A stretch of 64,000 bases of DNA from Planococcus wigleyi. GTDB taxonomy: Bacteria; Bacillota; Bacilli; Bacillales_A; Planococcaceae. Both the position numbers and the translations under genes were made by a program. The stretch lies in assembly GCF_014836985.1 (NCBI RefSeq), contig NZ_JACSPU010000001.1, forward strand, positions 1-64,000, read 5' to 3'. Below, piece after piece: positions 1 through 64,000 of the stretch. The notes under the pieces are model-generated. The model worked only from the letters and a program-made list of their open reading frames with translations, ran no database searches and was not told the origin of the DNA. Position 1 is the stretch's first letter, and each line of letters begins with the position of its first letter.

Positions 1-2
1 CT

Positions 3-134
3 CTGCCGGGCATAAGACAGACCAGCAGTGTGGCGTTTTTTGCCGCGCAGCTGGGTTGGCTTATGACCCAAAGAGCTGGGCGCTGGAGTCTGGACATTGA
101 AAGAACAGCTGGAAAATTATATTTCTCTAAGTAA
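3..134 (+). CDS. C-terminal fragment of an unidentified protein
   Basis: An open frame enters from the left edge and stops with TAA at 132-134, giving 43 residues that end in LYFSK. It is followed within 3 bp by a strong hairpin terminator, which is what a real gene end would show. The fragment is mildly hydrophobic (VAFFAAQLGWLM) and then basic. I do not recognise the family. The frame choice rests on it being the only forward frame that runs right up to the terminator. Confidence 0.45.
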   Translation: MPGIRQTSSVAFFAAQLGWLMTQRAGRWSLDIERTAGKLYFSK

Positions 135-136
135 AG

Positions 137-166
137 AAGCCGGACAGCGTAAAAGCTGTCCGGCTT
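137..166. terminator. Bidirectional intrinsic terminator
   Basis: A 12-bp perfect stem (AAGCCGGACAGC with GCTGTCCGGCTT) and a 6-nt loop lie between two convergent genes. It can serve both the edge gene on the plus strand and liaR on the minus strand. Confidence 0.85.
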
Positions 167-176
167 TATTCATGGT

Positions 177-812
177 TTATTTAGGTGGAGAAATCAGCTT
201 ATGCTGGAAGGCATAAATGACTGCTTGCGTCCGGTCATGGACTTCCAACTTGGCCAGGATGTTGCTGACATGGGTTTTGACGGTTTTGAGGGCGATGAAT
301 AATTGATCCGCTATTTCCTGATTGGTCAAGCCGCCTGCAAGCAGCAGAAGGATTTCCATTTCCCGTTCGGTCAAGTCATCGTGAAGGACGCGTTCATGGC
401 GCATCTGTTTCATCATTTTGCTCATCACTTCCGGTTCGAGAACCGGTGTGCCGTTCATCGTTTCGCGAATGGAGTCGGCAATTCGTGAAGCTTTGGAAGT
501 TTTTAATATGTAGCTGACGGCTCCCGCTTGAAGAGCCGGGTAAACTTTATCGTCGTCGAGGAAACTGGTGACGATCATGATCTTTGCTTCTGGCCATTGG
601 TCGACAATGGCTTTTGTCGCTTCCGCACCATTCATGATGGGCATCACCATGTCCATCAAAATCAAGTCTGGGCGCAGCTCCAATGCCATTTCAACCGCTT
701 CCTGGCCATTCGATGCTTCGCCGGCTACTTCCATATCCTTCTGGGATTGGAGATAAGCTGAGACACCGATGCGGACCATTTCGTGATCATCCACTAATAA
801 GATGCGAATCAT
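177..812 (-). CDS. liaR: LiaR/VraR-type response regulator
   Basis: NarL/FixJ-class response regulator, 211 aa, that would be phosphorylated by the LiaS-like kinase encoded just upstream and then activate the envelope-stress operon. The receiver domain (about 1-120) has the acidic pair DD at 8-9, the phospho-acceptor Asp54 in LMDMVMP and the Lys of ILKTS. A LuxR-type helix-turn-helix follows (about 145-205, LTNQEIADQLF and VKTHVSNIL). An upstream in-frame ATG exists at 830, but the AAAGGAAG ribosome site lies about 8 nt before the ATG at 812, so I use 812. The start overlaps the end of liaS by 26 bp, which implies translational coupling. Identity to the LiaR/VraR branch is supported by the liaF-liaS-liaR order. 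Confidence 0.93.
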   Translation of the reverse strand: MIRILLVDDHEMVRIGVSAYLQSQKDMEVAGEASNGQEAVEMALELRPDLILMDMVMPIMNGAEATKAIVDQWPEAKIMIVTSFLDDDKVYPALQAGAVSYILKTSKASRIADSIRETMNGTPVLEPEVMSKMMKQMRHERVLHDDLTEREMEILLLLAGGLTNQEIADQLFIALKTVKTHVSNILAKLEVHDRTQAVIYAFQHKLISPPK

Positions 813-1833
813 GGGCTTTCTTCCTTTCAATCGGAACTTTTACTTCCACAATCGTACCTTCGGAAGGGACGGAAACAATTTTGCTGGTCGCGCCGATTTC
901 GATGGCGCGTTCTTCAATATGTTTCAACCCGTAAGAAGTTGATTTGGATTGTTCGCTTTCAAAACCGACGCCATTGTCCTGAATGCGCAAAATCGCAAAA
1001 TTATCGCGCTCAATAAAAAGAATATGGACTTCGGTCGCTTTGGAATGGCGCAGTGTGTTCGATAAAGTTTCCTGTGCAATGCGGAACAGGTGGTCTTCTG
1101 CGCCTTTTTGTAGAGGTACTTCTTCCAGTTTGTGCTCGATTGTAAAATAAACTTTTTCCTTTAATTCACTGACCAGTTCAAACAGACCCTGGCGCAGACT
1201 CTTGTCATGCAGGGCGGCAGGACGCAAATGCAAAAGCAGTGCACGCATTTCAAGTTGTGCCTGCTGGACCATCTTCTCCGTCTGCAATAGGCCGGGCTGT
1301 ACATCTTCGTTTTCAGTCATGGAAGACAGCAGCATGGAAGCGGCAAATAACTGCTGCGATACGGAATCATGCAATTCCCTGGCGAGCCGCTGGCGTTCCA
1401 TGATCAGGCGTTCCTGTATGATTTGATCCTGTGTTTCAGCCCGTTCATTGGCGATGCGTGTCAGGCTTTTCCGTTGTGATTCCAACAGTTTCTGCAGCTT
1501 CAAGATGGATCTGGATAAATTGCGCGGCAGGGTTTTCATTTGAGCTGCCTGAACGACTGTCTTGTCTTCATTGCGCAGAAGGGCTTGGAAAATTTCTTCA
1601 ATCTCCTGAACTTTTGCCCGTGATAAGGACTCGGTCCACCACGAGATGCCGACAGACAACGCCAGCATCAAGACAAGCAGCCAAATGCCCAAAGGCAAAC
1701 CAGCGATAAAATCTTCCCACAAGACGGACCAGCTGTTGACCGTTGGCAGTCCGAGCAATGCAAAAAGGATGCTGAAGACGATCAATGCGAATAACAATAT
1801 GAAAAACAGGCTACGGGGCAGAATCTGTTTCAT
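787..1833 (-). CDS. liaS: LiaS/VraS-type sensor histidine kinase
   Basis: Membrane histidine kinase of the HisKA_3 class, 348 aa. Two membrane helices lie at about 8-30 and 44-66 with only a short extracytoplasmic loop, which is the intramembrane-sensing layout of LiaS. A linker and coiled coil lead to the phospho-acceptor His155 in RELHDSVSQQ. The ATPase domain shows the N box (ETLSNTLRHS), the G1 box (DNGVGF) and YGLKHIEERA. I use the ATG at 1833 rather than an upstream ATG at 1863 because GAGGTGAT precedes it correctly and because this start overlaps the liaF stop by 4 bp (ATGA). Known relatives respond to cell-wall antibiotics acting on the lipid II cycle. Confidence 0.93.
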   Translation of the reverse strand: MKQILPRSLFFILLFALIVFSILFALLGLPTVNSWSVLWEDFIAGLPLGIWLLVLMLALSVGISWWTESLSRAKVQEIEEIFQALLRNEDKTVVQAAQMKTLPRNLSRSILKLQKLLESQRKSLTRIANERAETQDQIIQERLIMERQRLARELHDSVSQQLFAASMLLSSMTENEDVQPGLLQTEKMVQQAQLEMRALLLHLRPAALHDKSLRQGLFELVSELKEKVYFTIEHKLEEVPLQKGAEDHLFRIAQETLSNTLRHSKATEVHILFIERDNFAILRIQDNGVGFESEQSKSTSYGLKHIEERAIEIGATSKIVSVPSEGTIVEVKVPIERKKAHDSHLISG

Positions 1834-2528
1834 CTGCGGATCACCTCGACATCTCCCATCCATGTAGTGACGGAAATGATCAATTCGACTTTACTGCCCT
1901 CATCTGCGGGATAGCCGTCTTCCGCGTGGATTGTGCCATTCACAATCCGTTGTTTGTTTCCAGTGAAAAACCGGGCTTCTCCCAGGAGTGTCGAATAGAA
2001 GACGCGTACAGGAACTTCATAAGGCACGACAACCTGGACTTTCCCGAATCCTTGGCGAATGGAAACTAATGAGGTCTTTTTCGGCAATACGGTATGGGTG
2101 GTATCGACCAGGATATCGCCGATAAAGCCTTGTACATGAATATCTTTCCATTCATAGGACTCGATCGGTGTGCTTTGGGCGGACATGACTTTGTTTTGGA
2201 TTAATCCTTTATCAGTAGAACCGTAAAGAGGCGCGGTCTGCAGCCACTCTTCGCCTTTCCATAAACGAAGCAGGAGGTAGATGGCCAGTCCGAAAACCAT
2301 CAGCCGCAAACTCCACATCGACAGGATGGAAACCCCGATGAGAAAAGCACCTGTCCAAAAATAAGAACGGCGGTATTTCACGTTATTTCGCAACGCATAA
2401 TAGATGGTTCCGATACCAAGAAGAATCAAAAACACACTGCCGTTTCCAAAGAAGGCAGCTTCTACGAATATCAATAATAAAGCGCTCAACAGAAAAAACG
2501 CTTGCCTGTTTGTTGAAAAATGCTGCAT
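1830..2528 (-). CDS. liaF: LiaF-type inhibitor of the Lia two-component system
   Basis: LiaF-family membrane protein, 232 aa. The N-terminal third holds short hydrophobic segments forming about four membrane helices. The C-terminal half is a cytoplasmic beta-rich domain (former DUF2154) with repeating motifs such as GDILVDTTHTVLPKKT and GFGKVQVVVPYEV. In Bacillus and Staphylococcus, LiaF holds LiaS in the off state. The start has a good AAGGAGG site. It is separated from the upstream pspA-like gene by a hairpin, so expression is probably stepped down relative to pspA. It overlaps liaS by 4 bp. Confidence 0.9.
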   Translation of the reverse strand: MQHFSTNRQAFFLLSALLLIFVEAAFFGNGSVFLILLGIGTIYYALRNNVKYRRSYFWTGAFLIGVSILSMWSLRLMVFGLAIYLLLRLWKGEEWLQTAPLYGSTDKGLIQNKVMSAQSTPIESYEWKDIHVQGFIGDILVDTTHTVLPKKTSLVSIRQGFGKVQVVVPYEVPVRVFYSTLLGEARFFTGNKQRIVNGTIHAEDGYPADEGSKVELIISVTTWMGDVEVIRR

Positions 2529-2557
2529 AGCTTTTGCCTCCTTCTTTGTATCAGAAA

Positions 2558-2588
2558 AAATGAGAAGAAGAAAAGCTTCTTCTCATTT
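2558..2588 (-). terminator. Internal terminator between pspA and liaF
   Basis: On the minus strand a 13-bp perfect stem (AAATGAGAAGAAG paired with its complement) with a 5-nt loop is followed by a run of six or seven T (plus-strand 2554-2560). It sits between the effector gene and the regulatory genes and probably allows only partial read-through. Confidence 0.8.
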
Positions 2589-2592
2589 CAGT

Positions 2593-3231
2593 TTAAACAA
2601 TTTCTTTGTGGTTTGCGCTATTTTTTTCTAAAGATTCAAGACGGCGTTCCATTGCTGAACGTTCGTGGCGTTCTTCAACTTTAGCGCCCAGCGTTGTGAT
2701 ATAGGAAGCCATGTCGTCGAATGAACCGATGCGTTCGGCGACGAGCTCAGGACTCAGTACTTTATCCATCTGATGATGGGCACGTGTTGCATTTTCCTTG
2801 CCCATCAATTGCAGCTGTTTCACTTTCATGTCTTTCACTTTATGCTTCATTTCCTCGTAACGGTGTTCAAGGCCAGTGAGTTCAGCGATGTTTTCATCCA
2901 GGTTTTGCTGCAAAGTCTTGACGCGGTCGCTGTAAGCCTGCACTTCCATTGCGGCAAAATCAGCAAGGTCGGATTCGCCGGAAGCTTGCGCCAATTCCAA
3001 TTGGTTTTGGCGTTTGTCGAGCATAGCAGATGCCTCAGCCAGTTCTTTCTCCAGTTTACCATTGAGTTGGGACTGGCGCTCTACCCATTTCCCTGTAGCC
3101 GTTGTCTGATTTTCAGCTTCTGTGATGTAGCGGTTCAATAATGCGAGCGGATTCTTTTCCTCTTTCTTTGCAACGACCGCATCCAGGTCAGTTGCGACGG
3201 CAAATTTGAAACGTTCCCATAAAGTTGTCAT
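2593..3231 (-). CDS. PspA/IM30 family phage-shock protein (LiaH-like)
   Basis: PspA/IM30 (LiaH) family protein, 212 aa, a peripheral membrane protein that forms large oligomers and protects a damaged cytoplasmic membrane. It starts with an amphipathic helix (TTLWERFKFAVATDLDAVV). This is followed by almost uninterrupted coiled coil rich in Glu, Gln and Lys, including the family-typical GKWVERQSQLNGKLE and AMEVQAYSDRVKTLQ. The length matches the family. It is downstream of a small membrane protein gene, a layout like liaI-liaH in Bacillus. Its ribosome site AAGGAGG is strong, as expected for an abundant stress effector. Confidence 0.9.
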   Translation of the reverse strand: MTTLWERFKFAVATDLDAVVAKKEEKNPLALLNRYITEAENQTTATGKWVERQSQLNGKLEKELAEASAMLDKRQNQLELAQASGESDLADFAAMEVQAYSDRVKTLQQNLDENIAELTGLEHRYEEMKHKVKDMKVKQLQLMGKENATRAHHQMDKVLSPELVAERIGSFDDMASYITTLGAKVEERHERSAMERRLESLEKNSANHKEIV

Positions 3232-3244
3232 ATTCGTTTCCTCC

Positions 3245-3592
3245 TTATTTGTTTAATTTATTCCATTGATGTTCAAAGTTCGTAAATGGATCGCTTTCTT
3301 TCACAGCTTCAAGTGAAACGCTTTGGCCATTCCATTGGCGGTAGATCATCCACAAGCCAGCAAGTGCAGCGGCGCCGATCAATGCAGGCACATTCGATAT
3401 GGCTGCAAGTCCGCCGATGACACCAACAAATGCCCACCAGAATTTCGCCAATGCCGTGGTGCTTCTTAAGTAATAATGCACCCCCGCATAGACAATCACT
3501 AACGATACTGCCAGTCCGATCATTGGGCCCAGGTTGGAAAGTGCGACGATTCCGGCAATGATGCCGAGGGTAATTAACCAAAATTTGTTCAT
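3245..3592 (-). CDS. Small membrane protein at head of lia operon
   Basis: A 115-aa protein with about four hydrophobic stretches (NKFWLITLGIIAGIVAL, MIGLAVSLVIVYAGV, KFWWAFVGVIGGLAAI, LIGAAALAGLWMIY) and a short polar C-tail ending in WNKLNK. It resembles the Lmo0954-type membrane proteins that belong to LiaR regulons in Listeria and takes the position LiaI has in Bacillus. The ATG at 3592 is chosen because GAGGAGG lies 8 nt upstream; an earlier in-frame Met at 3610 would place that site inside the gene. It is the first gene of the lia operon. It probably anchors the PspA-like protein at the membrane, which is inferred from position. Confidence 0.8.
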   Translation of the reverse strand: MNKFWLITLGIIAGIVALSNLGPMIGLAVSLVIVYAGVHYYLRSTTALAKFWWAFVGVIGGLAAISNVPALIGAAALAGLWMIYRQWNGQSVSLEAVKESDPFTNFEHQWNKLNK

Positions 3593-3621
3593 CTTTTTTC
3601 CTCCTCTCAATTTCTAACCTA

Positions 3622-3650
3622 ATCATACTAAGCATGCGCATTTTCCAATA
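3622..3650 (-). promoter_or_regulatory. Possible promoter of the lia operon
   Basis: On the minus strand a TATGAT -10 (3622-3627) sits about 30 bp upstream of the first gene. Upstream are TATTGG at 17 bp or TTGGAA at 15 bp, neither a good -35, which would fit an activator-dependent promoter. A LiaR site may lie just upstream (around 3650-3665, GTCAGAGAC), but I cannot confirm it by eye. Confidence 0.4.
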
Positions 3651-3804
3651 CGGTCTCTGACTGCATCTTTTACTAGGACCTGAGGCGTAGAAGCGTCTAA
3701 GTACCGCAAATTGGGAGGTGAAGTGCTATACTATTTTCTACTCCAATAAAACATTAACCATTTCAAATGGGATCTATTTTATAAGAAGAAAGAGGCGGTC
3801 CTCT

Positions 3805-4893
3805 ATGAAAATACTGGCGGGCATCGGTGGTGCCTTATTGGTTTATACATCACTCATTGCGTATCTTGGCTGGGCGGTCTATAGTTGGCTGGCCAGTTTT
3901 TGGGAAGGGGCGAATCCATGGGTTTTTGCGGTTCTGTGGCTGGTTGTTGCCTATAGTTACATCATTGGGCGAATCGGCCACAAGTGGTTGGGTTTCACGA
4001 TTCTGGGTTCCTATTGGTTCGCATTTTTACAGTATGCGATCCTGGTGATTCCGGTTGCGAATGTCCTCGTACTGGCAGTTGAGTTTATGGACGATGTGTT
4101 CATTATCGGCAGTGCTGCTGCGATAATATTGCTGGTGATATTTATTGTGGGCACTTATTTGGCTTATAGTCCGGTCGTCCGGAACCTGGAAATCACAGTA
4201 GATGGAAAAGAAGCCGATCCTTTGCATATGGTCATCGGCTCCGATTTTCATCTGGGGGTTTTATCAGGGAAAAGCCATTTGCAGCGTTTCGTGGACAAGA
4301 CCAATGCGCTCGATCCGGATGTAGTGTTTTTAGCTGGTGATCTCGTGGACGATGATCCTGTCTGGTTTGCCCGCTATGGCATGGGCGAGGTAATGGCGCA
4401 ATTGCATCCTTCACTTGGTGTTTACGGAGTATTGGGGAACCACGAATACTACGGCAAAAAAATTCCTTTGCTGGTAAGGCTGATGGAAAAATCGGGAGTA
4501 AATATATTAAGAGATGAAACTATTCTTGTGGGAAATCGTTTCTATTTGACGGGGCGTGAAGACCGGACGAACGGCAAGCGCCATCCGCTGGCTCAGCTGA
4601 AGCCGGAAAAAGGCGGAATGCCGTGGATCATCATGGACCATACACCTTCTGATCTGAAAAAACCGGTGGAACTGGATGCCGATTTCCATATGTCAGGCCA
4701 TACCCACAAAGGACAGATGTGGCCCAATCATTTATTGACAAGAAGGATTTTTGAATTGGATTACGGGTATCGGTTAATAAAGAAGACGCATTTCGTGGTA
4801 TCTTCGGGTTTCGGCTTTTGGGGACCGCCTTTGCGTATTGGAAGCCGCTCAGAACTATGGTCGGTGAAAATGAATTTCCGGCCTTCTTCGTAA
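3805..4893 (+). CDS. Membrane-anchored metallophosphoesterase
   Basis: Calcineurin-like metallophosphoesterase, 362 aa, with three or four N-terminal membrane helices (about 5-115). Its catalytic domain shows the full metal-binding set in order: SDFHLG, AGDLVDDD, GNHEYYG, MDHTPSD and GHTHKGQMWP. This is the YkuE-like group of bacterial membrane phosphoesterases; the natural substrate is not known for most members. I place the start at the ATG at 3805, preceded by AGAGGCGG, rather than an ATG 87 bp upstream with no ribosome site. The dedA gene follows after 14 bp, so the two may be co-transcribed. Confidence 0.88.
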   Translation: MKILAGIGGALLVYTSLIAYLGWAVYSWLASFWEGANPWVFAVLWLVVAYSYIIGRIGHKWLGFTILGSYWFAFLQYAILVIPVANVLVLAVEFMDDVFIIGSAAAIILLVIFIVGTYLAYSPVVRNLEITVDGKEADPLHMVIGSDFHLGVLSGKSHLQRFVDKTNALDPDVVFLAGDLVDDDPVWFARYGMGEVMAQLHPSLGVYGVLGNHEYYGKKIPLLVRLMEKSGVNILRDETILVGNRFYLTGREDRTNGKRHPLAQLKPEKGGMPWIIMDHTPSDLKKPVELDADFHMSGHTHKGQMWPNHLLTRRIFELDYGYRLIKKTHFVVSSGFGFWGPPLRIGSRSELWSVKMNFRPSS

Positions 4894-4907
4894 AAAGGAG
4901 TGTTTAG

Positions 4908-5519
4908 ATGGAAGATTGGATTACATCAGTCATGTCGGATTATGGCTATTTCGGCATCTTTCTGCTGATTATGCTGGAGAATGTTTTTCCGCCGATACCG
5001 TCAGAAGTGATTTTGACGGTCGGTGGATTTATGACCACAACGACAACGATGACTATACCGGGAGTGATCATGGCCTCGACTGCCGGATCGGTTGTGGGTG
5101 CAGTTGCTTTATACGGTGTCGGTTTGTTGCTGGACGTGGAGCGATTGGAAAAAATCATTGATAAGTACGGCAATTGGTTGCGTGTGAAGAAGTCTGATAT
5201 ACATAAAGCAGATGCCTGGTTCGACCGCTTTGGAATATGGACAGTGTTTTTCGGACGGTTAATTCCTTTAGTGCGCAGTCTCATTTCAATTCCTGCAGGG
5301 ATGTCGAATATGAAATTTTGGCTATTCTTAACTTTTACGACTCTTGGCACCTTGATCTGGAATACGGTATTGGTGTTTGTCGGAGAAGCAGTAGGCGATA
5401 ATAGAGAGCAAATCATGCATCAATTGGAACTCTACTCCAACGTAGTCTATGTTTTGATAGCATTATGCGGTATCGCGGCTATTTGGTATTATTTTAAGAA
5501 GATTAGAGCACGCAACTAA
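4908..5519 (+). CDS. DedA family membrane protein
   Basis: DedA/VTT-domain inner membrane protein, 203 aa. The N-terminal signature ENVFPPIPSEVIL and the central FGRLIPLVRSLISIPAG (with the conserved FxRxxPxxR pattern) identify the family, and about five hydrophobic segments are present. Family members act in lipid carrier recycling (undecaprenyl phosphate or phosphatidylethanolamine flipping) and membrane homeostasis. The specific substrate here cannot be read from the sequence. A GGAG ribosome site precedes the ATG. It lies directly after the metallophosphoesterase gene. Confidence 0.9.
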   Translation: MEDWITSVMSDYGYFGIFLLIMLENVFPPIPSEVILTVGGFMTTTTTMTIPGVIMASTAGSVVGAVALYGVGLLLDVERLEKIIDKYGNWLRVKKSDIHKADAWFDRFGIWTVFFGRLIPLVRSLISIPAGMSNMKFWLFLTFTTLGTLIWNTVLVFVGEAVGDNREQIMHQLELYSNVVYVLIALCGIAAIWYYFKKIRARN

Positions 5520-5523
5520 CAGG

Positions 5524-5552
5524 AAACTGCTGGCAATTGCCCGCAGTTTTTT
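5524..5552 (+). terminator. Terminator after dedA
   Basis: Stem AAACTGC/GCAGTTT with a 12-nt loop, followed by a T run. The loop and 3' arm overlap the promoter of the next gene. Confidence 0.65.
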
Positions 5553-5565
5553 AAATTGCTATAAT
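5537..5565 (+). promoter_or_regulatory. SigA promoter of hydroxyacid dehydrogenase gene
   Basis: TTGCCC (5537-5542), a 17-bp spacer and TATAAT (5560-5565), about 30 bp upstream of the ATG. The -35 box lies inside the upstream terminator hairpin. Confidence 0.75.
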
Positions 5566-5594
5566 CAGGGCATAGCAGAGAATGGGGGATTTCT

Positions 5595-6545
5595 ATGAAG
5601 CCGATTGTATTCATCACACAAAAACTGCCGGATAAGGCAGTAGCTGGATTAAAGGAACAATATGAAGTCCGGATGTGGCCGGAAGAAGACACCCACGCAC
5701 CACGCGAAAAATTGCTTGAAGAAGCGAAAGAAGCGCATGCGCTTTGGACGATGCTGTCCGACCAAATCGATAATGAAGTATTTGAAGCAGCACCTAACTT
5801 GAAAATTGTCAGCAATCTGGCAGTTGGCTACAACAATATTGACTTGGGGGCAGCCCGCAAACATGGTGTGACCGTCACCAACACACCTGATGTCTTGACG
5901 GAAGCTACTGCAGACCTGACCTTTGCTTTACTCCTGGCAACAGCCCGCAGAATCATTGAAGCGGAAAAGACGGTTCGCTCAGGTGAATGGAAATCCTGGA
6001 CTCCAATGGGGATGACGGGACAGAATGTTGGCGGGGCAACGCTTGGAATCATTGGCATGGGACGTATCGGCGAAGCGGTGGCTCGCCGTGCGCAAGGATT
6101 TGGCATGGACGTCCTGTATCATAACCGGACGCGTCGAAGCTTGGAAGATGTGCGTTATGCCGGATTCGAGGAATTGCTGAAGGTTTCGGATTATGTGGTC
6201 ATCTTGACGCCGCTGACACCGGAAACCGAAGGGATGATCGGAGCAGCCGAATTGGAATTGATGAAAGACACTGCTTGCCTCATCAACGTTGCCAGAGGCG
6301 GCATCGTCGATGAAATGGCTTTATACGAAGCTTTAAAAGACAACAAAATTTGGGGCGCCGGGCTCGATGTCTTTGAGCAGGAACCAGTTCCGCTCGATCA
6401 TCCGCTGCTGACATTGCCGAATGTTACGGTATTGCCGCATATCGGCAGTGCAACGATTCAGACCCGTCTGGAGATGATGGCGTTGAATGCAGAAGCAATC
6501 AGCGCTTGTCTGGAAAGCCGGTCGGTGAAAAACAGAGTCTGCTGA
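5595..6545 (+). CDS. D-2-hydroxyacid dehydrogenase (glyoxylate/hydroxypyruvate reductase type)
   Basis: NAD(P)-dependent D-isomer specific 2-hydroxyacid dehydrogenase, 316 aa. The nucleotide-binding motif GMGRIGEAVARR is in the middle. The catalytic triad is visible as Arg in NVARGGIVDE, Glu in GLDVFEQEP and His in LPHIGSAT. The closest functional groups are glyoxylate and hydroxypyruvate reductases (D-glycerate dehydrogenase), which reduce 2-oxoacids to D-2-hydroxyacids; exact substrate preference is an inference. The gene has its own promoter and terminator, so it is monocistronic. Confidence 0.88.
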   Translation: MKPIVFITQKLPDKAVAGLKEQYEVRMWPEEDTHAPREKLLEEAKEAHALWTMLSDQIDNEVFEAAPNLKIVSNLAVGYNNIDLGAARKHGVTVTNTPDVLTEATADLTFALLLATARRIIEAEKTVRSGEWKSWTPMGMTGQNVGGATLGIIGMGRIGEAVARRAQGFGMDVLYHNRTRRSLEDVRYAGFEELLKVSDYVVILTPLTPETEGMIGAAELELMKDTACLINVARGGIVDEMALYEALKDNKIWGAGLDVFEQEPVPLDHPLLTLPNVTVLPHIGSATIQTRLEMMALNAEAISACLESRSVKNRVC

Positions 6546-6558
6546 ATAAATTTAAAGA

Positions 6559-6589
6559 AAAAGACAGCTGCCGTTCAGCTGTCTTTTTT
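6559..6589 (+). terminator. Terminator
   Basis: Perfect 12-bp stem AAAAGACAGCTG/CAGCTGTCTTTT with a 5-nt loop and a T run. Confidence 0.88.
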
Positions 6590-6632
6590 GAAGTTAAGAA
6601 TGGAGTGCGGGATTTCTTCCAACGAGCCGAAG

Positions 6633-6661
6633 TTGAACTTTGCCGTTATTTATTGTAAAAT
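6633..6661 (+). promoter_or_regulatory. SigA promoter of trhO
   Basis: TTGAAC (6633-6638), 17-bp spacer, TAAAAT (6656-6661), about 60 bp upstream of the trhO ATG. Confidence 0.75.
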
Positions 6662-6723
6662 GGTTGAGGTTTTCACTGCCTTTTCGGCACAGAAACAAAT
6701 TGAGGAAATAGGAGGTATGATTC

Positions 6724-7686
6724 ATGCAAAATCATACACACAATGTCTTACTTTATTACCTATATACACCGATTGAAGATCCGGAGGCTTTTGCGGTTGA
6801 GCATTTGGCGGCCTGTAAAGAGCTTGAGCTGAAAGGGCGTATCCTTGTTTCTGAAGAAGGAATCAATGGTACATGTTCAGGAACTATTGAACAAACTGAG
6901 GCTTATATGGAAATGGTGAAAAGCGATCCGCGCTTCTCAGACATCGTTTTCAAAATTGACGCTGCTGAAGGCCATGCATTCAAAAAAATGCATGTTCGTG
7001 CGAAAAAAGAAATCGTTCACCTTGGACTTGAAGAAGATATCAACCCGAATGAACTGACAGGCACTTACTTGGAGCCGGTTGAATTTTACAAGCAGATGCA
7101 GCAGCAGGACACTATCGTCTTGGATGCGCGCAATGATTACGAATACGATCTTGGGCATTTCCGCAACTCGGTCCGTCCGGATATTGAAAACTTCCGTGAC
7201 CTTCCGGAATGGATCCGTGACAACAAAGAACAATTCGAAGGCAAGAAAATTTTGACGTATTGTACAGGCGGCATCCGCTGTGAAAAATTCTCAGGCTGGC
7301 TGAAAAAAGAAGGCTTTGAAGATGTTGCTCAATTACATGGCGGTATTGTCACTTACGGCAAAGATCCTGAAGTGAAAGGCGACCTGTGGGACGGACAATT
7401 ATACGTCTTTGATGAGCGTATCGCTGTGCCGGTCAACCAAATTGAACACACGATTGTTGGAAAAGACCATTTTACTGGTGAACCTTGCGAACGCTATGTA
7501 AACTGCGCGAATCCTGAATGCAACGCGAAAATTCTGGCTTCTGAAGAAAACGAACATAAATACATGCGTTCATGTTCAGATGAATGCCGCGAACACCCGC
7601 GCAACCGTTATGCTTTTGAACACGGATTGAACGGGGAACAAGTACAGGCGCGTCTTGATGCGTTGAAAGAAACAACTAACGTTTAA
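6724..7686 (+). CDS. trhO: tRNA uridine-34 hydroxylase TrhO (rhodanese family)
   Basis: UPF0176/TrhO protein, 320 aa, which makes 5-hydroxyuridine at wobble position 34 of tRNA using oxygen, the first step towards 5-methoxyuridine (mo5U) in Gram-positive bacteria. The N-terminal acylphosphatase-like domain contains [13 protein letters not shown]. The central rhodanese domain holds the active-site Cys in [16 protein letters not shown]-terminal Cys cluster (CANPECNAK and [13 protein letters not shown]) is typical of the family. Length matches. The ATG is preceded by AGGAGGT. It has its own promoter and is bracketed by terminators. Confidence 0.93.
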
Positions 7687-7694
7687 TGGAATCT

Positions 7695-7723
7695 AAAAAA
7701 GCTGCCGAATCGGCAGCTTTTTT
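7695..7723. terminator. Bidirectional terminator
   Basis: Perfect palindrome AAAAAAGCTGCCGA/TCGGCAGCTTTTTT between convergent genes, with T runs in both directions. Confidence 0.9.
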
Positions 7724-7737
7724 GTTTTGGATTCCGT

Positions 7738-7866
7738 TTATTTTTCTACTTCTTCCTGGCAGTCAAAGCAGACCAATTCTCCGTCTACATAAACTCCATC
7801 GAGAAATCCATCACGGCAATAGACGTCTTTACCACAATTGCTGCAGGGCCCGATGAGTTCACGCAT
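7738..7866 (-). CDS. Small zinc-ribbon protein coupled to MerR regulator
   Basis: A 42-aa protein with two CxxC pairs (PCSNCGKD and VCFDCQEE) spaced about 22 residues apart, which looks like a single zinc ribbon. The frame is open further upstream within the regulator gene, but the ATG at 7866 is the likely start because GAAGGT lies about 9 nt before it and it overlaps the regulator stop codon by 8 bp. It is therefore translated with the MerR-family gene. No function is known to me; it could be a partner or stability factor of the regulator. Confidence 0.65.
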   Translation of the reverse strand: MRELIGPCSNCGKDVYCRDGFLDGVYVDGELVCFDCQEEVEK

Positions 7867-8728
7867 CCTGTAAACCTTCAGCATAGACATACATGGCTTC
7901 TTTGAGGTACTTAGCCAATCCTTCACCGTGCTGATCGATATTATTGGCGAACCGGCTATCGGATGCATACAAGTCACCCAGGCCTCGGAACATTTTCGGT
8001 GAACAATCATAGAAGCGGTTCAAAAGCGTGTAGTAAGCTTTCATCTCCGTTTGGACAGGAGCAGCCTGTGGAGGCAAATGCATCAAACTGGCAACCGTAT
8101 TGTAAATGCGGTCCCCTTCACGGTTGATTTCGTCCAAGTCCTCTTCTTCTTTTTCCACCTTCACGGGTTCGCTGTAAGCTGCTGCAGGTTCTTCATGCAA
8201 AGCCGTTTCAACTGGAGCGACCGCAACGGCAACCGCGGAGTCCTCTTTGTCATAACTCGGTACAGCCTGATAAGTTTCTAGCGGTGGTTCAGTCTGCTCG
8301 AAGACAGGAACGTCCACGTCAGTCTTTTGGTATTTCTTGAGCAGGTCTTCCTGCTTTTGGCTTGAGAAAGCCGAGAAACGTTCTGCATCTGGCAAGCTCT
8401 GCAGCCCCTGCAGTTCCAGGTGGGTCTGTTGTGCATTTTCAATCAGATTTTCAATGCGCTGTTTCTTTTGTTCAAGCAATTCAATGTGCTGGGACAATGC
8501 ATATTCCTGGTCAAAGCCATCAGCCACAAGTTCCTGGATTTTCTTCAGCGAAAAATCCAATTCTTTTAAGAATAAAATCTGTTGAAGCAATTTTAAATCT
8601 TTGCCATTGTAGTAGCGGTAACGGTTGGTGCCGATATTAGACGGTTTCAATAAACCGATGCTGTCGTAGTGATGGAGGGTCCGAACACTGACGCCCGCTA
8701 TTTTTGCCACTTCTTGTACTTTGTACAA
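7859..8728 (-). CDS. MerR-family regulator with TipAS-like effector domain
   Basis: Transcription activator of the MerR/Mta/TipAL type, 289 aa. The winged-helix DNA-binding domain covers about 1-70 (VQEVAKIAGVSVRTLHHYD, NRYRYYNGKDL) and is followed by a long dimerisation helix (about 75-115). The C-terminal 80 residues (NRFYDCSPKMFRGLGDLY and DQHGEGLAKYLKEAM) match the TipAS antibiotic-binding fold. Between them is an unusual acidic, Pro/Ala/Val-rich linker of about 80 residues. A TTG at 8728 is the best start because AGAGG is 8 nt upstream; a GTG at 8737 overlaps that site. It sits behind a 19-bp-spacer promoter, so it is probably autoregulated. Confidence 0.85.
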   Translation of the reverse strand: MYKVQEVAKIAGVSVRTLHHYDSIGLLKPSNIGTNRYRYYNGKDLKLLQQILFLKELDFSLKKIQELVADGFDQEYALSQHIELLEQKKQRIENLIENAQQTHLELQGLQSLPDAERFSAFSSQKQEDLLKKYQKTDVDVPVFEQTEPPLETYQAVPSYDKEDSAVAVAVAPVETALHEEPAAAYSEPVKVEKEEEDLDEINREGDRIYNTVASLMHLPPQAAPVQTEMKAYYTLLNRFYDCSPKMFRGLGDLYASDSRFANNIDQHGEGLAKYLKEAMYVYAEGLQDA

Positions 8729-8747
8729 TCTAATCACCTCTCTCTTT

Positions 8748-8778
8748 AAAATACACTATAACGCACCGTCAGTGTCAA
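8748..8778 (-). promoter_or_regulatory. MerR-type promoter/operator with 19-bp spacer
   Basis: On the minus strand TTGACA (8773-8778) and TATTTT (8748-8753) are separated by exactly 19 bp, the long spacer that MerR activators correct by DNA distortion. The spacer contains the imperfect dyad ACACT..ACG GTG CGT...AGTGT, centred between the boxes. It drives the MerR/TipAS gene itself. Confidence 0.8.
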
Positions 8779-8904
8779 TAGTTTCGAGAAAAAGATGCTG
8801 AAATGTATTATTTCTGCTTTAAAACTGTGTAATTTAGAAAATAATAAAAACAGACATTTCAGAAACTTCCTAGGATTTTCTAGTTATCTATGGAATAATG
8901 AAAA

Positions 8905-8918
8905 TGAAAGCGTTCTCA
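8905..8918 (+). promoter_or_regulatory. CcpA cre site
   Basis: The 14-mer TGAAAGCGTTCTCA matches the catabolite-responsive consensus TGWAANCGNTNWCA at every defined position. It lies 30 bp upstream of the aldehyde dehydrogenase start, so CcpA binding would block initiation or elongation into the lysine catabolic pair. Confidence 0.75.
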
Positions 8919-8947
8919 AAAGTCGAGTGATGAAAGGGGCAATGATG

Positions 8948-10429
8948 ATGAAATTGACCAATTTCGTGAACGGCCAATGGCAACAGGCAGAGCAGGCAAA
9001 ATTCAGGCCAGTTTTGAATCCGGCAAATGGAGAAGAGCTGGCTCAAGTAAGAATGTCCACTGCAGAGGATGTCGACTTGGCAGTACAAGCGGCTCTAAAA
9101 GCGCAGAAAAAATGGGCAAATGTGCCAGCTCCCAAACGTGCAGCTTATTTATATGAAATCGGGCGGCTGATGAAAGAACGAAAAGAGCAGCTGGCTCAAG
9201 TATTGACGAAAGAAATGGGGAAAGTCATCGAAGAAGGGCGCGGTGAAGTGCAGGAAGGAATTGATATGGCTTATTACATGGCTGGGGAAGGCAGGCGGTT
9301 ATTTGGTGAAACGACACCATCAGAACTGGCGGATAAATTTGCCATGAGCATCCGTTCGCCAATCGGCGTTGTAGGATTGATCACGCCTTGGAATTTCCCA
9401 GTGGCGATTGCCACATGGAAGTCGTTTCCGGCTATTGTGGCAGGCAATACATTCGTTTGGAAACCGGCCACCGAAACGCCAATGATGGCTTACGAAATGG
9501 CGAAAATATTCGAAGAAGCCGGGCTTCCGGAAGGAGTCGCCAATATTGTCTTCGGATCGGGCCAAGAAGTCGGGACAGCTCTTATTGAGCATCAAGGCGT
9601 TCGCGTCATTTCATTTACAGGATCTACAGAAACCGGGCGCAAAGTGGCAGAGGCAGGTGGCCGCAACCTGAAGAAAGTATCGCTTGAAATGGGAGGCAAG
9701 AACGCTGTAATCGTCATGGAAGATGCCGATCTGGACTTGGCGGTGGAAGGGATTCTGTGGAGTGCATTCGGAACCGCCGGCCAGCGCTGTACGGCATGCA
9801 GCCGGGTGATTGTTCATGCAGGCGTTAAAGAAGAGCTGCAGAAGCGTCTGCTGTCCAAGATGGAAGCGCTGACGATTGGAGATGGAATGGACGAGTCCGT
9901 CAAAGTGGGGCCGGTCATCAATCGCCAGGCACTTGAAAAAATCCATTCCTATATTGAAGTCGGCCGTCAGGAAGGAGCTACACTGCTGGTGGGCGGCGAG
10001 ATCCTGACTGGGGGCATCTATTATAAAGGGAACTATTACGCTCCGACATTGTTTACAGATGTTAAGCCGGATATGCGCATTGCACAGGAAGAAATTTTCG
10101 GGCCCGTCGTGTCAATAATTGAAGTATCAAGTTTCGAAGAGGCGATCGATGTCAACAATGGCGTGATTTATGGGTTATCCAGTTCCATTTACACCGCTGA
10201 TGTGAATCGGGCATTCAAAGCGCAGCGTGATTTGGATACTGGAATCGTTTATATCAATGCTGGTACGACAGGAGCGGAAATCCACTTGCCGTTCGGCGGG
10301 ACAAAAGGAACAGGCAACGGGCACCGCGATTCGGGAGTTGCTGCCTTAGATGTCTTTACTGAATGGAAAAGTGTCTATATCGATTACAGCGGAAAATTGC
10401 AGCGTGCTCAGATTGATAATGACATTTAA
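8948..10429 (+). CDS. Aldehyde dehydrogenase, probable aminoadipate-semialdehyde dehydrogenase
   Basis: NAD(P)-dependent aldehyde dehydrogenase, 493 aa from the ATG at 8948. The Rossmann region has the oxyanion Asn in TPWNFPVA and the FTGST(E) motif. The general base is Glu in LEMGGKN and the nucleophile is Cys in GQRCTACSR. The neighbouring gene encodes a lysine 6-dehydrogenase type enzyme whose product is allysine/piperideine-6-carboxylate, so oxidation of that aldehyde to 2-aminoadipate is the likely role. Three ATGs stand in a row (8942, 8945, 8948); AAAGGGG at 8933-8939 best fits the third. The long N-terminal extension of the open frame lies upstream of the ribosome site and contains the cre box. 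Confidence 0.85.
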
Positions 10430-10450
10430 TGGCGAAAGGGGATGCGGGAG

Positions 10451-11617
10451 ATGAAAATCGTCGTATTAGGCGCAGGATTGATGGGCAAACAAGCGGCTCG
10501 GGACCTGGTTGAAGAGGAAGCGGTGGAACGAGTCTTTTTAGCGGATCGCAACATCAGCCAGGCAAAATTGTTCTGTGAGCAGCTTGGCAGCGATAAACTG
10601 GAAGTACTGAAACTAGATGCTGCTGATGATGCTGCATTGGCAGAAACTATCAATAAAGGCGACATTGTCATCAATGCGCTATTTTATACTTTCAATGAAA
10701 AAGTGGCGGCCACCGCCCTTCAATACGGGGTTCACGTTGTCGATTTGGGTGGCCATATTGGAGGTGCTACAGATGCTGTCCTGGACATGCACGAAAAAGC
10801 CCAGCAACAAAGAGTCACGCTGATTCCTGATCTGGGCGTGGCTCCAGGAATGATCAACATCCTGACTGGCTATGGTGCGGGCAAACTGGACCAAGTATCA
10901 GATATACGGTTGTATGTCGGAGGCATCCCACTTCATCCAGAACCGCCTCTTGAGTATAATCATGTCTTTTCATTGGAAGGGGTCTTTGACCATTACACAG
11001 ATAAATCCCATGTCATTCGCAGCGGCAAGCTGCTGGAAGTTGAATCATTATCCGAAATCGAACATGTCACTTTTAAGAATTTTGGTGAACTGGAGGCCTT
11101 CCATACTTCGGGCGGGACTTCGACTTTGACGGATACCTTCAGTGATGTCGATTCTTTGGAATACAAAACTTTGCGCTATAAGGGGCATGCCAAGAAATTT
11201 AAGCTATTGGTGGATCTCGGTTTTACCGATCGTAAAAAAACCGTGGAAGTGGATGGACGGGAAGTGAACCTTCGCGCTGTTCTAAAAGCGGTACTTGAAC
11301 CGATAACCGCACTTGGAGACAAGCAGGATGCCGTCGTCTTGCGGGTGTTGGTATCAGGAGTGAAAGAAGGAGAGGAAATCACCTACGAATACAATATGGT
11401 GACCGTGAAAGACCCGAAGACAGGTGTAACGGCAATGGCCCGTGCGACTGCCTATACGATTTCAGTCGTTGCGCAGATGATCGGCAAGGGAATTATTGAT
11501 AAGCGGGGCGCCTATCCGCCGGAAATGATTGTTCCGGGAGATGCATATATCCAGGAAATGGCCAAGCGCGGAGTGGACATCGAGGAGACAGTCCATCGTT
11601 CGGCTTTCCAAAGTTGA
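10451..11617 (+). CDS. Lysine 6-dehydrogenase-like (saccharopine dehydrogenase family)
   Basis: A 388-aa protein with an N-terminal NAD-binding fold ([16 protein letters not shown]) and the saccharopine-dehydrogenase-like C-terminal domain ([29 protein letters not shown]). It most resembles L-lysine 6-dehydrogenase of thermophilic Bacillaceae, which removes the epsilon-amino group to give allysine, which cyclises to piperideine-6-carboxylate. The ATG at 10451 has GAAAGGGG 9 nt upstream; an earlier ATG at 10442 abuts that site. It follows the aldehyde dehydrogenase by 21 bp, so the two form an operon for lysine breakdown. Saccharopine reductase activity cannot be excluded by sequence. Confidence 0.8.
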
Positions 11618-11653
11618 TGAATTAAGTTCTGGCCGTTTTAAAAACGAACAGTG

Positions 11654-11689
11654 AAAAGGCAGGGTTCCTATTGGAGCCATGCCTTTTTT
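11654..11689. terminator. Terminator between convergent genes
   Basis: Stem AAAAGGCA.GG.TCC with GGA.CC.TGCCTTTT, one mismatch and one wobble, 4-nt loop, T run; A-rich on the 5' side so it can work in both directions. Confidence 0.8.
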
Positions 11690-11693
11690 CGGC

Positions 11694-12605
11694 TTATATC
11701 AGTTCTTCTGCTCGTTTGGGCACTAGCATTTTTAGGCTGCCCGGCTGAATTTCGATATCGAGCGGTGTCTTTAAATAGATTTCGCCATCGGTATCGACAT
11801 CCAATTCTTCCGTTGTTTTGATGGAAATGGATTTTCCTTGGTAATGGACGATATGCTCAAGTTCTTCAGTCACCACTTCAGGCTGCGACAATGAAAACCA
11901 TTCACGCAGGGCAGCCAAAGAAGATGTTTGGATAATAAATAGATCCAATAGGCCATCTGCCGGATCGATTGTGGCCAATGGGAAGTTATGCGTACCGATC
12001 GATTTGCCGTTCATGACAAGAACCAGCACGCCTTCTTCAGCATAGGTGATGCCATCAATCTTCAGCTGCACGGGGAATGGGTCTGCCTGTCGCATGGATT
12101 GCAGCGCACTCATAAAATAGCTCAGCTTACCATAACGCTCTTTTAGATGAGGATCAATATTTGAAGACGCATCCGTGATCAGCCCGATGCCAGCAAAGTT
12201 AAGGAAAGACCCGCCATTGATCCGACCCGTGTCGATATCCCTAAATTCCCCATTGATCAATTCTTCCGCTGCTAAATTCAAGTCTAAAGGGATATTCAAG
12301 GTGCGTGCAAAATCATTGCACGTGCCACTTGGCAATATAGCCATCGGAGGAGGGGCGGGAATAGCTGATAAGGCACGGACTGCAGAATGGACCGTCCCAT
12401 CGCCTCCAGCGATAAACAAAATGTCTGCATGGGTTGCAGCTGTCTGGCAGGCATTTTCGAACTCTTCGGGTGATTCAGTTTGGATAAGTTCGAGTGACTT
12501 GGAGGCTTCAGCCAAGTGCGGAACGGCCATTCGCAGGACGGAGTCTATCGTAGACGCTCCTGCGTTGCCGTTATACAATAAAACGGAACGATTGAACTTA
12601 GGCAT
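11694..12605 (-). CDS. Diacylglycerol kinase family lipid kinase
   Basis: YegS/BmrU/DagK-type lipid kinase, 303 aa. The catalytic fold has GGDGTVHSA (nucleotide loop), LPSGTCNDFARTL and the later GIGLITDAS and DPADGLLDLF segments. The family phosphorylates diacylglycerol or related lipids with ATP at the membrane surface. It is shorter in similarity to DagK than to BmrU/YtlR-like proteins, so the exact lipid is uncertain. It stands alone, divergent from the alaX-type gene, and shares the downstream terminator with the lysine catabolism operon. Confidence 0.85.
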   Translation of the reverse strand: MPKFNRSVLLYNGNAGASTIDSVLRMAVPHLAEASKSLELIQTESPEEFENACQTAATHADILFIAGGDGTVHSAVRALSAIPAPPPMAILPSGTCNDFARTLNIPLDLNLAAEELINGEFRDIDTGRINGGSFLNFAGIGLITDASSNIDPHLKERYGKLSYFMSALQSMRQADPFPVQLKIDGITYAEEGVLVLVMNGKSIGTHNFPLATIDPADGLLDLFIIQTSSLAALREWFSLSQPEVVTEELEHIVHYQGKSISIKTTEELDVDTDGEIYLKTPLDIEIQPGSLKMLVPKRAEELI

Positions 12606-12699
12606 TTCATGTGCCCTCCTGTACTTCTATTTATCTATCTATTCCCACTAATACAGATCCCGTAAACTATGGCAGACTACAAAAAAATGAGGTGTCAGC

Positions 12700-13881
12700 A
12701 TGACGATGAAATTATATTATCAGGATTCGGAGATTTCAGAAGCAATGGTAGAAGTGATAAAGACTGGAAAAGATCAAGCAGGCTTTTATGCTGTTTTGGA
12801 CCAAAGCTGTTTCTATCCAGAAGGCGGCGGCCAACCGGCAGATACCGGCAATATCGGATCTGCAAACGTACTGGATGTCCAGACAGTGGAAGGAGAAATC
12901 CGCCATTATACCGATGTCGAGCTTCCAAAAGAACGTTTTGCTGCAAAATTGGACTGGCAAAAAAGATGGGATCATATGCAGCAGCATGCCGGGCAACATT
13001 TATTGAGCGCATTGTTTGAGGACGAATATGGCTTAAAAACCCAAAGTTTTCATTTAGGGCAAGAGCGTGTCTCCATCGATTTGGATTTGGATACAGTAAC
13101 AAAAGAACAGCTGCTGGAAGTCGAAGATATGGCCAACAAAACGATCAGCCGACGCCTTGTGATTTCCACAAAGTGGGTCAGTCCTGCAGAAGCCGAAGAA
13201 TTAAAGTTGAGAAAGCCGCCGGCAGTTGAAGGCGACATCCGTTTGGTTGGAATTGATGGCATTGATCTGAATGCGTGCGGAGGCACTCATCCCAAAAACA
13301 CGTCAGACATCGGCCTGTTGAAGATCATTTCCACAGAAAAAGCGAAAGGCGGCACACGGGTTTATTTTCTATGCGGCAATCGGGCTTTAACGTATTTTAA
13401 CTTTTTGATGGACACCACTGACAAATTGGTTGTTCAGTTGAATGCGCCGGCTTCTGAATTGTCCGAAGCTGCCGGGGCTTTGCTGGCTGAAAAAGCCACA
13501 GCTGATAAAACAATCAAAACCTTGCAGGAACAATTATTGAATCTGGAAGCGGAAGCGATTCTTCCAGACAATGGCGTTGTCGAAAAATTGTTTGAAGACC
13601 GGCCGATCAAAGAGCTGCAACAGCTCGCCCGTTATGTAATCAGCCGGCATCATGCGGCGACCGTGCTGTTCATCAGCCGTTCAGGGGATGATGTGCGTTT
13701 TGTTTGTGCAAAAGGTGAACAGGCGCCGGGCGATATGCGGGAAGTGCTGAAGCAACTGCTGGCATTGACGGATGGGAAAGGCGGCGGCAATCCTCAGTTT
13801 GCACAAGGCGGTGGCAAGACTGCTGAAGCACCAGAAAGATTCCAGGAGATTTTTCGGACAATGGTAAAGAATTTCGGATAA
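12700..13881 (+). CDS. AlaX-type alanyl-tRNA editing protein
   Basis: Free-standing relative of the editing half of alanyl-tRNA synthetase, 393 aa, which hydrolyses Ser-tRNA(Ala) and Gly-tRNA(Ala). The second-additional domain has FYPEGGGQPADTG and the zinc-binding pair HAGQH (HxxxH); the other metal ligands are Cys and His of ACGGTH. The C-terminal third carries the DHHA1 glycine-rich motif GGGNPQFAQGGG, so this is the long AlaX form. GAGGTG precedes the ATG at 12700 by 6-7 nt. It is a single gene. Confidence 0.9.
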   Translation: MTMKLYYQDSEISEAMVEVIKTGKDQAGFYAVLDQSCFYPEGGGQPADTGNIGSANVLDVQTVEGEIRHYTDVELPKERFAAKLDWQKRWDHMQQHAGQHLLSALFEDEYGLKTQSFHLGQERVSIDLDLDTVTKEQLLEVEDMANKTISRRLVISTKWVSPAEAEELKLRKPPAVEGDIRLVGIDGIDLNACGGTHPKNTSDIGLLKIISTEKAKGGTRVYFLCGNRALTYFNFLMDTTDKLVVQLNAPASELSEAAGALLAEKATADKTIKTLQEQLLNLEAEAILPDNGVVEKLFEDRPIKELQQLARYVISRHHAATVLFISRSGDDVRFVCAKGEQAPGDMREVLKQLLALTDGKGGGNPQFAQGGGKTAEAPERFQEIFRTMVKNFG

Positions 13882-13949
13882 ACTGTGTAACTTTTCCAGC
13901 GCATTGCTGTCTAATGGGAAAAGGGATGTCTGAAAGGGCGTGAAGCATC

Positions 13950-16106
13950 ATGAAGAAGAAAATCTGGGCCATTGCAGCTGTCGTGGCTACAGCGCTTATT
14001 CTAGCTTTTGTTTTTCTCAATGATAAGGTGTCGGTGAGCGCATCTCCGGTGGCGTTAGCGGAGCAGGGCTGGAAAGCTAATTTTTCTTCTGCACTTCAGC
14101 AGGATGCTGTAAATAACGGCGATCTGTACATCACGGATGCAGAAGGTGAAAACATAGCTGCCGAAATGATCATCCACGCCAATGGCAAGACCTTGGAAGT
14201 GCCGGGGCTGGCCACAGGCGAATATCGATTGCATATCAAAAAAAAAGCCTTACAAAACAGTTTTGTAAAAAGCTTAGCAGCTACTGAAATAACGTTCGTT
14301 GTTCAGGAACAATTGGAAAAGCTGTCAGAGGAAGAAGAGCTGCGCATGTACTTTTCCCGGCTGATGGAAATGCAGCGAAATAATCCGCGATACGGTGGGG
14401 CCGTTGCAGAGAACAGTGAAGAGACGGCCGAATCCTCCGACTCTGCAGCAGGCGAAGCTGAAGGTTCTGGTGGAGGTCATTCAAGCACCAATAATCAGGT
14501 GGATGGGGTGGATGAAGCGGACCTGGTGAAAACGGATGGTTCGTATGTCTACTCGATCAGTGAGTCTCGAGTGGTGATTTCGGATGTCCGCAATCCGCAG
14601 GGAATGACAGTGGCTGCCGAGCTGCCATTTACAGAAGAAACTTATCCGCAGCAGCTTTTCTTATCAGGCGACACCTTGGTGGTTATGGGCAGCCGCTTTT
14701 CTGCCATGCCAACAGATGACTTCCAGCTGCCGGAGAACCAGTTGCCGCATTTGAACGTCACATCTGTTTCTTTATACGATGTCAGCAAGCCCACTTCACC
14801 TCAGCTGATCCGCGAGTTTGGCAGTGAAGGGAATTTGAACGGTGCAAGGCTGACGAACAATGTCCTTTACTTTGTCACCAATGTTTACCCCGATTATTGG
14901 ATCTTGGAAGAACAGAGTGAGCCTGAACTCCGGCCGCATCACTATGATTCGAAAGAAGGCGGGACCCTTCAACCGCTCCCTTACGACAGTATCGCGATTC
15001 TGCCTGGAACGATGGAAGGCAGCTATAGCGTCATCACGGCGATCGACCTTGCTGCACCTGAAACCAACGACATTTCGACAGAAGGTTTTTTGGGCGGCAG
15101 TGAGCAGCTTTACATGAATGAAGAAAATCTGTATCTGACCGCTTCTGCCTATGTTCCGTTGGATGATGAATCGGTACGGAGCGGCAGAGAAACAATGATT
15201 TGGATTCCGGAACAAGCCAATACCGAGATTTTTAAATTCGGGTTGAACGGGACGGCTGTAGAGTTCCTGGCTTCTTCAGAAATAACGGGTTCTCTTCTTA
15301 ACCAATTTTCCATGGATGAACACAACGGCTATTTCCGAGTGGTGACCACAGAAGGGATTGCTTGGGATCTCACCACACCATCGAAAAATCATCTGTTCGT
15401 TCTGGATGGACAAATGAAGCAGGTTGGATCAGTGGAAGATTTGGCACCTGGAGAACGGGTTTATTCCGCTCGCTTTATCGGAGATAAAGCCTATATGGTG
15501 ACTTTCAAAGAAACCGATCCCCTTTTCGTCATTGATATTTCGGCGCCTTCTTCTCCGCAAGTGCTAGGAGAATTGAAAATACCGGGCTTCTCAAATTACT
15601 TGCATCCTTTGGATGACAATCATTTGATTGGTTTCGGCTATGATACGAAACTGGTGCCTGAAAAAAATGGAGAACCGCGCGTAGTCACAGGGGGCATGAA
15701 AATTTCTTTGTTTGACGTCAGTAACTTTAATGCCCCAGTAGAGAAAGATATGGAAATCATTGGAGGGGCAGGCACTTACTCAGCGCTTCAATACGACCAT
15801 AAAGCGCTGTTTACGCATAAGGAGAAAAACTTATTCGGTTTTCCAGCTGCCATTTATAAAGAGACTACAGGCGATTACGTGGAATTTGAAGGCGAAGGTG
15901 CGTTGATCTACACCATCACGGACCAAGGCATTTCACAAACCGCAAGCTTGGTCGAACAAAGCGACAATCAGTACGAAGATTGGAACACTGCTGTACAGCG
16001 GATCCTCTATGTTGGTGACACGCTTTATACAGTCGCGAATGGTGAAATTAAGAGCTATGGTCTGGAGACATTTGAACCCATCAGCATTCTGAAATTTGAT
16101 CAGTAG
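13950..16106 (+). CDS. Secreted/anchored beta-propeller protein
   Basis: A 718-aa protein with an uncleaved or cleaved N-terminal signal (KKKIWAIAAVVATALILAFVFL). An acidic Ser/Gly-rich spacer (about 150-180) is followed by a C-terminal beta-propeller domain of the Beta_propel family starting near NQVDGVDEADLVKTDG. Repeated blades contain patterns such as YDVSKPTSPQLI, VIDISAPSSPQVLG and LFDVSNFNAPVEK. The function of this extracellular family is unknown; a binding or surface role is likely. A run of nine A bases at 14238-14246 encodes KKK and could be slippage-prone. It has a terminator directly after the stop. Confidence 0.85.
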   Translation: MKKKIWAIAAVVATALILAFVFLNDKVSVSASPVALAEQGWKANFSSALQQDAVNNGDLYITDAEGENIAAEMIIHANGKTLEVPGLATGEYRLHIKKKALQNSFVKSLAATEITFVVQEQLEKLSEEEELRMYFSRLMEMQRNNPRYGGAVAENSEETAESSDSAAGEAEGSGGGHSSTNNQVDGVDEADLVKTDGSYVYSISESRVVISDVRNPQGMTVAAELPFTEETYPQQLFLSGDTLVVMGSRFSAMPTDDFQLPENQLPHLNVTSVSLYDVSKPTSPQLIREFGSEGNLNGARLTNNVLYFVTNVYPDYWILEEQSEPELRPHHYDSKEGGTLQPLPYDSIAILPGTMEGSYSVITAIDLAAPETNDISTEGFLGGSEQLYMNEENLYLTASAYVPLDDESVRSGRETMIWIPEQANTEIFKFGLNGTAVEFLASSEITGSLLNQFSMDEHNGYFRVVTTEGIAWDLTTPSKNHLFVLDGQMKQVGSVEDLAPGERVYSARFIGDKAYMVTFKETDPLFVIDISAPSSPQVLGELKIPGFSNYLHPLDDNHLIGFGYDTKLVPEKNGEPRVVTGGMKISLFDVSNFNAPVEKDMEIIGGAGTYSALQYDHKALFTHKEKNLFGFPAAIYKETTGDYVEFEGEGALIYTITDQGISQTASLVEQSDNQYEDWNTAVQRILYVGDTLYTVANGEIKSYGLETFEPISILKFDQ

Positions 16107-16111
16107 CAAAG

Positions 16112-16143
16112 AAGAGGCGGATTTTTATCCGTCTCTTTTTTTT
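16112..16143 (+). terminator. Terminator
   Basis: Stem AAGAGGCGGAT/ATCCGTCTCTT with a TTTT loop and a T run. Confidence 0.88.
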
Positions 16144-16212
16144 ATATGTTTTTAATTAGCAGAAAAAGGGAAGTTGAGAAGTATTCTGAAAACTATAAAT
16201 GGAGGGATATCG

Positions 16213-17352
16213 ATGAAAGCCGTAACATTCCAAGGAACAAAAAACATGCAGGTGAAAGAAGTAAAAGATCCTGAAATCCAGAAAAATGATGATATTATCG
16301 TGAAAATAACTTCCACGGCTATATGCGGAACAGATTTGCATATTTATCAGGGCGCTTTGCCGACGACAAAAGATACAGTCATTGGGCATGAACCGATGGG
16401 GATTGTCGAAGAAGTAGGGTCAGGCGTCACCAAAGTGAAAAAAGGAGATCGCATCGTACTTCCTTTCAACGTCAGCTGTGGCCATTGTTTTTATTGCAGC
16501 CATGAAATGGAGAGCCAGTGTGATAATTCAAATGGCAACCCCCATTTCGACACAGGCGGCTATTTCGGCTTAACGGAACGCTATGGAGATTATTCTGGTG
16601 GACAAGCTGAATATTTGCGTGTACCTTACGGAAATTTCATGCCGCTTGTCATCCCGGAATCCTCTGAGTTGGAAGATGAATCACTCCTGTTCCTGTCTGA
16701 CGTTCTGCCGACTGCTTGGTGGAGTGTCGAAAACGCAGGAGTGAAAAAAGGCGACACGGTTGTTGTGTTAGGCTGTGGTCCTATCGGGCTCATGACACAG
16801 AAATTCGCCTGGATGCAAGGCGCCAGCCGCGTAATTGCGGTGGATGAAATTCCTTACCGGATGGAACTTGCTAAAAAAATGAACAATGTCGAAATTGTTG
16901 ATTTCAGTAAACATGACAATACAGGGGCTTTAATCCATGAAATCACGCAAGGCGGGGCGAATGTTGTCATCGATTGCGTAGGGATGGATGGCAAGAAATC
17001 GCCGGCAGAAGCAGCTCAGCAAAAATTGATGCTGCAAGGTGGTACTCTCAGCGCAATTGATATTGCAAAAGACGCCGTCAGCAAATTTGGTACGATTCAG
17101 CTCACAGGAGTTTATGGCTTGACGTACAATATGTTCCCTCTTGGAAATATGTTCGAGCGGAACGTCACCTTGAAAATGGGACAGGCTCCAGTTATTCACC
17201 TAATGCCGATGCTTTACAAAAAAATCGAAAACGGAGAATTCGATCCGCGTGAAATCATTTCACATATTGTGCCGCTGGAAAGTGCCGCAGACGCATATCA
17301 GATTTTCAACGACCATCAGGATAATTGTACAAAAGTCGTCTTGAAACCATAA
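16213..17352 (+). CDS. Zinc-dependent alcohol dehydrogenase
   Basis: Medium-chain, zinc-dependent alcohol/formaldehyde dehydrogenase, 379 aa. Catalytic zinc ligands are visible as Cys in AICGTDLH and His-Glu in GHEPMG. The structural zinc loop is CGHCFYC followed by a fourth Cys in ESQC. The coenzyme fold has VVLGCGPIGL. The subgroup (FdhA/ThrDH-like with VSCGHC and DVLPTAWW) often acts on formaldehyde, glutathione- or thiol-adducts or butanediol. Substrate is not decided by sequence. GGAGGG lies 6 nt before the ATG at 16213. It is monocistronic. Confidence 0.87.
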   Translation: MKAVTFQGTKNMQVKEVKDPEIQKNDDIIVKITSTAICGTDLHIYQGALPTTKDTVIGHEPMGIVEEVGSGVTKVKKGDRIVLPFNVSCGHCFYCSHEMESQCDNSNGNPHFDTGGYFGLTERYGDYSGGQAEYLRVPYGNFMPLVIPESSELEDESLLFLSDVLPTAWWSVENAGVKKGDTVVVLGCGPIGLMTQKFAWMQGASRVIAVDEIPYRMELAKKMNNVEIVDFSKHDNTGALIHEITQGGANVVIDCVGMDGKKSPAEAAQQKLMLQGGTLSAIDIAKDAVSKFGTIQLTGVYGLTYNMFPLGNMFERNVTLKMGQAPVIHLMPMLYKKIENGEFDPREIISHIVPLESAADAYQIFNDHQDNCTKVVLKP

Positions 17353-17378
17353 TTATCGATTCATCTCCAACACACCAT

Positions 17379-17413
17379 TAAACGCCCCGACGACCTGGGG
17401 CGTTTAATTTTTT
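17379..17413 (+). terminator. Terminator
   Basis: Stem TTAAACGCCCC/GGGGCGTTTAA with a T run. Confidence 0.87.
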
Positions 17414-17466
17414 GTCCATGTGCGTTATGATGAGTACAGAAACCGACCGCGAGAGGAGAGAGACAT

Positions 17467-18222
17467 GTGGCGCAAATAGGAGAGACCCGGCGCGAACTCG
17501 CGTTGGATTGTTTTTTGCTGGCGGGCAGAATCATGATGGAGAGCGGGGCCGAAACCTATCGAGTCGAGGACACAATGATCCGGATGGCGGTATCGCAAAA
17601 TATGGTGAACTCCCATTGTTTTGTTACACCAACAGGCATCATGTTTTCTCCAAGTGAAGAGCTGGCAACTCGATTTGTTCGAATCAATAACCGGAGCACC
17701 GATTTGGAACGGGTGGCACTCGTCAATTCCGTTTCACGAAACCTGGTGTCCGGTGAATATACATTGCAACAGGCTTATGATGAAATGCTGATGATTGATC
17801 AAACCAATTATCGATCCAGTATATGGGTGCAGACCCTGGCCGCTTCAGTGGCGAGTGCCTGCTTTTTTATTTTATTGGGCGGCAGTTGGATCAACCTTCC
17901 ATTTGCTTTTGTAATCGGAGGAATCGGCTTCATCATTGTGGAAAAGATCCTGGAAGAAACGCGTGTTAAGATATTTGCTGAATTTATCGGAGCTTTTGTA
18001 ATCGGGATACTTGCATCCCTCGCTGTCTATTCAGGGATTGCGACCAATTTGGATACGCTGATCATCGGTTCTATCATGCCGCTCGTTCCGGGATTATTGA
18101 TCACAAATGCTGTACGGGATTTGATGGCGGGCCATTTTGTATCCGGCTTGTCCAAGGGAGCTGAGGCATTTTTGACGGCCTTTGCCATCGGTGCAGGAAT
18201 CGCTTTAGTCATATCGTTTTAA
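17467..18222 (+). CDS. Threonine/serine exporter, ThrE N-terminal half (YjjP-like)
   Basis: A 251-aa membrane protein of the former DUF1212 family. The soluble N-terminal part carries the hallmark ESGAETYRVEDTM. Five hydrophobic helices follow (FFILLGGSWINLPFAF onward), with PLVPGLLITNAVRDLMAGH. Together with the next gene it forms a split version of the ThrE exporter of Corynebacterium, which expels threonine and serine; in other bacteria the pair has been linked to succinate export. The start is GTG at 17467 with GGAGAG 6-11 nt upstream. The second half begins 12 bp after the stop. Confidence 0.87.
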   Translation: MAQIGETRRELALDCFLLAGRIMMESGAETYRVEDTMIRMAVSQNMVNSHCFVTPTGIMFSPSEELATRFVRINNRSTDLERVALVNSVSRNLVSGEYTLQQAYDEMLMIDQTNYRSSIWVQTLAASVASACFFILLGGSWINLPFAFVIGGIGFIIVEKILEETRVKIFAEFIGAFVIGILASLAVYSGIATNLDTLIIGSIMPLVPGLLITNAVRDLMAGHFVSGLSKGAEAFLTAFAIGAGIALVISF

Positions 18223-18234
18223 GGAGGAAATCAA

Positions 18235-18702
18235 ATGAATTGGCCATTGGAAGCGCTACTTAGTTTTTTGGCGGCAGGCGCATTTGGCGTCATCTTCAAT
18301 GCCCCGCGCCGGACCCTGGTCAGTTGTGGACTGGTGGGCATGAGCGGATGGCTCATTTACCGCAGCTTCTTTCTGATCTTTGAGGATTCGGTCCAAGCCT
18401 CTTTTGCTGGAGCCTTTGCTGTTTCAATTGTGGCCCATTTGCTGGCGAAGAAGTTCCGGATGCCCATGATCATATTCAGTATCGCGGGAATCATTCCATT
18501 GGTTCCGGGAAGCAAGGCATACAATGCTATGCGCAACATCGTTGAAAACAATTACCTGGAAGCTATCGCTTTCGCATCCGAAGCGTTAATGATCTCCGGA
18601 GCTGTGGCAATGGGACTGGTTTTTGCAGAAGTGATGATGCAACTGTTCTTCAAGCGGCAGGCAAAAAGAATACAAAGAAAAATGGGCCTGACACAAGAGT
18701 GA
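18235..18702 (+). CDS. Threonine/serine exporter, ThrE C-terminal half (YjjB-like)
   Basis: A 155-aa, four- to five-helix membrane protein (former DUF3815), the partner of the preceding gene. It has the family motif FSIAGIIPLVPGSKAYN, mirroring the PLVPG motif of its partner. GGAGG precedes the ATG. The C-terminal tail is basic (KRQAKRIQRKMG). Its stop codon lies within the terminator hairpin. Confidence 0.87.
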   Translation: MNWPLEALLSFLAAGAFGVIFNAPRRTLVSCGLVGMSGWLIYRSFFLIFEDSVQASFAGAFAVSIVAHLLAKKFRMPMIIFSIAGIIPLVPGSKAYNAMRNIVENNYLEAIAFASEALMISGAVAMGLVFAEVMMQLFFKRQAKRIQRKMGLTQE

Positions 18703-18727
18703 TTCTTGTTAGTCAGACCCATTTTTA
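18680..18727 (+). terminator. Terminator overlapping the stop codon
   Basis: Long stem AAATGGGCCTGACACAAGA with TTCTTGTTAGTCAGACCCATTT (bulged), GTGA loop and trailing T run. Confidence 0.82.
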
Positions 18728-18771
18728 ATTTGTGGAAATGAGAGATTGAACAGGCGTTTCCGCTTTTCTAG

Positions 18772-20778
18772 TTAGTTCAACCATTTCTCCAAATCTGCTG
18801 CTGTCATCGGGTGGCCGATGATGTAGCCTTGAAGGCTGTCGCAGCCCATGGCGCGCAACAGTTCAAACTGTTCATTGGTTTCAACGCCTTCAGCGGTTAC
18901 TTGGAAGTCGAGTGATTTGCCGAACTGAATCATGCCGTTGATCAGTTTTTGTATTTTTTCCTGTTTAGTGATGGATTGAATAATCGTTTGATCTATTTTT
19001 AATGAAGAAATTGGCAGCATAAGCATATAGCGGAATGAGGCGTAACCTGTTCCGAAGTCATCTAACGCAAAACTGATGCCTTCTTGTTGAAGAGTCTTCA
19101 TTTGAGACATAATCGAACGTTCCGCTTCTGCTTCAAGTGCAAATTTCTCTGTGATCTCGATCATCAAGGAACTTGCTTTGCAGTCATTGATTTTTAATTG
19201 TTCAAGTACCATCTTCGCCATGTCTTTGTCTCTGAACTCACGGATAGAAGAGTTGATGCTGATTTGCAAGTCGATGTCCTTGGTTTGCCATTCTTTTAAT
19301 TGACGGCAGGCAGTTTCGACGACAAAGCTGCCGATTTCATTGATCAAGCCATTTTCTTCAGCAATCGGAATCAGTTCGTCCGGTGTAATGACACCGATTT
19401 CCGAATCAGTCCAACGCACCAACGCTTCTACGCGCTCCACTTTGCCGTTGTTCAAATTGACCTGCGGCTGGTAGAGGAGCTGTAAGTTCTTGCGGTCCAA
19501 GGCATAGATGAGCCGTTTTTCGATAAATGCTTTACGGTTCAGCCGCTCGTGGTCATCAGATGTCAGTGCGGCAATGGCACTGCCTCCACGGTCTTTCACT
19601 TTTTTGATGGTCGCATAGGAAGCTTTGATCAAATGCATGAAATTCTGCTGATCTTCAGGGTATTTCGTGATGGCACCGCTGATGGTCAATGGCACTGCTG
19701 TACCTTGAAGGTAAATCGGGTGCTGCTTCAGGTAATGAAGGAAGCCTTCGATAAACCAGTTGCTCAACGGTGTAACCAATGCAAATTCGTGCAGGCCAGC
19801 ACGCGTGATGATCGAATCGGAAAAATACATCCGAAGGCGCTTAGTGAACTCGATGAGCAGCTCGTTTTCTGTATCCGTATCCGAGACGTCGCGCAATGTG
19901 TAAAAACGGTCAATATCCAGGAAAACAAAGGAGAAATGACGTTCTTCTTCTATGTATTCATTTACGACCTGTTCAAGGCGATGGCGATTCTCAAGGCCGG
20001 TGACCGGATCAATAAAAGCAATTTCTTCGAGATGCTGCTGGGCTTTCTTATTGGCGGTTATGTCTTTTTCCAGGAAAATGTAATAAGTATCATCACCGGA
20101 AAGCTGCATCGGAATGGCCGTTAAGTCCACCCAGTAGATTTCTCCATCTTTTTTCACTTTTTTCGCTTCACCGTTCCAGACATTTCCTTGTCTGAGAGTG
20201 GACAAAATCGAATCGACAAACTGAACGTCTTCTTCACTGTCTCCGAACATATGCCAAACAGGCTTGCCCAAAATACGTTTTGGTGTCCACTTGCTCAACT
20301 TCAAAAACAGTGGGTTCGCATAGGTAATCAAAAATTCCTGATCGAAATAAAGCAACATGAAAGAGTCGTCCAGACCGTTCCGCAAATGGTTTAATTCTTT
20401 AGCGGGAGAACCGTCTTCATCGGTTTCGTCCAGTTCGTAGATGGTCATGACATACTGCTCGTCGTCGGCTGTATAGGATTTGGCTACAACTGTTGTATAT
20501 GCTTTTACTCCGTCGCCCATTTCGATTTCCACATCTTCAAATCTGACCGGTTCCTTAGTCTTTAGTAACTTGTCCCAGGACTGCTTGTTCAACGCTGCTT
20601 TTTCGGGATTCATATAAGGAGAGAGCTGTCCTTTGACAGCTTCGGATTCTATTTGGAAAACACGTTCAGCATGCTGATTGCACCATGCAATGAACCCATT
20701 TTTATCCATGATGATGATGGGGAATGGAATATGGTTGAAAACGAGGGTATCGGCTAATTTTCCTTGCAATTCGCTCAT
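18772..20778 (-). CDS. PAS-PAS-GGDEF-EAL protein, degenerate GGDEF
   Basis: A 668-aa cytoplasmic c-di-GMP protein: a PAS domain at about 10-115, a second PAS/PAC at about 135-245, a GGDEF domain at about 250-410 and an EAL domain at about 425-668. The GGDEF signature is replaced by RAGLHEF, so diguanylate cyclase activity is unlikely. The EAL domain keeps its key positions (VEALVRW, MIEITEK, DDFGTGYAS, LKIDQ, AEGVET, LQGYIIGHP), so phosphodiesterase activity is expected, perhaps regulated by nucleotide binding to the degenerate domain and by PAS sensing. It has its own promoter at 20811-20839. Confidence 0.9.
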   Translation of the reverse strand: MSELQGKLADTLVFNHIPFPIIIMDKNGFIAWCNQHAERVFQIESEAVKGQLSPYMNPEKAALNKQSWDKLLKTKEPVRFEDVEIEMGDGVKAYTTVVAKSYTADDEQYVMTIYELDETDEDGSPAKELNHLRNGLDDSFMLLYFDQEFLITYANPLFLKLSKWTPKRILGKPVWHMFGDSEEDVQFVDSILSTLRQGNVWNGEAKKVKKDGEIYWVDLTAIPMQLSGDDTYYIFLEKDITANKKAQQHLEEIAFIDPVTGLENRHRLEQVVNEYIEEERHFSFVFLDIDRFYTLRDVSDTDTENELLIEFTKRLRMYFSDSIITRAGLHEFALVTPLSNWFIEGFLHYLKQHPIYLQGTAVPLTISGAITKYPEDQQNFMHLIKASYATIKKVKDRGGSAIAALTSDDHERLNRKAFIEKRLIYALDRKNLQLLYQPQVNLNNGKVERVEALVRWTDSEIGVITPDELIPIAEENGLINEIGSFVVETACRQLKEWQTKDIDLQISINSSIREFRDKDMAKMVLEQLKINDCKASSLMIEITEKFALEAEAERSIMSQMKTLQQEGISFALDDFGTGYASFRYMLMLPISSLKIDQTIIQSITKQEKIQKLINGMIQFGKSLDFQVTAEGVETNEQFELLRAMGCDSLQGYIIGHPMTAADLEKWLN

Positions 20779-20810
20779 TCTTTGACGCTCCTTAACCGTA
20801 GTCTATTCTT

Positions 20811-20839
20811 ATTATAGAGAAGAAAAGGTCTATCGTCAT
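20811..20839 (-). promoter_or_regulatory. SigA promoter of the GGDEF-EAL gene
   Basis: Minus strand ATGACG (20834-20839), 17-bp spacer, TATAAT (20811-20816), about 32 bp before the ATG. Confidence 0.7.
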
Positions 20840-20944
20840 CCTTTTCAAAATAATCTCTATGACAAGTTTATGGTTTTTTCACTATCCTTTAGCCGATAAT
20901 CGTGAGAGAATAGGCATAAATCATAAGAAAATTGAGGTAAGAGT

Positions 20945-21478
20945 ATGTTAAAGAAAATTTTTGTATTATTATTCCTGATTTTTATAATTCCTTTTTCAAC
21001 TCTGGCACATACGACTCTATTGTCATCGACACCTGCTGAAGGTGAAAATTTGACGGAAGCCTTAAAAGAGGCGGAACTGGTTTTTGGAACAAGAATTGAA
21101 GAAGGCAGTACGATGACAATTGAAGGAGAAAACGGTTCTTTTGAATTCGACAGTATTGCTATTGAAGGGGATACAATGAACGGCATTTTCAGTGAAACCT
21201 TGGAAAATGGATCTTATCGTATTCTTTGGAATATCATTGGAGAAGATGGACACCCGATAGAAGGGGAAATCGCTTTTGGGGTAACTGTTGAAGAAGAGGA
21301 AGCTCCGGTTGCCGCTGAAACAGCCGAAGAGCCGGCAGAGGAATCTGCGGCACCTTCAGAAGAAGTGGTAGAACAACAGCCTGAAGAAGGCGGCAATTTA
21401 CTGGTAACGATTCTGCTTGTGGCGGCTGCTGTTTTGGTCGTCTACGGAATCTTTAAGTTGCTCAAGAAGAAAAAATGA
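20945..21478 (+). CDS. CopC-domain copper-binding protein
   Basis: A 177-aa exported protein with a signal peptide ending at ...STLA. The mature N-terminus begins His-Thr-Thr-Leu, the usual N-terminal His copper ligand of CopC, and the second conserved His is in EDGHPIEGEI. An acidic Ala/Glu linker leads to one C-terminal membrane helix (LLVTILLVAAAVLVVYGIF), so it is membrane-tethered. It overlaps the CopD gene by 4 bp. In Bacillus the two domains are fused as YcnJ; here they are separate. The role is copper binding and delivery to CopD. Confidence 0.88.
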   Translation: MLKKIFVLLFLIFIIPFSTLAHTTLLSSTPAEGENLTEALKEAELVFGTRIEEGSTMTIEGENGSFEFDSIAIEGDTMNGIFSETLENGSYRILWNIIGEDGHPIEGEIAFGVTVEEEEAPVAAETAEEPAEESAAPSEEVVEQQPEEGGNLLVTILLVAAAVLVVYGIFKLLKKKK

Positions 21479-22536
21479 TGTCTTTCTCCGCAATTGCCGA
21501 TGTCTTGCTGTATGTCGCTTTTTCGTATCTCGCAGGCTCGATTGTACTCCAGTTTATCCCGGATGACCGAAAGCCATCGCTATCCACTTCCAAAATTCTG
21601 CTGCTGCTCAGTACGGCCGGTGTTATTGTGCTGTCCTTTATGCCGGTCTATGAATTGGCTTTATTCCTGCAGAGCAGCCAAGGATGGGGCGAGGCTTATC
21701 AGAATGCCATTACCGGGTTCCGGGTAGGGCAAGGCTGGCTGATCACGGTGCTGCTCAGCATCATTTTGGGAATCTCCATCTATTTGGGGGGCAGCCGGTA
21801 TATTCAGGCGCTGTACTTATTTTTACTTATTTTGACCGTGGGCTTTTACAGCCACATTTCCACGCTTGATTTGTGGGCCGGCTTCGCTCTTCATTCCATC
21901 CATGTTCTTTTCATGGCAATGTGGGCGGGGGTTCTGCTCCATGTAAGCTGGTTCGCAAAGGATGGCTCAAATTGGCGGCGCTTTCTGTCCTGGTTTACGC
22001 CTTTTGCGTTTTTCTGTGTGGCAGCCGTCATAGGCAGCGGCATCATTATTATGTTCTTTTTTGTGGCGCCGGCCGATTATGCGAATTCCTGGGCATTGCC
22101 TTATGGCCAATTGCTGTTGCTGAAGCACCTAAGCATTATTCCGGTGCTGTTGGCGGCTTTGATCAATGGCTTTCTCAATAAGCAAAAAGTTTTCCGGCAG
22201 TCTTGGCTAAAACTTGAAAGTACCCTGTTGCTGCTTGTTTTTGTTTTTACTGCGTTTATGAGCAAACAGGCTCCTCCTCATGACGTTAATGACACACTCC
22301 GGATTGAAGGCGGAGCTTGGTTTTTGGAGGGATTGGCGGGACCATTATATATCCCGCTGGCAGCCGGATTGGATTGGACATTGAACGGCTCACTGCTGAT
22401 GGGGCTTGGCTTGCTGCTATTGGCTATGATGCTGTTGAGTTTTTTCCGACAGCTGAATGCTTGGCTGTCATTGCTGTTCAGTCTCGGCTTTATCATTTGT
22501 TTCTACGTGGGCTTAATGATGAATCTGTCATTCTAA
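21475..22536 (+). CDS. CopD-domain copper transport membrane protein
   Basis: A 353-aa polytopic protein with about eight to nine membrane helices and the CopD domain in the centre (HSIHVLFMAMWAGVLLHVSWF). It would import copper in partnership with the CopC protein. The ATG overlaps the preceding TGA in an ATGATG string, so translation is coupled. No CsoR or YcnK gene is next to it. Confidence 0.85.
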   Translation: MMSFSAIADVLLYVAFSYLAGSIVLQFIPDDRKPSLSTSKILLLLSTAGVIVLSFMPVYELALFLQSSQGWGEAYQNAITGFRVGQGWLITVLLSIILGISIYLGGSRYIQALYLFLLILTVGFYSHISTLDLWAGFALHSIHVLFMAMWAGVLLHVSWFAKDGSNWRRFLSWFTPFAFFCVAAVIGSGIIIMFFFVAPADYANSWALPYGQLLLLKHLSIIPVLLAALINGFLNKQKVFRQSWLKLESTLLLLVFVFTAFMSKQAPPHDVNDTLRIEGGAWFLEGLAGPLYIPLAAGLDWTLNGSLLMGLGLLLLAMMLLSFFRQLNAWLSLLFSLGFIICFYVGLMMNLSF

Positions 22537-22595
22537 ATAATTAATGGCCAATCTTTCGGGATTGGTTTTTCTATTGGAAGGAAAGGAGAGCTGAT

Positions 22596-23504
22596 ATGGA
22601 ACGTCTAAAAGGAATAGCCATGATATTAATCGGAGCGATGCTGTGGGGAGCCTCGGGTCCTTTGATGGAATGGACCATGGAAGTTTACGGGATTTCCGTT
22701 TCATTTCTCTTAACTATACGATTGACGGTGGCGGGCCTTTTCCTGCTTCTTTTCTTGAAGCTGAAAGGCGTGCGAATTACGGCCATTTTCCGCAACAAAA
22801 TGTGGGTCCGGCCTTTGCTGATATTTTCCGTATTGGGAATGTTGGGTGTCCAGTATAGTTTTGTCGCTGCCATCGAAGCAAGCAATGCAGTAGTCGCCAC
22901 TTTGATGCAATTTTTGGCGCCTGTCTATATTATTGCTTTTGTTTCTCTAACCCATAAAAAATTGCCGCCGGTCTACCAAATTATCGGAATGGCAGGAACA
23001 TTAGCGGGATTGTTCCTGCTGCTGACCAATGGCAGGCCTGACCAACTGATTATTAGCGGAGAAGCATTTTTCTGGGGAATTCTCGTCGGACTGGCTTTCA
23101 CATTTTATACGCTTTACCCTGCACAGCTTATGCAGGAATGGGGCGTCCTGCTCGTTGTCGGCTGGTCGATGCTTTTTGGCGGAATTTTTTTAGGGCTGGT
23201 AAATCCTATCTTCCTTTCAGATGAATGGCCGGTCTTGGCCCAATGGCCGGTAATTGGATCCATATTTGCCATTATTGTCGTCGGCACAGCTGCCTTTATC
23301 TTGTTTCTAAGCAGCATGCGCTACATTACGGCCGTCGAAACCAGCATTCTTTCATCCATGGAACCGTTGACGGCAATGGTCATCTCCGTGTTCTGGTTCG
23401 GGCAGGTGCTGTCGCCGATTCAATTGTTTGGGGCATTCGCCATGCTGGTGTTTGTCACCTGGTTGTCGCTTGCCGGCAATCCAAAGAAGAAAACTGCACG
23501 GTGA
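22596..23504 (+). CDS. EamA/DMT-superfamily transporter
   Basis: A 302-aa protein with ten hydrophobic helices in two repeated EamA halves (GAMLWGASGPLMEW at the start of the first, GILVGLAFTFYTLYP in the second). The end of each half has the typical motif (VATLMQFLAPVYI and SILSSMEPLTAMVISVF). It is a drug/metabolite exporter-type permease; substrate unknown. AAAGGAGAG precedes the ATG. Confidence 0.88.
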   Translation: MERLKGIAMILIGAMLWGASGPLMEWTMEVYGISVSFLLTIRLTVAGLFLLLFLKLKGVRITAIFRNKMWVRPLLIFSVLGMLGVQYSFVAAIEASNAVVATLMQFLAPVYIIAFVSLTHKKLPPVYQIIGMAGTLAGLFLLLTNGRPDQLIISGEAFFWGILVGLAFTFYTLYPAQLMQEWGVLLVVGWSMLFGGIFLGLVNPIFLSDEWPVLAQWPVIGSIFAIIVVGTAAFILFLSSMRYITAVETSILSSMEPLTAMVISVFWFGQVLSPIQLFGAFAMLVFVTWLSLAGNPKKKTAR

Positions 23505-23586
23505 ATTAGCATAAGGATTCGGTTCTTTGGCGCGGATCAATATGATCAATAAAAGCAAAATGGTAATGAATGATGCCTATCACCTG

Positions 23587-23621
23587 AAAAAGCGATGCCC
23601 CTTAAAAAGGCATCGCTTTTC
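23587..23621. terminator. Terminator
   Basis: Perfect stem AAAAGCGATGCC/GGCATCGCTTTT with a 9-nt loop, downstream of the DMT transporter gene. Confidence 0.85.
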
Positions 23622-23744
23622 TGGCTTATTCCGCTATAGCAATCAAAAGGAATGAAGAATCGGGCTGCTTGATGTTTGCTTTAAAATAGAAATCCCTATT
23701 CGATATCTGAAAATTATGGCATACTAGTCAATATAAAGGTTCGA

Positions 23745-23754
23745 GTTTCGAAAC
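23745..23754. promoter_or_regulatory. Short palindrome before ABC exporter operon
   Basis: GTTTCGAAAC is a perfect 10-bp palindrome lying 18 bp upstream of the exporter ATG, just before the AGGAGG site. It could be a repressor site in the leader. This is a weak call because ten bases can occur by chance. Confidence 0.3.
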
Positions 23755-23771
23755 GTTTAGGAGGCACTCCC

Positions 23772-25499
23772 ATGAAAACAGTTTTTTCATACGCCAAACC
23801 ATATAAATTTTATATTGTTATTGCATTGATTTTAATGCTTCTGGAATTGACAGTGGAGTTGCTTCAGCCGCTTGTCATTGCGAGCATTATCGACCAAGGG
23901 ATCGTGGCGAGAGATCAGGACGTTATCATTCAATTGGGCTTAGTGCTGATGGGCTTGTCGGTCATCGCCTTTGTATCGGGCATCGTCAATTCGTATTTTG
24001 CAGCACATGCCTCGCAAAGTTTTTCGTTTGATCTTCGGCAGGCTCTTTATGGGCGGATCCAATCATTTTCACTGGCTATGTTCAACAAATTCCCGGCTTC
24101 GGGTTTGATTACACGATTGACCAGTGATGTCACGTTGGTGCAGCAAGTCCTCTATATGGGGCTTCGGATTATGCTGCGCGCCCCTTTGCTTGTCATCGGA
24201 AGCATGATTATGGCATTTGTCGTTAATCCGAAACTGGCCTTTTATTTGGTGATTGTTTTTCCATTCTTATTGATATTCCTGTATGCCATGGTCAAAAAAG
24301 GAGTCAGCTATTTCGGTTTTGTCCAAAAGCGTCTGGACCGGGTCAACCGGATTGTTCAGGAAAATCTGCAGGCTGTGCGCCTGATCAAAGCCTATCTGCG
24401 CGGAAAATATGAAACCAACCGTTTTTCGGAAGTGGCAGGCTCATTGAAAATTGATACAGTAAAAGCATTTCGCATCATGGAAATCATTTTGCCGATTTTA
24501 TTGTTCGGCATGAACTTGTCCTTATTGGCTGTTTTATGGTTTGGCGCCTTTGAAATCCGCAGTGGCGGTGCCCAAATCGGTGAATTGGTCGCCATTGTCA
24601 ATTACGCGATGCGGATGACGGGTGCTTTCACCATGTTCTCTTTCATCATCATGATATTTGCCCGTGCGAAAGCATCCTCAGAGCGCATTGAGGAAGTGCT
24701 GCTGGCAGAGGATGTCCGTGAAAAAGATGAGAGCGGCGAATCCAAAGAAGTGCACCGCGGTGAAATCCGTTTCGAGAATGTTTGGTTCATGTACCCGGAA
24801 ACTTCAAGGCCGGTGCTGCACAATATTTCCTTCCATTTGAAAGCCAATGAAAAACTGGCAATTATGGGAGCGACCGGCTCCGGCAAATCTTCTTTGCTGC
24901 AGCTGATTCCGCGTTTCTATGACGCCACCGAAGGAACGGTCTCAATCCATGGCAGGGATGTAACGAAATGGCAGCTGCGTGCTCTGCGAAAAACGATCGG
25001 CATTGTGCCCCAACAATCGCTCCTTTTTACAGGGACCATTTCCAATAACTTATCTTGGGGGAAAGACGAAGTAGTGCAGGACGAATTGGCTGACGCGGCG
25101 ATTAAAGCGCAGATCCACGAAACGGTCGAACGTTTCCCGAAAGGCTATTACACCCGCGTGGGTCAAAAAGGCGTCAATTTATCCGGCGGCCAAAAACAGC
25201 GTCTGTCGATCGCCCGCGCTTTGGTGCGCAAACCTTCCATTTTGATTTTGGATGATAGCACAAGTGCACTGGATGTTAAAACCGAAGCAGCATTATGGGA
25301 AGAGTTGGAACAGGAACAAGCGACAATGCTGGTGGTTACGCAGAAAATCAGGACCGCTATGAGGGCGGACCGGATTCTGTTGCTGGAAGATGGCCAAATT
25401 TCCGGTTACGGCACCCATGCCGAGCTCTTGGAAAGTTCTGAGCTGTATCGCCAGATTGCGATGTCCCAACAGGAAGAGGAGGTTGATGAATATGTTTAA
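23772..25499 (+). CDS. Heterodimeric ABC exporter subunit with degenerate ATP site
   Basis: A 575-aa type IV ABC exporter half with six membrane helices (about 1-310) and an ATPase domain. Walker A is GATGSGKSS and the signature LSGGQKQR is canonical. Walker B reads LILDDSTSALD, with Asp in place of the catalytic Glu, and the H-loop His is replaced by Gln (VVTQK). These are the marks of the non-catalytic subunit in BmrC/BmrD, YheI/YheH or TM287/288-type multidrug exporters. The partner gene overlaps by 8 bp and supplies the complementary changes. Confidence 0.9.
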   Translation: MKTVFSYAKPYKFYIVIALILMLLELTVELLQPLVIASIIDQGIVARDQDVIIQLGLVLMGLSVIAFVSGIVNSYFAAHASQSFSFDLRQALYGRIQSFSLAMFNKFPASGLITRLTSDVTLVQQVLYMGLRIMLRAPLLVIGSMIMAFVVNPKLAFYLVIVFPFLLIFLYAMVKKGVSYFGFVQKRLDRVNRIVQENLQAVRLIKAYLRGKYETNRFSEVAGSLKIDTVKAFRIMEIILPILLFGMNLSLLAVLWFGAFEIRSGGAQIGELVAIVNYAMRMTGAFTMFSFIIMIFARAKASSERIEEVLLAEDVREKDESGESKEVHRGEIRFENVWFMYPETSRPVLHNISFHLKANEKLAIMGATGSGKSSLLQLIPRFYDATEGTVSIHGRDVTKWQLRALRKTIGIVPQQSLLFTGTISNNLSWGKDEVVQDELADAAIKAQIHETVERFPKGYYTRVGQKGVNLSGGQKQRLSIARALVRKPSILILDDSTSALDVKTEAALWEELEQEQATMLVVTQKIRTAMRADRILLLEDGQISGYGTHAELLESSELYRQIAMSQQEEEVDEYV

Positions 25500-27315
25500 T
25501 GCCATTCGCCGCCCATTCGGCCATGAACCGCTTTTTTCGAGAGAAGACTTGAAGAAAAAGGATGAGAAGAAGAACGAACGTGCAGAAAACTGGAAATCAA
25601 CCTTGCTGCAGATCTGGAGACTGGTCGACGAGCAGCGCTTCCTGCTGATTGTGGTGTTGTCGTTGGTGTTTGTCAGCTCGGCTCTTGCCTTGCTGGGACC
25701 TTATTTAATCGGCTTCATCATTGATGAATACATCGTTCCCCAGAGCTTCAATGGCATGGGCATCGTTGTCGTGTGGTTGATTTTCGTCTATATCGGGCAT
25801 TCCGTTTCGCTGTATCTGCAGAATTTCTGGATGGTGGGAATCGCACAGCAAGTGATTTTCCGTATGCGGACGCGTCTCTTTTCACATCTTCAGCGTTTGC
25901 CGGTATCGTTTTTTGATAAACGGCAACATGGGGAGTTAATGAGCCGTATGACCAATGATATCGAAAACGTTTCTTCGACCTTGAATACGTCTTTTATCCA
26001 GGTGTTTTCGAGTATTTTGACTTTGACCGGTACGGCGATCGTCATGCTGACCCTGAGCCCGTTGTTGACGTTGTTGACCTTGATCATCATTCCGCTTATG
26101 TACATTTCGATCCAATGGATCACCAAACGCACCGGCAGGCTCTATAAAGAGCAGCAAAAAGCAATCGGTGAATTAAACGGCATGATCGAAGAAACGATTT
26201 CCGGACAAAAAATCATCAAGGCGTTTTCACAGGAACCCCGTGTCATGGAAGAATTCCGCGAAAAAAGCGAACGGCTTCGGCGTGCCGGATTTTGGGCATG
26301 GACCTATGCCGGCTTTATTCCAAAAGTCATGAACTTCCTGAACAACGGCAGTTTTGCCATCGTGGCAGGTGTCGGAGGCATCTTGGCGCTTAACGGGTCC
26401 GTGTCGATCGGTGTCATTGTCATTTTCACAGAGTACTCCCGACAATTTACCCGTCCATTAAACGATTTAGCCAATCAGTTCAACACCGTTTTGTCTGCAA
26501 TTGCTGGAGCTGAACGAGTTTTCTCGATTATGGATGAAACAGAAGAAAAAGACGACCAGGTCCTCAACGTGGAAAAACAGTTGGAAGGCGAAGTGGTTTT
26601 CGACCAGGTGTCGTTTAAGTATGAAGGCGCAGAAGAAGATTGGACCATTCGTGATGTCAGCTTTTCCGTCGGCATCGGCCAAACTGCAGCACTTGTCGGT
26701 GCAACTGGGGCAGGCAAGACGACAATCATGCAGCTCTTGGCGCGTTTCTATGATGCCAATGAAGGCGAAATTCGTCTTGATGGCACCCCGATTGCAGAGA
26801 TGCCGCGTGAAACCTTGCGCAAACAGATCGCTTTTGTGCTGCAGGATCCATTTCTGTTCGAGGCGAGTGTCAGCGACAATATCCGTTACGGGAAATTGGA
26901 TGCAACGGATGAAGAAGTAGTGGAGGCAGCAAAAGGTGCCAATGCCCATGACTTTATCGAGAAGCTGCCAGATGGTTATGACACGATTCTGACAGGAGAC
27001 GGGTCCATGATCAGCCAGGGACAGAAGCAATTGCTGTCGATTGCCCGTGCGTTGATTGCCGATCCGGTTATCCTGTTGCTGGATGAAGCGACGAGCAGCA
27101 TCGATACGGTTACCGAACTGAAAATCCAGGAAGCGCTGGAGCACTTGATGGCAGGGCGAACCAGTTTTGTCATCGCCCACCGATTGAATACGGTGCGAAA
27201 AGCCGATATGGTCTTGGTTATGGAAATGGGAAGATTGGTGGAATCAGGAACGCAGCAGCAGTTATTGAACGGAAATGGCATTTACGCCAATATGCTGGCT
27301 GATGCGAAATTATAA
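25492..27315 (+). CDS. Heterodimeric ABC exporter, catalytic subunit
   Basis: A 607-aa ABC exporter half with a charged N-terminal extension, six membrane helices and an ATPase domain. Walker A GATGAGKTT, Walker B LLLDEATSSID (catalytic Glu present) and the H-loop IAHRL are canonical. The signature is altered to ISQGQKQ. Paired with the preceding subunit this gives one hydrolytic and one degenerate ATP site. The ATG at 25492 is favoured because AGGAGG ends 9 nt upstream; an ATG at 25486 is too close. Likely a drug or lipid exporter; substrate unknown. Confidence 0.9.
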   Translation: MFNAIRRPFGHEPLFSREDLKKKDEKKNERAENWKSTLLQIWRLVDEQRFLLIVVLSLVFVSSALALLGPYLIGFIIDEYIVPQSFNGMGIVVVWLIFVYIGHSVSLYLQNFWMVGIAQQVIFRMRTRLFSHLQRLPVSFFDKRQHGELMSRMTNDIENVSSTLNTSFIQVFSSILTLTGTAIVMLTLSPLLTLLTLIIIPLMYISIQWITKRTGRLYKEQQKAIGELNGMIEETISGQKIIKAFSQEPRVMEEFREKSERLRRAGFWAWTYAGFIPKVMNFLNNGSFAIVAGVGGILALNGSVSIGVIVIFTEYSRQFTRPLNDLANQFNTVLSAIAGAERVFSIMDETEEKDDQVLNVEKQLEGEVVFDQVSFKYEGAEEDWTIRDVSFSVGIGQTAALVGATGAGKTTIMQLLARFYDANEGEIRLDGTPIAEMPRETLRKQIAFVLQDPFLFEASVSDNIRYGKLDATDEEVVEAAKGANAHDFIEKLPDGYDTILTGDGSMISQGQKQLLSIARALIADPVILLLDEATSSIDTVTELKIQEALEHLMAGRTSFVIAHRLNTVRKADMVLVMEMGRLVESGTQQQLLNGNGIYANMLADAKL

Positions 27316-27473
27316 AGAGAAACTTCGCTCAGTGGGGGTCTTCCCCACTGAGCGTTAGTTGAACCAATCGGACTTTTACGGTCAGTAAACCCCCGCTGAA
27401 AAGTGGGGGGGGTACTGCCCGTTGAAGCGGGATAAAGAGAAATTTCGCTCAGTGGGGTCTTCCCCACTGAGCG
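27312..27473. repeat. Structured intergenic repeat element
   Basis: Two direct copies (27312-27354 and 27432-27473) of a 42-43 bp sequence differ at one base and one indel. Each copy contains a near-perfect hairpin with arms CGCTCAGTGGGG/CCCCACTGAGCG and a TCTT loop. Between them are two further GC-rich hairpins, CCCCC...GGGGG and CCCG...CGGG. The block follows the ABC exporter stop directly. It has the look of a non-autonomous mobile or REP-like element or a structured RNA, with no coding capacity. Confidence 0.75.
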
Positions 27474-27673
27474 TCTGTATCGGATAACTAGAAGGCCTGT
27501 TCCGGAAAATTCGGAGCAGGTCTTTCTGATTGAAAAGGTCTGTGTTTTTCTTTCTTTTCAAGCTCGATTTGTCCAGTTGATGTGATAGGATGAAAATACA
27601 GAGAAATACTGAAAAAACGAGAGCTATTCCCGCGCATTGCATTAGCAGGATATCGTTTACAGGAGGTTGAAAA
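27316..27673. other. Gene-free stretch between ABC exporter and GNAT gene
   Basis: Holds the structured repeat element (to 27473), then an intrinsic terminator (27496-27526) and about 150 bp of AT-rich leader before the GNAT gene, ending in an AGGAGGT ribosome site. I see no small gene here. Confidence 0.6.
27496..27526 (+). terminator. Terminator
   Basis: Stem CCTGTTCCG/CGGAGCAGG (one wobble), loop GAAAATT, followed by TCTTTCT. Confidence 0.7.
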
Positions 27674-28519
27674 ATGGATTTATCGCTATCGATCGTTTCA
27701 TTTCCGATAGATGAGCAAACTGCCAGCGACATGGCGCAATTGCTCGAACATCTGCCATCCGAGAATCGGACAGTTCTCCATCCATCGCTATGGAGAGCGG
27801 ATGAATCCAGGGGTTTCGCAGTGATTGCCTATACCGCTGAGGATGAATTGATCGGGTTTGCTGCGGCAGCGGATATGGTGGGCCTTCACCATTATGAGTG
27901 GTCGCTTTTCGTCCATCCGGATTACCGCCGGCTTTCGCTTGGAACAGCGCTGGCAGACGGTGTGGCTCATGCTTTGGCGCAGCGCCAGGCGGAAAGTGAA
28001 CTGGCGGCTTTCGTCAACAATTCGGACATCGCTGCATTTATGGAAAGCCTTGGCTTCCGCCCGGATTTCAAGGAGATCCTGCTATCTGCAGAACCGCTGC
28101 CAAGCAGTAGCCTGCCGGATGAGTTTCAGGTGGTTCCTTATGCAGGAGAAGCGGAGGAATTGACTGAGTTGCTGGCTAAGGCATTCGACGACAGCATTCT
28201 GCCTATATTGGAGCATAATATGGAGGCTTCGGAAAGAGAAATATGGCTGTTCAAGAAAGGCGGGCAGCCCCTTGCCACGGCAACGCTTTTGACAGAAGAA
28301 GGTGCATTATGGGTAACGGCATTTGCTGTCCATCCGGATCAGCAGGGGAGAGGCTATGGCAAGCTGTTCTTGAAATGGTGCCGGGAACTGGCTTTCAAGC
28401 GTAACCTTGAAAAAGTCCTTTTGGATGTCGAAACAGAGAATGATGCGCTCCATGTCTATGAGAAATCAGGTTTTCACAGACTGCAGACAATTTCATATTG
28501 GAAACGGGAAACAGCTTAG
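27674..28519 (+). CDS. Tandem GNAT acetyltransferase
   Basis: A 281-aa protein with two GNAT domains. The N-terminal one (about 1-135) has a weak acetyl-CoA motif (VHPDYRRLSLGTAL). The C-terminal one (about 150-281) has the canonical VHPDQQGRGYGKLF and the late NDALHVYEKSGFH motif. The second domain is the likely catalytic one and the first may bind substrate or be inactive. The acceptor is unknown. AGGAGGT lies close before the ATG. Confidence 0.85.
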   Translation: MDLSLSIVSFPIDEQTASDMAQLLEHLPSENRTVLHPSLWRADESRGFAVIAYTAEDELIGFAAAADMVGLHHYEWSLFVHPDYRRLSLGTALADGVAHALAQRQAESELAAFVNNSDIAAFMESLGFRPDFKEILLSAEPLPSSSLPDEFQVVPYAGEAEELTELLAKAFDDSILPILEHNMEASEREIWLFKKGGQPLATATLLTEEGALWVTAFAVHPDQQGRGYGKLFLKWCRELAFKRNLEKVLLDVETENDALHVYEKSGFHRLQTISYWKRETA

Positions 28520-28528
28520 AAAAATGAA

Positions 28529-28554
28529 AAACCATCCGCTTATGCGAATGGTTT
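28529..28554. terminator. Bidirectional terminator
   Basis: Stem AAACCATCCGC/GCGAATGGTTT with a 4-nt loop and one mismatch, between convergent genes. Confidence 0.65.
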
Positions 28555-28580
28555 CCCTGTCGGCAACAGCTGCTTTTAAA

Positions 28581-29096
28581 TCAATTGCCGGTTTGTTTAT
28601 ATTCTTTATCGGTGCCGTCCGGATATCTGACTTCAATTTCGATTTCGGTATAACCACTATCGATGCCAAAGGCTTCGACGACCTGTGAGATGGCTTCATC
28701 ATCGGGAGTGTCCGTTGTCAGTTCCAATTGGCTGAGGCCGGGTTCGATTTCATCCATGGCATCATTTCCTGACAAATTCGTTTCCGTCATTTTGTTTTGG
28801 TATTCAGCTTCCACTTTGTCACGGTCTTCTTCATAATTGATTTCAATCATGTCATCCATGTCGGGGAAATCGACATTAACATCAAGTTCAGTAAAGCCGA
28901 ATGTTTCACCGCCGATGCTACCTTCGTCCAGGCCGCCTTCAGGAGAAGCGTTGCTGGTTCCACCGGCATCAGCAGGCTGTCCTTGATTTTCATTATTTAC
29001 AGGCTCAGTCACTTGTTCGTCATCCCCACAGGCGGCAAGAAGCAGCACCGAAGAAAAAAGTATGGGAGCCAATAGATTTTTTTTGTTACTAGTCAT
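28581..29096 (-). CDS. YusW-like lipoprotein
   Basis: A 171-aa predicted lipoprotein: signal peptide with lipobox LLAAC, cleavage before Cys23, then an acidic Asn/Gly/Pro-rich linker. The folded region (about 65-165) is of YusW type (TFGFTELDVNVDFPD, IEINYEED, YTEIEIEVRYPDGTD). The function of the family is not known. It would sit on the outer face of the membrane. It is convergent with the GNAT gene and divergent from kynA. Confidence 0.75.
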   Translation of the reverse strand: MTSNKKNLLAPILFSSVLLLAACGDDEQVTEPVNNENQGQPADAGGTSNASPEGGLDEGSIGGETFGFTELDVNVDFPDMDDMIEINYEEDRDKVEAEYQNKMTETNLSGNDAMDEIEPGLSQLELTTDTPDDEAISQVVEAFGIDSGYTEIEIEVRYPDGTDKEYKQTGN

Positions 29097-29225
29097 TTGC
29101 TAACATCCTTTCGGGGAATTGGTATAGTAAGCACTTTCCCGTTTTTTTGAGAATTTAATCATTTGCAGACGAAACGGTAAAACAGACCAGCAGAGCCCAA
29201 GCCGAGAATGAACGGAGCAACTTTG

Positions 29226-30080
29226 ATGAACAACTATGAAAATGGACAGAATATCGCCGCTGCCGCTGAGAAGAATATCCGCACAGATTTTAAGGAAAGC
29301 ATGACATATGGTGACTATCTTCATCTGGACAAGCTCTTGACGGCACAAGATGGCGTCAGTGGCCATCATGACGAAACCTTGTTTATTATCATCCACCAAG
29401 TATCGGAACTGTGGATGAAGCTGATCTTGCATGAACTGCAGGCAGCTATCGACAATATCCATAAAGATGATCTTCAGCCGGCGTTCAAGCAATTGGCCAG
29501 GGTCTCACGTATCCAATCCCAGATTATCCAGGGCTGGGATGTGTTGTCGACATTGACGCCTGCTGAATACATGGAGTTCAGGGACGATCTCGGCAATGCC
29601 AGTGGATTCCAATCCTACCAATATCGCATGATTGAATTTGCACTTGGTTATAAAACCAAACATGTGTTGAAAATCTACGAAAAAGATGCGCCGCTTCACG
29701 CCGAGCTTGAAAAAGCTTTTAATGCTCCAGGGCTTTACGATGCAGCGATTCAGAAACTGGCAAGAAGCGGGTTTGCTATCGATAAAGAGATATTGGAGCG
29801 GGATGTCAGCATGGTCTACGAATCGAATGAAAGTGTACGCGATGCCTGGAAAACGGTTTACCGTGACGTGGATACGCATTGGGAACTGTACCAGCTGGCT
29901 GAAAAACTAGTAGACATTGAAGATTGGCTCCAGCAATGGCGCTTCCGCCATATGAAAACAGTGGAACGTATCATCGGTTTCAAACAAGGAACGGGCGGTT
30001 CGTCGGGAGTCAATTACTTGAAAAAGGTTCTGGATCAATACTTTTTCCCGGAATTATGGGAGATACGAACAGATATTTAG
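29226..30080 (+). CDS. kynA: Tryptophan 2,3-dioxygenase
   Basis: Heme-dependent tryptophan 2,3-dioxygenase, 284 aa, converting L-tryptophan to N-formylkynurenine. Recognised by [11 protein letters not shown], the His-containing substrate segment [14 protein letters not shown], the arginine-rich motif YMEFRDDLG and the heme-ligand and C-terminal region [11 protein letters not shown] followed by [11 protein letters not shown]. The ATG at 29226 has CGGAG 8 nt upstream and is preferred to an ATG at 29208. No kynurenine formamidase or kynureninase gene is adjacent, so the rest of the pathway must lie elsewhere. Confidence 0.93.
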
Positions 30081-30090
30081 GAGGGGTTTT

Positions 30091-30807
30091 GTGAAGATTT
30101 ACGCACATAGAGGCTGCTCAGGGGCCTATCCGGAAAATACATTAGTGGCCTTTCGTGCAGCAGCTGAATTGCCGATTACAGGCGTCGAAATTGATGTGCA
30201 TTTAACCAGAGATGGAGAAATCGTCGTCATCCATGATGAAAAAGTCAACCGCACCACCAACGGCAAAGGCTATGTAAAAGATAAGACCTTAAAAGAACTT
30301 CGTGAATTGGATTGCGGTTCCTGGTACTCCGAAGAATGGAGCGGCGAAAAGATTCCGACACTGGATGAAATCTTTGATATTTTTGAAGAGACCAACCACA
30401 GGCTGAATATCGAATTAAAGACCGATGTCTTTCCTTATGATGGCTTAGCGGATAAAGTTGTCGACCTCGCTGCAAAACGCGGGTTCACGGATCGTGTGCT
30501 GATTTCTTCTTTCAACCACGAAGATATTCTGTCGATTGTGCAGGACAAACAGGTTGAAAGCGCCATCCTGACTTTTGAAGTGCTGGTTGACGTTTACGAC
30601 TATGCCCGCGTTATCGGAACAAAACGCATTCATATTTCCTTGCCATCCGCTTTCAGAAGAATGACAACAGACGCTTTGCGAAAAGGCGCCATCGTCTATG
30701 TTTATACGGTCAATGACCTGAGCTACGCGGAAGAACTGCAGAAAATCGGCGTCCACGGAATTTTTACCGATCATCCCGAAAAGATGCTGGAACATTTCGG
30801 ACAATAG
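30091..30807 (+). CDS. Glycerophosphodiester phosphodiesterase
   Basis: GDPD/UgpQ-type cytoplasmic phosphodiesterase, 238 aa, cleaving glycerophosphodiesters to glycerol-3-phosphate and an alcohol. Catalytic motifs: HRGCSGAYPENT near the N-terminus, the metal-binding Glu/Asp in GVEIDVHLTRDG and VIHDEKVNRTTNG, and Glu in RLNIELKTD. No signal peptide is seen. The start is GTG at 30091 with AGGAGGGG upstream. It begins 10 bp after kynA and is probably co-transcribed with it. Confidence 0.9.
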   Translation: MKIYAHRGCSGAYPENTLVAFRAAAELPITGVEIDVHLTRDGEIVVIHDEKVNRTTNGKGYVKDKTLKELRELDCGSWYSEEWSGEKIPTLDEIFDIFEETNHRLNIELKTDVFPYDGLADKVVDLAAKRGFTDRVLISSFNHEDILSIVQDKQVESAILTFEVLVDVYDYARVIGTKRIHISLPSAFRRMTTDALRKGAIVYVYTVNDLSYAEELQKIGVHGIFTDHPEKMLEHFGQ

Positions 30808-30879
30808 AGTCGGAAGTAACAGGAGTCGGGCTTTCAAAGACTAGGGTGCAGAAAAAAATAGTGCCACTAAAGAAGGCGA

Positions 30880-30919
30880 AAAAAGACGAATTGGATGTTT
30901 CTCCAATTCGTCTTTTCTT
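30880..30919. terminator. Terminator between convergent genes
   Basis: Perfect stem AAAAGACGAATTGGA/TCCAATTCGTCTTTT, with T-rich tail; the A-rich 5' side allows function in reverse. Confidence 0.85.
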
Positions 30920-30920
30920 T

Positions 30921-31940
30921 TTACCATTTAGCGTAATGCTCCTCGATGGAACCGAGAAGCCGGGTGATTTTCAGTTTTTTGCCATCGGAATAACGGACAT
31001 AACCATTATAATAGCCGATTAGTTGATGGACTTCCGATTTGACGAGGCGTACATCGGTTTTGGAGACGCGTTCAAAAAATGGAGAGAACGTCAGTTGGAC
31101 ATCATCAGAAAATTTGGTATGGATCAGCCAGGGTTTCTTGTAATCTTCTTTGTCGTAATGAAACAAAATGTCTTCATGGATCTTCGTCATTTTGCCATTG
31201 ACGAAAAAAGCGTTTTCCGTCATTCCAGTCCCATCAGTCCATTTTCCGCCTAAATTCAAGCCAATCACTTTCCCGAGTGAGCGTTGGGAAGCCATACCCC
31301 AATTCCAAAGAGATTCCCGAGGCCAAACCCCACGGCCATAATCCAATACCGCAAAACTGTCGAGTTTTTCAAACTCAAACCGTTGGCTGCCGATTTTCAC
31401 CATGCCATTGACTGGCAGTGACGTATGCTTCCCAGTGAACTGGAAAGTTTGGCGATTCCATGGGACAACAACATTCAAGGATTCGTAATCTTTAGGATGA
31501 GAAATGACCAGGATCGCTTCCAAGTCTTCTCCATCAAAGTCCTTGACGCTGACTGTTAAATGGGTCGCATCCTGGCTGTATATGGATTCGATCGTCATGG
31601 TATCGCTCCGGAAATAACAGGGATCCAAGGCATTTTCAGACAACTTCACGTGACGTGTAAAAGGAAGCACGACTGTTTTTTCATAAAAGCGCTGGGTTTC
31701 GTAATTAAGGAAATACACAAAGCAGACAGTCGCATAATCCAAATGGGAAATAGTGGCTGAAAACAGGATTTCATCCCCGAATACACACCAATAATTCCAT
31801 TTTTTCTTACGCATGAAATTTCCGCTTAAATTGCTTTCCACCAAAGGCTGCTTGGCATAACCAATGGCTTTTGGATTTAATTGGCCTCTTGCATCACAAA
31901 GTTTTACGTATTCAGTAAGCTCTCGTTCAACATGTTGCAT
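30921..31940 (-). CDS. DUF2804 family protein
   Basis: A 339-aa soluble protein of the DUF2804 family, recognised by FMRKKKWNYWCVFG, the central LDYGRGVWPRESLWNWG and GLNLGGKWTDGTGMTENAFF. No signal or membrane segment is present. The beta-rich pattern is similar to lipocalin-like or acyl-hydrolase-like folds, but the function is unknown. The ATG at 31940 is preferred over a GTG at 31949 because GAGGTG overlaps the latter. Confidence 0.8.
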   Translation of the reverse strand: MQHVERELTEYVKLCDARGQLNPKAIGYAKQPLVESNLSGNFMRKKKWNYWCVFGDEILFSATISHLDYATVCFVYFLNYETQRFYEKTVVLPFTRHVKLSENALDPCYFRSDTMTIESIYSQDATHLTVSVKDFDGEDLEAILVISHPKDYESLNVVVPWNRQTFQFTGKHTSLPVNGMVKIGSQRFEFEKLDSFAVLDYGRGVWPRESLWNWGMASQRSLGKVIGLNLGGKWTDGTGMTENAFFVNGKMTKIHEDILFHYDKEDYKKPWLIHTKFSDDVQLTFSPFFERVSKTDVRLVKSEVHQLIGYYNGYVRYSDGKKLKITRLLGSIEEHYAKW

Positions 31941-32074
31941 TAAATCCACCTCACCATCAATCTTCTCCTCTTATTGTAGCAGAATAGAGATGGAATAGCC
32001 GTCCAAGAACGGTCAGTTTAGACAAAAAGTCTGAAAATTCTTATGGGCTATGTGTCATTAGTCACGGAGAAGTT

Positions 32075-32932
32075 TTACGAAACTTCCCGTCGCCATTGAA
32101 ATGCCAATGTTCCTTCCCCGGCATGGACAGCAAGAGAAGAACTTAAATCGCCGATTAAAATTTCAGCTTCCGGCATTTCCTGAAGCAAGACCTGTTTCAG
32201 GTTTTCGGCTTCTTTCACAACATGGCCGTGCATAATCTGGAAACGCCGCACACCGTGCTCATCGTAATCTTTTTTGGCATGGTTGATCAAATACTGAATC
32301 GCTTTTTTATGTGAACGAACTTTATCGATCGGCTGAAGTTCGCCATCGGAAGTGAGCTGGACAATCGGTTTGATCTGCAGCAGGCTGCCGATATAGTACT
32401 GGGCGCCACTCATGCGGCCGCCTTTGTAAAGCTGTGTCAAATTGCCGATCAGAATGTAATTGCGGAAATTAGCGGTTTCTTTTTCCAGGTGTTGGGCGAT
32501 TTCTTCTGCCTCAACTCCTTGTTCCTGGAGCTTGAGCCCGCGTTCAATCAACCCAGATAAACCGTAAGACAGCGCCAGAGAGTCAATGGCGTAGACCTTG
32601 AATTCACTCATCTCGGCACCGGCAGTGGAAGATGCGATGGTTCCGCTGAGCTTGGCCGATGCATGCACGGCGATGGCGCATTCATATTCTTCTTTCAATT
32701 TGTCATAGAGCTCTGCAAATTTTCCTGCAGCAGGCTGTGAGGTCTTAGGGAATTCGGTTGATTCTTTTATGCGCCGGTAAAGTTCATCGTTCGTCAAATC
32801 CACCCCATCATCAATAAATTCCTCTGTGCCAAAATGAATATTCAACGGCACAATATAGACATCAGGATGAGCTTTAAATTCTTCGGTGACAAACCCGGTT
32901 GTATCCATTACCCATGCAATCGGTTTCTTCAT
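32075..32932 (-). CDS. DegV family fatty-acid-binding protein
   Basis: A 285-aa DegV/FakB-like protein. Family members hold a fatty acid for phosphorylation by FakA and so feed exogenous fatty acids into phospholipid synthesis. Characteristic segments are the early DTTGFVTEEF, the lipid-contacting SQPAAGKFAELYD and the His-Ala-Ser segment AVHASAKLSGT. The C-domain carries GRMSGAQYYIGSLLQIKPI. The ATG at 32932 follows AAAGGGAG. The neighbouring upstream gene encodes a PlsY-like acyltransferase, which fits a lipid role. Confidence 0.87.
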   Translation of the reverse strand: MKKPIAWVMDTTGFVTEEFKAHPDVYIVPLNIHFGTEEFIDDGVDLTNDELYRRIKESTEFPKTSQPAAGKFAELYDKLKEEYECAIAVHASAKLSGTIASSTAGAEMSEFKVYAIDSLALSYGLSGLIERGLKLQEQGVEAEEIAQHLEKETANFRNYILIGNLTQLYKGGRMSGAQYYIGSLLQIKPIVQLTSDGELQPIDKVRSHKKAIQYLINHAKKDYDEHGVRRFQIMHGHVVKEAENLKQVLLQEMPEAEILIGDLSSSLAVHAGEGTLAFQWRREVS

Positions 32933-33027
32933 AAAAAAACTCCCTTTTCTGTTAGAATAGTTCGAATACAAAAACTATAACACGGATAATATTTCTGCGG
33001 TAGCAATAGCTGTAAAAGCAGAAGTTC

Positions 33028-33600
33028 CTATAGAGAAGAGGAGCGGAAACGCCCATTGAACGATTCCTCGATATCGGTTTTATGTTTAATCACAATAATA
33101 ATTATGGCTCCAATCAATGGCCAAATGACTAACCAGACATTGAGGATTACGGCCATTGCGATAAACCCGGCAAAGCTGGCAAGCATCGATAAAGTCGCAC
33201 TTTTAAGCCAAGGAAAAAATGCCAGGAACAATATGAACATCGCCAAAAATAAATCCGGTGTTAGACAAAATGTGACCCCGATGAAAGCGGCGATTCCTTT
33301 CCCCCCTCGGTACTTGAGCCAGAAAGGGAATAAGTGGCCCAGGACAACGGCGAGGCCAGCCACAGCAATTTCCCAAATGGAAAAATGGTAGAAGAAGCCG
33401 ATCCAGACAACGAGGGCACCTTTACCGGCATCGCCAAGAAAAGTCAGGACAAAGGCGGTTTTGCCGAGGATAGCACCAGCATTTCTGGCGCCGAGATTGC
33501 CGCTGCGCTGCTGGCGCAAATCAACGCTTTTCCATTTGCCGATCCACCAGGCTGTCAGGAAATTGCCGATAATATAGGAAAGTAGCCAGTATACGATCAT
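33028..33600 (-). CDS. PlsY-like glycerol-3-phosphate acyltransferase, divergent
   Basis: A 190-aa membrane protein of the PlsY family with about five helices. PlsY transfers acyl groups from acyl-phosphate to glycerol-3-phosphate. Motif 2 (GDAGKGAL) and motif 3 (GHLFPFWLKYRGGKG) are well kept. Motif 1 reads SGNLGARNAGAILG, differing from the usual SGNxGxTNxxR by loss of the final Arg. It may be a paralogue with altered substrate or the sole PlsY of a variant type. The ATG at 33600 has GGAGGT 7 nt upstream. Confidence 0.83.
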   Translation of the reverse strand: MIVYWLLSYIIGNFLTAWWIGKWKSVDLRQQRSGNLGARNAGAILGKTAFVLTFLGDAGKGALVVWIGFFYHFSIWEIAVAGLAVVLGHLFPFWLKYRGGKGIAAFIGVTFCLTPDLFLAMFILFLAFFPWLKSATLSMLASFAGFIAMAVILNVWLVIWPLIGAIIIIVIKHKTDIEESFNGRFRSSSL

Positions 33601-33637
33601 AAGCGGGACCTCCAATTTCAAAATAAAAGCAGAGTAG

Positions 33638-33669
33638 AAAGGCCTTCCCGATACGCTGGGAAGGCCTTT
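33638..33669 (-). terminator. Terminator after dipeptidase gene
   Basis: Perfect 12-bp stem AAAGGCCTTCCC/GGGAAGGCCTTT with an 8-nt loop. Confidence 0.8.
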
Positions 33670-33678
33670 ATGGGAAAA

Positions 33679-35055
33679 TCAGTCCAGCTCTGCAACTTGG
33701 TATAGGTAATCGCTGATGACGCGAAGCCCTTTATCGAAGTTTTCAAGATGGAAATGTTCATTGGGTGCATGGAAATTTTCAGATGCAAGACCGAAGCCCA
33801 TCAAAACCACGGGCAGGCCAAGAATTTCATCAAAAGCGGCAACGATTGGAATGGATCCGCCCATGCGTGTGAAAGCGGTCGGTACGCCATATACTTTTTC
33901 ATAAGAGCGGCCGGCTGCCTGAATGGCAGGATGGTCATAAGGCGTCAGGAATGGTTTGCCTTTGTCGAACTCAGAAATCTCGACGGTTACCCCTTTAGGC
34001 TTATGGGATTCAACATGTGCTTTCAATTTTGCAACGATATCATCAGGGTCCTGGTTTGGTACCAGACGGCAAGTGATTTTTGTGCTGGCTTCTGCAGGCA
34101 GCACGGTTTTGATGCCTTCGCCTGAGAAACCGCCTGTAATGCCGTTGACTTCAAGAGTCGGACGAATCCATGTACGTTCGACGAAGGAATAGCCTTTCTC
34201 GCCAAAATCCTCTGAAATGCCGATTTCCTGTTTCTCGTGTTCCAGGTCAAACTCAAGCGCCGCAAACTCTTCCCGTTCTTTGTCGGAAACTTCGAGTACG
34301 TCGTCGTAAAACCCTTCTACTTGAATCAATCCTTCCTGGTCGCGGAACGATTGAAGGATCTCCACGATGGCATGAAGCGGATTCTGTACCGCGCCGCCGT
34401 AAAGTCCGGAATGGAGATCGCCTTTTGGCCCTTTGACATCAATCTGGATGCCGGCAAGACCGCGCAAGCCGTAGCAAACAGCCGGGCGTCCTGGCCCTTG
34501 CATACCGGTATCCGAAATAACAATAATATCGGATTTCAATAATTCCTGGTTTTCTTCCACGTATTTCGGAAGGCTTGGGCTGCCGATTTCCTCTTCGCCT
34601 TCAATGATGAATTTGACGTTGACCGGCAATTCACCGTTCAATTGCAATAATGCTTCAACAGCTTTCAGGTGCATGAATACTTGGCCTTTGTCATCGCTTG
34701 CGCCGCGCGCATAAAGTTTGTTGTCACGGACTTGCGGTTCAAAAGGTGCGGATTCCCACAGGTGAAGCGGATCGACCGGTTGTACATCATAATGGCCATA
34801 TACCAGTACGGTCGGTTTGCCTGCTGCGTGTAGCCAGTCGGCATACACCACAGGATGTCCGTCGGTCTCATCGATTTTTGCATTTTCCAGTCCAGCGCTT
34901 TCCATTGCGGAAATCAGCCATTCAGCGCCTTTGCGCATATCGGCTTTGTGTTCGGATAAGGAGCTGACGGAAGGGATGCGCAAGAACGTTTTTAATTCTT
35001 CCAGATGTGTTTCACGGTTATCTTTAAAATATTGATCAACTGCTTGAGCGTTCAT
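33679..35055 (-). CDS. M20 family dipeptidase
   Basis: Zinc dipeptidase of the M20/carnosinase-like group, 458 aa. Metal ligands and catalytic residues are visible: His and Asp in VYGHYDVQP, Asp in ARGASDDKGQ, the Glu pair in EGEEEIGSP, Asp in ISDTGMQ and a C-terminal His in NEHFHLENFD. The lid domain sits at about 205-380 (GPKGDLHSGLYGG). It should hydrolyse dipeptides in the cytoplasm; the exact specificity is open. The ATG at 35055 is used because of CGAGGG upstream; an ATG 18 bp earlier has no site. Confidence 0.88.
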   Translation of the reverse strand: MNAQAVDQYFKDNRETHLEELKTFLRIPSVSSLSEHKADMRKGAEWLISAMESAGLENAKIDETDGHPVVYADWLHAAGKPTVLVYGHYDVQPVDPLHLWESAPFEPQVRDNKLYARGASDDKGQVFMHLKAVEALLQLNGELPVNVKFIIEGEEEIGSPSLPKYVEENQELLKSDIIVISDTGMQGPGRPAVCYGLRGLAGIQIDVKGPKGDLHSGLYGGAVQNPLHAIVEILQSFRDQEGLIQVEGFYDDVLEVSDKEREEFAALEFDLEHEKQEIGISEDFGEKGYSFVERTWIRPTLEVNGITGGFSGEGIKTVLPAEASTKITCRLVPNQDPDDIVAKLKAHVESHKPKGVTVEISEFDKGKPFLTPYDHPAIQAAGRSYEKVYGVPTAFTRMGGSIPIVAAFDEILGLPVVLMGFGLASENFHAPNEHFHLENFDKGLRVISDYLYQVAELD

Positions 35056-35117
35056 CAGGATCCCTCGCTTCATTGGATTTAACTATGAAAAAATTATAAC
35101 ATACCAGGTTTTGGTTT

Positions 35118-35147
35118 TCGACAAGTGGAAATTAGCTATGGTATAGT
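35118..35147 (+). promoter_or_regulatory. SigA-type promoter of CBS membrane protein gene
   Basis: TCGACA (35118-35123), 18-bp spacer, TATAGT (35142-35147), about 58 bp before the TTG start. Confidence 0.6.
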
Positions 35148-35204
35148 GTTTAATACGGAAAGAGTTCGTAAAATTTTGTGTTTTTGACACTGGAGGAAAT
35201 GAAA

Positions 35205-36449
35205 TTGTTTATAGCTTTAGGTATCTTTCTATTCATGTCGTTCTTCTTATCGGGAAGCGAAACGGCATTAACGGCAGTAAATAGGATGAAGGTCCATCTT
35301 CGCGCCGAGCAGGGTGACGTCAAGTCTCAGAAACTGCAGAAGTTAATTGCGAAGCCGGACCGAATGATTACAACGATTTTAATCGGTAATAACATAGCGA
35401 ATATTATGCTGCCTACATTGGTGACGACGATTGCCATTACAAGAGGATGGGAAGTTGGACTTGCAACAGCTATTTTAACGGTGATCTTGATTATTTTCGG
35501 TGAAGTGCTGCCGAAAACCATCGCGGCGACTTTTGCTGACAAAGTGGCTTATATTGTATTCCCGGTCATCAGCTTTTTGGTCGTTCTTTTGACGCCGTTA
35601 ACATGGCTGCTTGCACAGTTCACCAATATCTTCATTCGCATCATCTCCAAAGGAACAGTTAAAGAAGCGACCATGACCAAAGAAGAGTTGCGGACGATGG
35701 TCGACATCGCTTCAACTGAAGGGACGTTTGAAGAGGATGAATCCGAACGCATTAAAGGTGTTTTGGATTTCCCGCATAAAGACGTTTCGGATGTCATGTC
35801 CACCCACAGAACCGATACGGTAGGGATCGCCATCGATTCCACTTATGAAGAGGTTCGCGACCTGATCCTGGATTCTTCGTATACCCGTTATCCGGTCTAT
35901 GAAGACAGCATGGACAATGTTGTAGGCTTGTTCTATTCGAAGAAACTGATCGAATGGTCGATGAATCCGAATTTAACGCTGGAAGAGCTGATGGACGATA
36001 ATCCATTATTCGTGGTTCAATCGGTCAGCGTTGAAAAAGTCTTTAAAATGATGATGGCAAAGAAAAAGCACATGGCTGTCATTTTGGACGAATACGGCGG
36101 AACTCTTGGTATTGTCACCCATGAAGACATTATTGAAGAAATGATCGGCCAGGATATTGAAGATGAAACAGATGAAGAAGACGACGAACTGGTCTTTGAA
36201 ATGACCGACACGACTTTGTCTTGCCACGGCCGCTTGGAAATTGAAGATGTCAACGACATGTTCAAAGTGGAAGTGCCGAATGACCATGACACCATTGCCG
36301 GTTTCGTCATGCAGCAATTGGGACATGTTCCGGACGAAGGTGAAGAGTTTGTGTATGAAAATCTTCACGTAGAAATCAATGAAATGGACCGTAACCGTAT
36401 TGTGCGTTTAACCATCACAAAAAAAGATAAAGAAGAAGCGCTAGCATAG
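35205..36449 (+). CDS. CNNM/CorC-type (DUF21-CBS) membrane protein
   Basis: Hemolysin-C/CorC family protein, 414 aa: an N-terminal DUF21/CNNM membrane domain with three to four helices (SFFLSGSETALTAVN, TILIGNNIANIM, FGEVLPKTIAA), two CBS domains (about 195-325) and a C-terminal CorC_HlyC domain (about 340-405, GRLEIEDVNDMF). Relatives transport or regulate Mg2+ (and perhaps Na+ or Co2+). The likely start is TTG at 35205, 8 nt after GGAGG; the ATG at 35199 is too close to that site. An acidic run (DETDEEDDE) separates the CBS and CorC domains. Confidence 0.88.
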   Translation: MFIALGIFLFMSFFLSGSETALTAVNRMKVHLRAEQGDVKSQKLQKLIAKPDRMITTILIGNNIANIMLPTLVTTIAITRGWEVGLATAILTVILIIFGEVLPKTIAATFADKVAYIVFPVISFLVVLLTPLTWLLAQFTNIFIRIISKGTVKEATMTKEELRTMVDIASTEGTFEEDESERIKGVLDFPHKDVSDVMSTHRTDTVGIAIDSTYEEVRDLILDSSYTRYPVYEDSMDNVVGLFYSKKLIEWSMNPNLTLEELMDDNPLFVVQSVSVEKVFKMMMAKKKHMAVILDEYGGTLGIVTHEDIIEEMIGQDIEDETDEEDDELVFEMTDTTLSCHGRLEIEDVNDMFKVEVPNDHDTIAGFVMQQLGHVPDEGEEFVYENLHVEINEMDRNRIVRLTITKKDKEEALA

Positions 36450-36481
36450 AAAACTCCTGTCCTTGGACAGGGGTTTTTCCT
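36450..36481 (+). terminator. Terminator
   Basis: Stem AAAACTCCTGTCC/GGACAGGGGTTTT with a TT loop and T run. Confidence 0.88.
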
Positions 36482-36524
36482 TTTTAACAACTGGATTTTG
36501 AAAAAGTTCCCTTTATTACACCTT

Positions 36525-36553
36525 TGTAAGGAAAATGAAAGCAGAAGCGATAG
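36525..36553 (+). promoter_or_regulatory. Possible ECF-type promoter of the sigma gene
   Basis: TGTAAG (36525-36530), 17-bp spacer and CGATAG (36548-36553), about 90 bp upstream of the sigma gene, loosely resemble ECF -35 and -10 elements (AAC-like and CG-start). TTACacctttGTAA forms a small dyad over the -35. Speculative autoregulatory site. Confidence 0.3.
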
Positions 36554-36641
36554 AGTGAAAGATGGACTTCCGTCATTATAAGGTTATAAGAGAAAGCGAA
36601 AATCACTTCGCTGGACAAGCAGAACGGACGGGGGCACGATC

Positions 36642-37178
36642 ATGGAAACGTTATACACAGAATACAATCGCTATATTTATCATTTATGCTTGAAGCTGAC
36701 ACGCAATAAAGCCGAAGCGGAAGATTTGATGCAGGAAGTTTGGTTAAAAGTTGTACGCTACGAATCTTCGATTGCTGAAGTGGATCATGTAAAGGCGTGG
36801 TTGACGACAATCTGTATGAATACGTTCCGTGATCGTTACCGCAAAAATGTACGGCGAAGCAAGCATCTGATCCAGCAGCCTGAAGGCTTGGATGTTTCCT
36901 TGCTTGACTTGATTCCTTCAGATTCAACAGGTGTCTCTGAATTATTGGAAAAACAGGATGTCTCTGTGATGATCCGCCATAAGATTTCCGAGCTGGATGC
37001 GATCTACCGCACGACCATTCTTTATTTCTATGTCCACCAATACTCACTGATTGAAATTGCCGATGCGATGAAAGTGTCAATCGGCACAGTGAAATCCCGT
37101 TTGTTCCGAGGCAAGCAACGCCTGAAGGACATGCTGATGGAAGACGATCGGACACGTGAATACGTAGTGGCAATTTAA
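36642..37178 (+). CDS. ECF-type RNA polymerase sigma factor
   Basis: A 178-aa extracytoplasmic-function sigma factor. Region 2 (about 5-70) has LTRNKAEAEDLMQEVWLKV and AWLTTICMNTFRDRYRK. Region 4 (about 115-165) has YSLIEIADAMKVSIGTVKSRLFRGKQRL. No anti-sigma gene lies on either side: the next gene downstream encodes a phospholipase D-like protein, with a strong terminator in between. Regulation must therefore be by a distant anti-sigma, transcription or another mechanism. The ATG follows an unusually poor ribosome site (GGGGGCACGATC). Confidence 0.9.
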   Translation: METLYTEYNRYIYHLCLKLTRNKAEAEDLMQEVWLKVVRYESSIAEVDHVKAWLTTICMNTFRDRYRKNVRRSKHLIQQPEGLDVSLLDLIPSDSTGVSELLEKQDVSVMIRHKISELDAIYRTTILYFYVHQYSLIEIADAMKVSIGTVKSRLFRGKQRLKDMLMEDDRTREYVVAI

Positions 37179-37187
37179 TTTACCTGA

Positions 37188-37216
37188 AACAACCGAATTT
37201 TCGGTTGTTTTTTTTA
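37188..37216 (+). terminator. Terminator after sigma factor gene
   Basis: Stem AAACAACCGAA/TTCGGTTGTTT with run of T. Confidence 0.88.
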
Positions 37217-37279
37217 TGGAAAATATTAAAAGAATTTTTCTCTGGAGCAGGTATAATAGAAACACGAGGAGGAAGATTC

Positions 37280-38734
37280 ATGAAAAAGAGAAAGTTTCAG
37301 GATTGGAGCAAAAGGCGGCGAATTGCCATGGGCAGCGTCGGCATTTTGGCATTCCTGTATATTACGGTCATTGTTTGGCATACTTTCAAGCCATTGCCTG
37401 AGGGAATTTCAGTCGCAGGCGACCTCCATGCGGCCGAAGAGGTGGAAATGATCTATGATTTATCCTATGCACAAGATAAAGAAGGTACAAAAACAGAAAG
37501 CGAACTGCGGATCTTCAATGAAATAAACGACATGATCGATCAGGCAGAAGAATTCATCGTCATCGATCTCTTTCTCTTTGACAATTACAATGACCAGGAC
37601 ATGGATTTTCCCGCAGTAGCGGAAACCTTAACAGATCATTTATTGGATAAAAAAGCTGAAAATCCCGATATGCCGATTTATTTCATTACCGATCCATTGA
37701 ATTATGGCTATGGTTCCTATGAAAATCAGTTTTTGGGTACGCTGGAAGATGAGGGAGTCGAAGTCATCACTACGGATCTGGACAAGCTGCGAGACTCCAC
37801 GCCGCTTTACTCCGGATTCTACCGCGTGATTTTTCAATGGTTTGATGCAGGAGGCCGAGGCTGGGTTCCGAATGGCATGTCGAGTGATGCACCTGATTTA
37901 ACGGTATCTTCCTACTTGAAAATGATGAACATTAAAGCCAATCACCGAAAAGCGGTGATTACGGAAAAAGAAGCGTTGATCAGTTCAGCGAATCCTCATA
38001 ATGCCAGCGGTTTGCACGGCAATATGGCCTTCAAAGTCAGCGGCCCAGTAGTGAATGACATGCTGGAGGCTGAAGAAGCCGTATCCCGTTTATCGGGAGG
38101 GCCCGATTTGCCTAGAGTAGAAGTAGCTGAACAACAAGGGGACTACCAGGTGCAATACCTGACCGAACGCAAAGTGCTCGATGCCCTGCTTTCCGATATT
38201 GAAAAGACGGCAAAAGGGGATGCCATCCGTTTGGCGATGTTTTACATTGCAGAAAGCAGTGTGGTGGACGCCTTATCAGAAGCTGCCAATCGCGGAGTGG
38301 ATGTCCGTTTGATTCTTGATGCCAATGAAAATGCCTTTGGAACCGAAAAGACCGGTTTGCCGAACCGGCCGGTGGTCCATGAGATGTTGGCGGAATCAGA
38401 TGAGCATCTGCAAGTCCGCTGGTACAACGCTGTGGTCGGGCAGTTCCATACTAAATCGATCATGATCCAAACCGACAAGGAAACCATTGTCTCAGGAGGC
38501 TCGACCAATTACACGGAGCGGGCATTCAATGACTACAACCTGGAAAGCAATATCCGGATTGTGGCTCCAAACGACAGTGAAATGACCCAGGACATGGAGG
38601 CGTATTTTGATCGCTTATGGAATAACGAAGACGCTCTTTACACGCTGGAAACCGATGAATACCAAAACGATTTCACTTTCTGGCAACGCGGAATCTACGG
38701 CTTCCAAAGATTGTTCAAATTAACGACCTATTAA
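37280..38734 (+). CDS. Phospholipase D-like membrane protein, variant HKD motifs
   Basis: A 484-aa protein with one N-terminal membrane helix (RIAMGSVGILAFLYITVIVWH) and two phospholipase D-type halves. The first catalytic motif is NHRKAVITEKEALISSANPHN and the second FHTKSIMIQTDKETIVSGG followed by STNYT. Both keep His and Lys, but the Asp of HxKxxxxD is Glu in the first and Gln in the second. It could be a cardiolipin synthase-like or phosphodiesterase enzyme acting at the outer membrane face, or a variant with altered activity. The ATG at 37280 follows GAGGAGG. It lies after an orphan ECF sigma gene but behind its own -10-like TATAAT. Confidence 0.82.
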   Translation: MKKRKFQDWSKRRRIAMGSVGILAFLYITVIVWHTFKPLPEGISVAGDLHAAEEVEMIYDLSYAQDKEGTKTESELRIFNEINDMIDQAEEFIVIDLFLFDNYNDQDMDFPAVAETLTDHLLDKKAENPDMPIYFITDPLNYGYGSYENQFLGTLEDEGVEVITTDLDKLRDSTPLYSGFYRVIFQWFDAGGRGWVPNGMSSDAPDLTVSSYLKMMNIKANHRKAVITEKEALISSANPHNASGLHGNMAFKVSGPVVNDMLEAEEAVSRLSGGPDLPRVEVAEQQGDYQVQYLTERKVLDALLSDIEKTAKGDAIRLAMFYIAESSVVDALSEAANRGVDVRLILDANENAFGTEKTGLPNRPVVHEMLAESDEHLQVRWYNAVVGQFHTKSIMIQTDKETIVSGGSTNYTERAFNDYNLESNIRIVAPNDSEMTQDMEAYFDRLWNNEDALYTLETDEYQNDFTFWQRGIYGFQRLFKLTTY

Positions 38735-38771
38735 AAAAACGCCTCTTCTGAAAAACAGAAGAGGCGTTTTT
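38735..38771 (+). terminator. Terminator, copy 1 of a 37-bp identical pair
   Basis: Stem AAAAACGCCTCTTCTG/CAGAAGAGGCGTTTTT with an AAAAA loop. The same 37 bp recur at 39221-39257. Confidence 0.9.
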
Positions 38772-39220
38772 GTTTGTGGATGTAGTCTAGTAATAGTGAA
38801 TGGCGGTTCATAACCCCAACCGCTCTGGCTACTCCGCTTTCCATAGGCTCAACCTCTTCGTCACTGGAAAACTAGTGCTCCTGCATCGCTGCGCTAGCTT
38901 TCATCGCTATGCTGCACGCATAGCGACGAGGCCGGTTCGGTTGTGTGTATGTGACTTCAGTGAAAGAGAGAAGCTTGTTAGTCAATTCCAAGGTGAAATA
39001 GCCTGAGCAAATTCAGTCATCCTCTCACGCAAGGATCCGGAGCGCAAGTCGGCGACTCCAGCGGGAAAGCGAAGTGCCGAAATCCACTCGGGCGCTAGTC
39101 CGAGTTAGTTCGGCGCAAGCCCGCAGGAAAGCGTCCGAATGGAGCACAGGATTCGGTATAAGTGTAATGAAATGTGTAAATGTACTGCAAAACATATAAT
39201 TTTTTTTATTCACAAGCTAC
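38772..39220. repeat. Non-coding block with dispersed-repeat motifs
   Basis: No credible gene. The left part, read on the minus strand, has GGAAAGCGGAGTAGCCAGAG (about 38823-38842); the right part, on the plus strand, has AGCGGGAAAGCGAAG (about 39059-39073) and GCAGGAAAGCGTCCGAATGG (39121-39140). These G-GGAAAGCG-type blocks look like a dispersed intergenic repeat common in Bacillales, here as an inverted pair. There is also a perfect hairpin TCGCTATGC/GCATAGCGA at 38904-38926. The block is bracketed by identical 37-bp terminators. Confidence 0.6.
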
Positions 39221-39257
39221 AAAAACGCCTCTTCTGAAAAACAGAAGAGGCGTTTTT
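39221..39257 (-). terminator. Terminator, copy 2 of a 37-bp identical pair
   Basis: Identical in all 37 bases to 38735-38771, including the loop. It lies 24 bp downstream of the ABC-F stop on the minus strand and would terminate that gene. Confidence 0.88.
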
Positions 39258-39281
39258 ATTTTTATTCGATTAAGCGGTACT

Positions 39282-40847
39282 TTACGATTGCACGGGTTTG
39301 CCGGCTGAAATCCATTCTTCGACATTCCAGACTTTCGTAGCCAGTCCTTCGTAGAAATCAGGTTCGTGGCTTACCAGAACGATGGTGCCTTTATAGGCTT
39401 GCATAGCGCGTTTCAATTCTGCTTTGGCATCTATGTCCAAGTGGTTGGTCGGTTCATCGAAAATGAGCCAGTTGCTTTCTTCCATCATCAATTTGCACAG
39501 ACGGACTTTGGCTTGTTCGCCACCGCTCAGCTGTGTCATCGGACGGGAAATGTGTTCGTTCTTCAATCCGGTACGGGCAAGGGCACCGCGAACCTGGCCT
39601 TGGTCCATGCTTGGATAAGCAGCCCAAATTTCATCAAGCGGCGTATGCGTCGGTGCTTTGACTTCCTGCTCGAAATAGCTAGGTGTCAAATATTCACCGC
39701 GAAGTACATCGCCGTCCAACGGTTTGATTTTGCCGAGCATCGTTTTCAACAACGTCGATTTCCCGACACCGTTCATGCCGACAAGCGCGATTTTTTCGCC
39801 GCGCTCAATCATAAACGTCAACGGCGGCAGAAGCGGTTTATCGTAGCCGATGGAAAGAGCTTCCGCTTCAACTACGTAACGGCTCGGGCTGCGTGTTTCT
39901 TTGAAAGCAAATTGCGGTTTTGCGGCAATTTCCGGCTTGTCGATGCGGTCCATGCGATCCAGTTGTTTCTGGCGGGACTTGGCACGGCCGGTTGTCGACG
40001 CACGCGCTTTGTTTTTCGCAATGAACGTCTCGGTTTTCTTGATCATGTCTTCTTGTCTTTCATAAGCATCCAAATGCTGCTGCTTGCTCAATTCAGCAAG
40101 TTCGATGAATTTTTCGTAAGTGGCTGTGTAGCGCGTCAGACGTGAAAATTCCAAGTGGAAAATAACGCTAGTGACGCTGCTCATGAATTCCGTATCATGC
40201 GAAATCAATAGGAACGCATGCGGATAGTTTTTCAGGTAGTTGACGAGCCATTGAATATGCTCTTCATCCAGATAGTTGGTCGGCTCATCCAAAAGCAATA
40301 CTTTCGGTTTTTCAAGAAGCAGCTTCGCCAGCAACAGTTTTGTGCGCTGTCCGCCAGATAAGGCTTCCACATTGCGATCAAGGCCGATGGCATCAAGGCC
40401 CAAGCCGCGTGCAATCTCTTCTACTTTGCCGTCCAATGTGTAAAAATCTCCAGCATCCAAAGCATCTTGCGCTTCTGCCATCTGCTCAAGCAATTCTTCG
40501 AGCCGTTCAGGATCGGCATCGCCCATTTGCATGGCGATATCGTTCAATTCCGCTTCTTTTTTATAAAGAGGCAGGAATGCATCCTGAAGGGTTTCGCGGA
40601 TTGAACGGCCAGGCTGCAGTTGCGTGTGCTGGTCCAAATATCCGTAATGCGTCCGTGGCTGCCATTCAACGCGGCCATCATCGTGGATGATTTTGCCCGT
40701 TAAAATATTCATCATCGTCGATTTTCCGACGCCGTTCGCTCCAACCAATCCGACATGTTCGCCTTCTACCAATCGGAAAGATACATCGTTGAAAAGGGTC
40801 CGGTCACCGAAAGTGTGGCTTAAATTTTCTACTGTCAATAAACTCAT
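39282..40847 (-). CDS. ABC-F family ATPase (YkpA-like)
   Basis: A 521-aa soluble protein with two ABC ATPase domains and no membrane segments. Walker A motifs are GANGVGKST and GMNGVGKST, signatures are LSGGQRTK and LSGGEQAK, and Walker B motifs are LLLDEPTNYLD and LIFDEPTNHLD, all canonical. The linker (about 225-320) is basic and helical, as in ribosome-binding ABC-F proteins of the YbiT/YkpA group. These act in translation factor roles on the E site. GGAGG precedes the ATG. The upstream 60-aa gene ends 37 bp before it. Confidence 0.9.
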   Translation of the reverse strand: MSLLTVENLSHTFGDRTLFNDVSFRLVEGEHVGLVGANGVGKSTMMNILTGKIIHDDGRVEWQPRTHYGYLDQHTQLQPGRSIRETLQDAFLPLYKKEAELNDIAMQMGDADPERLEELLEQMAEAQDALDAGDFYTLDGKVEEIARGLGLDAIGLDRNVEALSGGQRTKLLLAKLLLEKPKVLLLDEPTNYLDEEHIQWLVNYLKNYPHAFLLISHDTEFMSSVTSVIFHLEFSRLTRYTATYEKFIELAELSKQQHLDAYERQEDMIKKTETFIAKNKARASTTGRAKSRQKQLDRMDRIDKPEIAAKPQFAFKETRSPSRYVVEAEALSIGYDKPLLPPLTFMIERGEKIALVGMNGVGKSTLLKTMLGKIKPLDGDVLRGEYLTPSYFEQEVKAPTHTPLDEIWAAYPSMDQGQVRGALARTGLKNEHISRPMTQLSGGEQAKVRLCKLMMEESNWLIFDEPTNHLDIDAKAELKRAMQAYKGTIVLVSHEPDFYEGLATKVWNVEEWISAGKPVQS

Positions 40848-40869
40848 TTAATAAATTCCTCCATTATCA

Positions 40870-40898
40870 TAAAAAAAATCGCGGTTACAGATCCGCGA
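40870..40898 (-). terminator. Terminator overlapping the stop of the 60-aa gene
   Basis: Minus strand CGCGGATCTGTAACCGCG followed by A and eight T (40871-40878). The TAA stop is in the loop. Confidence 0.75.
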
Positions 40899-41067
40899 GT
40901 TTTTGGTTTAATTCCGCAAGTTGTTGTTCCATTTTTTCCAAACGCAATTCCGCTTTCTCAACCATTCCGGCATGTCCAGTCGTTTCCAGCTTTTCGATAT
41001 CGCCTTGGTAGCGGACATAATCCATCTTGAGTTCAGCAATCGCGTATTCCAATTCCTGTTTGTTCAC
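40885..41067 (-). CDS. Small coiled-coil protein
   Basis: A 60-aa protein made almost wholly of two amphipathic helices (LEYAIAELKMDYVRYQGDIEKL and the Glu/Leu-rich MEQQLAELNQKLADL end). It resembles the small SE1832-type proteins found in Staphylococcus and other Bacillales, of unknown function. It precedes the ABC-F gene on the same strand but a terminator hairpin overlaps its stop codon. Length, acidic coiled coil and a clean start support it as a real gene. Confidence 0.7.
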   Translation of the reverse strand: MNKQELEYAIAELKMDYVRYQGDIEKLETTGHAGMVEKAELRLEKMEQQLAELNQKLADL

Positions 41068-41185
41068 AAAATCACCCTTATTTTTCTACCATTGTAACAC
41101 AAAAACACAAAATTTGAATCTATTACGATTTTCATTCACAATATAAAACCTGTATAATTCCAAAAAAGAACTAAAGGAAGTGGAC

Positions 41186-41215
41186 TTGCCATCGATACTT
41201 TATTATTTGATTTGA
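41186..41215 (+). other. Possible 9-codon leader reading frame before antiporter gene
   Basis: A TTG at 41186 stands 5 nt after AAAGGAAG (the only ribosome site in the region) and opens a frame of nine codons ending in TGA at 41213-41215. That stop overlaps the ATG of the antiporter (TGATG). It may be a coupling leader, or the antiporter really starts further upstream in the other frame. Confidence 0.3.
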
Positions 41216-43038
41216 TGCTCATTATATTTCTAGGAGTGCTCTCCCAATGGATTGCGTGGCGTCTTCAGCTTCCTGCAATTGTACTGATGTCGATTGCCGG
41301 CCTCCTTGTCGGCCCAATTTTTGAAATCATCCACCCCGCCGAGAGTTTCGGGGAACTGTTCAATCCGTTTATTTCATTGGCAGTAGCGATCATTTTGTTT
41401 GAAGGCAGTTTGAATTTGAATTTCAAGGAAATCCGAACCTTCAGCAAGCCGATTTTACGGATCGTCACACTCGGCGCATTCATTGCCTGGATCGCCGGGT
41501 CCCTGGCTGCGCATTACATTGCCGGTTTATCGTGGGCAGTGGCATTTGTTATCGGCGGGCTGTTTATCGTAACCGGGCCCACCGTTATCCTGCCGCTATT
41601 GCGGCAAGCAAAGTTAAAATCACGCCCGGCAGCCATCCTGAAATGGGAAGGCATCGTTGTCGATCCTTTCGGGGCGTTGCTGGCTTTATTTGCATTCCAG
41701 TTTGTATTGTTTGCCAATGGTGACGAAACAGCGGCCGCCTTTGGCCTGTTTTTCCTGGCATCCCTTTTTGCAGCCGCACTTGGCGCAGGAGCAGGGTGGC
41801 TGATGGGGCTGATGTTCGAGAGAGGGCAGGTTCCGGAATTTCTGAAGGCGCCGATGGTTTTTGGTATGGTGCTGCTGACTTTTGTCGTGTCGGATTTGAT
41901 CATGCATGAAACCGGGTTGCTGGCGGTGACCGCAATGGGCATGATGATGGCCAATATGAACATCGCTTCGATTAATGACATGCGCCATTTCAAAGAAAAT
42001 ATTTCCGTTCTGCTGATTTCCAGTATTTTCGTGATGCTGACTGCTTCATTAAGCCTCGAAGTCCTGATCAGCATCTTCAACTGGCAGATCATTTCATTCG
42101 TTTTGGCGACGCTGTTTGTCGTCCGGCCTTTGTCGATTTGGCTATCGACGATCGGCACCGATTTGACGATTCAGGAAAAAACCTTGGTCGGCTGGATTGC
42201 GCCGCGCGGCATCGTGGCTTTGACGGTTTCCGGTTATTTTGCGGGCGTTTTGCTGGAAGCCGGATTTGCAGATGCGGAACTGCTGACGGCGCTGACTTTT
42301 GCGCTGGTCTTTTCGACCGTTATCGTACACGGCTTTACTATCAGCTGGCTTGGCAAAAAGCTTGGGTTGGCAACAGCGGATGACCCAGGTGTCATCATTG
42401 TGGGAGCCAGCCGGTTTGCCACAAAGCTTGGTGAAGCAATGGCAGATTTCAATAAAAACGTACTGATTGTGGACCCTTCCTGGGGTCGCCTGCAAGGGGC
42501 GCGCCAAGCTGGATTGAAGACATATGCTGGTGAAATCCTGTCGGAGCATACGGATTATGAAGTGGAGTTAACGCCTTACGAGACGATGATTGTTGCTACA
42601 GAGACCGATTCCTACAACTCTCTTGTCGTCAATAATTTCGTTCCGGAACTGGGTCGTACGAACCTTTACCAGACAGCGATCCATATTGGGGATCCGTCTG
42701 ACTTTCATGTTTCCTTGAGCGGGCGGACGTTATTCGCAGAACAATGGAATATCCATGAACTGGAGGCGAAGACCGAAGAAGGCTATACGATGCGCAAGAC
42801 GCAATTGACGGATCAATTCAGCTTCGAGGACTTCAAAGGAAAATGGTCAGATGAGATGATCCCGCTCTTTATTCAAAGGTCCCAAGGAAAAATTGAGTTC
42901 TTTGAGGGCAGCAATAAACTTGAACCAAAAGCTGGGGATGTAGTTGTCAGCTTTACTTCTCCTGCACGCCAATCGGACCGCACGCAAGAACGTTTGGAAA
43001 ACAAACGGGTTAAAATTGCGACTCAGTCTAAAGAATGA
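41215..43038 (+). CDS. CPA1-type cation/proton antiporter with TrkA-like C-terminal domain
   Basis: A 607-aa protein with about twelve membrane helices (about 1-385) and a cytoplasmic tail with a TrkA_N/RCK-type Rossmann fold (VIIVGASRFATKLGEAMADF, then LIVDPSWG). Antiporter features include LFEGSLNLNF, VTGPTVILPLLRQ, KWEGIVVDPFGAL and the late APRGIVALTVSG. It exchanges Na+ or K+ for H+ and the tail probably senses nucleotide or redox state. Start is uncertain: TTG 41212 or ATG 41215 fit the frame but lie over 30 nt from the only ribosome site. Confidence 0.88.
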   Translation: MLIIFLGVLSQWIAWRLQLPAIVLMSIAGLLVGPIFEIIHPAESFGELFNPFISLAVAIILFEGSLNLNFKEIRTFSKPILRIVTLGAFIAWIAGSLAAHYIAGLSWAVAFVIGGLFIVTGPTVILPLLRQAKLKSRPAAILKWEGIVVDPFGALLALFAFQFVLFANGDETAAAFGLFFLASLFAAALGAGAGWLMGLMFERGQVPEFLKAPMVFGMVLLTFVVSDLIMHETGLLAVTAMGMMMANMNIASINDMRHFKENISVLLISSIFVMLTASLSLEVLISIFNWQIISFVLATLFVVRPLSIWLSTIGTDLTIQEKTLVGWIAPRGIVALTVSGYFAGVLLEAGFADAELLTALTFALVFSTVIVHGFTISWLGKKLGLATADDPGVIIVGASRFATKLGEAMADFNKNVLIVDPSWGRLQGARQAGLKTYAGEILSEHTDYEVELTPYETMIVATETDSYNSLVVNNFVPELGRTNLYQTAIHIGDPSDFHVSLSGRTLFAEQWNIHELEAKTEEGYTMRKTQLTDQFSFEDFKGKWSDEMIPLFIQRSQGKIEFFEGSNKLEPKAGDVVVSFTSPARQSDRTQERLENKRVKIATQSKE

Positions 43039-43081
43039 AATCATCCATATGTAAGCTTTTCGATACGTAATGTGAAACAGG

Positions 43082-43103
43082 GTTTGTTATGATTGGAACA
43101 AAC
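43082..43103 (+). promoter_or_regulatory. Operator-like dyad over an extended -10
   Basis: GTTTGTT (43082-43088) and AACAAAC (43097-43103) form a perfect 7-bp inverted repeat. It covers TGTTATGAT (43085-43093 region), an extended -10 element upstream of the FMN reductase gene. A repressor binding the dyad would occlude the promoter. Confidence 0.45.
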
Positions 43104-43191
43104 GGGTTGCTGCGGATTTAGTTGCAATAACGTGGATTTACACACATACAACCGATTCGTTACTTACGCATTTTGAGGAGGACATAGAATT

Positions 43192-43755
43192 ATGAAAGTT
43201 TTATTAGTAGACGGAACGATTCTTGGACGAAAAACCGGTGCCATTCTGGAACAGGTGCAGACTTACATCAAGGAATTCGCTCCTGAAATGGAATTAACGA
43301 TATTGAAGCTGGCCGATTACGACCATCAGTTTGTCGATGGCCGTCCACTTGGTGAATACAATGACAGCATGCAGGAAATTGTCCGCCGCTTTGAAGAAGC
43401 CGACGGCTATATCATTGCCTCGCCGATTTTCCAGGGTTCGATTCCAGGTGTCCTGAAGAATACATTCGACATGCTGCATCCGCGCACCATGCGCTACAAG
43501 CCGGTATCGATTGTGGCGAACGGCGGCACTTACCAGCATCACTTGGTCATCGAAAACCAGCTCAAGCCGATTCTCGATTACTTCCGCTGCCTGGTGACGC
43601 CCAACTACGTCTACACCCACAGCAGCCATTTTGACGACACCAACACCATCACCAACGACGACGTCCACAACCGCCTGCGCGAACTGGCACGCGTATTCGT
43701 GCAATATGCGGAGATGAGTAAGCACCTGTCGAAGGAAACGTTGGATAATCATTGA
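43192..43755 (+). CDS. NADPH-dependent FMN reductase family protein
   Basis: A 187-aa flavodoxin-fold protein of the SsuE/YwqN/ArsH-like FMN reductase family. Features are the N-terminal strand and phosphate loop (VLLVDGTILGRKTGA), the SPIFQGSIPGVLKN motif contacting FMN and the later SIVANGGTYQHH. It should reduce FMN or quinone-like substrates with NADPH. AGGAGG is 10 nt before the ATG. It is monocistronic with a dyad-bearing promoter region and a terminator. Confidence 0.88.
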   Translation: MKVLLVDGTILGRKTGAILEQVQTYIKEFAPEMELTILKLADYDHQFVDGRPLGEYNDSMQEIVRRFEEADGYIIASPIFQGSIPGVLKNTFDMLHPRTMRYKPVSIVANGGTYQHHLVIENQLKPILDYFRCLVTPNYVYTHSSHFDDTNTITNDDVHNRLRELARVFVQYAEMSKHLSKETLDNH

Positions 43756-43766
43756 TTGAAGGAAGA

Positions 43767-43792
43767 AACCTCCCTGTGTGGGAGGTTTTTTT
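43767..43792 (+). terminator. Terminator
   Basis: Stem AACCTCCC/GGGAGGTT, loop TGTGT, run of T. Confidence 0.9.
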
Positions 43793-43849
43793 GGTGTCAT
43801 TTTGGATTTTGTTTGAAGAAATGATTTGTTTTATTCCATTAAAAGAGCT

Positions 43850-43941
43850 TACTTTCTATTAAGAGTCAAATACTTTCTGTTTAGGAGCAAATACTTTCCG
43901 TAAATGATTGAATACTTTCTAATAAACTCTAAATACTTTCC
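43850..43941. repeat. 21-bp-period repeat array, left of NERD gene
   Basis: Five copies of TACTTTCY start at 43850, 43871, 43892, 43913 and 43934, a spacing of exactly 21 bp each time. Between cores, 13 variable bases usually end in AAA. The last copy lies in the final codons of the NERD gene, and its stop codon (TAG on the minus strand) is within the array. Read on the transcript of that gene the core is GGAAAGTA or AGAAAGTA. Confidence 0.92.
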
Positions 43942-44894
43942 ATGCCTTCAAAAAGTTCAGGAATAGCATATATTCGATCTTTATAACTTCCTGCAAAGGG
44001 CATATTCGTCGATTTTAATAGCTTGGAGGCGGTGGTAGTGTAGTGAAGTCCAGTAAACTCCCGGAATTCCCGATTGCTGATCGTCGTATTGGCCAGTGTC
44101 CGGTATTGCAACAATGCTTCAAGATGAGCGACCGGGTCACCATGGGCGCACGTTTCGCAGCGCCACTTCCCCCGGCGGTAACTCAGTAAGCGGTCCGAGC
44201 AATCAGGACAGAATATACCTTTCAAAAGTGAATTCGAAAGACCCAGAGGTGCTGAAGGTTTTGAAGAATGAAGCTCCAACAATTTATGGGCGATTAATTC
44301 TGTTTTCTTCTTTGATAAGATTTCTTGCGGATGTTTTTCCAACAATCGATCCATTAGGTGGGGGAGGCCGGAAGCCTGGACCATCAAACGGTTTCCGGCT
44401 CGCGATTGAACGACCGATGAAGGATAAGTGAAGACGATGACGCCGATGACAGGCAACTTTACCCGCTGCTGGAATAAAAACTGTTCCAGCCATTTTTCGT
44501 GGCGGCGCAATTGGTCATCCGGGTTTTTCATGCCGTCGATGCTGCCGTCTTTATTGGTACGGGAAAATTGCCTCAGTTGGGGATCGAAGTTGAGCAGGCC
44601 GGAAATGCTTTTGATTTCCAATGCCAATATGAAACGGCTGGTGATGAGGACGCTGTCAATCTGATGGGAAGACTTCTCTTTTTGGATGAATAAGTCGTGG
44701 ATGAAGTAATGCGGCAAAGGGAGATCGATTTCGTGCCAAAGGGAGTCGACGCGCAATTCGCCGTGGTAACCGGCAGTGATGCGGCGGAGTTTTTCGGTCC
44801 AGTAGGGAGCTTGGGGATGGACGGGTGATATGCGCTGGAGCAGGCTTTCGAGCTGGAAGATTTCTTGCGGTTTGTTTCGATCTTTAAAAATCAA
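43929..44894 (-). CDS. NERD-domain protein with zinc ribbon
   Basis: A 321-aa protein. The NERD (nuclease-related) domain at about 40-160 has GYHGELRVDSLWHE (conserved Gly-Glu), the Asp of HQIDSVLIT and the ALEIKSISG strand with Glu-x-Lys, the same arrangement as restriction-type nucleases. A C-terminal zinc ribbon (CPDC and CETC, about 238-260) leads to a basic, helix-turn-helix-like end. Its activity is unproven; DNA or RNA processing is the usual guess. The TTG at 44894 follows GGAGAGG; the ATG at 44954 overlaps the promoter. Repeat arrays flank both ends in the same orientation. Confidence 0.85.
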   Translation of the reverse strand: MIFKDRNKPQEIFQLESLLQRISPVHPQAPYWTEKLRRITAGYHGELRVDSLWHEIDLPLPHYFIHDLFIQKEKSSHQIDSVLITSRFILALEIKSISGLLNFDPQLRQFSRTNKDGSIDGMKNPDDQLRRHEKWLEQFLFQQRVKLPVIGVIVFTYPSSVVQSRAGNRLMVQASGLPHLMDRLLEKHPQEILSKKKTELIAHKLLELHSSKPSAPLGLSNSLLKGIFCPDCSDRLLSYRRGKWRCETCAHGDPVAHLEALLQYRTLANTTISNREFREFTGLHYTTTASKLLKSTNMPFAGSYKDRIYAIPELFEGMESI

Positions 44895-44925
44895 TTTATC
44901 CTCTCCTTTTTTATAAATCTGCTCC

Positions 44926-44954
44926 AATATAGCGTAAATTCTTAGGGATAGCAA
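44926..44954 (-). promoter_or_regulatory. SigA promoter of NERD gene
   Basis: Minus strand TTGCTA (44949-44954), 17-bp spacer, TATATT (44926-44931), about 32 bp before the TTG start. Confidence 0.72.
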
Positions 44955-44988
44955 TACTGTTTCAAGGATTCTGGAAGTTATTTGGAAA

Positions 44989-45080
44989 TGCTTTCTGTTT
45001 GGGTCAAAATACTTTCCAAAAGGCTATAAATACTTTCCAATAAAATGAGTTTACTTTCCATTGGAAGCTAAATACTTTCC
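44989..45080. repeat. 21-bp-period repeat array, right of NERD gene
   Basis: Five copies of T(A/G)CTTTCY start at 44989, 45010, 45031, 45052 and 45073, again exactly 21 bp apart and in the same orientation as the left array. The array lies upstream of the NERD promoter and about 80 bp before topB, so between two divergent transcription units. Confidence 0.92.
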
Positions 45081-45160
45081 AACCGACAAAAACCCCTCCC
45101 AAAAGCCAGCTTCAACAGAAAATGTTACAATAATCACATCAGAAATGAGGGTGAATTTAA

Positions 45161-47320
45161 ATGAAATCAGTAGTTTTAGCAGAAAAGCCATCCGTGGCGC
45201 GTGATATTGCGCGTGTTCTCGGATGCGAACAAAAAGGCAATGGATATTTGGAAGGCAAGCAATATATCGTCACGTGGGCACTTGGCCATCTGGTGACGCA
45301 TGCGCAGCCGGAGCAATACGACAACGACTTCAAGGAATGGAAAATGGATACTTTGCCGATCATTCCAAAGCCGTTCAAGCTGGTGCCGATCAAACAGTCA
45401 ATGAAGCAGTTTAACGCGGTCAAATCCCAGCTGCAGCGCGGCGATGTCAAAGATGTCATCATCGCGACAGATGCTGGACGCGAAGGCGAGCTTGTGGCGC
45501 GTTGGATTCTGGAGAAGACCAATACGCGCAAGCCGGTGAAGCGCCTGTGGATTTCGTCCGTTACCGATAAAGCCATTAAAGACGGCTTCAACAACTTGAA
45601 AGACGGCAAGGCTTACGAAAATCTCTACGCAGCAGCTGTTGCACGTGCGGAAGCGGACTGGGTAGTCGGCATCAACGCGACGCGCGCGCTGACCGTCAAA
45701 TACAATGCGCAATTGTCAACTGGCCGCGTGCAGACACCGACGCTGGCGATGATCGCCGAACGCGAAAAGCAGATCCGCAATTTCCAGCCGAAGCCGTATT
45801 ACGGCATGCAGGCGATTACCGACAAAGCGGCATTCACCTGGACGGACGGCAACTCGACGCAATCCTTCGACAAGGACAAAATCGACCGCTTGTTCAATAA
45901 ACTCCAGAACACCCACGAAGGCACTGTGACGGATATCAAGATTACGCCGAAACGCCAGCCGGCACCGCCTTTATTCGACTTGACCGAACTGCAGAAAGAA
46001 GCCTACAAGCGCTATAGCTGGTCGGCGAAAGAGACGCTCAACACGCTGCAGAATCTTTACGAGCGCTACAAAATTGTGACCTATCCGCGGACCGACTCGA
46101 AGCATTTGACGAGCGACATGCGGGATACCTTGAAGGACCGCGTCAAAGCGGTGCAAATGGGTCCTTACCGCAGCCTGGCCGCAATGATCTTGAAAAATCC
46201 GGTAGCGCCGCAGAAAGGCGTGATCGACGACGCAAAAGTTTCCGATCACCACGCCATCATCCCGACGGAAGAAACGCCGCCGCTGCATGATCTTTCCGAT
46301 AAAGAGGTTAAATTATACGACATGATCGTCAAGCGCTTCCTAGCGGTATTTTACCCGCAGTACGAATACGACCAGACGACCGTCAAACTGACTGCCGGCG
46401 GGGAAACGTTCCAGGCAAAAGGCAATACGATCCGCAATGAAGGCTGGAAACGCATCTACAAAGATGAAGATGACGACAACGATACTACGCTGCCGCCGTT
46501 TGAAAACGGGCAGAAGCTGGCGATCAAAGGCATCGCGCTGACGGATGGAAAAACCAAGCCGCCCGCTTTCTTCAATGAAGGGACGCTTCTTGGCGCTATG
46601 GAAAATCCGACGCAGTTCATGAGCGGCGAGTCGAAAGAACTGATTCAGACGCTCGGCGAAACCGGTGGACTGGGTACGGTTGCAACGCGTGCCGATGTCA
46701 TCGATAAATTGTTCAATACTTTCCTGATTGAGAAAAAAGGCAAGGACCTGACGATCACTTCAAAAGGCCGCCAGTTGCTGGAACTTGTTCCGGAAGACTT
46801 GAAGTCGCCGAAGCTGACAGCAGATTGGGAACAGCAATTGACCAAGATCGCCAAAGGCCAATTGAAAAAAGAAGAATTTATTAAAGAAATGATTGTCTTC
46901 GCTGAAAAATCCGTATCGGATATCAAGAAGAGCGACAAAAAGTTCAAGCATGACAACATCACCGGCAAAATGTGCCCGGATTGCGGCAAACCGCTTCTTG
47001 AAGTCAACAGCAAGCGCGGCAAAATGAATGTCTGCCAGGATCGCGACTGCGGCTACAAAAAGCAAGTGGCGATGCAGACCAATGCGCGCTGCCCAAACTG
47101 CCACAAGAAGTTAGAGATGCAAGGTGAAGGAGACGGCAAGATTTTCGTCTGCAAATGCGGACATCGCGAGAAGTTGTCAGCCTTTGAAAAACGCAAAAAA
47201 TCCGGTCAATCTAAAGCTAATAAAAAAGACGTCAATAAATACTTGAACCAGCAGGAAGAAGCGCCGCAAAATACGGCGATGGCTGATGCACTGAAAAAAT
47301 TATTGGGCCAAACCGAATAG
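45161..47320 (+). CDS. topB: DNA topoisomerase III
   Basis: Type IA topoisomerase, 719 aa. The Toprim domain is at the N-terminus (VVLAEKPSVARDIA, ATDAGREGELVARW with the metal-binding acidic residues). The catalytic Tyr is in VTYPRTDSKHL. The C-terminal tail has two zinc-ribbon-like Cys groups (CPDCGKPL..CQDRDCG and CPNCHKKL..CKCG) and a basic end. It relaxes and decatenates DNA, often with a RecQ helicase. It lies behind an extended -10 (TGTTACAAT, near 45126-45134). Confidence 0.95.
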   Translation: MKSVVLAEKPSVARDIARVLGCEQKGNGYLEGKQYIVTWALGHLVTHAQPEQYDNDFKEWKMDTLPIIPKPFKLVPIKQSMKQFNAVKSQLQRGDVKDVIIATDAGREGELVARWILEKTNTRKPVKRLWISSVTDKAIKDGFNNLKDGKAYENLYAAAVARAEADWVVGINATRALTVKYNAQLSTGRVQTPTLAMIAEREKQIRNFQPKPYYGMQAITDKAAFTWTDGNSTQSFDKDKIDRLFNKLQNTHEGTVTDIKITPKRQPAPPLFDLTELQKEAYKRYSWSAKETLNTLQNLYERYKIVTYPRTDSKHLTSDMRDTLKDRVKAVQMGPYRSLAAMILKNPVAPQKGVIDDAKVSDHHAIIPTEETPPLHDLSDKEVKLYDMIVKRFLAVFYPQYEYDQTTVKLTAGGETFQAKGNTIRNEGWKRIYKDEDDDNDTTLPPFENGQKLAIKGIALTDGKTKPPAFFNEGTLLGAMENPTQFMSGESKELIQTLGETGGLGTVATRADVIDKLFNTFLIEKKGKDLTITSKGRQLLELVPEDLKSPKLTADWEQQLTKIAKGQLKKEEFIKEMIVFAEKSVSDIKKSDKKFKHDNITGKMCPDCGKPLLEVNSKRGKMNVCQDRDCGYKKQVAMQTNARCPNCHKKLEMQGEGDGKIFVCKCGHREKLSAFEKRKKSGQSKANKKDVNKYLNQQEEAPQNTAMADALKKLLGQTE

Positions 47321-47382
47321 AATCCCGCTGCTGATGATGGTATGCTGTGAAGAAGCAAGTTTTCAGATAAGGAGAAAACGCC

Positions 47383-47874
47383 ATGGCTAAAAAAATCGCA
47401 AAAACCAATGCAGCACGTATGCTCGACAAAGAAAAGATCCACTATGAACTGCTTCATTACAGTGCCGAAGACGGCAAAGTGGACGGCGTTTCTGTCGCTG
47501 CCAAAATTGGCCATTCGGCAGAACTCGTCTATAAAACTTTGGTGGCCATTGGTGCCTCCAAGCAGCCATATGTGTTTGTTATTCCGGTTGCGGCAGAACT
47601 GGACTTGAAAAAAGCGGCCAAAGCGGCCGGCGAAAAGAAAATTGAGATGGCACCGGTGAAGGATATTCTTGCACTCACCGGCTATATTCGAGGCGGCTGT
47701 TCGCCTGTCGGGATGAAAAAGCCCTATCCGACTTTCGTGTCAGTTGAAGCGGAGCAATTGCCTGAAATGATTGTCTCTGCCGGTAAAATCGGCATGCAGT
47801 TGAAACTGGCTCCTGCGGAACTGGCCGCTGCGACAAAAGGCCACTTTGCGGAATTGACAGCTCCAGGTCAATGA
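47383..47874 (+). CDS. ybaK: YbaK/EbsC-type Cys-tRNA(Pro) deacylase
   Basis: A 163-aa trans-editing enzyme that removes cysteine from mischarged tRNA(Pro). The family signature has [11 protein letters not shown] early and the substrate-pocket motif [17 protein letters not shown], with Lys in YKTL being catalytic in YbaK proteins. Length and layout match free-standing YbaK. AAGGAG precedes the ATG. It is 62 bp after topB, and the following membrane protein gene starts 66 bp downstream. Confidence 0.9.
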
Positions 47875-47940
47875 AGCTTCCATCCATTCGTTTTGAATGG
47901 GTGGATTTTTCATATCATAATAAAAGAAAGAAGGATTTGG

Positions 47941-48582
47941 ATGAAGCGTTCGCTGTTTTACCGTTGGCTGTTTTTTATTGTCGGATTGATTGTTCTCGCA
48001 CTTGGGTTTACCATGACCATCAAAGGCAGCAAGCTGGGCATCGGGCCATGGGATGTGCTGCATGTCGGCCTGTATCTGAACTTCGGATTGACCATCGGCA
48101 CGTGGTCGGTCATCGCCGGATTTGCGCTGATTGCCAGTACCGCTATCTTCACACGGAAAGTACCACAGATCGGCACTTTTTTGAATATGCTGCTGATCGG
48201 TGTCTTTATCGACATTTTCAATTTCCTGATTCCGGACATCCATACGCTGGTTGGGCAAATCCTGATTTTGTCAGCCGGAATCGTCGTGTCAGGCTATGGC
48301 GTCGGCCTCTATGTGTCGCCGAAAATCGGTGCAGGTCCGCGTGACAGCTTGATGATGATGCTCGTTGAAAAGACCGGCCTCAGCATCAGCGTCGTTCGGG
48401 CAGGGATTGAAGTCGGGGTGGCGTTGCTTGGTTGGCTGCTCGGCGGACCGGTCGGCATCGGCACCATTGCAGTTGCGTTGCTGACGGGCAGAATTGTCCA
48501 AGTATCCTTGCCGCAATTTGAAAAACTGCTGGTGACGCTCATCGGCAAAAAAGAAGGCATTCCGCCAGTCCTTAAGATTTAA
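47941..48582 (+). CDS. YczE/YitT-type membrane protein
   Basis: A 213-aa integral membrane protein with five helices. It has family motifs GSKLGIGPWDVLHVGL in the first half and SPKIGAGPRDSLMMML in the second, an internal duplication typical of YczE/YyaS proteins. Function unknown; YczE in Bacillus is linked to surfactin and bacillomycin production by an unclear route. The ATG at 47941 has AGAAGG upstream; an in-frame ATG 48 bp earlier has no site. Confidence 0.8.
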   Translation: MKRSLFYRWLFFIVGLIVLALGFTMTIKGSKLGIGPWDVLHVGLYLNFGLTIGTWSVIAGFALIASTAIFTRKVPQIGTFLNMLLIGVFIDIFNFLIPDIHTLVGQILILSAGIVVSGYGVGLYVSPKIGAGPRDSLMMMLVEKTGLSISVVRAGIEVGVALLGWLLGGPVGIGTIAVALLTGRIVQVSLPQFEKLLVTLIGKKEGIPPVLKI

Positions 48583-48606
48583 AGGAATGGCCTAAAAGCT
48601 AAGTAA

Positions 48607-48640
48607 AGCAAGAGATCGGGGACGTGCTCATTCTCTTGCT
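48607..48640. promoter_or_regulatory. Hairpin between YczE-like gene and mcc operon
   Basis: AGCAAGAGA (48607-48615) pairs perfectly with TCTCTTGCT (48632-48640) across a 16-nt loop. There is no T run, so a terminator is doubtful; a weak terminator or operator dyad are options. Confidence 0.4.
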
Positions 48641-48681
48641 CTACTATGCTAAAACCCAATTCTCATGACCGTTGTGATTAG

Positions 48682-48710
48682 TTGAATCCTTTCTGCCAAT
48701 ATGTTATAAA
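48682..48710 (+). promoter_or_regulatory. SigA promoter of methyltransferase-luxS-mccAB operon
   Basis: TTGAAT (48682-48687), 17-bp spacer, TATAAA (48705-48710), about 55 bp upstream of the first ATG. No clear S-box is visible, so a protein regulator such as CymR is more likely than a SAM riboswitch. Confidence 0.78.
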
Positions 48711-48764
48711 TAAAGCCGAGTAACTCTATTGGTTTTATTGAATATAAGAAAAGGGGCTTGAACA

Positions 48765-49400
48765 ATGGGACGCGAGTTTGTGGGGATTTTCGATGAATGG
48801 GTTCATACCTATGATGATTCAGTAAGTGGAAAAGATGAGGAATACAAAGATGTATTCATGAAATATAACGAAATTTTGCAGGCGGTGGCTGATGCAGCGA
48901 TTGGTCCGGTTATAGAATTCGGTGTCGGCACCGGCAACTTGACGGAAAAACTTTTAAGCCGTGGCTTGGAAGTGGTCGGAATCGAACCAAATCAGGCGAT
49001 GCGTGAAGTGGTTGCGGAAAAGATGAACGAATTGACTGTCATGGACGGTGATTTTTTGGAGTTCGAAACAGCAATCAAACCACAAAGCTTTGTCAGCTCA
49101 TACGCATTCCATCATTTGACGGACACGGAAAAAGCACAGGCTTTTCAACTATACGCCGAGCAATTGCCGGCGGGCGGCAAAGTGGTTTTTGCAGACACGC
49201 TTTTTGCTTCAGAAGCAGCCAAAAAGGAAATAATTGCATTTGAACAAGCAAGAGGTCATGCTAATCTAGTAGAGGACTTGAACCGTGAATATTACACAAC
49301 GGTTCCTGTGATGGAAAAACTGATTACGGATGCAGGGTTTACGGTGGAATTGTCGAAGATGAACAATTACGTATATCTGATTGACGCAACTAAAAAATAA
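48765..49400 (+). CDS. yrrT: YrrT-like SAM-dependent methyltransferase
   Basis: A 211-aa class I methyltransferase. The SAM-binding motif I is IEFGVGTGNLTEKLL, followed by VVGIEPNQAMREV and the later FVSSYAFHHLTDTEK. It heads a four-gene operon with luxS, mccA and mccB, the same position as yrrT in Bacillus, where it starts the methionine-to-cysteine operon. Its substrate is not known. AAAAGGGG precedes the ATG. Confidence 0.87.
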   Translation: MGREFVGIFDEWVHTYDDSVSGKDEEYKDVFMKYNEILQAVADAAIGPVIEFGVGTGNLTEKLLSRGLEVVGIEPNQAMREVVAEKMNELTVMDGDFLEFETAIKPQSFVSSYAFHHLTDTEKAQAFQLYAEQLPAGGKVVFADTLFASEAAKKEIIAFEQARGHANLVEDLNREYYTTVPVMEKLITDAGFTVELSKMNNYVYLIDATKK

Positions 49401-49419
49401 GAAATAGGGAGCGATTGGA

Positions 49420-49893
49420 ATGAAAAAAATGAATGTTGAAAGCTTTAACTTGGACCATACAAAAGTAGTGGCGCCATATGTGCGTTTGGCAGGAGAAAAA
49501 ACCGGCGCAAAAGGCGATACGATCCGCAAATACGATATCCGTTTTAAACAGCCGAACAAAGAGCATATGGATATGCCTGCGCTTCATTCCCTTGAGCACA
49601 TGATGGCTGAACACAGCCGCAACCATTCGGACAGCATTGTGGATATTGGGCCAATGGGCTGCCAGACAGGTTATTACCTATCAGTTATCAACCATGACGA
49701 TTTCGAAGACATTCTGCGCATTTTGGAAAACACCTTGAAAGATGTCATTGAAGCGGACGAAGTGCCGGCATGCAACGAAGTGCAATGCGGATGGGCTGCA
49801 AGCCATAGCTTAGAAGGCGCTAAAGAACTGGCGCGCGAAATGCTGGCGAAAAAAGACCAATGGAGCCAAGTCTTCGCGGATGAAGCGATCTAA
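49420..49893 (+). CDS. luxS: S-ribosylhomocysteine lyase LuxS
   Basis: A 157-aa iron/zinc enzyme that splits S-ribosylhomocysteine into homocysteine and DPD, the precursor of autoinducer-2. Metal ligands are the two His of HSLEH and the Cys of VQCGWAA. The catalytic Cys is in MGCQTGYYL. It lies between yrrT and mccA, 19 and 11 bp away, and so supplies homocysteine directly to the MccA step. In Bacillus subtilis this operon position is held by mtnN and luxS is elsewhere; mtnN is not present here. Confidence 0.95.
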
Positions 49894-49904
49894 GGAGAAT
49901 TACG

Positions 49905-51970
<2,066 letters not shown>

Positions 51971-51976
51971 GTGACT

Positions 51977-52002
51977 AACCGCCTACTTCAGGCGGTTTTT
52001 TT
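51977..52002 (+). terminator. Terminator of mcc operon
   Basis: Stem AACCGCC/GGCGGTT with a TACTTCA loop and T run. Confidence 0.9.
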
Positions 52003-52176
52003 ATGTTCTTTTAAAGTTATTGAAACCATATGGACTAGTTGGATGTCAGAAAAAACAACCATATTACCTGAAATTTCGTAACTCGAAATACATCTTATAG
52101 CCTATTCTTCTGACTATTCTGTCATGGTAAGATTTTCAAAGAAATAATATTCTGACAGTTCGGAAGGGGATTCAAC

Positions 52177-54291
52177 ATGAAAAACAGCAAATGGGTATCG
52201 ATCTTATCGGCTAGTGCGTTAACCCTATCTTTATTCGCGCCAGCAGCTGCAGCGGCACCGACCGAAGCAGTGCCATCAGTAAACGACTGGAACAGCGAAC
52301 GATACGGGGATCGGATCGATATCGACCAAAGCTTGAATGATTTAACGCAGGATGAAAATTTCAAAAAAGAAGCGGATAAAAAGATAAAGGCGCAGGCTGA
52401 TGAAGTGGCAGGCGGAGAGTCTGATTCAAAAGCAGACAGCGCATTTACAGAAGACCATGGAACGAAATTATTCCTGGACCGCAACTTAAGCTTTAAAGAA
52501 TTTACTTTGCGCAGCATTGGCGACAATGTGGAAATCTGGGTAGCCAATGATTTGGCTTATGGACCGAACAACCCAAAACCAGCCGATGTGGTAACACAAG
52601 CGCAGGTGGATAAATTACGTGCTGAATTCGACAGCAATATCTATCCGGTAGCGACGGATTTCTTTGGAACACCGGACCAATTGGACGGATCAAAGGCTAC
52701 TGTTCCAGGTATAGTAGGACTACCTGATGACTATTACGAAGGATCTGACAAAGTCATCATGCTGGTCGATAATGTCCAGGATGAAGGCTGGAACAACCCA
52801 AGCTACCCATTCTTTGTTGCCGGCTTCTTCTGGCAAACACTTGAAAACTATACAGACCGCAACATCATCACCATCGATACGAATTCATGGGAAACGCGTT
52901 TGGAGAGCACATTCTTCGGCACAACCATCCATGAGTTGCAGCATTTGATCCAAGCCGATAACGATGGCGCTGAGGAAACTTGGTTGAACGAAGGCATGTC
53001 GACATTCTCTGAATTCCTGGGCGGTTATGGCCATGGAGAAGGATCGATCAACTTCTATTTGGATCACCCGGAAAACTCATTGGTCAACTGGGATGAGCAT
53101 GGAACAGCAGCGACTGGCCCGGAAACAATTGCGGATTATGGCCAGGTCTACTTGTTCACTCTTTATATGTACGACAAGTTTGGACAGGAATTTATTCGTG
53201 AGTTGGCAACAGATGGCGACAGCCAAGGGATGGCAAGCGTCGACAAAGTGCTGAAAGATTATGGCACTGGTAAAACATTCACGGAAGTCTACCAGAATTT
53301 CATGACGGCATTGACGTTGGACAATTCGGATGTCAGCAGCGACTACAATATCGACAGCATTGACCTTCGTAAACTGCCAGTTGGCACTGCAGATGAGGTA
53401 AGAGGCAAAACTGTAGATTTTGAAAAAGCGAAAACATTTGAAAAAGAAGGCGTTCCGGCATGGGGCGGCGACTTTAAAGAGTTCAATTTCGGCAAAGATG
53501 TCCGCGGCCTGGAATTTGACGGCGTCGACTTCCTGCCATTGCAATGGCAAACTGTAGCAGATCCAAAAGGGTCTGGTGCACAAGTATTGCATGCAAATAA
53601 CGGAGACGAAGCAGATCAGGAATTGATCTTTGGAGCAACAGTGCCTGCTGCCAACGCGGCTTTGACGTTCGAGCATTACTACGATATTGAAGAGCAATGG
53701 GATTTCGGCATGGTTCAAGTATCGACTGACAATGGTGATACATGGACTTCGCTTGAAAACGCCAATACGCGCAGTGACGTAGTGGCAGAAGGCTACCCGA
53801 CCATCAAGGAAAACGTACCTGGCTTCACGGGAACAAATGGCGACTGGGCAACAGAAACATTTGACTTGTCGGCTTACGCAGGAAAAGATGTCCTGGTTTC
53901 ATTCCGTAACTTGACTGACTGGGGTTCCAACAACCCAGGCTGGTTCATCAAGAACATTAAATTAGGTGATTTCTCGGCTGACGGCACGTCAACGGATGTT
54001 TTCCAGTCATTGGGGCAGTTGAAAGGTGACTACGTCAACTTTACAACAACATTCATCCAAACCAAGAAAAATGGCAAAGAACGCGTCTTCCACGTAGATC
54101 CGTATAACGTGACGGAGAAACAAGCCTTGGATCTTCAACAAGTTCTCCGTGAAGGCAATGTGAAAATGATCACTTCTTATGCTGCTGAAGAAGGGCAAAA
54201 AGAAGCGAAAGAATTCACTTATGAAGTCGTCTACAAAAAGGACAACCCGAACAAAGGCAAAGGCAAGAACAACGGAAAAGGCAATAAATAA
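52177..54291 (+). CDS. Secreted zinc metalloprotease with MAM/jelly-roll-like domain
   Basis: A 704-aa exported protein. The signal peptide ends near APAAAAA and a propeptide-like acidic region follows to about 85. The catalytic zinc motif is HELQHLIQADNDGAEETWLNEGMSTFSE in two parts: HELQH (HExxH) with the third ligand Glu in NEGMSTF. The C-terminal half has a beta-sandwich region (FEHYYDIEEQWDFGMVQVS, WFIKNIKLGDF) like that of immune inhibitor A-type proteases, and ends with a Gly/Lys/Asn-rich tail. It is an M6/M30-like extracellular protease, substrate unknown. Monocistronic. Confidence 0.85.
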   Translation: MKNSKWVSILSASALTLSLFAPAAAAAPTEAVPSVNDWNSERYGDRIDIDQSLNDLTQDENFKKEADKKIKAQADEVAGGESDSKADSAFTEDHGTKLFLDRNLSFKEFTLRSIGDNVEIWVANDLAYGPNNPKPADVVTQAQVDKLRAEFDSNIYPVATDFFGTPDQLDGSKATVPGIVGLPDDYYEGSDKVIMLVDNVQDEGWNNPSYPFFVAGFFWQTLENYTDRNIITIDTNSWETRLESTFFGTTIHELQHLIQADNDGAEETWLNEGMSTFSEFLGGYGHGEGSINFYLDHPENSLVNWDEHGTAATGPETIADYGQVYLFTLYMYDKFGQEFIRELATDGDSQGMASVDKVLKDYGTGKTFTEVYQNFMTALTLDNSDVSSDYNIDSIDLRKLPVGTADEVRGKTVDFEKAKTFEKEGVPAWGGDFKEFNFGKDVRGLEFDGVDFLPLQWQTVADPKGSGAQVLHANNGDEADQELIFGATVPAANAALTFEHYYDIEEQWDFGMVQVSTDNGDTWTSLENANTRSDVVAEGYPTIKENVPGFTGTNGDWATETFDLSAYAGKDVLVSFRNLTDWGSNNPGWFIKNIKLGDFSADGTSTDVFQSLGQLKGDYVNFTTTFIQTKKNGKERVFHVDPYNVTEKQALDLQQVLREGNVKMITSYAAEEGQKEAKEFTYEVVYKKDNPNKGKGKNNGKGNK

Positions 54292-54294
54292 GGC

Positions 54295-54318
54295 AAAAGC
54301 GGACCTCGGTCCGCTTTT
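54295..54318 (+). terminator. Terminator
   Basis: Stem AAAAGCGGACC/GGTCCGCTTTT with a 2-nt loop and T run. Confidence 0.88.
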
Positions 54319-54384
54319 TCTTTTGGAGAAAATGCCCCTTATGGTAAGATGGAAACTGAGATTGTTTGTGAAAGGAAGAGGACA

Positions 54385-55575
54385 TTGTCGAAAAAATTAG
54401 ATGCATTTTTAGATGAGAACTTAACAGAATTAAAAGAGCAGGGCCTCTATAATGAAATCGATCCGGTTGAAGGACCGAACGGCGCGATCATCAAAGTGCG
54501 CGGCAAGGAACTGATCAACCTTTCTTCAAATAACTACTTGGGGCTTGCGACCAACGAAGACTTGAAGCAAGTGGCAAAAGACGCCATCGACAAATACGGT
54601 GTCGGCGCAGGGGCAGTCCGTACAATCAACGGAACGTTGGATCTGCATGTGAAGTTGGAAGAAAAGTTAGCTGAATTCAAAGGTACAGAAGCGGCTATTT
54701 CTTATCAATCCGGCTTTAATTGCAACATGGCGGCCATTTCAGCTGTCATGGACAAGAACGATGCGATTCTTTCTGACCAGTTGAACCATGCATCCATCAT
54801 CGATGGCTGCCGCTTGTCGAAAGCGAAAATCATCGCATTTAAGCACTCGGATATGGAAGACCTTCGCCTGAAAGCGAAAGAAGCGACTGAATCCGGCCTT
54901 TACAATAAAGTCATGGTCATCACAGATGGTGTCTTTTCGATGGATGGCGATATTGCCAAGCTTCCGGAAATTGTAGAAATCGCCAAAGAATTCGACTTGA
55001 TCACATACGTGGATGATGCGCACGGTTCAGGCGTTACCGGCAAAGGGAAAGGCACCGTGAAGCATTTCGGCCTTGAAAAAGAAATCGATATGCAAATGGG
55101 TACTTTATCCAAAGCAGTCGGCGTTGTCGGCGGTTATGTGGCCGGCAAGAAAAATCTGATTGACTGGTTGAAAGTTCGTTCACGTCCATTCTTGTTCTCG
55201 ACAGCGGTGACTCCAGGCGACGTTGCAGCTATCACAGCGGCAGTCCAAATGATCATCGACTCAACGGAATTGCACGATAAATTGTGGGACAATGGCGATT
55301 ACTTGAAAAAAGGCCTGGATAAACTAGGCTTCGATATCGGCCATTCAGAAACACCGATCACTCCTTGCATCATCGGCGACGAAAAGTTGACGCAGGAATT
55401 CTCGAAGCGTTTGTTCGAAGAAGGCGTCTACGCGAAATCAATCGTCTTCCCAACGGTTCCAAAAGGCACTGGACGCGTCCGCAACATGCCGACAGCTGCC
55501 CATACGAAAGAAATGTTGGATGAAGCCATTGCCACTTACGAAAAAGTCGGCAAAGAATTAGGCGTCATCAACTAA
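54385..55575 (+). CDS. kbl: 2-amino-3-ketobutyrate CoA ligase (glycine C-acetyltransferase)
   Basis: PLP-dependent alpha-oxoamine synthase, 396 aa, converting 2-amino-3-ketobutyrate and CoA to glycine and acetyl-CoA. The PLP Lys is in [12 protein letters not shown]; other motifs are [38 protein letters not shown] and YVDDAHGSG. The TTG at 54385 is the start because AGGAAGAGG lies just upstream; the ATG at 54349 overlaps the leader. Its pathway partner, an SDR-type threonine dehydrogenase, lies 5.3 kb downstream in the same direction. Confidence 0.92.
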
Positions 55576-55582
55576 AACACGA

Positions 55583-55618
55583 AAACACGCCCGGCTTTAT
55601 GCTGCCGGGCGTGTTTTT
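55583..55618. terminator. Terminator
   Basis: Stem AAACACGCCCGGC/GCCGGGCGTGTTT with an 8-nt loop and T-rich tail, between convergent genes. Confidence 0.9.
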
Positions 55619-55636
55619 ATTTCCAGATATAGGATA

Positions 55637-55727
55637 TACAGTCCTGGTTGGGTGAAATACAGTCCAAATTGGCGAAGCACTGTCGAAATCAGCTTACTTA
55701 CTGTCCAAAACAGGCACAATACTGTCC
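55637..55727. repeat. 21-bp-period repeat array at 3' end of M20 gene
   Basis: Five copies of a TAC(A/T)GTCC core have their TAC/CAC triplets ending at 55639, 55660, 55680, 55701 and 55722: spacings 21, 20, 21, 21. Two copies lie in the last codons of the minus-strand amidohydrolase, giving LDSIVPV-LDSK, and the stop falls between copies. On that transcript the core reads GGACAGTA or GGACTGTA. Confidence 0.88.
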
Positions 55728-56899
55728 AACGCCAATTTCTGCTCCTCAAAATAAATCGCAGCGAACATTTCCGCTGTTACCAGCATAGCGGTTTCATTAA
55801 AATCGAAGTTTTCATGGTGATGCGGGTAAACAGCCTGTTCATCATCCATTTTCGCGCCGACAAAGAAATAGGCGCCGGGTTTGGCCTGTGTAAAATAAGT
55901 GAAATCTTCGACCGGCATGACCGGATCGATTTCCACCACATTTTCAACTCCCAATACTTCACGGCCGGCAATGCGGACACGATCGGTTTCAGCTGAATGG
56001 TTCCAAAGAGAATCGTAGCCATTTTCGATGATCACTTCTGCGGTGGCGCCCATGGCGATGGCGACGTTCTCGACAACGGTCCGAAGGCGCTGGCTGGCGA
56101 GCGCGCGGAGTTCGGGATCGAATACGCGAATTGTGCCTTCCAGCACTGCTTTGCTCGAAATGACGTTATCGGCATCGCCGGCATGGAATTTGCCGATTGA
56201 GACGACCAGTTCTTTCAATGGATCGGCATTGCGGCTGACGATGGACTGCAAAGCAACCATGATATGGCTCGCTGCCAAAATCGGATCGACGCCGTTGTGC
56301 GGTTCTGCCCCGTGTGTTCCGGAACCGTGGACGATAATTTTGACGGTATCTTCAGAAGCCTGAAGGAATCCGTCGCGCACATAAATCCGGCCGCTGTCCA
56401 TCTTGCTTTGCAGGTGAGCACCGTAGACCGCATCGACGCCGTCCAGGCAGCCATCTTCAATCATGGCGCGTGCACCGCCTGGCGATAGTTCCTCGCCGAA
56501 TTGATGGATCAAGACAATTGTGCCCGGCAGTTCTTCCTGAATGGCCACCATCGTTTTGGCGAAGCCCAGCAAAGCGGCAGTATGGCCATCATGGCCGCAG
56601 GCGTGCATCACACCCGGAACCGTGGACTTATAAGAAACGTCTTTTTGGTCATCGATCGGCAAAGCATCGAAATCTGCACGGAATGCAATCGTTTTGCCAG
56701 GCTTTCCGCCGCGGATCGTCCCGACAACACCACGTCCGCCAACGTCCCGGCGAACTTCTATACCCAATTTTTCCAAACGATCCGCAATAAAAGCGGGCGT
56801 GGCGATTTCTTGATGCGACAATTCGGGGTGCATATGCAAATATCTTCGGGTCTCCACCATTTCGCCGTAGAGCGACCGGATCTGTTCAGTTAACGTCAT
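55694..56899 (-). CDS. M20D amidohydrolase
   Basis: Metal-dependent N-acyl-amino-acid amidohydrolase, 401 aa, of the group containing N-acetyl-diaminopimelate deacetylase, hippurate hydrolase and IAA-amino acid hydrolase. Metal ligands are in HACGHDGHTA, FGEELSPGGA and AHLQSKM, with the late His of PHHHENFDFNE. The last eleven residues (LDSIVPVLDSK) derive from the repeat array. Divergent from the dipeptide epimerase gene with 100 bp between, suggesting a shared role in peptide or murein recycling. Confidence 0.88.
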   Translation of the reverse strand: MTLTEQIRSLYGEMVETRRYLHMHPELSHQEIATPAFIADRLEKLGIEVRRDVGGRGVVGTIRGGKPGKTIAFRADFDALPIDDQKDVSYKSTVPGVMHACGHDGHTAALLGFAKTMVAIQEELPGTIVLIHQFGEELSPGGARAMIEDGCLDGVDAVYGAHLQSKMDSGRIYVRDGFLQASEDTVKIIVHGSGTHGAEPHNGVDPILAASHIMVALQSIVSRNADPLKELVVSIGKFHAGDADNVISSKAVLEGTIRVFDPELRALASQRLRTVVENVAIAMGATAEVIIENGYDSLWNHSAETDRVRIAGREVLGVENVVEIDPVMPVEDFTYFTQAKPGAYFFVGAKMDDEQAVYPHHHENFDFNETAMLVTAEMFAAIYFEEQKLALDSIVPVLDSK

Positions 56900-56999
56900 T
56901 TGTCAAAACTCCTTTGTGATGAAAATAAAATACCATTCATTCACGAATTTCACTATAGTAGTAAGTATACAATAAGTTAAATTTAATGGAGGCTGTCAA

Positions 57000-58115
57000 A
57001 TGAAAATCACAAAAGCGTCATTGCATGCGGTCAGATTTCCACTCAACGAACCATTCATCATTTCCTATGCGACGTACCCGGATATGCCGGCATTGATTCT
57101 AGTACTGGAAACCGACAATGGATTGGTTGGATACGGAGAAGCCGTTCCGGATGAACATGTAACTGGAGAATATTTCACGGCTGCTTTTGAGGTGTTGAAA
57201 GAACTGTTCCTGCCGGCCATTATTGGCATGAACCCGTTCGACATCGAATCGATTCATTCAAAAATGAACGCATTGATGGCACGGAACCCTGCAGCCAAAG
57301 CTGCTGTGGATATTGCCTGCTACGACTTGATGGGCAAGGCGGCCGGCCAACCAGTATACAACTTGATCGGCGGACAGGCGGCGGAACATCTTGATTACCC
57401 GAAAGTGCTCAGCATTGAAGCACCTGAAATCATGGCGGAAAAAGCCAAGAAAGCTGTTGAAATGGGCTATGCGTCCCTTAAACTGAAAGTAGGGAAAGGG
57501 CAGGCGCAGGAAGATGTGGACCGGATTTTGGCAGTTCGTGAAGCGGTCGGCAAGGACATGCCGATCCGCGTGGATGTCAATCAAGGGTGGAAGTCCTCAG
57601 GGATAGCGGTTGCAGCCATTAAACAGCTCGAAGGAGCGAACATTGCCTGGATCGAACAGCCGATCCGCATGGGCGACATTCGCGGATTGGCCGAAGTCCG
57701 TTCGAAGACCGCTGTACCGATCATGGCAGACGAAAGCCTTCAGTCAATGGAAGACCTCTTGGAAATCATCCGCTTGCAGGCGGCAGACGTCGTCAATATC
57801 AAGCTGATGAAATGTGCGGGCATTTTCCATGCGGCCCAAATGGCGAAAACCGCTGAAGCAGCGGGCATGAAGTGCCAAATCGGCTCCATGGTGGAATCAT
57901 CTATTGGATCGGCTGCAGGCTATCATGTAGCCATGGCACGCATCAATATTGAAAGCACAGAACTGACGGGACCGCTGCTGTTCAGCGAGGAAATCGGTGA
58001 TTTGACTTATAAGCATCCGTACGTTTTATTGTCCGGCAAGCCGGGATTGGGTGTAGAAGTGGATCCGGCACAATTGGAAAAACTGACGGTCAAGAAATGG
58101 ACTGTAGAAAAATAA
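57000..58115 (+). CDS. Dipeptide epimerase (L-Ala-D/L-Glu type)
   Basis: Enolase-superfamily epimerase of the muconate-lactonising subgroup, 371 aa. The catalytic Lys pair is in SLKLKVGKG (KxK) and the opposite Lys in VNIKLMKCAG. Metal ligands are Asp in RVDVNQGW, Glu in WIEQPIR and Asp in MADESLQS. It most resembles L-Ala-D/L-Glu epimerase (YkfB), which recycles murein peptides to L-Ala-L-Glu. Divergent from the M20 gene. AATGGAGG precedes the ATG. Confidence 0.88.
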   Translation: MKITKASLHAVRFPLNEPFIISYATYPDMPALILVLETDNGLVGYGEAVPDEHVTGEYFTAAFEVLKELFLPAIIGMNPFDIESIHSKMNALMARNPAAKAAVDIACYDLMGKAAGQPVYNLIGGQAAEHLDYPKVLSIEAPEIMAEKAKKAVEMGYASLKLKVGKGQAQEDVDRILAVREAVGKDMPIRVDVNQGWKSSGIAVAAIKQLEGANIAWIEQPIRMGDIRGLAEVRSKTAVPIMADESLQSMEDLLEIIRLQAADVVNIKLMKCAGIFHAAQMAKTAEAAGMKCQIGSMVESSIGSAAGYHVAMARINIESTELTGPLLFSEEIGDLTYKHPYVLLSGKPGLGVEVDPAQLEKLTVKKWTVEK

Positions 58116-58119
58116 ACAT

Positions 58120-58155
58120 AAAAAACTCGCGGGCCCATTGGGTCCGCGAGTTTTT
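58120..58155. terminator. Bidirectional terminator
   Basis: Stem AAAAACTCGCGG/CCGCGAGTTTTT with GC-rich loop (GCCCATTGGGT) between convergent genes. Confidence 0.9.
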
Positions 58156-58903
58156 AGATGACATCCGTTTTCTGGATCAAACTTAAGAAACGTTTTGTCC
58201 GTTCTTCTGTCGGATGATTGAAAATGTCTTCGGGTTTGCCGCGTTCGATGATGCGGCCTTCGTCCATGAACAGCACTTCGTCCGCGACGCCCTTGGCAAA
58301 GCGCATTTCATGTGTCACTACAACCATCGTCATGCCTTCAGCGGCCAAGTCTTTCATGACCTGCAGTACTTCGCCGACCAGTTCGGGGTCGAGCGCGGAA
58401 GTCGGTTCATCAAAGAGCATCACTTTGGGTTCAAGTGCCAACGCACGGGCGATGCCGACACGTTGTTGTTGCCCCCCGCTTAGCTGGAATGGGTAGTCGT
58501 TGATCTTTTCGCCGAGGCCGACTTTCGTCAGCAGCTGCTCGGCTTTTTTTCGGGCCAGCTTTTTATCCTGCTTCTGGACAGTAATGGGTCCTTCCATGAC
58601 ATTTTCAAGAGCGGTCATGTGAGGGAATAGGTTGTAGTGCTGGAAGACCATGGCCGACTGCTTGCGAAAAGCCATAATCTGCTTTTTCGACAAAGGTTTG
58701 GAGAAGTCGGCGGTCTGTTCGTCGATCGTTACAGAACCGGAAGTGGGTGTTTCTAATGTATTGAGGCAACGGAGAAATGTCGTTTTACCTGAACCGGATG
58801 GGCCGATAACTACAATTGCCTGGCCTTTTTGGACATCTGCATCAATGCCTTTCAATACTTCGAGGTCACCGAACTTTTTATGCAAATTTTTGATTGAAAT
58901 CAT
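58154..58903 (-). CDS. Cystine-type amino-acid ABC transporter, ATPase
   Basis: A 249-aa ABC ATPase of the polar amino acid family. Walker [10 protein letters not shown], signature LSGGQQQR, Walker [13 protein letters not shown] and the H-loop [13 protein letters not shown] are intact. It is the last gene of a three-gene importer operon (binding protein, permease, ATPase). The cystine assignment comes from the binding protein. Confidence 0.88.
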
Positions 58904-58939
58904 ATCGGACTCCTTACTGCAATCAGTGAACTGCTTGTA

Positions 58940-59641
58940 TTATCGGGAAACGTAGCGGTCAAAGCGATGTTCAAGCCGTCCTTGGACCAGCGACAAGGCA
59001 AAGCAGATGACCCAGTAAAGCAATGCCGCCTGCCCGTACAGCAGCAGGAACTCGTAGTTGGTTGCGGCGATTTGCTGGGCGACCCTGAACATCTCGGTAA
59101 CCAAAATCAGCGATGCCAGTGACGTATCTTTGATCAAGCTGATAAACGTATTGGACAAGGGCGGCAATGAAACACGTGACGCCTGAGGCAAAATAACGCG
59201 GCGCAATGATTGTGTATAGGACATGCCGATCGTGTCGGCTGCCTCCCATTGGCCTTTTGGAATCGACAGGATCGCTGCCCGGATCACTTCGGAAGCATAA
59301 GCTCCGACGTTCAGGGAGAAGCCGATCACTGCCGCAGGAAACGGATCGATGGTGATGCCGAGTGTGGGCAATCCGTAAAACAGGATGAATAATTGAACCA
59401 ATAAAGGCGTACCGCGTATGATCGATACGTAAACACGGGCAATGATCTGGAAAATTTTAACCGTCGAAATCCGCGCCAAAGCAGTCAAGATCGCCAAAAT
59501 CAATCCAAAAATGAAGGAGATGATCGACAAAGGCAACGTGAATTGCAGCGTGGCTTCGATTAATGGAAGAAATGAGGATTGCGCAATATCCACAAGCCGT
59601 TCCATTCTGACCGGATCTGAGAAAATACTATTCAAGTACAT
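58940..59641 (-). CDS. Cystine-type amino-acid ABC transporter, permease
   Basis: A 233-aa HisM/TcyB-type permease with five helices. Family marks are [13 protein letters not shown] and the EAA loop [25 protein letters not shown]. The ATG at 59641 lies inside the 3' end of the binding protein gene (14-bp overlap); an ATG at 59605 is an alternative start. The overlap suggests coupling to the binding protein. Confidence 0.86.
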
Positions 59642-60455
59642 TTTCACCAAACCATTTTTCGGAAATTTCATCGTACGTGCCGTCTTCGATCATATCAGCC
59701 AACGCTTTATTCGCTTCATCCACAATTGCGCCACTGTCTTTTCTGAACAATAATGCACTTTGTGCAGCATCTCCGGATTCATCGACAACTTTCACTTTTG
59801 CATCCGGGCGCTGTTTCAGGAAATCCAAAACGGTCAAGTTATCATTGACGGTCGCATCAACGCGGCCGGAATTCAGTAATTCAATCGCTTGGTTAAACCC
59901 TTCGACGCCTTCAAGTTCCGCGCCGTAAGAAGTGGCTGTTTCAGCATAGTTGCTTGTCAATGACTGTGCAGACAGTTTGCCTTCCAAGTCTTCAAAACTT
60001 TGAATCTCTGTGTTGTCTTCAGCAACTACCAAAACTGCAGTAGAAGTGATGTACGGATCTGAAAACTCATAGCTTTCCTGGCGTTCGGGATTGATCCCGA
60101 CCTGGTTGGCGACCATATCAAAACGGCCCGCATCCAATCCTGCAAACATGGCATCCCATTGGGTTTCAAGGAATTCAGCTTCCACACCCAGGCGCTCAGC
60201 GATTTCGCGTGCAATCTCAACATCAAAACCAGTCAATTCTCCGGAAGCGTCATGGAAAGTGAACGGAGGGTAAGTTCCTTCCGTACCAATGACCAATGTT
60301 CCTTCTTCCTTGACCTTAGCCAGGACATCTTCTCCGGATCCGCCGTTGTCCGCCGCATCATCCGTCGTCGGGTCTTCTTCAGGGGATCCACCGCCACAGG
60401 CAGCTAAAACCAACATTGCTAGAACTAATAAAAACGCCAAACTGAATTTCTTCAT
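59628..60455 (-). CDS. Cystine-type ABC transporter, substrate-binding lipoprotein
   Basis: A 275-aa lipoprotein with signal and lipobox MLVLAACG, a Gly/Asp/Asn linker and a type II periplasmic-binding fold. Amino-acid-binding marks are [28 protein letters not shown] and the cystine-group motif [16 protein letters not shown] with FSDPY. TcyA/TcyK-type proteins bind L-cystine. First gene of the importer operon. Its promoter region carries a perfect dyad next to the -10. Confidence 0.88.
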
Positions 60456-60877
60456 GTAAATCTCCTCGTTTCGTTTGTATTTTTTTCCGAAATTCCTTGT
60501 TGGCTTTCATTCCCTTTGATTTTAATCCAAATAAATAAAAGTTCAATAAAGCCATTATAACCAACTGGATTAGTTGGTTTAAGGATTAAAAAAAGGAAAA
60601 TCCGTTATGAAATCCAACAGAAATCCTAGAGCTGATTTATTATAGCATGCCTTCGCAACAGTCTCAAATGAAGTGAACAGCAGAAGATAGCAGTTTTTCA
60701 GCTTTTCTTTTAAATAAAGAAAAGACATTTTCACCAAAGCTTTCCGATAAAGTATTTGTGTTTTTAAAGAGAACAACTTATAATAGCTAGATAATAAAGG
60801 TTTAATTAGCAAGGTTTATAAGATAATTTTTGTTTTTTTACACAGGACAAATGTTTTTCGGAAAAGGAGTGTTGAAA
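60456..60877. other. Divergent regulatory region between cystine importer and tdh
   Basis: No gene seen. From left to right it holds the long (about 100 nt) leader of the importer, its -10 and dyad (60554-60579), a perfect 9-bp A/T dyad CTTTTCTTT/AAAGAAAAG (60702-60724), a TATAAT -10 for tdh (60779-60784) with a poor -35 (TTGTGT 60756-60761), and two AAGGTTTA direct repeats (60797-60804, 60811-60818) in the tdh leader. Confidence 0.6.
60554..60579 (-). promoter_or_regulatory. Importer promoter -10 with adjacent perfect dyad
   Basis: Minus strand TATAAT (60554-60559) directly follows a perfect inverted repeat AACCAACT-AATCC-AGTTGGTT (60559-60579) that fills the -35/-10 spacer; the -35 (TTAAAC or CTTAAA) is weak. 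It is placed like a repressor operator. Confidence 0.65.
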
Positions 60878-61822
60878 ATGGAACGAATTATGATTACAGG
60901 TGCTTTAGGACAGATAGGGTCGGAGCTTGTCGGGAAAATGCGCAGCATCTACGGCAATGACAATGTACTGGCGACGGATATCCGACAATCATCCGACCAG
61001 TCAGGACCTTTTGAAATCTTGGATGTAACCGATGCACAGAGAATGCACGATTTGGCAAAAGACTTTGGAGCGGATACAATGGTCCACATGGCGGCTTTGC
61101 TGTCAGCGACTGCTGAGGAAAAACCTCTTCTTGCCTGGAACTTGAATATGGGCGGACTTGTCAATGCGCTTGAAGCTTCTCGTGAACTCGGCATGCAATT
61201 TTTCACACCCAGTTCCATTGGCGCTTTCGGTCCGTCAACGCCTAAGAAAAACACACCGCAAGACACGTTGCAGCGTCCGACAACTATGTACGGCGTTAAC
61301 AAGGTGGCTGGTGAATTGCTTTGTGACTATTACTATACAAAATTCGGAGTGGACACGCGCGGCGTCCGTTTCCCAGGGCTGATTTCCAACGTAGCTCAGC
61401 CGGGCGGCGGAACGACCGATTACGCAGTCGATATCTATTACAAAGCGATCGAACAAGGCAGCTATACGTCTTACATTGCAGAAGGCACCTACATGGATAT
61501 GATGTATATGCCGGATGCGCTGCAGGCCATTGTTGATTTGATGGAAGCAGACCCAGCCAAATTAATCCACCGAAATGCATTCAATGTAACAGCGATGAGT
61601 TTTGAGCCGGAACAAATTGCCGCTTCCATCCGCAAGCACATTCCTGATTTCAAGATGTCTTATGCGGTCGATCCGATCAGACAGGAAATTGCAGACAGCT
61701 GGCCGGATAACATCGATGCTTCTGCTGCCCAGACCGAATGGGGCTTTAAAGCTTCCTACGATTTGGATGCTATGACATATGATATGCTGGAAAAATTAAA
61801 AAAAAAGCTCCAGCCCGCTTGA
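60878..61822 (+). CDS. tdh: L-threonine 3-dehydrogenase, SDR type
   Basis: Extended short-chain dehydrogenase, 314 aa, of the UDP-galactose-epimerase-like threonine dehydrogenase group, oxidising L-threonine to 2-amino-3-ketobutyrate with NAD+. The coenzyme motif is GALGQIGSE, the Ser/Tyr/Lys active site is in TPSSIGAFG and [11 protein letters not shown], and the substrate loop is [18 protein letters not shown]. The ATG at 60878 has AAAGGAG 8 nt upstream. It works with Kbl, encoded 5.3 kb upstream. A run of nine A near the end could be slippage-prone but would affect only the last few residues. Confidence 0.88.
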
Positions 61823-61845
61823 GTGAATTTCATTAAATGAACAAT

Positions 61846-61889
61846 AAGAAACGCCATCCGCAGTCTAATCTGCGGATGGCGTTTCTTTT
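61846..61889. terminator. Bidirectional terminator
   Basis: Perfect 18-bp stem AAGAAACGCCATCCGCAG with its complement, loop TCTAAT. Confidence 0.93.
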
Positions 61890-61904
61890 CGTTTTTTTAT
61901 TTGA

Positions 61905-63257
61905 TTAGAATAGCAGATGTGCGACGCCCACAACGATCGGCAATGCGATGATTGTGCGAAGCAGGAAGATGATGATCAGGTCCAGGATATTTACAGGAAT
62001 CTTGGAGCCTAACAGCAAGCCGCCGACTTCAGACATGTAGATCAATTGTGTAACGGACATGGTGGCGACAACAAAGCGCGTCATTTCAGATTCGATGCCT
62101 GCACCTAAAATAGCCGGCAGGAACATATCAGCAAAACCGACAACCATCAATTGCGCAGCTTCAGCCGCTTCTGGTACGCCCAGCAAACGCAAATACGGTT
62201 CGAACGGTGTACCCAGAATCGTGAACACCGAAGTGTATTCAGCCAGGATCAATGCGACAGTACCGAATGCCATAACAACCGGTGCAACACCAATCCACAT
62301 ATCCAATACGTTTTTAAAGCCATCTTTGAAGAATTTGCTGACTGAGCGGTTATCTTCCGCCTTCGTCAAAGCACTTTCGATGCCGTGCGAAGTGACACTA
62401 TAACCAGCCGGCACGTCTTCTGACTGAGATTCCTGTGGTGAACCGTCCATGAAAGTGGTCGGCTTGTTCGTTAATGGGTAAATCCGCGGCATAATAAGTG
62501 CAAGAATGACGCCTGCTAAAATGACCGTTGCGTAATAAGGGAGGAAGTAGGTACCAAGACCAATTTCCTGAATGACGACAATCGCAAACGTGATGGAAAC
62601 GACGGAGAATGTTGTTCCGATAATCGCGGCTTCACGCTGCGTGTATTTATTCGCTTCGTATTGCTTGCTTGTCAGTAGGACCCCAATGGTGCCATCTCCA
62701 ACCCACGATGCCAAAGCATCAATGGATGAACGGCCAGGCAGGCGGAACAGCGGGCGCATGATTTTCACCATCATCGTGCCGAAAAATTCCAATAAGCCAA
62801 AGTTCATCAATAGAGGGAGAAGCAGGCCAGCAAAAAGGAAAATGGTGAAAAGGAAAGACAGTAAACCGTCGCCGGCAAGAAGGAGCCCTCCTGTATTTTC
62901 ATTCCAAATAGGTTCTGGCCCAACTTGGAACAACACCATGACTGCAAATACTGCTCCAAGAATCCGGACAATGGTCCAAAAAAGATTGACGTTAAAAAGC
63001 TTGTCCATAAACGGAACATAATCTGTTTCGTTGACTTTTTTGGTGATGAAAACCAATGAACCTAAGGCCGCTACAATTAAAATGCCCATCATGATCCACG
63101 GTACGATGGATTCGATGGATCCCGCCATAAGGTTGGCGAGGACTGCTATGGTGACCATCCAGCCTTCGTCTGTTGGAATTGGTACCAAAAACAGTATGAT
63201 TCCGAGTAGAGAAGGAATCAAAAACAGCAGCCAGGTTGAGATAGAAAACTTTTTCAC
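61905..63257 (-). CDS. YjiH family membrane protein (nucleoside-gate domain)
   Basis: A 450-aa polytopic protein with about ten helices and two nucleoside-recognition (Gate) domains, first around FFGTMMVKIMRPLFRLPGRS and second around YLRLLGVPEAAEAAQ. The soluble loop at about 285-330 is Ser/Glu-rich. The physiological substrate of YjiH proteins is unknown. The start is GTG at 63257, 8 nt after AAAAGGGG; the ATG at 63293 has no ribosome site. Confidence 0.82.
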   Translation of the reverse strand: MKKFSISTWLLFLIPSLLGIILFLVPIPTDEGWMVTIAVLANLMAGSIESIVPWIMMGILIVAALGSLVFITKKVNETDYVPFMDKLFNVNLFWTIVRILGAVFAVMVLFQVGPEPIWNENTGGLLLAGDGLLSFLFTIFLFAGLLLPLLMNFGLLEFFGTMMVKIMRPLFRLPGRSSIDALASWVGDGTIGVLLTSKQYEANKYTQREAAIIGTTFSVVSITFAIVVIQEIGLGTYFLPYYATVILAGVILALIMPRIYPLTNKPTTFMDGSPQESQSEDVPAGYSVTSHGIESALTKAEDNRSVSKFFKDGFKNVLDMWIGVAPVVMAFGTVALILAEYTSVFTILGTPFEPYLRLLGVPEAAEAAQLMVVGFADMFLPAILGAGIESEMTRFVVATMSVTQLIYMSEVGGLLLGSKIPVNILDLIIIFLLRTIIALPIVVGVAHLLF

Positions 63258-63378
63258 AAATAAATCCCCTTTTCTGAGTGTATGAATACACATAATTATA
63301 ACTGATTATACAACGTTTTTCCCCTATGAAAGCGCTCCACAACCAATGTTTATATTATCTGAAAACATCCATAAAAAA

Positions 63379-63411
63379 TACCCCCTCAATAAAGAAAATA
63401 TTGAGGGGGTA
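63379..63411. terminator. Terminator
   Basis: Perfect stem TACCCCCTCAAT/ATTGAGGGGGTA, just downstream of bshB2 on the minus strand. The T-rich side (plus 63372-63378 read as T on the minus strand) supports minus-strand use. Confidence 0.88.
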
Positions 63412-63415
63412 ATAT

Positions 63416-64000
63416 TTAGAAGGATTCTTCAAAATCCTCATGCCAGCGATAATTATAAAAGCGTTCTTTCGTCAACCAGTTTTCGGTCTCTGTATCGCCT
63501 TGCTGCAGCTTGTGCTCCATCTCGGCAAGCATCCAAGCAGTTTGCGAGATGTGCGCTTTCATGGAATTCATTTTCTGCTCACGAACATCCTGAATATCGT
63601 AAACGACATCCGGTTGGCCAAGCATCTCCAGTGTATTGTTCGCAAAAGCGACACAATGCAAGGTCGGGCGGTCCTTCATTCGGCGGACTGCACGGACAAC
63701 CGCGCGGGCAGTTGCTTCATGATCTGGGTGGACAGCATAGTCCGGATAGAAGGTGATGATCTTCGACGGGTTCAATTCTTCGATCAGCTCTGCCATTAGG
63801 CCAACCATCTTCTCGTCGTCTTCAAATTCGATGGTTTTGTCGCGCAATCCCATCATCCGAAGGTCAGTCAATCCCATCGCCTCTGCAGAAGCTAGAAGTT
63901 CCTGCTTGCGGATGACCGGCAATGATTCTCTTGTAGCAAATGGCGGGTTGCCGAGGTTGCGGCCCATTTCGCCGAGTGTCAGACACGCATATGTAACGGG
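63416..64000 (-). CDS. bshB2: Bacillithiol biosynthesis deacetylase BshB2, 5' end missing
   Basis: LmbE/PIG-L family zinc deacetylase; 194 codons are present and the N-terminus with the first metal motif lies beyond the window edge. The frame stays open to base 64000 (…TYACLTLGE before MGRN). The visible part has GEMGRNLGNPPFATRE and HPDHEATARAVVRAV, typical of BshB2 (YojG). It removes the acetyl group from GlcNAc-malate in bacillithiol synthesis and may also act on bacillithiol conjugates. The internal ATG at 63967 is not the true start. Confidence 0.9.
   Translation of the reverse strand, partial: PVTYACLTLGEMGRNLGNPPFATRESLPVIRKQELLASAEAMGLTDLRMMGLRDKTIEFEDDEKMVGLMAELIEELNPSKIITFYPDYAVHPDHEATARAVVRAVRRMKDRPTLHCVAFANNTLEMLGQPDVVYDIQDVREQKMNSMKAHISQTAWMLAEMEHKLQQGDTETENWLTKERFYNYRWHEDFEESF

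Follow-up and report, generated by a model that had tools for sequence, protein, structure and literature searches.

A NERD-domain gene with phased 21-bp arrays, one of a large and apparently undescribed family in Bacilli

Introduction

The window analysed here, a stretch of 64,000 nucleotides from Planococcus wigleyi, carries a NERD-domain gene with an array of short, phased repeats on each side. They represent a family that is widespread in Bacilli and, it seems, has not been described before; each of its proteins has its own core word, or dialect. Comparison across the family reveals a constant association of gene and array, private dialects, covariation between the C-terminal module of the protein and the core, and conservation of core and phase as against freer spacers; the window's arrays are also nearly absent from relatives lacking its gene type. 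On the strength of these comparisons, the protein very probably recognises its own array. The fuller reading, held with moderate confidence, is that the arrays are a resident, protein-maintained repeat family, copied or maintained through the action of the nuclease part of the protein.

The Window Locus

Array A1 (43850..43954, + strand) consists of five 21-bp units with TACTTTCY cores starting at 43850, 43871, 43892, 43913, and 43934, and array A2 (44989..45093, + strand) of five such units with cores starting at 44989, 45010, 45031, 45052, and 45073; every step is 21 bp. A preliminary description of this DNA had reported a NERD gene between two five-copy arrays of the same orientation and 21-bp period, and a recount confirmed positions, steps, and strand. 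Its reading of all ten cores as TACTTTCY holds for nine, the first core of A2 (44989) being TGCTTTCT. When cores 21 bp apart were sought with at most two mismatches, the window gave nine two-core matches, eight of them within A1 and A2; across 100 dinucleotide shuffles the mean was 0.07, and every shuffle stayed below nine. Chance is thus excluded for the window arrays. Each array follows a unit 0, which is TTTTATTCCATTAAAAGAGCT for A1 (43829..43849, + strand; aligned with unit 0 of other arrays of this genome) and ATTCTGGAAGTTATTTGGAAA for A2 (44968..44988, + strand).

The open frame with NERD, zinc-ribbon, and putative winged helix-turn-helix (wHTH) parts occupies 43929..44954 on the - strand (341 codons from the first TTG). 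Its true start is likely the TTG at 44894 behind AAAGGAGAGG, and homologues align from about 44900. The gene's 3' end (stop at 43929) runs into A1, so that the last A1 core lies inside the final codons. A2 lies beyond the 5' end of the NERD gene, ahead of its neighbour, and sits between two gene starts. The edges of this slot are formed on the left by a gene at 43192..43755 (+ strand), which we take to be FMN-reductase-like, and on the right by a gene at 45161..47320 (+ strand), presumably the DNA topoisomerase III-like topB. A third, variant array in the window, B1 (55637..55740, + strand), has five TACAGTCC/TACTGTCC cores in steps of 21, 20, 21, and 21 bp; it lies 3' of the terminator of a gene ending at 55575, and its slot is occupied in relatives too. 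An Rfam search of 43000-46000 matched no RNA family, and an RNA-family reading of the arrays was dropped on that result.

The NERD Protein

The NERD and zinc-ribbon domains named in the preliminary description were both recovered, the former above and the latter below the Pfam cut-off. The NERD domain (PF08378; E 5e-16, 59.6 bits against a gathering cut-off of 22.1) is encoded at 44427..44771 on the - strand, corresponding to residues 44-158 when the product is numbered from 44900 (323 residues). The zinc ribbon, with four conserved cysteines, lies at 44133..44225 (- strand; residues ~226-256), and a putative wHTH was placed at 43956..44117 (- strand; residues 262-315) from its conservation pattern and covariation. 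The protein alignment comprises 97 sequences, with L298 and L390 omitted (<290 aa). Conserved NERD residues in it are E48, Q80, D82, E95, K97, and Q130. Four of these are presumably the PD-(D/E)XK-like catalytic set and are kept almost throughout (E48, D82, and K97 in 95/97 each, E95 in 92/97), so that the NERD proteins carry the conserved acidic/lysine set of PD-(D/E)XK-like nucleases and are predicted nucleases. The zinc-ribbon cysteines are kept in 92-95 of the 97 proteins.

By eye, the C-terminus resembles a winged HTH. A predicted model has the element order helix-strand-helix-helix-strand, which fits a wHTH but is of low confidence (mean pLDDT 47.1). A Pfam search of 17 aligned members recovered NERD in all 17, returned no match for the C-terminal module, and matched a transposase-named zinc-ribbon model weakly in three; the 25 Pfam families listed for these members include no Y1 transposase. 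With the alignment pattern and the covariation described below, the putative wHTH is the probable DNA-reading module of the window protein.

Association of Arrays with the NERD Gene

Arrays were sought with a dialect-blind detector, which takes a 7-mer seed and requires at least four units at 21 ± 1 bp with at most one mismatch each. Arrays lying inside the gene, or having spacers at least 0.75 identical, were discarded. On 99 loci of Bacilli encoding the NERD, zinc-ribbon, and wHTH architecture, the detector then found arrays within 900 bp of 87 (L305 counted among them). These are 27/29 type I/II loci, which are the orthologues of the window's gene, 36/41 other loci of the genus, 21/26 class-wide loci (20/25 in other genera and 1/1 in the same genus), and 3/3 other paralogues of the P. 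wigleyi genome. No array was detected at 12/99 loci, and L318 and L319 look weak. Among 40 further, distant homologues of the genus, 36 have arrays within 700 bp. As controls, an array stands beside 1/26 loci outside the class whose match stops before the wHTH (NERD part only), arrays occur at 4/400 random intervals, and 400 kb of arbitrary stretches hold four. The arrays therefore accompany the full NERD-zinc ribbon-wHTH architecture, not NERD as such. A homologue at E <=0.001 is present in 48/200 Bacilli genomes and 30/94 genera, the weaker of which may be NERD-only.

At the 87 loci with arrays, a downstream array is present in 75 and an upstream array in 53. Where both sides are occupied, the two arrays have the same orientation at 34/41 loci and opposite orientation at three, with four undecided. 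The dialects of 83 loci fall into 35 clusters. Whole array modules have been amplified in tandem beside the NERD genes of L321, L309, L333, L372, and L377. At L373 (genome G081), a 54-unit array adjoins the NERD gene, and two 21-bp units alternate in it with a 42-bp super-period.

Arrays and Paralogues in the P. wigleyi Genome

Fourteen TACTTTC arrays, 12 of them beyond A1 and A2, are dispersed in the P. wigleyi genome, with five cores each and a few cores one base off; variant TACAGTCC/TACTGTCC arrays, of which B1 is one, are also present. Most TACTTTC arrays start with a 21-bp unit 0 close to TTTTTCCAGTTAATTGGATA. The arrays are built of directly repeated units on a single strand, and only unit 0 is palindromic. 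In orthologous arrays of the same dialect from four to six sister genomes, inner spacers are 0.65-0.80 identical and cores 0.99-1.00, the latter value being partly built in because array selection allowed no core more than one mismatch. The context of 46 arrays is convergent genes for 18, tandem genes for 24, and divergent genes for four, counts that stand without a genomic baseline; these arrays are 16 from this genome (A6 omitted) and 30 named ones, from 36 loci chosen by name as Bacillales.

Three pairs of TACTTTC arrays, A4/A5, A9/A10, and A1/A13, are near-duplicates with common flanks. Adjoining A13, C15:417563-417806 holds the remnant of another NERD gene, with C-terminal pieces 79% and 51% identical. 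A13 is placed relative to this remnant as A1 is to its gene, and the whole reads as a duplicated array and gene end. With A5, A10, and A13 omitted as near-duplicates, spacers at the same unit position are 0.449 identical over all five units against 0.414 in permuted order (0/500 permutations), and 0.460 against 0.446 over units 1-4 (15/500). An origin of the arrays from a master copy was considered weak because same-unit identity barely exceeds that of permuted order.

Of the homologues in this genome, four have long open frames, and a further copy is represented by two small fragments. The four NERD/zinc-ribbon/putative-wHTH genes adjoin arrays of four different cores, TACTTTC, CTACATGA, ACCGCAC, and TACGCAC; the array of one paralogue (L076) was missed by the stricter detector and found by the later one. 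The core CTACATGA has 95 two-core matches in the genome against three for the reversed control, some of them within a few tandem clusters. Its matches are concentrated in C10:147-210 kb and C17:319-345 kb, where they partly form tandem modules of ~103 bp; TACTTTC arrays are scattered instead. Beyond its gene, ACCGCAC occurs at three sites, and TACGCAC at one further site within the stretches examined. At L031 5274-5508 (C10:69274-69508), a TACTTTC and an ACCGCAC array are immediately adjacent.

Covariation of Protein and Dialect

Across all pairs of 83 loci (chosen without L305, L318, L319, and loci with little array information), dialect similarity correlates with wHTH identity at rho 0.393 and with NERD identity at rho 0.338. 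For pairs below 45% identity the correlation is small, at 0.193 (wHTH) versus 0.129 (NERD). The partial correlation with dialect is 0.161 for the wHTH given NERD (0/500 permutations) and 0.071 for NERD given the wHTH (2/500).

Within type I, the difference between TACTTTC and TACTGTC tracks a set of C-terminal positions that two clades have in common. Columns separating the dialects number 4/136 and 1/136 in NERD, 11/31 in each clade's zinc ribbon, and 12/59 and 18/59 in the wHTH. Three positions, 289 (T/V/A versus S), 296 (K/R versus other), and 306 (Y versus F), hold in five further type I proteins of clear dialect; the separation at 290 and 299 fails there. Residue 306 is Y in 9/9 TACTTTC proteins and F in 11/11 TACTGTC proteins, although these counts, like the 29 type I/II loci, are of related sequences and are not independent events. 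One of the nine Y306 proteins, L290, has a mixed TACTTTC/TACTATC array, and F306 also occurs in L287, which has no nearby array, and in L294, whose array is mixed.

The genome-wide dialect can likewise be set against the resident protein by counting three-core hits. Six F306 genomes (G002, G014, G015, G030, G031, G035) have 212 TACTGTC hits and no TACTTTC hit, and four Y306 genomes (G000, G017, G028, G067) have 12 and 115, respectively. The TACTGTC/TACTTTC counts are 13/34 in G007 (Y306), 13/2 in G062 (F306), and 7/1 in G018 (F306). Misfits occur among F306-type genomes (G005, 4/10; G061, 12/14; G066, 13/14; and G026, 11/8, whose gene is broken into two matches and whose C-terminal type was assigned from its array) and among Y306-type genomes (G008, 9/5; G064, 9/5; G065, 10/3). 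By these counts, the genome-wide dialect tracks the protein in the window's clade and fails to do so in the second clade and elsewhere; the misfit arrays may, on our reading, be legacy arrays or those of another paralogue. Among 46 genomes of the genus, each of the 29 that carry a type I/II gene shows one or more hits in either dialect. Of the 17 that lack it, 16 show no hit, and G032 shows six; this co-presence is confounded by phylogeny.

Persistence of Slots and Change of Dialect

The slot between the FMN-reductase-like gene and topB holds, in some genomes, a type I NERD gene with TACTTTC or TACTGTC arrays and, in others, a type II NERD gene (~38% identity) with TACGCTC/TACGATC-like arrays, or neither type. 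NERD is absent from this slot in G032, which retains a single degenerate TACTTTC array, and in G010, which retains a degenerate TACGCTC-like remnant. In some type I genomes (e.g., G005 and G007), the slot has an array on the 3' side of the NERD gene only. A post-terminator slot, flanked presumably by kbl and an amidohydrolase gene, holds TACWGTC, TACTTTCC, TACGCTCT, TACGACCAGTAG, TACGCCCGG, or TACGCTCAAC arrays, depending on the species. Array slots, to judge from such comparisons, persist longer than dialects.

The DNA of G007 (TACTTTC) and G005 (TACTGTC) is 78-100% identical up to the zinc ribbon, 53-61% across the zinc ribbon, wHTH, stop, and array, and 82-98% beyond the array. In this pair, the C-terminal module and the array were thus exchanged as one block. 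Spacers in the same slot are 0.42 identical across dialects versus 0.73 within a dialect, and 0.34 between non-homologous units (0/1000 permutations, unit 5 included). Spacers are thus mostly lost when the dialect changes, so that replacement and in-place change are not distinguishable; the spacer values speak against simple in-place point conversion of the cores.

Proposed Mechanism and Alternatives

We infer from sequence comparison that binding falls to the C-terminal module. Zinc ribbon and putative wHTH would read the private 7-8 bp core, and the 21-bp spacing, equal to two helical turns, would place several protein copies on one DNA face. The sites of the protein would be the arrays at the gene's 3' end, often those at its 5' end too, and the dispersed intergenic arrays, mostly near gene 3' ends. 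The conserved nuclease may nick or cut at or near the arrays, and repair would copy or maintain them. The family would have diversified into many dialects, with several protein-array pairs possible per genome. Tandem amplification of modules and near-duplicate arrays with common flanks agree with copying; the conservation of cores and the persistence of slots agree with a function, and the data suit either. Neither a transposition intermediate nor a target duplication was seen in the genomes compared (one per species).

The preliminary description had offered three meanings for the arrangement. Of these, the idea of a cassette that its own protein recognises is now favoured, given the 87/99 loci, the covariation of dialect and module, and the block exchange between G007 and G005. 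An autoregulatory operator proved too narrow a view, as downstream arrays outnumber upstream ones and dispersed copies exist. The gene may have inserted into arrays that were already there, but the single degenerate array without NERD in G032 fits gene loss by recombination between arrays equally well.

Other roles for the arrays are less probable. The most serious, although unlikely, is that the arrays park and restrain the nuclease, which would otherwise attack array-free DNA such as plasmids, phages, and incoming DNA; nuclease and DNA antidote would then form a self-licence or addiction cassette together. The conservation of the putative nuclease residues, the array adjoining 87/99 genes, and dispersed arrays with conserved cores agree with this, as does the comparison of A1 with plasmid sequences, a single query that gave only a short chance hit. 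NERD is also found in defence proteins, through weak matches to PglW and MADS6. However, all defence-library matches are weak and limited to the NERD part (PADLOC models gave no match over most of the protein, and PglW only, at E 0.022 over residues 71-201), and about a dozen arrays per dialect are few for genome-wide protection. It is quite improbable that the protein is a transcription regulator with a co-opted NERD domain, the arrays serving as operators both for its own gene and for a dispersed regulon. An upstream array at 53/87 loci and the position of A2 suit a regulator, but just 4/46 arrays lie between two gene starts (again without a genomic baseline), downstream arrays are the more frequent, and the putative catalytic residues are retained. 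The scarcity of arrays between divergent genes and the downstream excess argue against classical promoter operators.

Plasmid iterons are direct repeats at two helical turns, often in five copies, and the arrays resemble them in these respects. That the arrays serve replication or segregation, in the manner of iterons or centromeres, is nevertheless very improbable, given the single array tried against plasmids with its chance hit, a nuclease-like partner protein, several dialects per genome, and relatives that lack such arrays. It is barely credible that the arrays are an ordinary, MITE-like dispersed repeat and the NERD gene incidental to them. The near-duplicate arrays with shared flanks would suit such a repeat, but the association across many dialects (87/99 versus 1/26 and 4/400) largely refutes it, and the arrays covary with protein residues. 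Genome-wide arrays unassociated with NERD genes had been named beforehand as a refuting result; the arrays do occur genome-wide, but the same counts make the association with genes of the full architecture very strong. A CRISPR- or TIGR-type guide array was rejected because different species partly share their spacers at a common slot and the adjacent protein is NERD.

Beyond protein-maintained repeats, a more far-reaching view, which is held only tentatively, is that these proteins are naturally re-targetable sequence-specific nucleases. A private protein-DNA code, of which a genome may hold several, would license, restrain, or direct the nuclease; reading module and target array would be swapped as one piece, and slots would acquire the dialect of the resident protein. 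If this is true, the natural covariation of wHTH residues and cores would make the code readable. In this NERD subfamily the probable DNA targets stand next to the gene, and the many dialects are a natural data set on specificity change in one DNA-binding scaffold. Slots that persist through dialect change make the question of selfish repeat or host function testable.

Comparison with Known Systems

Several direct-orientation binding sites of about two helical turns are known from Tn7/Mu-type ends and plasmid iterons, and the arrays share this layout. Unlike in those systems, one NERD gene stands alone between the arrays, and its flanks are ordinary chromosomal genes.

In REPIN-RAYT systems, dispersed extragenic repeats flank a cognate gene, and a genome may hold several repeat classes, each near its own protein gene (PMC3116915). 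The NERD gene, likewise, is flanked by a repeat that is also dispersed in extragenic space, and several repeat classes per genome each stand beside their own gene. However, the protein here is NERD/zinc ribbon/putative wHTH, whereas that of REPIN-RAYT is a Y1 (HUH) tyrosine transposase. In place of palindromic REPs in inverted pairs, there are direct repeats in 21-bp phase, palindromic only in unit 0. There are also 35 dialect clusters in 83 loci here, and copying is a process that we infer. On the best reading, the NERD-array system would work by analogy like REPIN-RAYT with unrelated parts, this being the nearest logic.

Heptamer direct repeats of TAACTGA occur in Beggiatoaceae, Cyanobacteria, and Bacteroidetes, one word being common to several lineages; in the main genome of that study they lie mostly just 5' of start codons, and a translational role was suggested (PMC4679880). 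They resemble the present arrays in being a 7-bp word that is direct, dispersed, and intergenic. The arrays differ in their many dialects, and the word 'NERD' is absent from the text of the TAACTGA paper (PMC4679880).

The proteins share domain membership and PD-(D/E)XK-like residues with NERD proteins (PF08378), unlike those matching the NERD part only in that arrays accompany just 1/26 of the latter. The SmdA paper states that bacterial NERD function was, to its authors' knowledge, previously unstudied (PMC9040797), and a paper on rare CRISPR systems names NERD in a figure legend (PMC10910872). Searched by titles and abstract openings, the open-access literature, with subscription papers and preprints outside its scope, held no paper linking NERD genes with phased arrays. 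The preliminary description, too, knew of no named system with such an arrangement.

Arrays in Viral and Other Records

A scan of a viral collection returned 19 stretches, and most of those with at least four units are short-period or uniform tandem repeats. Arrays with varying spacers are present in L143 (11 units) and L146 (four units). The former, in an IMG/VR contig, starts near 11962 on the - strand and is TACTTTCT-like with a 21-bp period. A homologue of the protein was absent from the examined stretch of both (E up to 1e-4), and a search for close relatives found no viral contig encoding one. A phage or plasmid origin was set aside, as the viral arrays lack a protein homologue in their stretch and the plasmid query, made with A1 only, gave a short chance hit.

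A control stretch of G031 (L353) contains TTACCCG and TGTTTGC arrays at 2491, 16093, and 16319, which are possibly dispersed arrays of other NERD dialects. Pairs of TACTGTCC and TACTTTCC arrays, ~165-185 bp apart, occur in L175, L180, L237 (Planococcus halotolerans), and L176 (Planococcus sp. MER TA 32b). The array sequence of another genome of the genus, G020, is also present in a Planomicrobium stackebrandtii record (L236).
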